In this document: positions 1 to 9,395 of the stretch, one piece after another | Numbering within the stretch: position 1 is the first letter of the stretch | Layout: each line of letters opens with the position of its first letter | Assembly: GCA_016200125.1 (NCBI GenBank) | Contig: JACQFK010000227.1 | Span: 1 to 9,395 of the forward strand | Source of the DNA: Planctomycetota bacterium | GTDB taxonomy: Bacteria > Planctomycetota > MHYJ01 > JACPRB01 | Reading direction: 5' to 3' | Length of the DNA: 9,395 nucleotides | The notes under the pieces: generated by a model | Seen by the model: only the letters and a program-made list of their open reading frames with translations | Database searches by the model: none | Told to the model about the DNA's origin: nothing | Program-made: the position numbers and the translations under genes

Positions 1-1
1 C

Positions 2-253
2 ACCAGCGGCGAGCTCCTGCAGGAGCGCTTCTCGGCCAAGGTGGACGGGGCCGTCCCGGCGCCGCAGGAGTGCCGTCAGCTCGCGCGGATCCTCGAGAGC
101 GCGGGCCGGCTCAAGGACTGCGTCCGCTACTACCGCCGGGCGCTGAAGGGCTGGGAGAACGATCCCGCCTGGCAGGAGACGGCGGAAGCGCTGAAGAAGA
201 AGCTGGTCGATCTCTCGGCGCGTCTCGGCGACGACTTCCCCAAGGATCCGTAG
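2..253 (+). CDS. C-terminal end of a TPR-like protein (5' truncated)
   Basis: The reading frame is already open at the left edge and ends at TAG 251-253, giving the last 83 residues of a protein whose start lies outside the window. A helical pair, with a segment resembling ARILESAGRLKDCVRYYRRAL followed by a charged helix rich in Lys and Glu, looks like one degenerate tetratricopeptide repeat plus a capping helix. No catalytic motif is visible. A GTG at 41 is in frame, but the frame continues upstream with sensible coding sequence, so that GTG is probably internal. A 6-bp GC hairpin follows the stop immediately. TPR proteins are usually protein-binding scaffolds; nothing here gives a more exact role. 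Confidence 0.7.
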   Translation, partial: TSGELLQERFSAKVDGAVPAPQECRQLARILESAGRLKDCVRYYRRALKGWENDPAWQETAEALKKKLVDLSARLGDDFPKDP

Positions 254-269
254 CCGCCCTTCCGGGCGG
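254..269 (+). terminator. GC hairpin after the first gene
   Basis: CCGCCC (254-259), loop TTCC, GGGCGG (264-269): a perfect 6-bp hairpin directly after the TAG stop. It has no T-tract, so it is at best a weak or factor-assisted terminator, or a 3'-end stabiliser. Confidence 0.4.
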
Positions 270-272
270 GGC

Positions 273-313
273 CACGTTACTTAAAGTAACGTCACGTTAC
301 GTAAAGTAACGCG
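273..313 (+). promoter_or_regulatory. Tandem palindromic sites, likely activator-binding (UAS)
   Basis: Two copies of a 20-nt sequence (273-292 and 294-313) differ at only two positions and repeat with a 21-bp period, about two helical turns. The first is a perfect palindrome: ACGTTACTT (274-282), a central A, AAGTAACGT (284-292). The second keeps CGTTAC (295-300) and GTAACG (306-311). Such spacing suits two dimers of a transcription factor on one DNA face. The centres lie about 77 and 97 bp upstream of the predicted sigma-54 start site, the usual range for enhancer-binding proteins of the NtrC type. The protein that binds here is not identifiable. Alternatively these are operators of an unrelated repressor. 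Confidence 0.6.
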
Positions 314-353
314 AGTTCGGGCCCTCTCTCACTTCTCCCCAGGAGAGCCTCTC

Positions 354-368
354 TGGCACGCGACTTGC
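354..368 (+). promoter_or_regulatory. Sigma-54 (RpoN) promoter upstream of the unusual tRNA
   Basis: TGGCACG (354-360), four bases, TTGC (365-368). This matches every core base and the spacing of the sigma-54 consensus TGGCACG-N4-TTGCW except the last W, which is G. The conserved GG is at 355-356 and GC at 367-368, so transcription should begin near 380, about 6 nt before the tRNA body at 386. No convincing sigma-70 promoter was seen close upstream of the tRNA. The paired palindromes upstream supply the activator site a sigma-54 promoter needs. Confidence 0.6.
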
Positions 369-385
369 GTCTTCGCAACGCGGTC

Positions 386-472
386 GGCGGGTGCTGCGCG
401 TGAGGGCACGCGCCCGGGTTGAGAAGCCGGAGGCCGCGAGAGCGGCCCGAGGTTCGAGTCCTCCGTCCGCCG
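386..472 (+). tRNA. Unusual tRNA, 8/4 acceptor branch, anticodon GAG
   Basis: The fold, read base by base, is as follows. Acceptor 386-393 with 464-471 is 8 bp, two of them G-U. The D-stem 397-402 with 407-412 is 6 bp with a 4-nt loop AGGG. The anticodon stem 414-418 with 426-430 is 4 bp plus one G-G mismatch, with loop UUGAGAA. The variable arm 432-437 with 442-447 is 6 bp with loop GAGA. The T-stem 449-452 with 460-463 is only 4 bp, with canonical loop TTCGAGT; the B-box GGTTCGAGTCC is perfect. A 7/5 fold leaves a C-C mismatch in the T-stem and five unplaced bases after the D-arm. Discriminator 472 is G, as in bacterial tRNA-Ser and tRNA-Sec; bacterial tRNA-Leu normally has A73. The anticodon would read CUC/CUU leucine codons. 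CCA is not encoded in this reading. If 385-472 pairs as a ninth acceptor base pair, the discriminator becomes C473 and CCA is encoded at 474-476. This resembles the 8/4 allo-tRNAs reported from acidobacteria and metagenomes. A decayed tRNA is possible. Confidence 0.7.
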
Positions 473-491
473 CCCATTGAAACGGCGCGGC

Positions 492-520
492 TTGACTTCG
501 CTGTGCGGCGGAGCTAGGTT
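492..520 (+). promoter_or_regulatory. Possible sigma-70 promoter between tRNA and PC4-like gene
   Basis: TTGACT (492-497), a 17-bp spacer, then TAGGTT (515-520). The -35 has one mismatch to consensus and the -10 is weaker. The start would be near 527, just before the segment complementary to the tRNA anticodon loop. It could drive a short RNA ending at the terminator at 572-596, or the PC4-like gene at 616 by read-through. Confidence 0.4.
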
Positions 521-526
521 GGGGTC

Positions 527-596
527 ACGGCTTCTCACGCTGGGCGCACTTGGCGCGGCACCTGAGAAAGACCCCGGCGACCGCGCCGGGGTTTTT
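527..596 (+). ncRNA. Candidate small RNA or attenuator leader with anti-anticodon segment
   Basis: This is the stretch between the predicted start near 527 and the intrinsic terminator. Bases 528-537 (CGGCTTCTCA) are the exact reverse complement of 420-429 in the tRNA, covering the anticodon, the 3' half of the loop and four bases of stem. Within the RNA, 532-537 can instead pair with 563-568 (TGAGAA). A further pairing, 518-526 with 570-578 (9 bp, two G-U), would block most of the terminator's 5' arm, but only in transcripts that start further upstream. No known RNA family is recognised. It may be a free RNA of about 70 nt with its pairing segment at the 5' end, or the leader of the gene at 616. 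Confidence 0.35.
571..596 (+). terminator. Strong intrinsic terminator before the PC4-like gene
   Basis: CCCCGGCG (572-579), loop ACCG, CGCCGGGG (584-591): 8 perfect base pairs, extended by A571-T592, followed by a run of five T (592-596). It ends transcripts coming from the tRNA and the 527 region. It lies only 19 nt upstream of the GTG at 616, so that gene needs read-through, attenuation control or an unseen start site. Confidence 0.85.
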
Positions 597-615
597 CTGT
601 TTCTGGAGGTGTTCC

Positions 616-906
616 GTGGAGAAGACCAAGGCGACGAACAAGCCCATCAGCAAAGAAGTCCTGCGCGAGTTCCCGCCCCTGGGCAAGTACCGCGTGCGGC
701 TTGTGCGCAATCCCCGCCGTCCCGCCGAGGCTCCGACGCTCGACATCCGCGAGTACGTGAGCTCGGAGAACTTCGAGGGATTCACCCGCCGCGGGATCCG
801 GGTGGGGGACCGCGCCCAGATGGACCTGCTGCGCGACGTGCTGAAGGAGATCCTGGAGGCCGGCGGATTCGCGAAGCCCGCGCCGGGACTGCTGCCGGCG
901 CAGTAG
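616..906 (+). CDS. Small PC4-like (p15/Sub1-type) nucleic-acid-binding protein
   Basis: This 96-residue protein starts at GTG 616, preceded by GGAGG (605-609) with a 6-nt spacer; the open frame above it runs through the terminator and is not coding. It has a basic N-terminal tail (residues 1-20). Residues 24-80 match the PC4 transcriptional coactivator fold: a beta strand KYRVRLVRN, the signature LDIREYV (42-48), a turn with the family's glycine-isoleucine pair (RRGIRVG, 58-64), then a C-terminal helix MDLLRDVLKEIL. PC4-family proteins bind single-stranded DNA, and some bind RNA, as dimers; bacterial members are little studied. It is cytosolic, with no signal peptide or membrane segment. It lies directly downstream of the unusual tRNA and its terminator, so co-regulation with that RNA is plausible but unproven. 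Its TAG stop is 3 nt from the stop of the convergent TPR gene, with no terminator between them. Confidence 0.75.
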   Translation: MEKTKATNKPISKEVLREFPPLGKYRVRLVRNPRRPAEAPTLDIREYVSSENFEGFTRRGIRVGDRAQMDLLRDVLKEILEAGGFAKPAPGLLPAQ

Positions 907-909
907 CGT

Positions 910-2148
910 TTAGCCCAGCATCGCCCGGATCTTGTCGATCTCCGCCTGGAGCGCCCCCTTGCGCGAGGGGTCGAGCTCGACGGCCTTCTGCAGGTCCACG
1001 ACCGCATCGGCGTAGTCCATGCGCTCCTTGTGGACCGTGCCGCGGATCGCATGAGCCTCCGCGTTCTGCGGGTCGAGCTCGAGCGCCCGGGCCAGATCCT
1101 TGAGAGCCTGGTCGGTCTTGCCGCGCTGAAGCCGGAGCTGCGCCCGCGCGCAGTAGGCGACTCCGAGGTGCGGCTGGACGACCAGGTCCGGGTTGATGCG
1201 CAGCGCCTTCTCGAGATCGGCGAGCGCGAGCTCGTGCTTCTGCCCGCCCAGGTGGAGATCGCAGCGCGCGAGGAGCGCGTTGGCGAAGTCCGGATCCTGC
1301 TCGATCTCGGGGTTCACCTTGGCGGCGACCTCGAAGTCGGCGACGGCCCCAAGCATGTCGCCGCGCTCCAGGCGGGCGCGGGCGCGGTCGCCGAAGGCCA
1401 TGAGGAGCATGGGGTCCACCTCGGCGCCGGGCTTGAGCTTGAGCATGAGTTCGATGTCGCCCGCCGCCCGCTCGGCCTCGCCCAGCTGGAAGTAGGCGGT
1501 GGCGCGGAGCTCGCGGTGCGCGGGCTCGGAGGGCGCCAGCGAGATGGCGCGGGTGAGGTCCTCGATCGCCTCGTTGAAGCGCCCGCCCTCGACGTGGCTG
1601 CGGCCGCGGTGGCCGTAGGAGACGGAGAGGCTGGGGTCGATCGCGAGCGTGGGTCGCGCGGCGAGCACCTGCGCGAGGTCGGCGAGCGCCTCCTCGTGGG
1701 CGCCTTCGTTGGCGCGGGCGATCGCCCGGCGATAGAGCGCCTCGACGCGCTCGCCGTCGGCTTCGGGCGCGCGGCTCAGCTGGTCCGCCGCCTCGAAGTC
1801 GGCGACGGCCTCGTTGACGAGCCCCTTGTCCTGGCGCGCCTTCGCGCGCCGGCGATAGCAGTCGGCGTGTTCGGCGGGCGGGACCGAGCCCGGCCGGAGC
1901 CGAAGGGCGGTTGCAAAGTCGCTGATGGCGGAGTCGAGCGAACCGGCCTGCGCCGCTTTCCGGCCGCGGCTGAGGTAGGCGTCGGCATAGCGCGGATCGA
2001 CCGCGTAGTCGGGATCGAGCGCGAGGGTCTGGTCGAGATCCCGGAGGGCGGCGTCGAAATCCTGCTTGCGCAGGGCGATCGTACCCCGGTCGTGGTAGGG
2101 GGCGGGCTGTTCGGGGTCGATGCGGAGGGCCGAGGCGAGGTCCTCCAT
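910..2148 (-). CDS. TPR protein, C-terminal part after an in-frame amber codon
   Basis: This is 412 residues from the first ATG after the internal TAG, ending at TAA 910-912. It is in the same frame as the reading frame at 2203-2805, and coding-quality TPR sequence resumes directly after the TAG (ALSSRARVHLGKGNFGKAM), so the two are one gene. About ten tetratricopeptide repeats can be counted, each with the Gly/Ala-8 and Pro-32-type pattern. Many are stretched to about 39-40 residues by a short insert of the form xxxDPxxxxAY (for example YAVDPRYADAY and LAIDPSLSVSY). No enzyme motif, signal peptide or membrane segment is seen. The ATG at 2148 has no good ribosome-binding site, so separate translation is unlikely. 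The role is presumably protein binding. The gene is convergent with the PC4-like gene. Confidence 0.8.
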   Translation of the reverse strand: MEDLASALRIDPEQPAPYHDRGTIALRKQDFDAALRDLDQTLALDPDYAVDPRYADAYLSRGRKAAQAGSLDSAISDFATALRLRPGSVPPAEHADCYRRRAKARQDKGLVNEAVADFEAADQLSRAPEADGERVEALYRRAIARANEGAHEEALADLAQVLAARPTLAIDPSLSVSYGHRGRSHVEGGRFNEAIEDLTRAISLAPSEPAHRELRATAYFQLGEAERAAGDIELMLKLKPGAEVDPMLLMAFGDRARARLERGDMLGAVADFEVAAKVNPEIEQDPDFANALLARCDLHLGGQKHELALADLEKALRINPDLVVQPHLGVAYCARAQLRLQRGKTDQALKDLARALELDPQNAEAHAIRGTVHKERMDYADAVVDLQKAVELDPSRKGALQAEIDKIRAMLG

Positions 2149-2202
2149 CGCCTTGCCGAAGTTCCCCTTCCCGAGGTGGACGCGGGCGCGCGAGGAGAGC
2201 GC

Positions 2203-2205
2203 CTA
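2203..2205 (-). other. In-frame TAG interrupting the TPR gene
   Basis: The minus-strand codon is TAG, between a repeat ending AIEADPEDA and one beginning ALSSRARV. At this place a TPR would normally carry Glu or Gln, so one base change (for example from GAG or CAG) explains it. TAG is the genuine stop of two other genes here (251-253 and 904-906), so genome-wide recoding of TAG is unlikely. A point mutation, a base-calling error or read-through remain possible. Confidence 0.85.
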
Positions 2206-2805
2206 GGCATCCTCGGGATCGGCTTCGATCGCGGCGGAGAGATCGGCGAGCGCGCCGTCGAGATCCTTGCGCTTGACCTTCAGGTCGCCCCGCAGGGCGA
2301 GGGACTTGGCGTGATCCGGCTTCTTCGCGAGCGCCTTGTCGAGGTACTGGAGGGCGCCGTTCATGTCCTTCAGGTCCGTCATCGCGACGGCGCAGTAGTA
2401 GGCGGCTTCGACGTTCCCCTGGAGGCAGAGCTTGAGGTCGGCCAGGGCCTCGCGGGGACGCTTGCAGGCCAGGTAGGTGCAGCCGCGGAAGTAAAGCGCC
2501 TTGGACTGGCCGGCGTCGAGCTGGAGGGCTTTGTTGAAATCGTAGAGGGCGTTCTCGTAGCGCTTGGTCTTGTAGAGGAGGATGCCGCGCTCGACGAAGG
2601 CCTGGACGTAATCGGGAAACTCCTGGATCAGCGCGGTCCACTGGGGGATGCCCATCGCGCTGCCGTCGGTGACCGCGGGCGGCGTGCGCCGGATGCGGGT
2701 GCCGGGACGTTCGGCCTGCCGGGCGGGGGAAGGCGTCGCGGTGGAGGCGGGCGCGGAGGATTCGTCGGCGGATTTCAGTCGGTTGCGGCGATGCAGACGG
2801 GCCAT
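2203..2805 (-). CDS. TPR protein, N-terminal part ending at an in-frame amber codon
   Basis: ATG at 2805 is preceded on the minus strand by a strong ribosome-binding site, GGGGAGG (2812-2818), 6 nt away. The product is 200 residues up to the TAG. Residues 1-50 are basic and low-complexity, rich in Arg, Ala, Pro and Ser, and probably disordered. From about residue 66 four tetratricopeptide repeats follow: ERGILLYKTKRYENALYDFNKAL, then repeats with FRGCTYLACKRPREALADL, MTDLKDMNGALQYLDKAL and RGDLKVKRKDLDGALADL. The repeats continue without a frame change beyond the stop into 910-2148, so the intact protein would have about 630 residues and about 15 TPRs. No signal peptide is seen, so it is probably a cytosolic scaffold. 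Two genes, or a shortened functional product, cannot be ruled out. Confidence 0.8.
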   Translation of the reverse strand: MARLHRRNRLKSADESSAPASTATPSPARQAERPGTRIRRTPPAVTDGSAMGIPQWTALIQEFPDYVQAFVERGILLYKTKRYENALYDFNKALQLDAGQSKALYFRGCTYLACKRPREALADLKLCLQGNVEAAYYCAVAMTDLKDMNGALQYLDKALAKKPDHAKSLALRGDLKVKRKDLDGALADLSAAIEADPEDA

Positions 2806-2811
2806 GGAAGA

Positions 2812-2887
2812 CCTCCCCTAATCACCCCGGTGACGTCACGGCTCGCCTCGCCGGATTCAAAATATGATGGCAGGCGGCGGAGGTCAA
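2812..2887 (-). promoter_or_regulatory. Promoter, palindrome and ribosome-binding site of the TPR gene
   Basis: On the minus strand TTGACC (2882-2887) is followed after 17 bp by TATTTT (2859-2864), a fair sigma-70 promoter, with a start near 2852. A perfect 10-bp palindrome GTGACGTCAC (2830-2839) lies in the predicted 5' leader, where a bound repressor would block elongation or initiation. The ribosome-binding site GGGGAGG (2812-2818) completes the unit. Confidence 0.5.
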
Positions 2888-3134
2888 GGAGAAGTTTGAG
2901 CCGCGGCAAGCCTCGCGGGGCTGTGGAGGCTCGAGCGCCGGGGCTGAAATAGTGCATGAGCTTCCCGGAGAGGGGTCGTCTAATATAGGTAGAAGCGATC
3001 CTGGAGGAGCAGTCCAGATCGACTGGGCCTTTCAGGGGAGAATCGCCGATAGATTCCTGGGTGCCAACAGAACTTGGCGGTAGCGAGCACCATTCTTTAT
3101 GGACAACGAAACTTGTCGAAAGTTTTTGCGGGAA
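2888..3134 (+). other. Non-coding part of the divergent intergenic region
   Basis: No convincing gene is seen here. It holds only weak structure: a hairpin at 2997-3020 (GATC and TGGA pairing with TCCAGATC, one bulged C, 7-nt loop), a 5-bp hairpin GAATC/GATTC (3040-3056), and short AT-rich patches such as TAATATAGG (2981-2989) without a matching -35 element. It may be the leader or an upstream control region of the DUF1549 operon. Confidence 0.3.
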
Positions 3135-3166
3135 TTGACACTTTTTGTCCCGACCACGCGTAGCAT
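3135..3166 (+). promoter_or_regulatory. Candidate promoter of the DUF1549-DUF1501 operon
   Basis: TTGACA (3135-3140) is a perfect -35 hexamer. The best -10-like sequence is TAGCAT (3161-3166), but the 20-bp spacer is longer than the usual 17, so the exact -10 is uncertain. Transcription would start near 3173, giving a leader of about 43 nt before the ATG at 3216. Confidence 0.4.
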
Positions 3167-3215
3167 GTACAGGTAAGTGGACAATAAAGCTGGATTCGTA
3201 AGGGGGATTAGAATC

Positions 3216-4805
3216 ATGACGAGAGCGAAGGTCGGAGCGGGAATCCTTCTGCTGCTCTTCTCCCTGGGCGTGGGCGCGAACAGCGCTCCCCAGGAGAACG
3301 CCACGAAGCCGGGCGTCTGCGCCTCCATCGACGGCGCGGTGAAGGGCATCGCGGGCTACAAAGATCAGTCGCCGGTGGCCGAGGACGGCGAGTTCCTCCG
3401 CCGCGTGATGCTGGACCTGGTGGGGTATCCTCCCAATCTGGACCAGGTCAAGGCGTTCATGGCCGAGACAGCCCCGAACAAGCGCGTCGTCAAGATCGAC
3501 GAGCTGCTGGCTTCGGACGACTTCGCGGACCTCTGGGCCCGCCAGTTCGCCGAGGTCTACTTCGGCAACTACCACGAAGTCCCGATGGACACCATGCCGA
3601 AGCTGGGCAAGACCGCCAGCGCTCGGATCGTGGGCGACTTCCTCAAGTGGTTCAAGCTGAAGCTCAACAAGGACACGCCCTACACGGAAATCGTGTCCCA
3701 GATGCTGGACGCCCGCGGCACGGACGAGGGCGACCCCGCCATGGCGTACAAGCTGTCCTTCTACACGGGTGAAGGCCAGGCGATCGAGTTCTCGAACGGC
3801 GTCGCCCGGCACCTGCTGGGCATCCGCCTCGTGTGCGCGCGCTGCCACGACCATCCCTTCGACAAGTGGCGCGTCGAGGATTACTACGGCCTGGCCGACT
3901 TCGTCTATCGCCAGAAGGCCCGCGGCTACGGGAACGGCGGCGAGAAGGACAGCGTCGACCACGTCGAGCTGAAGTACGCCGACGACGGCGACATCATGAT
4001 GCCGACGATCAAGGGGAGCAAGGACGCCGAGGTCAAGCTGTCCCACGGCGGCGCGGCCGCCCCGAACTTCCTCTTCGGCGGCGCGGCCGGCAAGAACGAC
4101 GACCGCATGAAGGTCCTGGCGATGTTCATGACCAACAAGACCAACACGCAGCTGCCCCGGGCGCTGGTGAACCGCGTCTGGTACTGGCTGATGGGCCGCG
4201 GCATCGTCCACCCGGTGGACGACTTCAACCTGAAGAACAAGGCCCTCTCGCCCGCGCTGCTCGAGGCGCTGGTCCGGAGCACGATCGAGAGCAAGTACTC
4301 GATCAAGCACGTCGTCCGGGCGATCTGCAACTCGGACACCTATCAGCGCGCCTGCGGCAGCGACCAGCCGGTGACGAAGGTCACCTTCTCCCGCGCCAAC
4401 GTGAAGCAGCTCAACGGCGAGCAGCTTCTGAACTCGATCAAGGTCGCCTGCCTGGGCAAGCCCGAGCGCGCCACGGCGCAGACGATGGAAATGGTCGGGT
4501 CGCTCTACCCCGCCGGCGCGGTGTGGTGCGAGGTGACGCCGTTGCCCGGCAACGCCCGCCAGGCCCTCCTGCTGCGGAACAACACGCAGATCATGGGCTG
4601 GGTCAACGGGCCCATCCTCCAGAAGGTGAAGGCCACCGCCGGCTCGGATGAGGACAAGGTCAACGAGATGTTCCTGGCCGCCCTGTCCCGTCCGGCGACG
4701 GACTCCGAGAAGAAGCGCTACGGGGCCTTCGTCAAGAAGGGCTCGGGCTGGGAGGATGCGTACTGGACGCTCCTCAACTCGACCGAATTCGTCACCCGCC
4801 ATTGA
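3216..4805 (+). CDS. Exported DUF1549/DUF1553 domain protein
   Basis: This is 529 residues from ATG 3216, which has AGGGGG (3201-3206) 9 nt upstream; the longer frame from 3177 is rejected because ATG 3216 opens a good signal peptide (MTRAKVGAGILLLLFSLGVG). The DUF1549 domain starts near residue 56 with the typical FLRRVMLDLVGYPP and ends with the conserved block CARCHDHPFDKW (207-218), which includes a CxxCH haem-c-like motif. The DUF1553 domain starts near residue 305 and carries LPRALVNRVWYWLMGRGIVHPVDDF-type sequence and the TYQR motif. Family members in Planctomycetota are often longer and fused to an extra N-terminal cytochrome domain, which is absent here. It is exported to the periplasm or surface, and it almost always sits beside a DUF1501 gene, as here (57-nt gap, no terminator). 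The biochemical role is unknown. Confidence 0.9.
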   Translation: MTRAKVGAGILLLLFSLGVGANSAPQENATKPGVCASIDGAVKGIAGYKDQSPVAEDGEFLRRVMLDLVGYPPNLDQVKAFMAETAPNKRVVKIDELLASDDFADLWARQFAEVYFGNYHEVPMDTMPKLGKTASARIVGDFLKWFKLKLNKDTPYTEIVSQMLDARGTDEGDPAMAYKLSFYTGEGQAIEFSNGVARHLLGIRLVCARCHDHPFDKWRVEDYYGLADFVYRQKARGYGNGGEKDSVDHVELKYADDGDIMMPTIKGSKDAEVKLSHGGAAAPNFLFGGAAGKNDDRMKVLAMFMTNKTNTQLPRALVNRVWYWLMGRGIVHPVDDFNLKNKALSPALLEALVRSTIESKYSIKHVVRAICNSDTYQRACGSDQPVTKVTFSRANVKQLNGEQLLNSIKVACLGKPERATAQTMEMVGSLYPAGAVWCEVTPLPGNARQALLLRNNTQIMGWVNGPILQKVKATAGSDEDKVNEMFLAALSRPATDSEKKRYGAFVKKGSGWEDAYWTLLNSTEFVTRH

Positions 4806-4862
4806 TCGGCCTGTGTATTGTATATGACTGTGAAAATTGAAAGAAAGTTGGAGGGGAATAAG

Positions 4863-6158
4863 ATGGCGAACTGCGACAAGTGCGCACCTGGATTCAATCG
4901 CCGGAGCTTCCTGAAATTCAGTCTGGGAGCGGGCGCCGGCGTGGCGGCAGCGTCTCTGCCGCATCGACTCCTCGCGCAGCAGACCGAGGCGAAGCAGGCC
5001 TCGGGCCGCACCGCGAAGTCCGTGATCATGCTGTGGATGGGCGGCGGACCCACGCAGCTGGACACCTGGGATCCGAAGCCCGGGTCGAAGAACGGCGGCG
5101 AGTTCAAGGCCATTCCGACGACCGGCGGCAGCAACATGATGTTCTCCGAGCACATGAAGGTCTGCGCTTCGCAGGGCAAGAACATGACCATCGTCCGCTC
5201 GATGAACACGCACGAGGGCGCGCACGAGCGCGGTACCTCGCTCATGCACATCGGCATCCAGCCCGTCCAGGGCCTCGAAATCCCGCCCACGGGCACGGTC
5301 GTGTCGTACGAGAAGGGCAAGAAGGACTTCCCCCTGCCCCACTTCATCGCGATCGATCCGCCGCTCATTCCGCAGGCGTCGACCTTCGGCGATGACTACA
5401 TGCCCTTCCGCCTGAACAACGCCGAGAACCCCATCCCGAACATCCGCCGGAACGTGGATGCCAGCCGGGACAAGGAGCGCGCCGCCCTCCTCCTCGACCA
5501 GAACAAGGAGTGGGACAGCAAGCGCCAGCAGAAGGAAGTCTCAAAGGTCGAGGCGGCCTATGTGAAGTCCGAGGACGTGATGAACACGCCCCTCCTGAAG
5601 GCCTTCAACTACCACGAAGAGTCCGCCGATCTCCGCAAGGAATACGGCGACCGCTTCGGCATCAACTGCCTCCTGGCCCGCCGTCTCGTCCAGGCCGGAT
5701 GCTCGTTCATCGAGATCGGCATGGGCGGCTGGGACATGCACGCCGACGTGTTCTGCAACTGCAAGCGCATGCTCCCCACGCTCGACGCCGGCATGGGCAC
5801 CCTGATCAAGGACCTGGCCGAGAAGGACCTCCTCAAGGAGACGCTGGTCATCTGGGCCGGCGAGTTCGGCCGGACGCCCAGCATCAACGCGGGCAAGGGC
5901 CGCGATCACCACGCCGATGGCTTCACGGTGGCCATGGCGGGCGGCGGCTTCGCGGGCGGGCGCGTGTACGGCAACACCGGCCCCAACGGCGACCAGTGCA
6001 TGCAGCCGGTGCCCATCCACAACCTGTTCGCGTCGATCTACGCCGCGTGCGGCATCGACGGCAACAAGAAGTACGAGACCGAAGGCCGGAAGATCAAGTA
6101 CGTCTCCCAGAACGGCTCGATCTCCACGAGCGGCACGGTCATCAAGGAGCTGTTCTAA
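4863..6158 (+). CDS. Tat-exported DUF1501 (alkaline-phosphatase-superfamily-like) protein
   Basis: This is 431 residues from ATG 4863, with an excellent ribosome-binding site GGAGGGG (4850-4856) 6 nt upstream; an in-frame TTG at 4818 lacks one. The N-terminus has CDKC (4-7), then a twin-arginine signal NRRSFLKF (12-19) and an Ala/Gly-rich hydrophobic stretch, so the folded protein is exported by Tat, which suits a metal-dependent enzyme. DUF1501 hallmarks follow in order: MLWMGGGPTQLDTWDPKPG, MNTHEGAHERG, GWDMHAD, GEFGRTP (333-339) and GRDHH (346-350). DUF1501 belongs to the alkaline phosphatase/sulfatase clan; the His and Asp in these motifs are probable metal ligands. The substrate is unknown. 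It is co-transcribed with the DUF1549/DUF1553 gene and closed by the terminator at 6176-6213. Confidence 0.92.
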   Translation: MANCDKCAPGFNRRSFLKFSLGAGAGVAAASLPHRLLAQQTEAKQASGRTAKSVIMLWMGGGPTQLDTWDPKPGSKNGGEFKAIPTTGGSNMMFSEHMKVCASQGKNMTIVRSMNTHEGAHERGTSLMHIGIQPVQGLEIPPTGTVVSYEKGKKDFPLPHFIAIDPPLIPQASTFGDDYMPFRLNNAENPIPNIRRNVDASRDKERAALLLDQNKEWDSKRQQKEVSKVEAAYVKSEDVMNTPLLKAFNYHEESADLRKEYGDRFGINCLLARRLVQAGCSFIEIGMGGWDMHADVFCNCKRMLPTLDAGMGTLIKDLAEKDLLKETLVIWAGEFGRTPSINAGKGRDHHADGFTVAMAGGGFAGGRVYGNTGPNGDQCMQPVPIHNLFASIYAACGIDGNKKYETEGRKIKYVSQNGSISTSGTVIKELF

Positions 6159-6175
6159 ATCCAGCGCGATTCCGG

Positions 6176-6213
6176 AACGGCCCCGGCCGAAAGGTCGGGG
6201 CCGTTTCTTTTTT
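6176..6213 (+). terminator. Strong intrinsic terminator after the DUF1501 gene
   Basis: A 13-bp stem (6176-6188 with 6193-6205, one G-U pair) closed by a stable GAAA tetraloop and followed by TCTTTTTT (6206-6213). It ends the DUF1549-DUF1501 operon and separates it from the cytochrome gene. Confidence 0.93.
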
Positions 6214-6241
6214 AAACCGAGCTCGCCTGAACCTCGCTCCG

Positions 6242-6270
6242 TTGACACCTTCCGGTCGTATAAGTATTCT
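6242..6270 (+). promoter_or_regulatory. Sigma-70 promoter of the cytochrome gene, nearly leaderless
   Basis: TTGACA (6242-6247), exact 17-bp spacer, TATTCT (6265-6270). The start would fall near 6277, only about 7 nt before ATG 6284, and there is no Shine-Dalgarno sequence there. The mRNA is therefore predicted to be almost leaderless. Confidence 0.65.
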
Positions 6271-6283
6271 GAGCGCTCCACCG

Positions 6284-8132
6284 ATGAAAACACTCGCCCC
6301 CTTGCTCCTTTGCCTGCTCCCCCTCGCCTCCCAGGAGGGCCGCCCCGCGTCCCCGCCGCTCCCGGACGCCAAAGAACAGCTGGCGCTGGGCCTGGCGGTC
6401 AGCTTCGAAGGCGGCGGCCTCCAGGACGTCCGCGACGCCCGCCTCGCGGCCCTCTACGTGCCGGAAGGGACCCCGCCCTCCCCCTTCCTCTCCCCCGGCC
6501 CTTTCAAGGCGACCTGGGAGGGCTTCGTCAGCGTCGACCTGGGCACCGACGTCAGCTTCAGCGCGGTCGGAAACGGCTCGATCACCGTCACCGCCGCCGA
6601 CAAGCCCGCCCTCACGGCGAAGGGCGACCTCTCGACCGTCGAAGGCCCCTCCCTGCGCCTCCGCAAGGGCCGCAACAAGTTGGTCGTAAAGTACGAGAGC
6701 CCCGCGAAAGGCGACGCCTTCGTCCGCCTCTATTGGGCGTCGAGCGACTTCACGCGCGAGCCCGTGCCGCCGCTGGTGCTCAGCCACAACGTGAACGCGA
6801 CGCCGGTCCGGACCCAGCGCCGGATCCGCGAGGGACGCGAGCTTGTCGCCATGCGCCGCTGCCTGAAGTGCCACACGGGCGACTTCAAGGGCATGCCGGA
6901 ACTCGAGATGGACGCCCCCTCGCTGGCCGAGGCCGGCGCCCGGCTGCACCCCGACTGGATCGCCCGCTGGATCCTCAATCCGCGCGAGCTCCGCCCCGAA
7001 GCCACCATGCCCAGGCTTCCCGGCGTCCAGCCCCAGGATGCCGCGGACATGGCCGCCTACCTGGCGACGCTCGGGAAGCCGGAGCCCAACCCCGCCGCCC
7101 CCGCGGATGCGTCCAAGCTCGGCGGCCACCTCTTCGCCGAGATGCGCTGCATCGGCTGCCACACGCTCCCCGACAGGGAGCCGGCGCCCGACCGCATCCC
7201 CTTCAGCTTCGTAAAGGCCAAATGGAAACCGGCGGCGCTCAAGAAATTCCTCCTCGGCCCCGAGAGCCACTACACGTGGATCGAGATGCCGAACTTCCGC
7301 CTGAAGGACGAGGAGGCCGGCAAGGGCGGGCGGCTGCAAGGGCGCCGATTTCGGCTTCAGCCCGGCCCAGAGCGGGGCGGTCGCCGCCTTCGCGGCCACC
7401 GATCTCGCCTCCCTCGGCCGGGAGGCCCTGCCCGAGTTCGCTGGGCGGCAGTTCCTCGCGCTGCGCTGCTTCGCCTGCCACCGGCGGGACGACCGGCTGG
7501 ACGCCTGGGCCGATCTCGCGTCCGAGACCCGGGAGCTGGAGCCGCCCAAGAAGGTCGACGACGGCGAGTTCGCGGTGATCGCGCCGGCGGAGCCCTGGTT
7601 CCCCTCGCTCACCTGGATCGGCGAAAAGCTCAAGCCCGAGTGGGCGGTCGCGTTCCTGAAGGGGGAGATCGCCGAGCGGCCCCGCCCCTTCCTGAAGAAC
7701 CTGCGGATGCCCTCGTTCCCGTCGCGCGCCGAACGCCTGGTCCAGGGGCTGTCGCTCGAACACGGCTACCCGGCCTCGAGCGCGCCCGAGCCCGCGCCGA
7801 ACCCCGAGATGTCCGGCCTGGGACGCAAGCTCTCCGGTCCCTCGGGCGGGCTCGACTGCCTGTCCTGCCACGCGATCGGCCCCAAGGGCGCGACCAAGGT
7901 CTTCGAGGCGCCCGCGCCGAACTTCAAGCTGTCGAAGGCGCGTCTCCGGAAGGACTATTACGACCGCTGGGTCCGCGAGCCGCTCCGCCTCGAGCCGGGG
8001 ACGAAGATGCCGCAGTTCATCAAGGACGGCCGGACGCAGCTCACGGAGATCCTGGAGGGCGACGGCGTGAAGCAGGCCGACGCCCTCTGGCAGTACCTGC
8101 TCGAGGGCGACCAGATCCGCCCCCCGGAATGA
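6284..8132 (+). CDS. Exported PA14-like, tetrahaem c-type cytochrome (frameshifted)
   Basis: The intended product is about 615 residues. It starts at ATG 6284 with a signal peptide (MKTLAPLLLCLLPLAS). Residues about 60-165 resemble a PA14 carbohydrate-binding-type beta domain (FKATWEGFVSVDLGTDVSF and RKGRNKLVVKYE, ending in VRLYW). Four CxxCH haem-attachment motifs follow: CLKCH (from 6860), CIGCH (7148), CFACH (7467) and CLSCH (7857). The first two are in one frame and the last two in the next (+1), so the frame must change between about 7318 and 7334. Removing one G from the GGG at 7324-7326 joins them smoothly. Methionines in EATMPRL and GTKMPQF are likely distal haem ligands. Cytochromes of this type act in periplasmic electron transfer; the partner is unknown. 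TGA 8130-8132 overlaps the next start as ATGA, so the two genes are translationally coupled. Confidence 0.82.
7318..7334 (+). other. +1 frameshift site in the cytochrome gene
   Basis: Before this point good coding sequence (MPNFRLKDEEAGK) is in the frame of 6284. After it, good sequence (CKGADFGFSPAQSGAVAAF) is one base later. The region is a run of G triplets (AAGGGCGGGCGG), where an extra G is an easy sequencing or replication slip. Nothing here looks like a known programmed +1 frameshift signal. Confidence 0.8.
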
Positions 8133-9395
8133 GCCCGTCCCGCGAGCTTCAGGTCCTCTGCGACGACTCGTGGGAGGCGACGCTCCGCGAGAACCCAACC
8201 TACGCGACCTATCTCGGCGACTTCCGCTTCAACGACCGGCTCGCCGACATCTCGGAGGCCGGCCGCTCCCGCCGCCGCGCGCAGTACGAGTCCTTCCTCT
8301 CCCGCGTCCGCGCGCTGGACCTGGCGTCGCTCGGCGAAAACGACCGCGTCAGCGCCGACATCCTGCGGCTCCAGCTCGAACAGTCGATCGAGGAGGACCG
8401 CCACAAGTTCTGGCAGTGGGACGTGGACCAGATGGGGGGCCCGCAGGCCGACTTCCCCCAGATCGTCAACTTCCATCCCCTCACGGACCTGGCCGGTCTC
8501 GAGGCCCGCTACCGCGCCTTCTCCGCGTGGATGGACCAGTACCTCGACAACCTCCGCGCCGGGGTTCGCGAAGGACGGGTCGCGATGCACGTCGCCGTCG
8601 AGCGGGTGATCGGCCAGCTGAAGGGCCTGCTGGGGACGCCGGAGGAGAAGTCGCCCCTCGCCGCGAAGCCGGAGCTGGTTCCCGCGATCCGGGACTCGGT
8701 CTATCCCGCCTACCGGCGGATGCTGAAGTACCTCGAAGAGGAGTACCTCCCGAGCTCGCGCACGAAGGACGTGGGACTCTGGGCGCTGCCCGGCGGCCGG
8801 GAGGCCTACGCGTTCCGCATCCGGCTCCACACGACGACCGACCTGAGCGCCGAGGAGATCCACCGGATCGGCCTCCAGGAACTGAAGTCGATCCAGAACG
8901 AGATGAGGACGATCGCGAAGGGCGAGCTCAAACCCTTCATGGAGCGGATCCGGAAGGATCCGGGCAACTTCTTCGCCTCCCGCGAGGAGCTGCTCGCCTC
9001 CGCCCGACGCGAGCTCGCGAAGGCGAACGCGAAGCTCCCCGCCTGGTTCAAGCGCCTGCCGAAGAACGAGTGCGAGGTGAAGCCGATCGAGGAGTACCGC
9101 GAGCGCGACTGCGTCGCGGCCTTCTACTACCCGCCGGACGAGAAGCTCACGCGCAAGGGGATCTTCTACGCGAACACCTTCGAGGCGGCATCGCGGCCGA
9201 AGTTCAACTTGCCGGCACTCGCGATCCACGAGGCGGTGCCGGGCCACCATCTCCAGATCGCGCTGGCGCTCGAGATCGAGAGCCTCCCGCGCTTCCGCCG
9301 CCAGGCCGGCTTCACCGCCTACGTGGAGGGCTGGGGCCTCTACTCCGAGCGGCTGGGAGACGAGATGGGCCTGTATGAGGACGACCTCTCGCGCT
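8129..9395 (+). CDS. DUF885 family putative metallopeptidase (3' truncated)
   Basis: ATG 8129 overlaps the TGA of the cytochrome gene, and the frame stays open to the window edge, giving 422 residues of a family that usually has about 550-600. There is no signal peptide: it begins MSPSRELQVLCDDSWEATLR, with the typical N-terminal sequence PTYATYLGD. The diagnostic motif is HEAVPGHH (367-374), in which the histidines and glutamate resemble a gluzincin zinc site (HExxx-HH arrangement), followed by the conserved YVEGWGLYSERL (398-409). DUF885 proteins are predicted zinc-dependent peptidases or hydrolases related to the M2/M32 group; the substrate is unknown. The intact copy may be lipid-anchored or cytosolic; the sequence here suggests cytosolic. 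The ATGA overlap implies co-expression with the cytochrome. Confidence 0.88.
   Translation, partial: MSPSRELQVLCDDSWEATLRENPTYATYLGDFRFNDRLADISEAGRSRRRAQYESFLSRVRALDLASLGENDRVSADILRLQLEQSIEEDRHKFWQWDVDQMGGPQADFPQIVNFHPLTDLAGLEARYRAFSAWMDQYLDNLRAGVREGRVAMHVAVERVIGQLKGLLGTPEEKSPLAAKPELVPAIRDSVYPAYRRMLKYLEEEYLPSSRTKDVGLWALPGGREAYAFRIRLHTTTDLSAEEIHRIGLQELKSIQNEMRTIAKGELKPFMERIRKDPGNFFASREELLASARRELAKANAKLPAWFKRLPKNECEVKPIEEYRERDCVAAFYYPPDEKLTRKGIFYANTFEAASRPKFNLPALAIHEAVPGHHLQIALALEIESLPRFRRQAGFTAYVEGWGLYSERLGDEMGLYEDDLSR

Follow-up and report, generated by a model that had tools for sequence, protein, structure and literature searches.

The window, by which we mean the whole 9,395-nt stretch of DNA analysed, carries a tRNA gene that lies between a predicted sigma54-type promoter with twin palindromes and a predicted small antisense transcription unit, followed by a gene for a 96-residue protein. 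The features of this locus are:

275–291, no strand assigned: first (upstream) palindrome, CGTTACTTAAAGTAACG, of a predicted twin enhancer site for a bEBP, exact match to CGTTACNNNNNGTAACG
295–311, no strand assigned: palindrome CGTTACGTAAAGTAACG, downstream twin copy, 20 bp from the first, exact match to CGTTACNNNNNGTAACG
354–368, plus strand: predicted sigma54 −24/−12 promoter TGGCACGCGACTTGC, exact match to TGGCACNNNNNTTGC
386–472, plus strand: 8/4 allo-tRNA with G73 (covariance model, MFE fold and covariation)
386–393/464–471, plus strand: tRNA acceptor stem, 8 bp (sequence and MFE fold)
396–413, plus strand: tRNA D-arm, 6–7 bp with the 4-nt loop AGGG (sequence and MFE fold)
414–430, plus strand: tRNA anticodon arm, anticodon GAG at 421–423
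432–447, plus strand: tRNA variable arm, 6 bp with a GAGA loop (sequence and MFE fold)
449–463, plus strand: tRNA T-arm, 4-bp T-stem with T-loop UUCGAGU (sequence and MFE fold)
492–520, plus strand: predicted sigma70-type promoter, TTGACT (492–497), 17-nt spacer, TAGGTT (515–520)
528–537, plus strand: antisense block CGGCTTCTCA, complement of TGAGAAGCCG at 420–429, the anticodon loop and 3′ stem
542–547, plus strand: antisense block GGGCGC, against 410–415
553–564, plus strand: antisense block GCGCGGCACCTG, against the acceptor/D-arm 5′ strand (388–399)
572–596, plus strand: predicted intrinsic terminator of the antisense RNA, CCCCGGCG/CGCCGGGG then T5 (no shuffle control)
616–906, plus strand: 96-residue protein, weakly PC4/PUR-like, a single-stranded-DNA-binding fold (AlphaFold model and fold search)

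The window also encodes proteins of the PSCyt2/PSD1, DUF1501, cytochrome c and DUF885 families. The PSCyt2/PSD1 and DUF1501 genes form a pair at 3213–6155, an arrangement typical of Planctomycetota, and the named matches among the 120 listed for the DUF1501 protein are one Gemmatimonadales and one Planctomycetota MAG at 48–49% identity. A TPR gene on the minus strand (910–2805) has an in-frame TAG at 2203–2205, with both pieces matching TPR families, and a cytochrome c gene (6284–8132) seems to change frame near 7330–7350, which may be a contig error. The 96-residue protein has 198 homologues, the two named among the 120 listed being from Planctomycetota MAGs, and gave no Pfam match and no meaningful PDB sequence match. 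We regard an uncultured member of Planctomycetota as the origin of the window. Its AlphaFold model (pLDDT 69.7) has four strands and one helix, and the first twelve PDB matches in a fold search are PURA, PC4 and Sub1 at E values of 0.05–0.9, none at 0.001, which is suggestive of a PC4/PUR-like fold.

ARAGORN finds no tRNA in the whole 9,395-base window. A covariance model (R1) built only from three related loci (L104, L105 and L107), with the window left out, scores the tRNA at 40.9 bits (E 8.8e-8), and the MFE fold is matched by 0 of 200 shuffles (z −2.49). The tRNA at 386–472 is real and its 8/4 fold lies beyond chance. Sequence and MFE fold agree on the 8-bp acceptor stem, 4-bp T-stem, D-arm with 4-nt loop and 6-bp variable arm described in the original prediction, which had also read the discriminator (G at 472) and the anticodon (GAG) correctly. 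The anticodon stem has just four clean base pairs with a G·G opposition at its top, C-1 could pair with G73, and the acceptor stem begins with GGCG where relatives usually have GGAG. That the gene encodes no CCA does not count against it, because most of the tRNAs listed for the related Planctomycetota genome G313 also seem, by eye, to lack one. A plasmid search with positions 380–480 gave no match.

The arms had been likened to those of tRNA-Sec. This likeness holds for the long acceptor stem, the 4-nt D-loop and the long variable arm, but not for the anticodon, which is not UCA, nor for the score, because the Rfam tRNA-Sec model (RF01852) gives the window 35.9 bits, under its cut-off of 47. 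The same model returns 7 to 20 matches in each of 20 other genomes, many in the window's score range and presumably ordinary long-arm tRNAs, so that ‘Sec-like’ by score alone says little. These 20 genomes were taken from the best 80 of 591 confirmed loci in an alignment-based relative scan, the best identity among these 80 being 40%; a first relative scan with the DUF1501 protein had found nothing. The GAG anticodon and the score below cut-off rule out tRNA-Sec.

Model R1 also recovers two other loci, L101 (36.3 bits) and L133 (63.5 bits), and its matches in four of six genomes add further members from G313, G180 and G207. A second model (R2), built from nine R1-stage sequences including the window, matched the same four among 23 genomes of the class. 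Among 247 genomes around an Acidobacteriota centre, strict filters left two with a match. Of 41 relatives of one of these two, 15 had matches, at 25 places in all, and the model also matched 23 of 392 Planctomycetota genomes. Twenty-five further Planctomycetota loci (L245–L269) contain 40 distinct R2 matches, 36 with serine anticodons and four with non-serine ones; the 8/4-like tRNAs with serine anticodons often stand several in a row, suggesting that 8/4 serine tRNAs are not rare in Planctomycetota.

The 8/4 branch was compared with the ordinary 7/5 alternative across 35 loci (37 rows minus two duplicates). Pair 8 of the acceptor stem is a standard one in 33 of the 35 (G-C 19, A-U 13, G-U 1), whereas the fifth T-stem pair that a 7/5 fold would need is standard in just five; this G-C/A-U exchange at pair 8 against a failing 7/5 pair is the plainest evidence for 8/4. 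The compensatory changes that had been sought in homologues are present, with double changes at 18 of 30 pairs in nine sequences (reached by 0 of 500 shuffles) and at 27 of 30 pairs in 33 distinct rows (covariation score reached by 0 of 500 shuffles), although the fitting of both alignments to the model structure biases them towards 8/4, and kinship can also beat such shuffles. Because many of the Acidobacteriota loci are close kin, the counts overstate the number of independent events. Covariation, together with G73 as against the A73 of both listed G313 tRNA-Leu, rules out an ordinary 7/5 tRNA-Leu.

Judged by sequence (a covarying 8/4 branch, G73, a long variable arm, a non-serine anticodon and its relatives), the tRNA is a member of the known 8/4 allo-tRNA class, as had been proposed. 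Anticodons at the related loci include GAG, GAC, CAC, GUC, GCG, GCC and UUC. G73 is found in 25 of the 35 loci, the window among them, loop position 33 is U in 29 and C in six, and position 37 is a purine in all 35. In the available text of PMC7609411, allo-tRNAs are placed in Clostridia, Proteobacteria and Acidobacteria, the 8/4 and 9/3 types after Mukai et al. 2017. The same text has 8/4 and 9/3 allo-tRNAs of Silvibacterium bohemicum put serine at CUC and UUA in E. coli, so a CUC-reading allo-tRNA is apparently already known, and it describes UAU-type and other irregular allo-tRNAs as not used in E. coli translation.

Serine charging is predicted for the window tRNA from G73 and the long variable arm, and the GGCG start weakens this prediction. 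Two of the three listed G313 tRNA-Ser have G73 and a GGAG start, like most allo-tRNAs, and the third has A73; the GGCG start and that single A73 make serine charging less sure here than for the relatives. An RNA of tRNA shape that serves in regulation and is never aminoacylated would account for the C-1:G73 pair that appears possible by eye in the window, L101, L104, L105 and L107, for the weakened anticodon stem of the window and C33 at six loci, and would agree with the E. coli result for UAU-type and irregular allo-tRNAs in the available text of PMC7609411. We give this reading a low probability, since the T-arm is conserved, U33, purine 37 and G73 prevail, the S. bohemicum allo-tRNAs insert serine (PMC7609411, available text) and the UAU types lack the antisense described below.

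A predicted promoter–antisense–terminator unit adjoins the tRNA downstream, its antisense and terminator part spanning 528–596 and the predicted RNA about 527–597. The promoter at 492–520 is the top site in the 200 nt downstream under our own weights, and 0 of 40 shuffles score as high. The 10-nt complement to the anticodon arm has an equally long run in 1 of 300 shuffles, and the block against tRNA positions 3–14 is reached by 0 of 200. The predicted duplex of tRNA positions 1–45 with the small RNA has an energy of −63.2 kcal/mol (100 shuffles: mean −37.7, lowest −48.3), a comparison biased in its favour because the small-RNA stretches for duplex tests were picked by complementarity. With the whole tRNA the value is −69.7, and the best of 59 ordinary tRNAs, mostly from other genomes, reaches −49.2.

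The same arrangement recurs among relatives. An exact complement of at least 8 nt lies downstream in 23 of 35 loci and upstream in two. Runs of this length occur in 23 of 33 cognate pairs, but swapped pairs have them in only 28 of 954 cases and ordinary tRNAs in 3 of 56. Among the 8/4-like tRNAs of the further Planctomycetota loci such runs accompany 3 of the 36 with serine anticodons and one of the four without. When G·U pairs are allowed, the whole anticodon is covered in 26 of 26 scored loci, the window included; three of these need the G·U pairs, G·U runs carry no shuffle control and the start of L137 was set by hand. The scored loci are those with at least 150 nt downstream and anticodons other than UAU, CCA or GAA (that is, GAG, GAC, CAC, GUC, GCG, GCC or UUC), and L137, L144 and L188:1501 were kept despite exact runs below 8 nt, since G·U pairs lengthen them. 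Nine loci went unscored: five UAU, one CCA and one GAA locus for insufficient complementarity, and L141 and L101, whose downstream sequence ends at 58 nt and 128 nt respectively.

No antisense over the anticodon was found at the seven UAU, CCA and GAA loci, and none in the 128 nt downstream of L101, a GAG tRNA with a sigma54 box. The lack of antisense beside the five UAU allo-tRNAs (L145, L146, L190, L191 and L193) fits the statement, in the available text of PMC7609411, that UAU types go unused in E. coli translation. A search of viral contigs with one exact Acidobacteriota-type pattern gave no match.

Duplexes with the tRNA 5′ half lie below all 100 shuffles in 24 of the 26 scored loci, the exceptions being L140 and L188:1501. 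The second antisense block taken alone reaches p < 0.05 in just two of the 26, the window (0 of 200 shuffles) and L185 (0.04), and we therefore claim it for the window only. Promoters and terminators were counted only in the 23 loci with exact runs of at least 8 nt. In all 23, the top sigma70-like site within 200 nt ends 4–12 nt before the antisense; it is matched by at most 1 of 40 shuffles in 18 loci and by 3 to 18 in the other five (L185 18, L182 10, L180 5, L195 5, L189 3). A terminator-like hairpin follows the antisense in 21 of the 23 (no shuffle control was made for terminators), and the predicted small RNAs are about 45–75 nt long. Taken together, allo-tRNA/antisense pairs whose complementarity is matched to the anticodon are found, by sequence, in both Planctomycetota and Acidobacteriota.

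Duplex energies are also at p < 0.05 in the upstream flanks of 7 of 35 loci, so some leaders may carry antisense too. Anticodon-arm pairing beats shuffles in the upstream flanks of L179, L185, L187, L188, L189, L193 and L195, and the leaders of L137 and L138 contain, by eye, partial antisense to the anticodon arm. In G313, an ordinary-looking tRNA-Gly (GCC; L164, contig C120) is followed downstream by 14 nt complementary to its anticodon arm. It also has a second block, GAGCTACGGG, directed at the tRNA 5′ end, and a hairpin that resembles a terminator.

The antisense could also act in cis. The tRNA and the antisense would then share a single transcript, whose 3′ part folds onto the 5′ half of the tRNA and serves as an attenuator or as a switch in processing, perhaps gating the PC4-like gene as well. 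The tRNA and antisense are on the same strand with no terminator noticed by eye between them, and the terminator lies some 20 nt ahead of the gene start at 616, as such a switch would have it. We consider this unlikely, because the best sigma70-like site stands just ahead of the antisense in 23 of 23 loci and because a same-strand gene after the terminator was not noticed, by eye, as a rule elsewhere, the exceptions being L147 and its kin, which stand before hemC-like genes.

The polarity could instead be reversed, so that the small RNA is an effector that sequesters tRNAs and the tandem tRNA a decoy. CreT toxins sequester tRNAs in this way (PMC8501985, available text), and the antisense beside the G313 tRNA-Gly (GCC) would agree with such a role. 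This seems to us quite improbable: in 21 of 26 loci, among them the window (−69.7 against −49.2), none of the 59 ordinary tRNAs forms as strong a duplex as the cognate tRNA, and complementarity extends into the allo-tRNA arms, although at five of the 26 loci the duplex energy of the small RNA with some ordinary tRNA from a different genome equals or betters the cognate value.

Upstream, the predicted sigma54 box lies 17 nt before the tRNA, with the twin palindromes (CGTTAC-N5-GTAACG) above it. The pattern TGGCACNNNNNTTGC, which we take to be the sigma54 −24/−12 consensus, has this sole match in the window when one mismatch is allowed, a tolerance at which chance would give 0.36 matches; the box alone is therefore no proof, and its weight comes from its place and its recurrence. 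With transcription predicted to begin near 380, the tRNA would have about six bases of leader ahead of it. For the palindromes, three matches at up to two mismatches are reached in 0 of 200 shuffles.

A combined sigma54-box and T-arm pattern matched one of 294 Planctomycetota genomes (G299; reversed-pattern control 0), at locus L101, a GAG allo-tRNA with a sigma54 box and one palindrome of the window's kind. At one mismatch it matched 4 of 59 relatives of G299 in seven places (the control gave one match), namely three G313 allo-tRNAs, L101, L102, L103 and L106, which lies at the recA promoter of G299. This recA is preceded by a twin site and a box. The twin site at up to one mismatch occurs in three genomes among 40 relatives of G313 (reversed-pattern control 0). 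G313 itself has 12 twin sites; one more, whose first palindrome is degenerate, stands before the tRNA on contig C216 and brings the number to 13.

A sigma54-type box was recognized, by regular expression or by eye, at 11 of the 13 G313 sites. The boxed sites precede five allo-tRNAs (four and that on C216), recA, radC and genes for an SbcD-like phosphoesterase, a PLD-like protein, a DNA methylase and a homologue of the PC4-like protein; Pfam matches among the site-bearing genes are RecA, RadC, Metallophos, PLDc_2 and N6_N4_Mtase. The sites on contigs C28 and C131 have no clear box, and their neighbours look by eye like glycosyltransferases. Because the G313 homologue of the 96-residue protein has its own twin palindromes and sigma54-type box, the gene in the window looks like a member of the same regulon. 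With a close box and sites shared with this regulon, the window tRNA looks, as far as its sequence goes, like a sigma54-dependent gene.

From the genes that carry these sites we infer a DNA-damage regulon. LexA-type matches above the cut-off are present in four of eight genomes, including G299 and excluding G313. Damage control of allo-tRNAs is not general, because the sigma54 box and palindromes are seen in the window, G313 and G299 only; by eye, no such control was seen at the G180, G207 and Acidobacteriota loci, and G081 has a tandem palindrome array with no box seen. Upstream flanks of Acidobacteriota allo-tRNAs (L176, L182 and L188 among them) share, by eye, the motifs CGGGAAC or CGAATTGGG-like together with TAGAAT, a hint of another regulator. 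In G313 a predicted enhancer-binding protein (L214; FHA-GAF-AAA-HTH by eye) is encoded upstream of recA and its twin palindromes (contig C124, L214 and L124). It stays a candidate regulator, because no match was found on the recA contig of G299. RtcR and RNA repair were dropped as the regulatory context in view of the genes that follow the sites, recA, radC and SbcD-like ones.

If the tRNA were simply a missense suppressor or a leucine back-up, with promoter and antisense there by coincidence, the GAG anticodon and the departure of GGCG from the relatives' GGAG would fit. G73 in place of A73 and the controls for palindromes, antisense and promoter-like sites disfavour this reading, and we regard it as very improbable.

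CUC and CUU account for 126 (118 and 8) of 2,175 codons in seven coding stretches of the window. A free serine-charged tRNA would therefore touch most proteins, and tight control is to be expected. The earlier suggestion that the tRNA puts serine at these common leucine codons is unlikely to describe a constant state, because the gene looks doubly restrained, by a predicted sigma54/enhancer promoter and a predicted dedicated antisense RNA.

The reading that we prefer, and consider somewhat probable, is an inducible missense tRNA held back by its own antisense RNA in the manner of a type I toxin–antitoxin system. The anatomy of the module (fold, cis-sites and complementarity) is strong, and its function is inferred. 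The first RNA (386–472) would be an allo-tRNA with serine-type features that reads CUC and CUU. Stress, probably in the form of DNA damage, would lead an enhancer-binding protein bound at the twin palindromes to activate sigma54 RNA polymerase, and the tRNA would be made in bulk. The second RNA (about 527–597) would be made constantly from its own predicted sigma70 promoter and, by pairing with the anticodon loop and a large part of the 5′ half of the tRNA, would bar leaked tRNA from translation. Once induction exceeds the second RNA, leucine codons would be misread by free serine-charged tRNA, and the outcome would be either a surge of mistranslation or an arrest of growth. In this scheme transcription by sigma54, induction by damage, steady synthesis of the antisense, anticodon masking, serine charging and misreading are all predictions.

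A broader form of the proposal is possible, though we hold it more tentatively. Here a missense tRNA would be the toxin of an RNA-only toxin–antitoxin system, a sigma54 damage regulon would free serine-charged tRNAs that rewrite leucine or valine codons, dedicated antisense RNAs would mask the anticodons in peace time, and such pairs would have been overlooked in at least two phyla.

Allo-tRNAs are already known; what appears to be new is the matched antisense RNAs and the sigma54/recA-linked tRNAs, of which we found no description. A prior description is possible, as most subscription papers and the primary allo-tRNA paper lay outside the scope of the search, in which ‘allo-tRNA’ co-occurs with ‘antisense’ only in one review of cell-free amino acid work. 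Among titles and abstract starts we found neither sigma54/recA- or SOS-linked control of a tRNA nor anti-tRNA RNAs of this kind. To the question how cells bear tRNAs that violate the code, a matched antisense RNA beside most allo-tRNAs would be a direct answer, and for the question what allo-tRNAs are for it would offer a test. If the damage link is true, some bacteria may switch on mistranslation within a sigma54-run DNA-damage response. Engineers of the genetic code would also find ready-made switches in these natural tRNA/anti-tRNA pairs.

Several known systems resemble parts of this module. With the 8/4 allo-tRNAs the window shares the 8/4 branch, serine-type elements and a non-serine anticodon; the available allo-tRNA account in PMC7609411 mentions neither ‘antisense’ nor ‘sigma’, whereas the window has both, as predictions. 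RtcR/sigma54 RNA repair operons likewise tie sigma54 enhancer control to tRNA biology in the available parts of PMC9879122 and PMC7790460; unlike those operons, the window has no rtc gene that we noticed, and the G313 sites precede recA and radC. CreTA is also an RNA-only module centred on tRNA function, in which, according to the available text of PMC8501985 and PMC9458426, the CreT small RNA sequesters tRNAs and CreA guides Cascade, whereas in the window the tRNA itself would be the regulated agent; no cas family was found among the nine window proteins scanned.

A parallel in logic is the tisB/istR-1 pair. This type I toxin–antitoxin system sets a damage-induced RNA, under LexA control, beside an adjoining constitutive small antisense RNA. 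The window has the same predicted layout of an induced RNA beside a constitutive small antisense RNA, but with a tRNA in place of the toxin mRNA, genes in tandem and sigma54-type control in place of LexA. Since the antisense complementarity is present and its partner is a tRNA, the module would, on its sequence, work like a type I toxin–antitoxin system and not be a member of that class.
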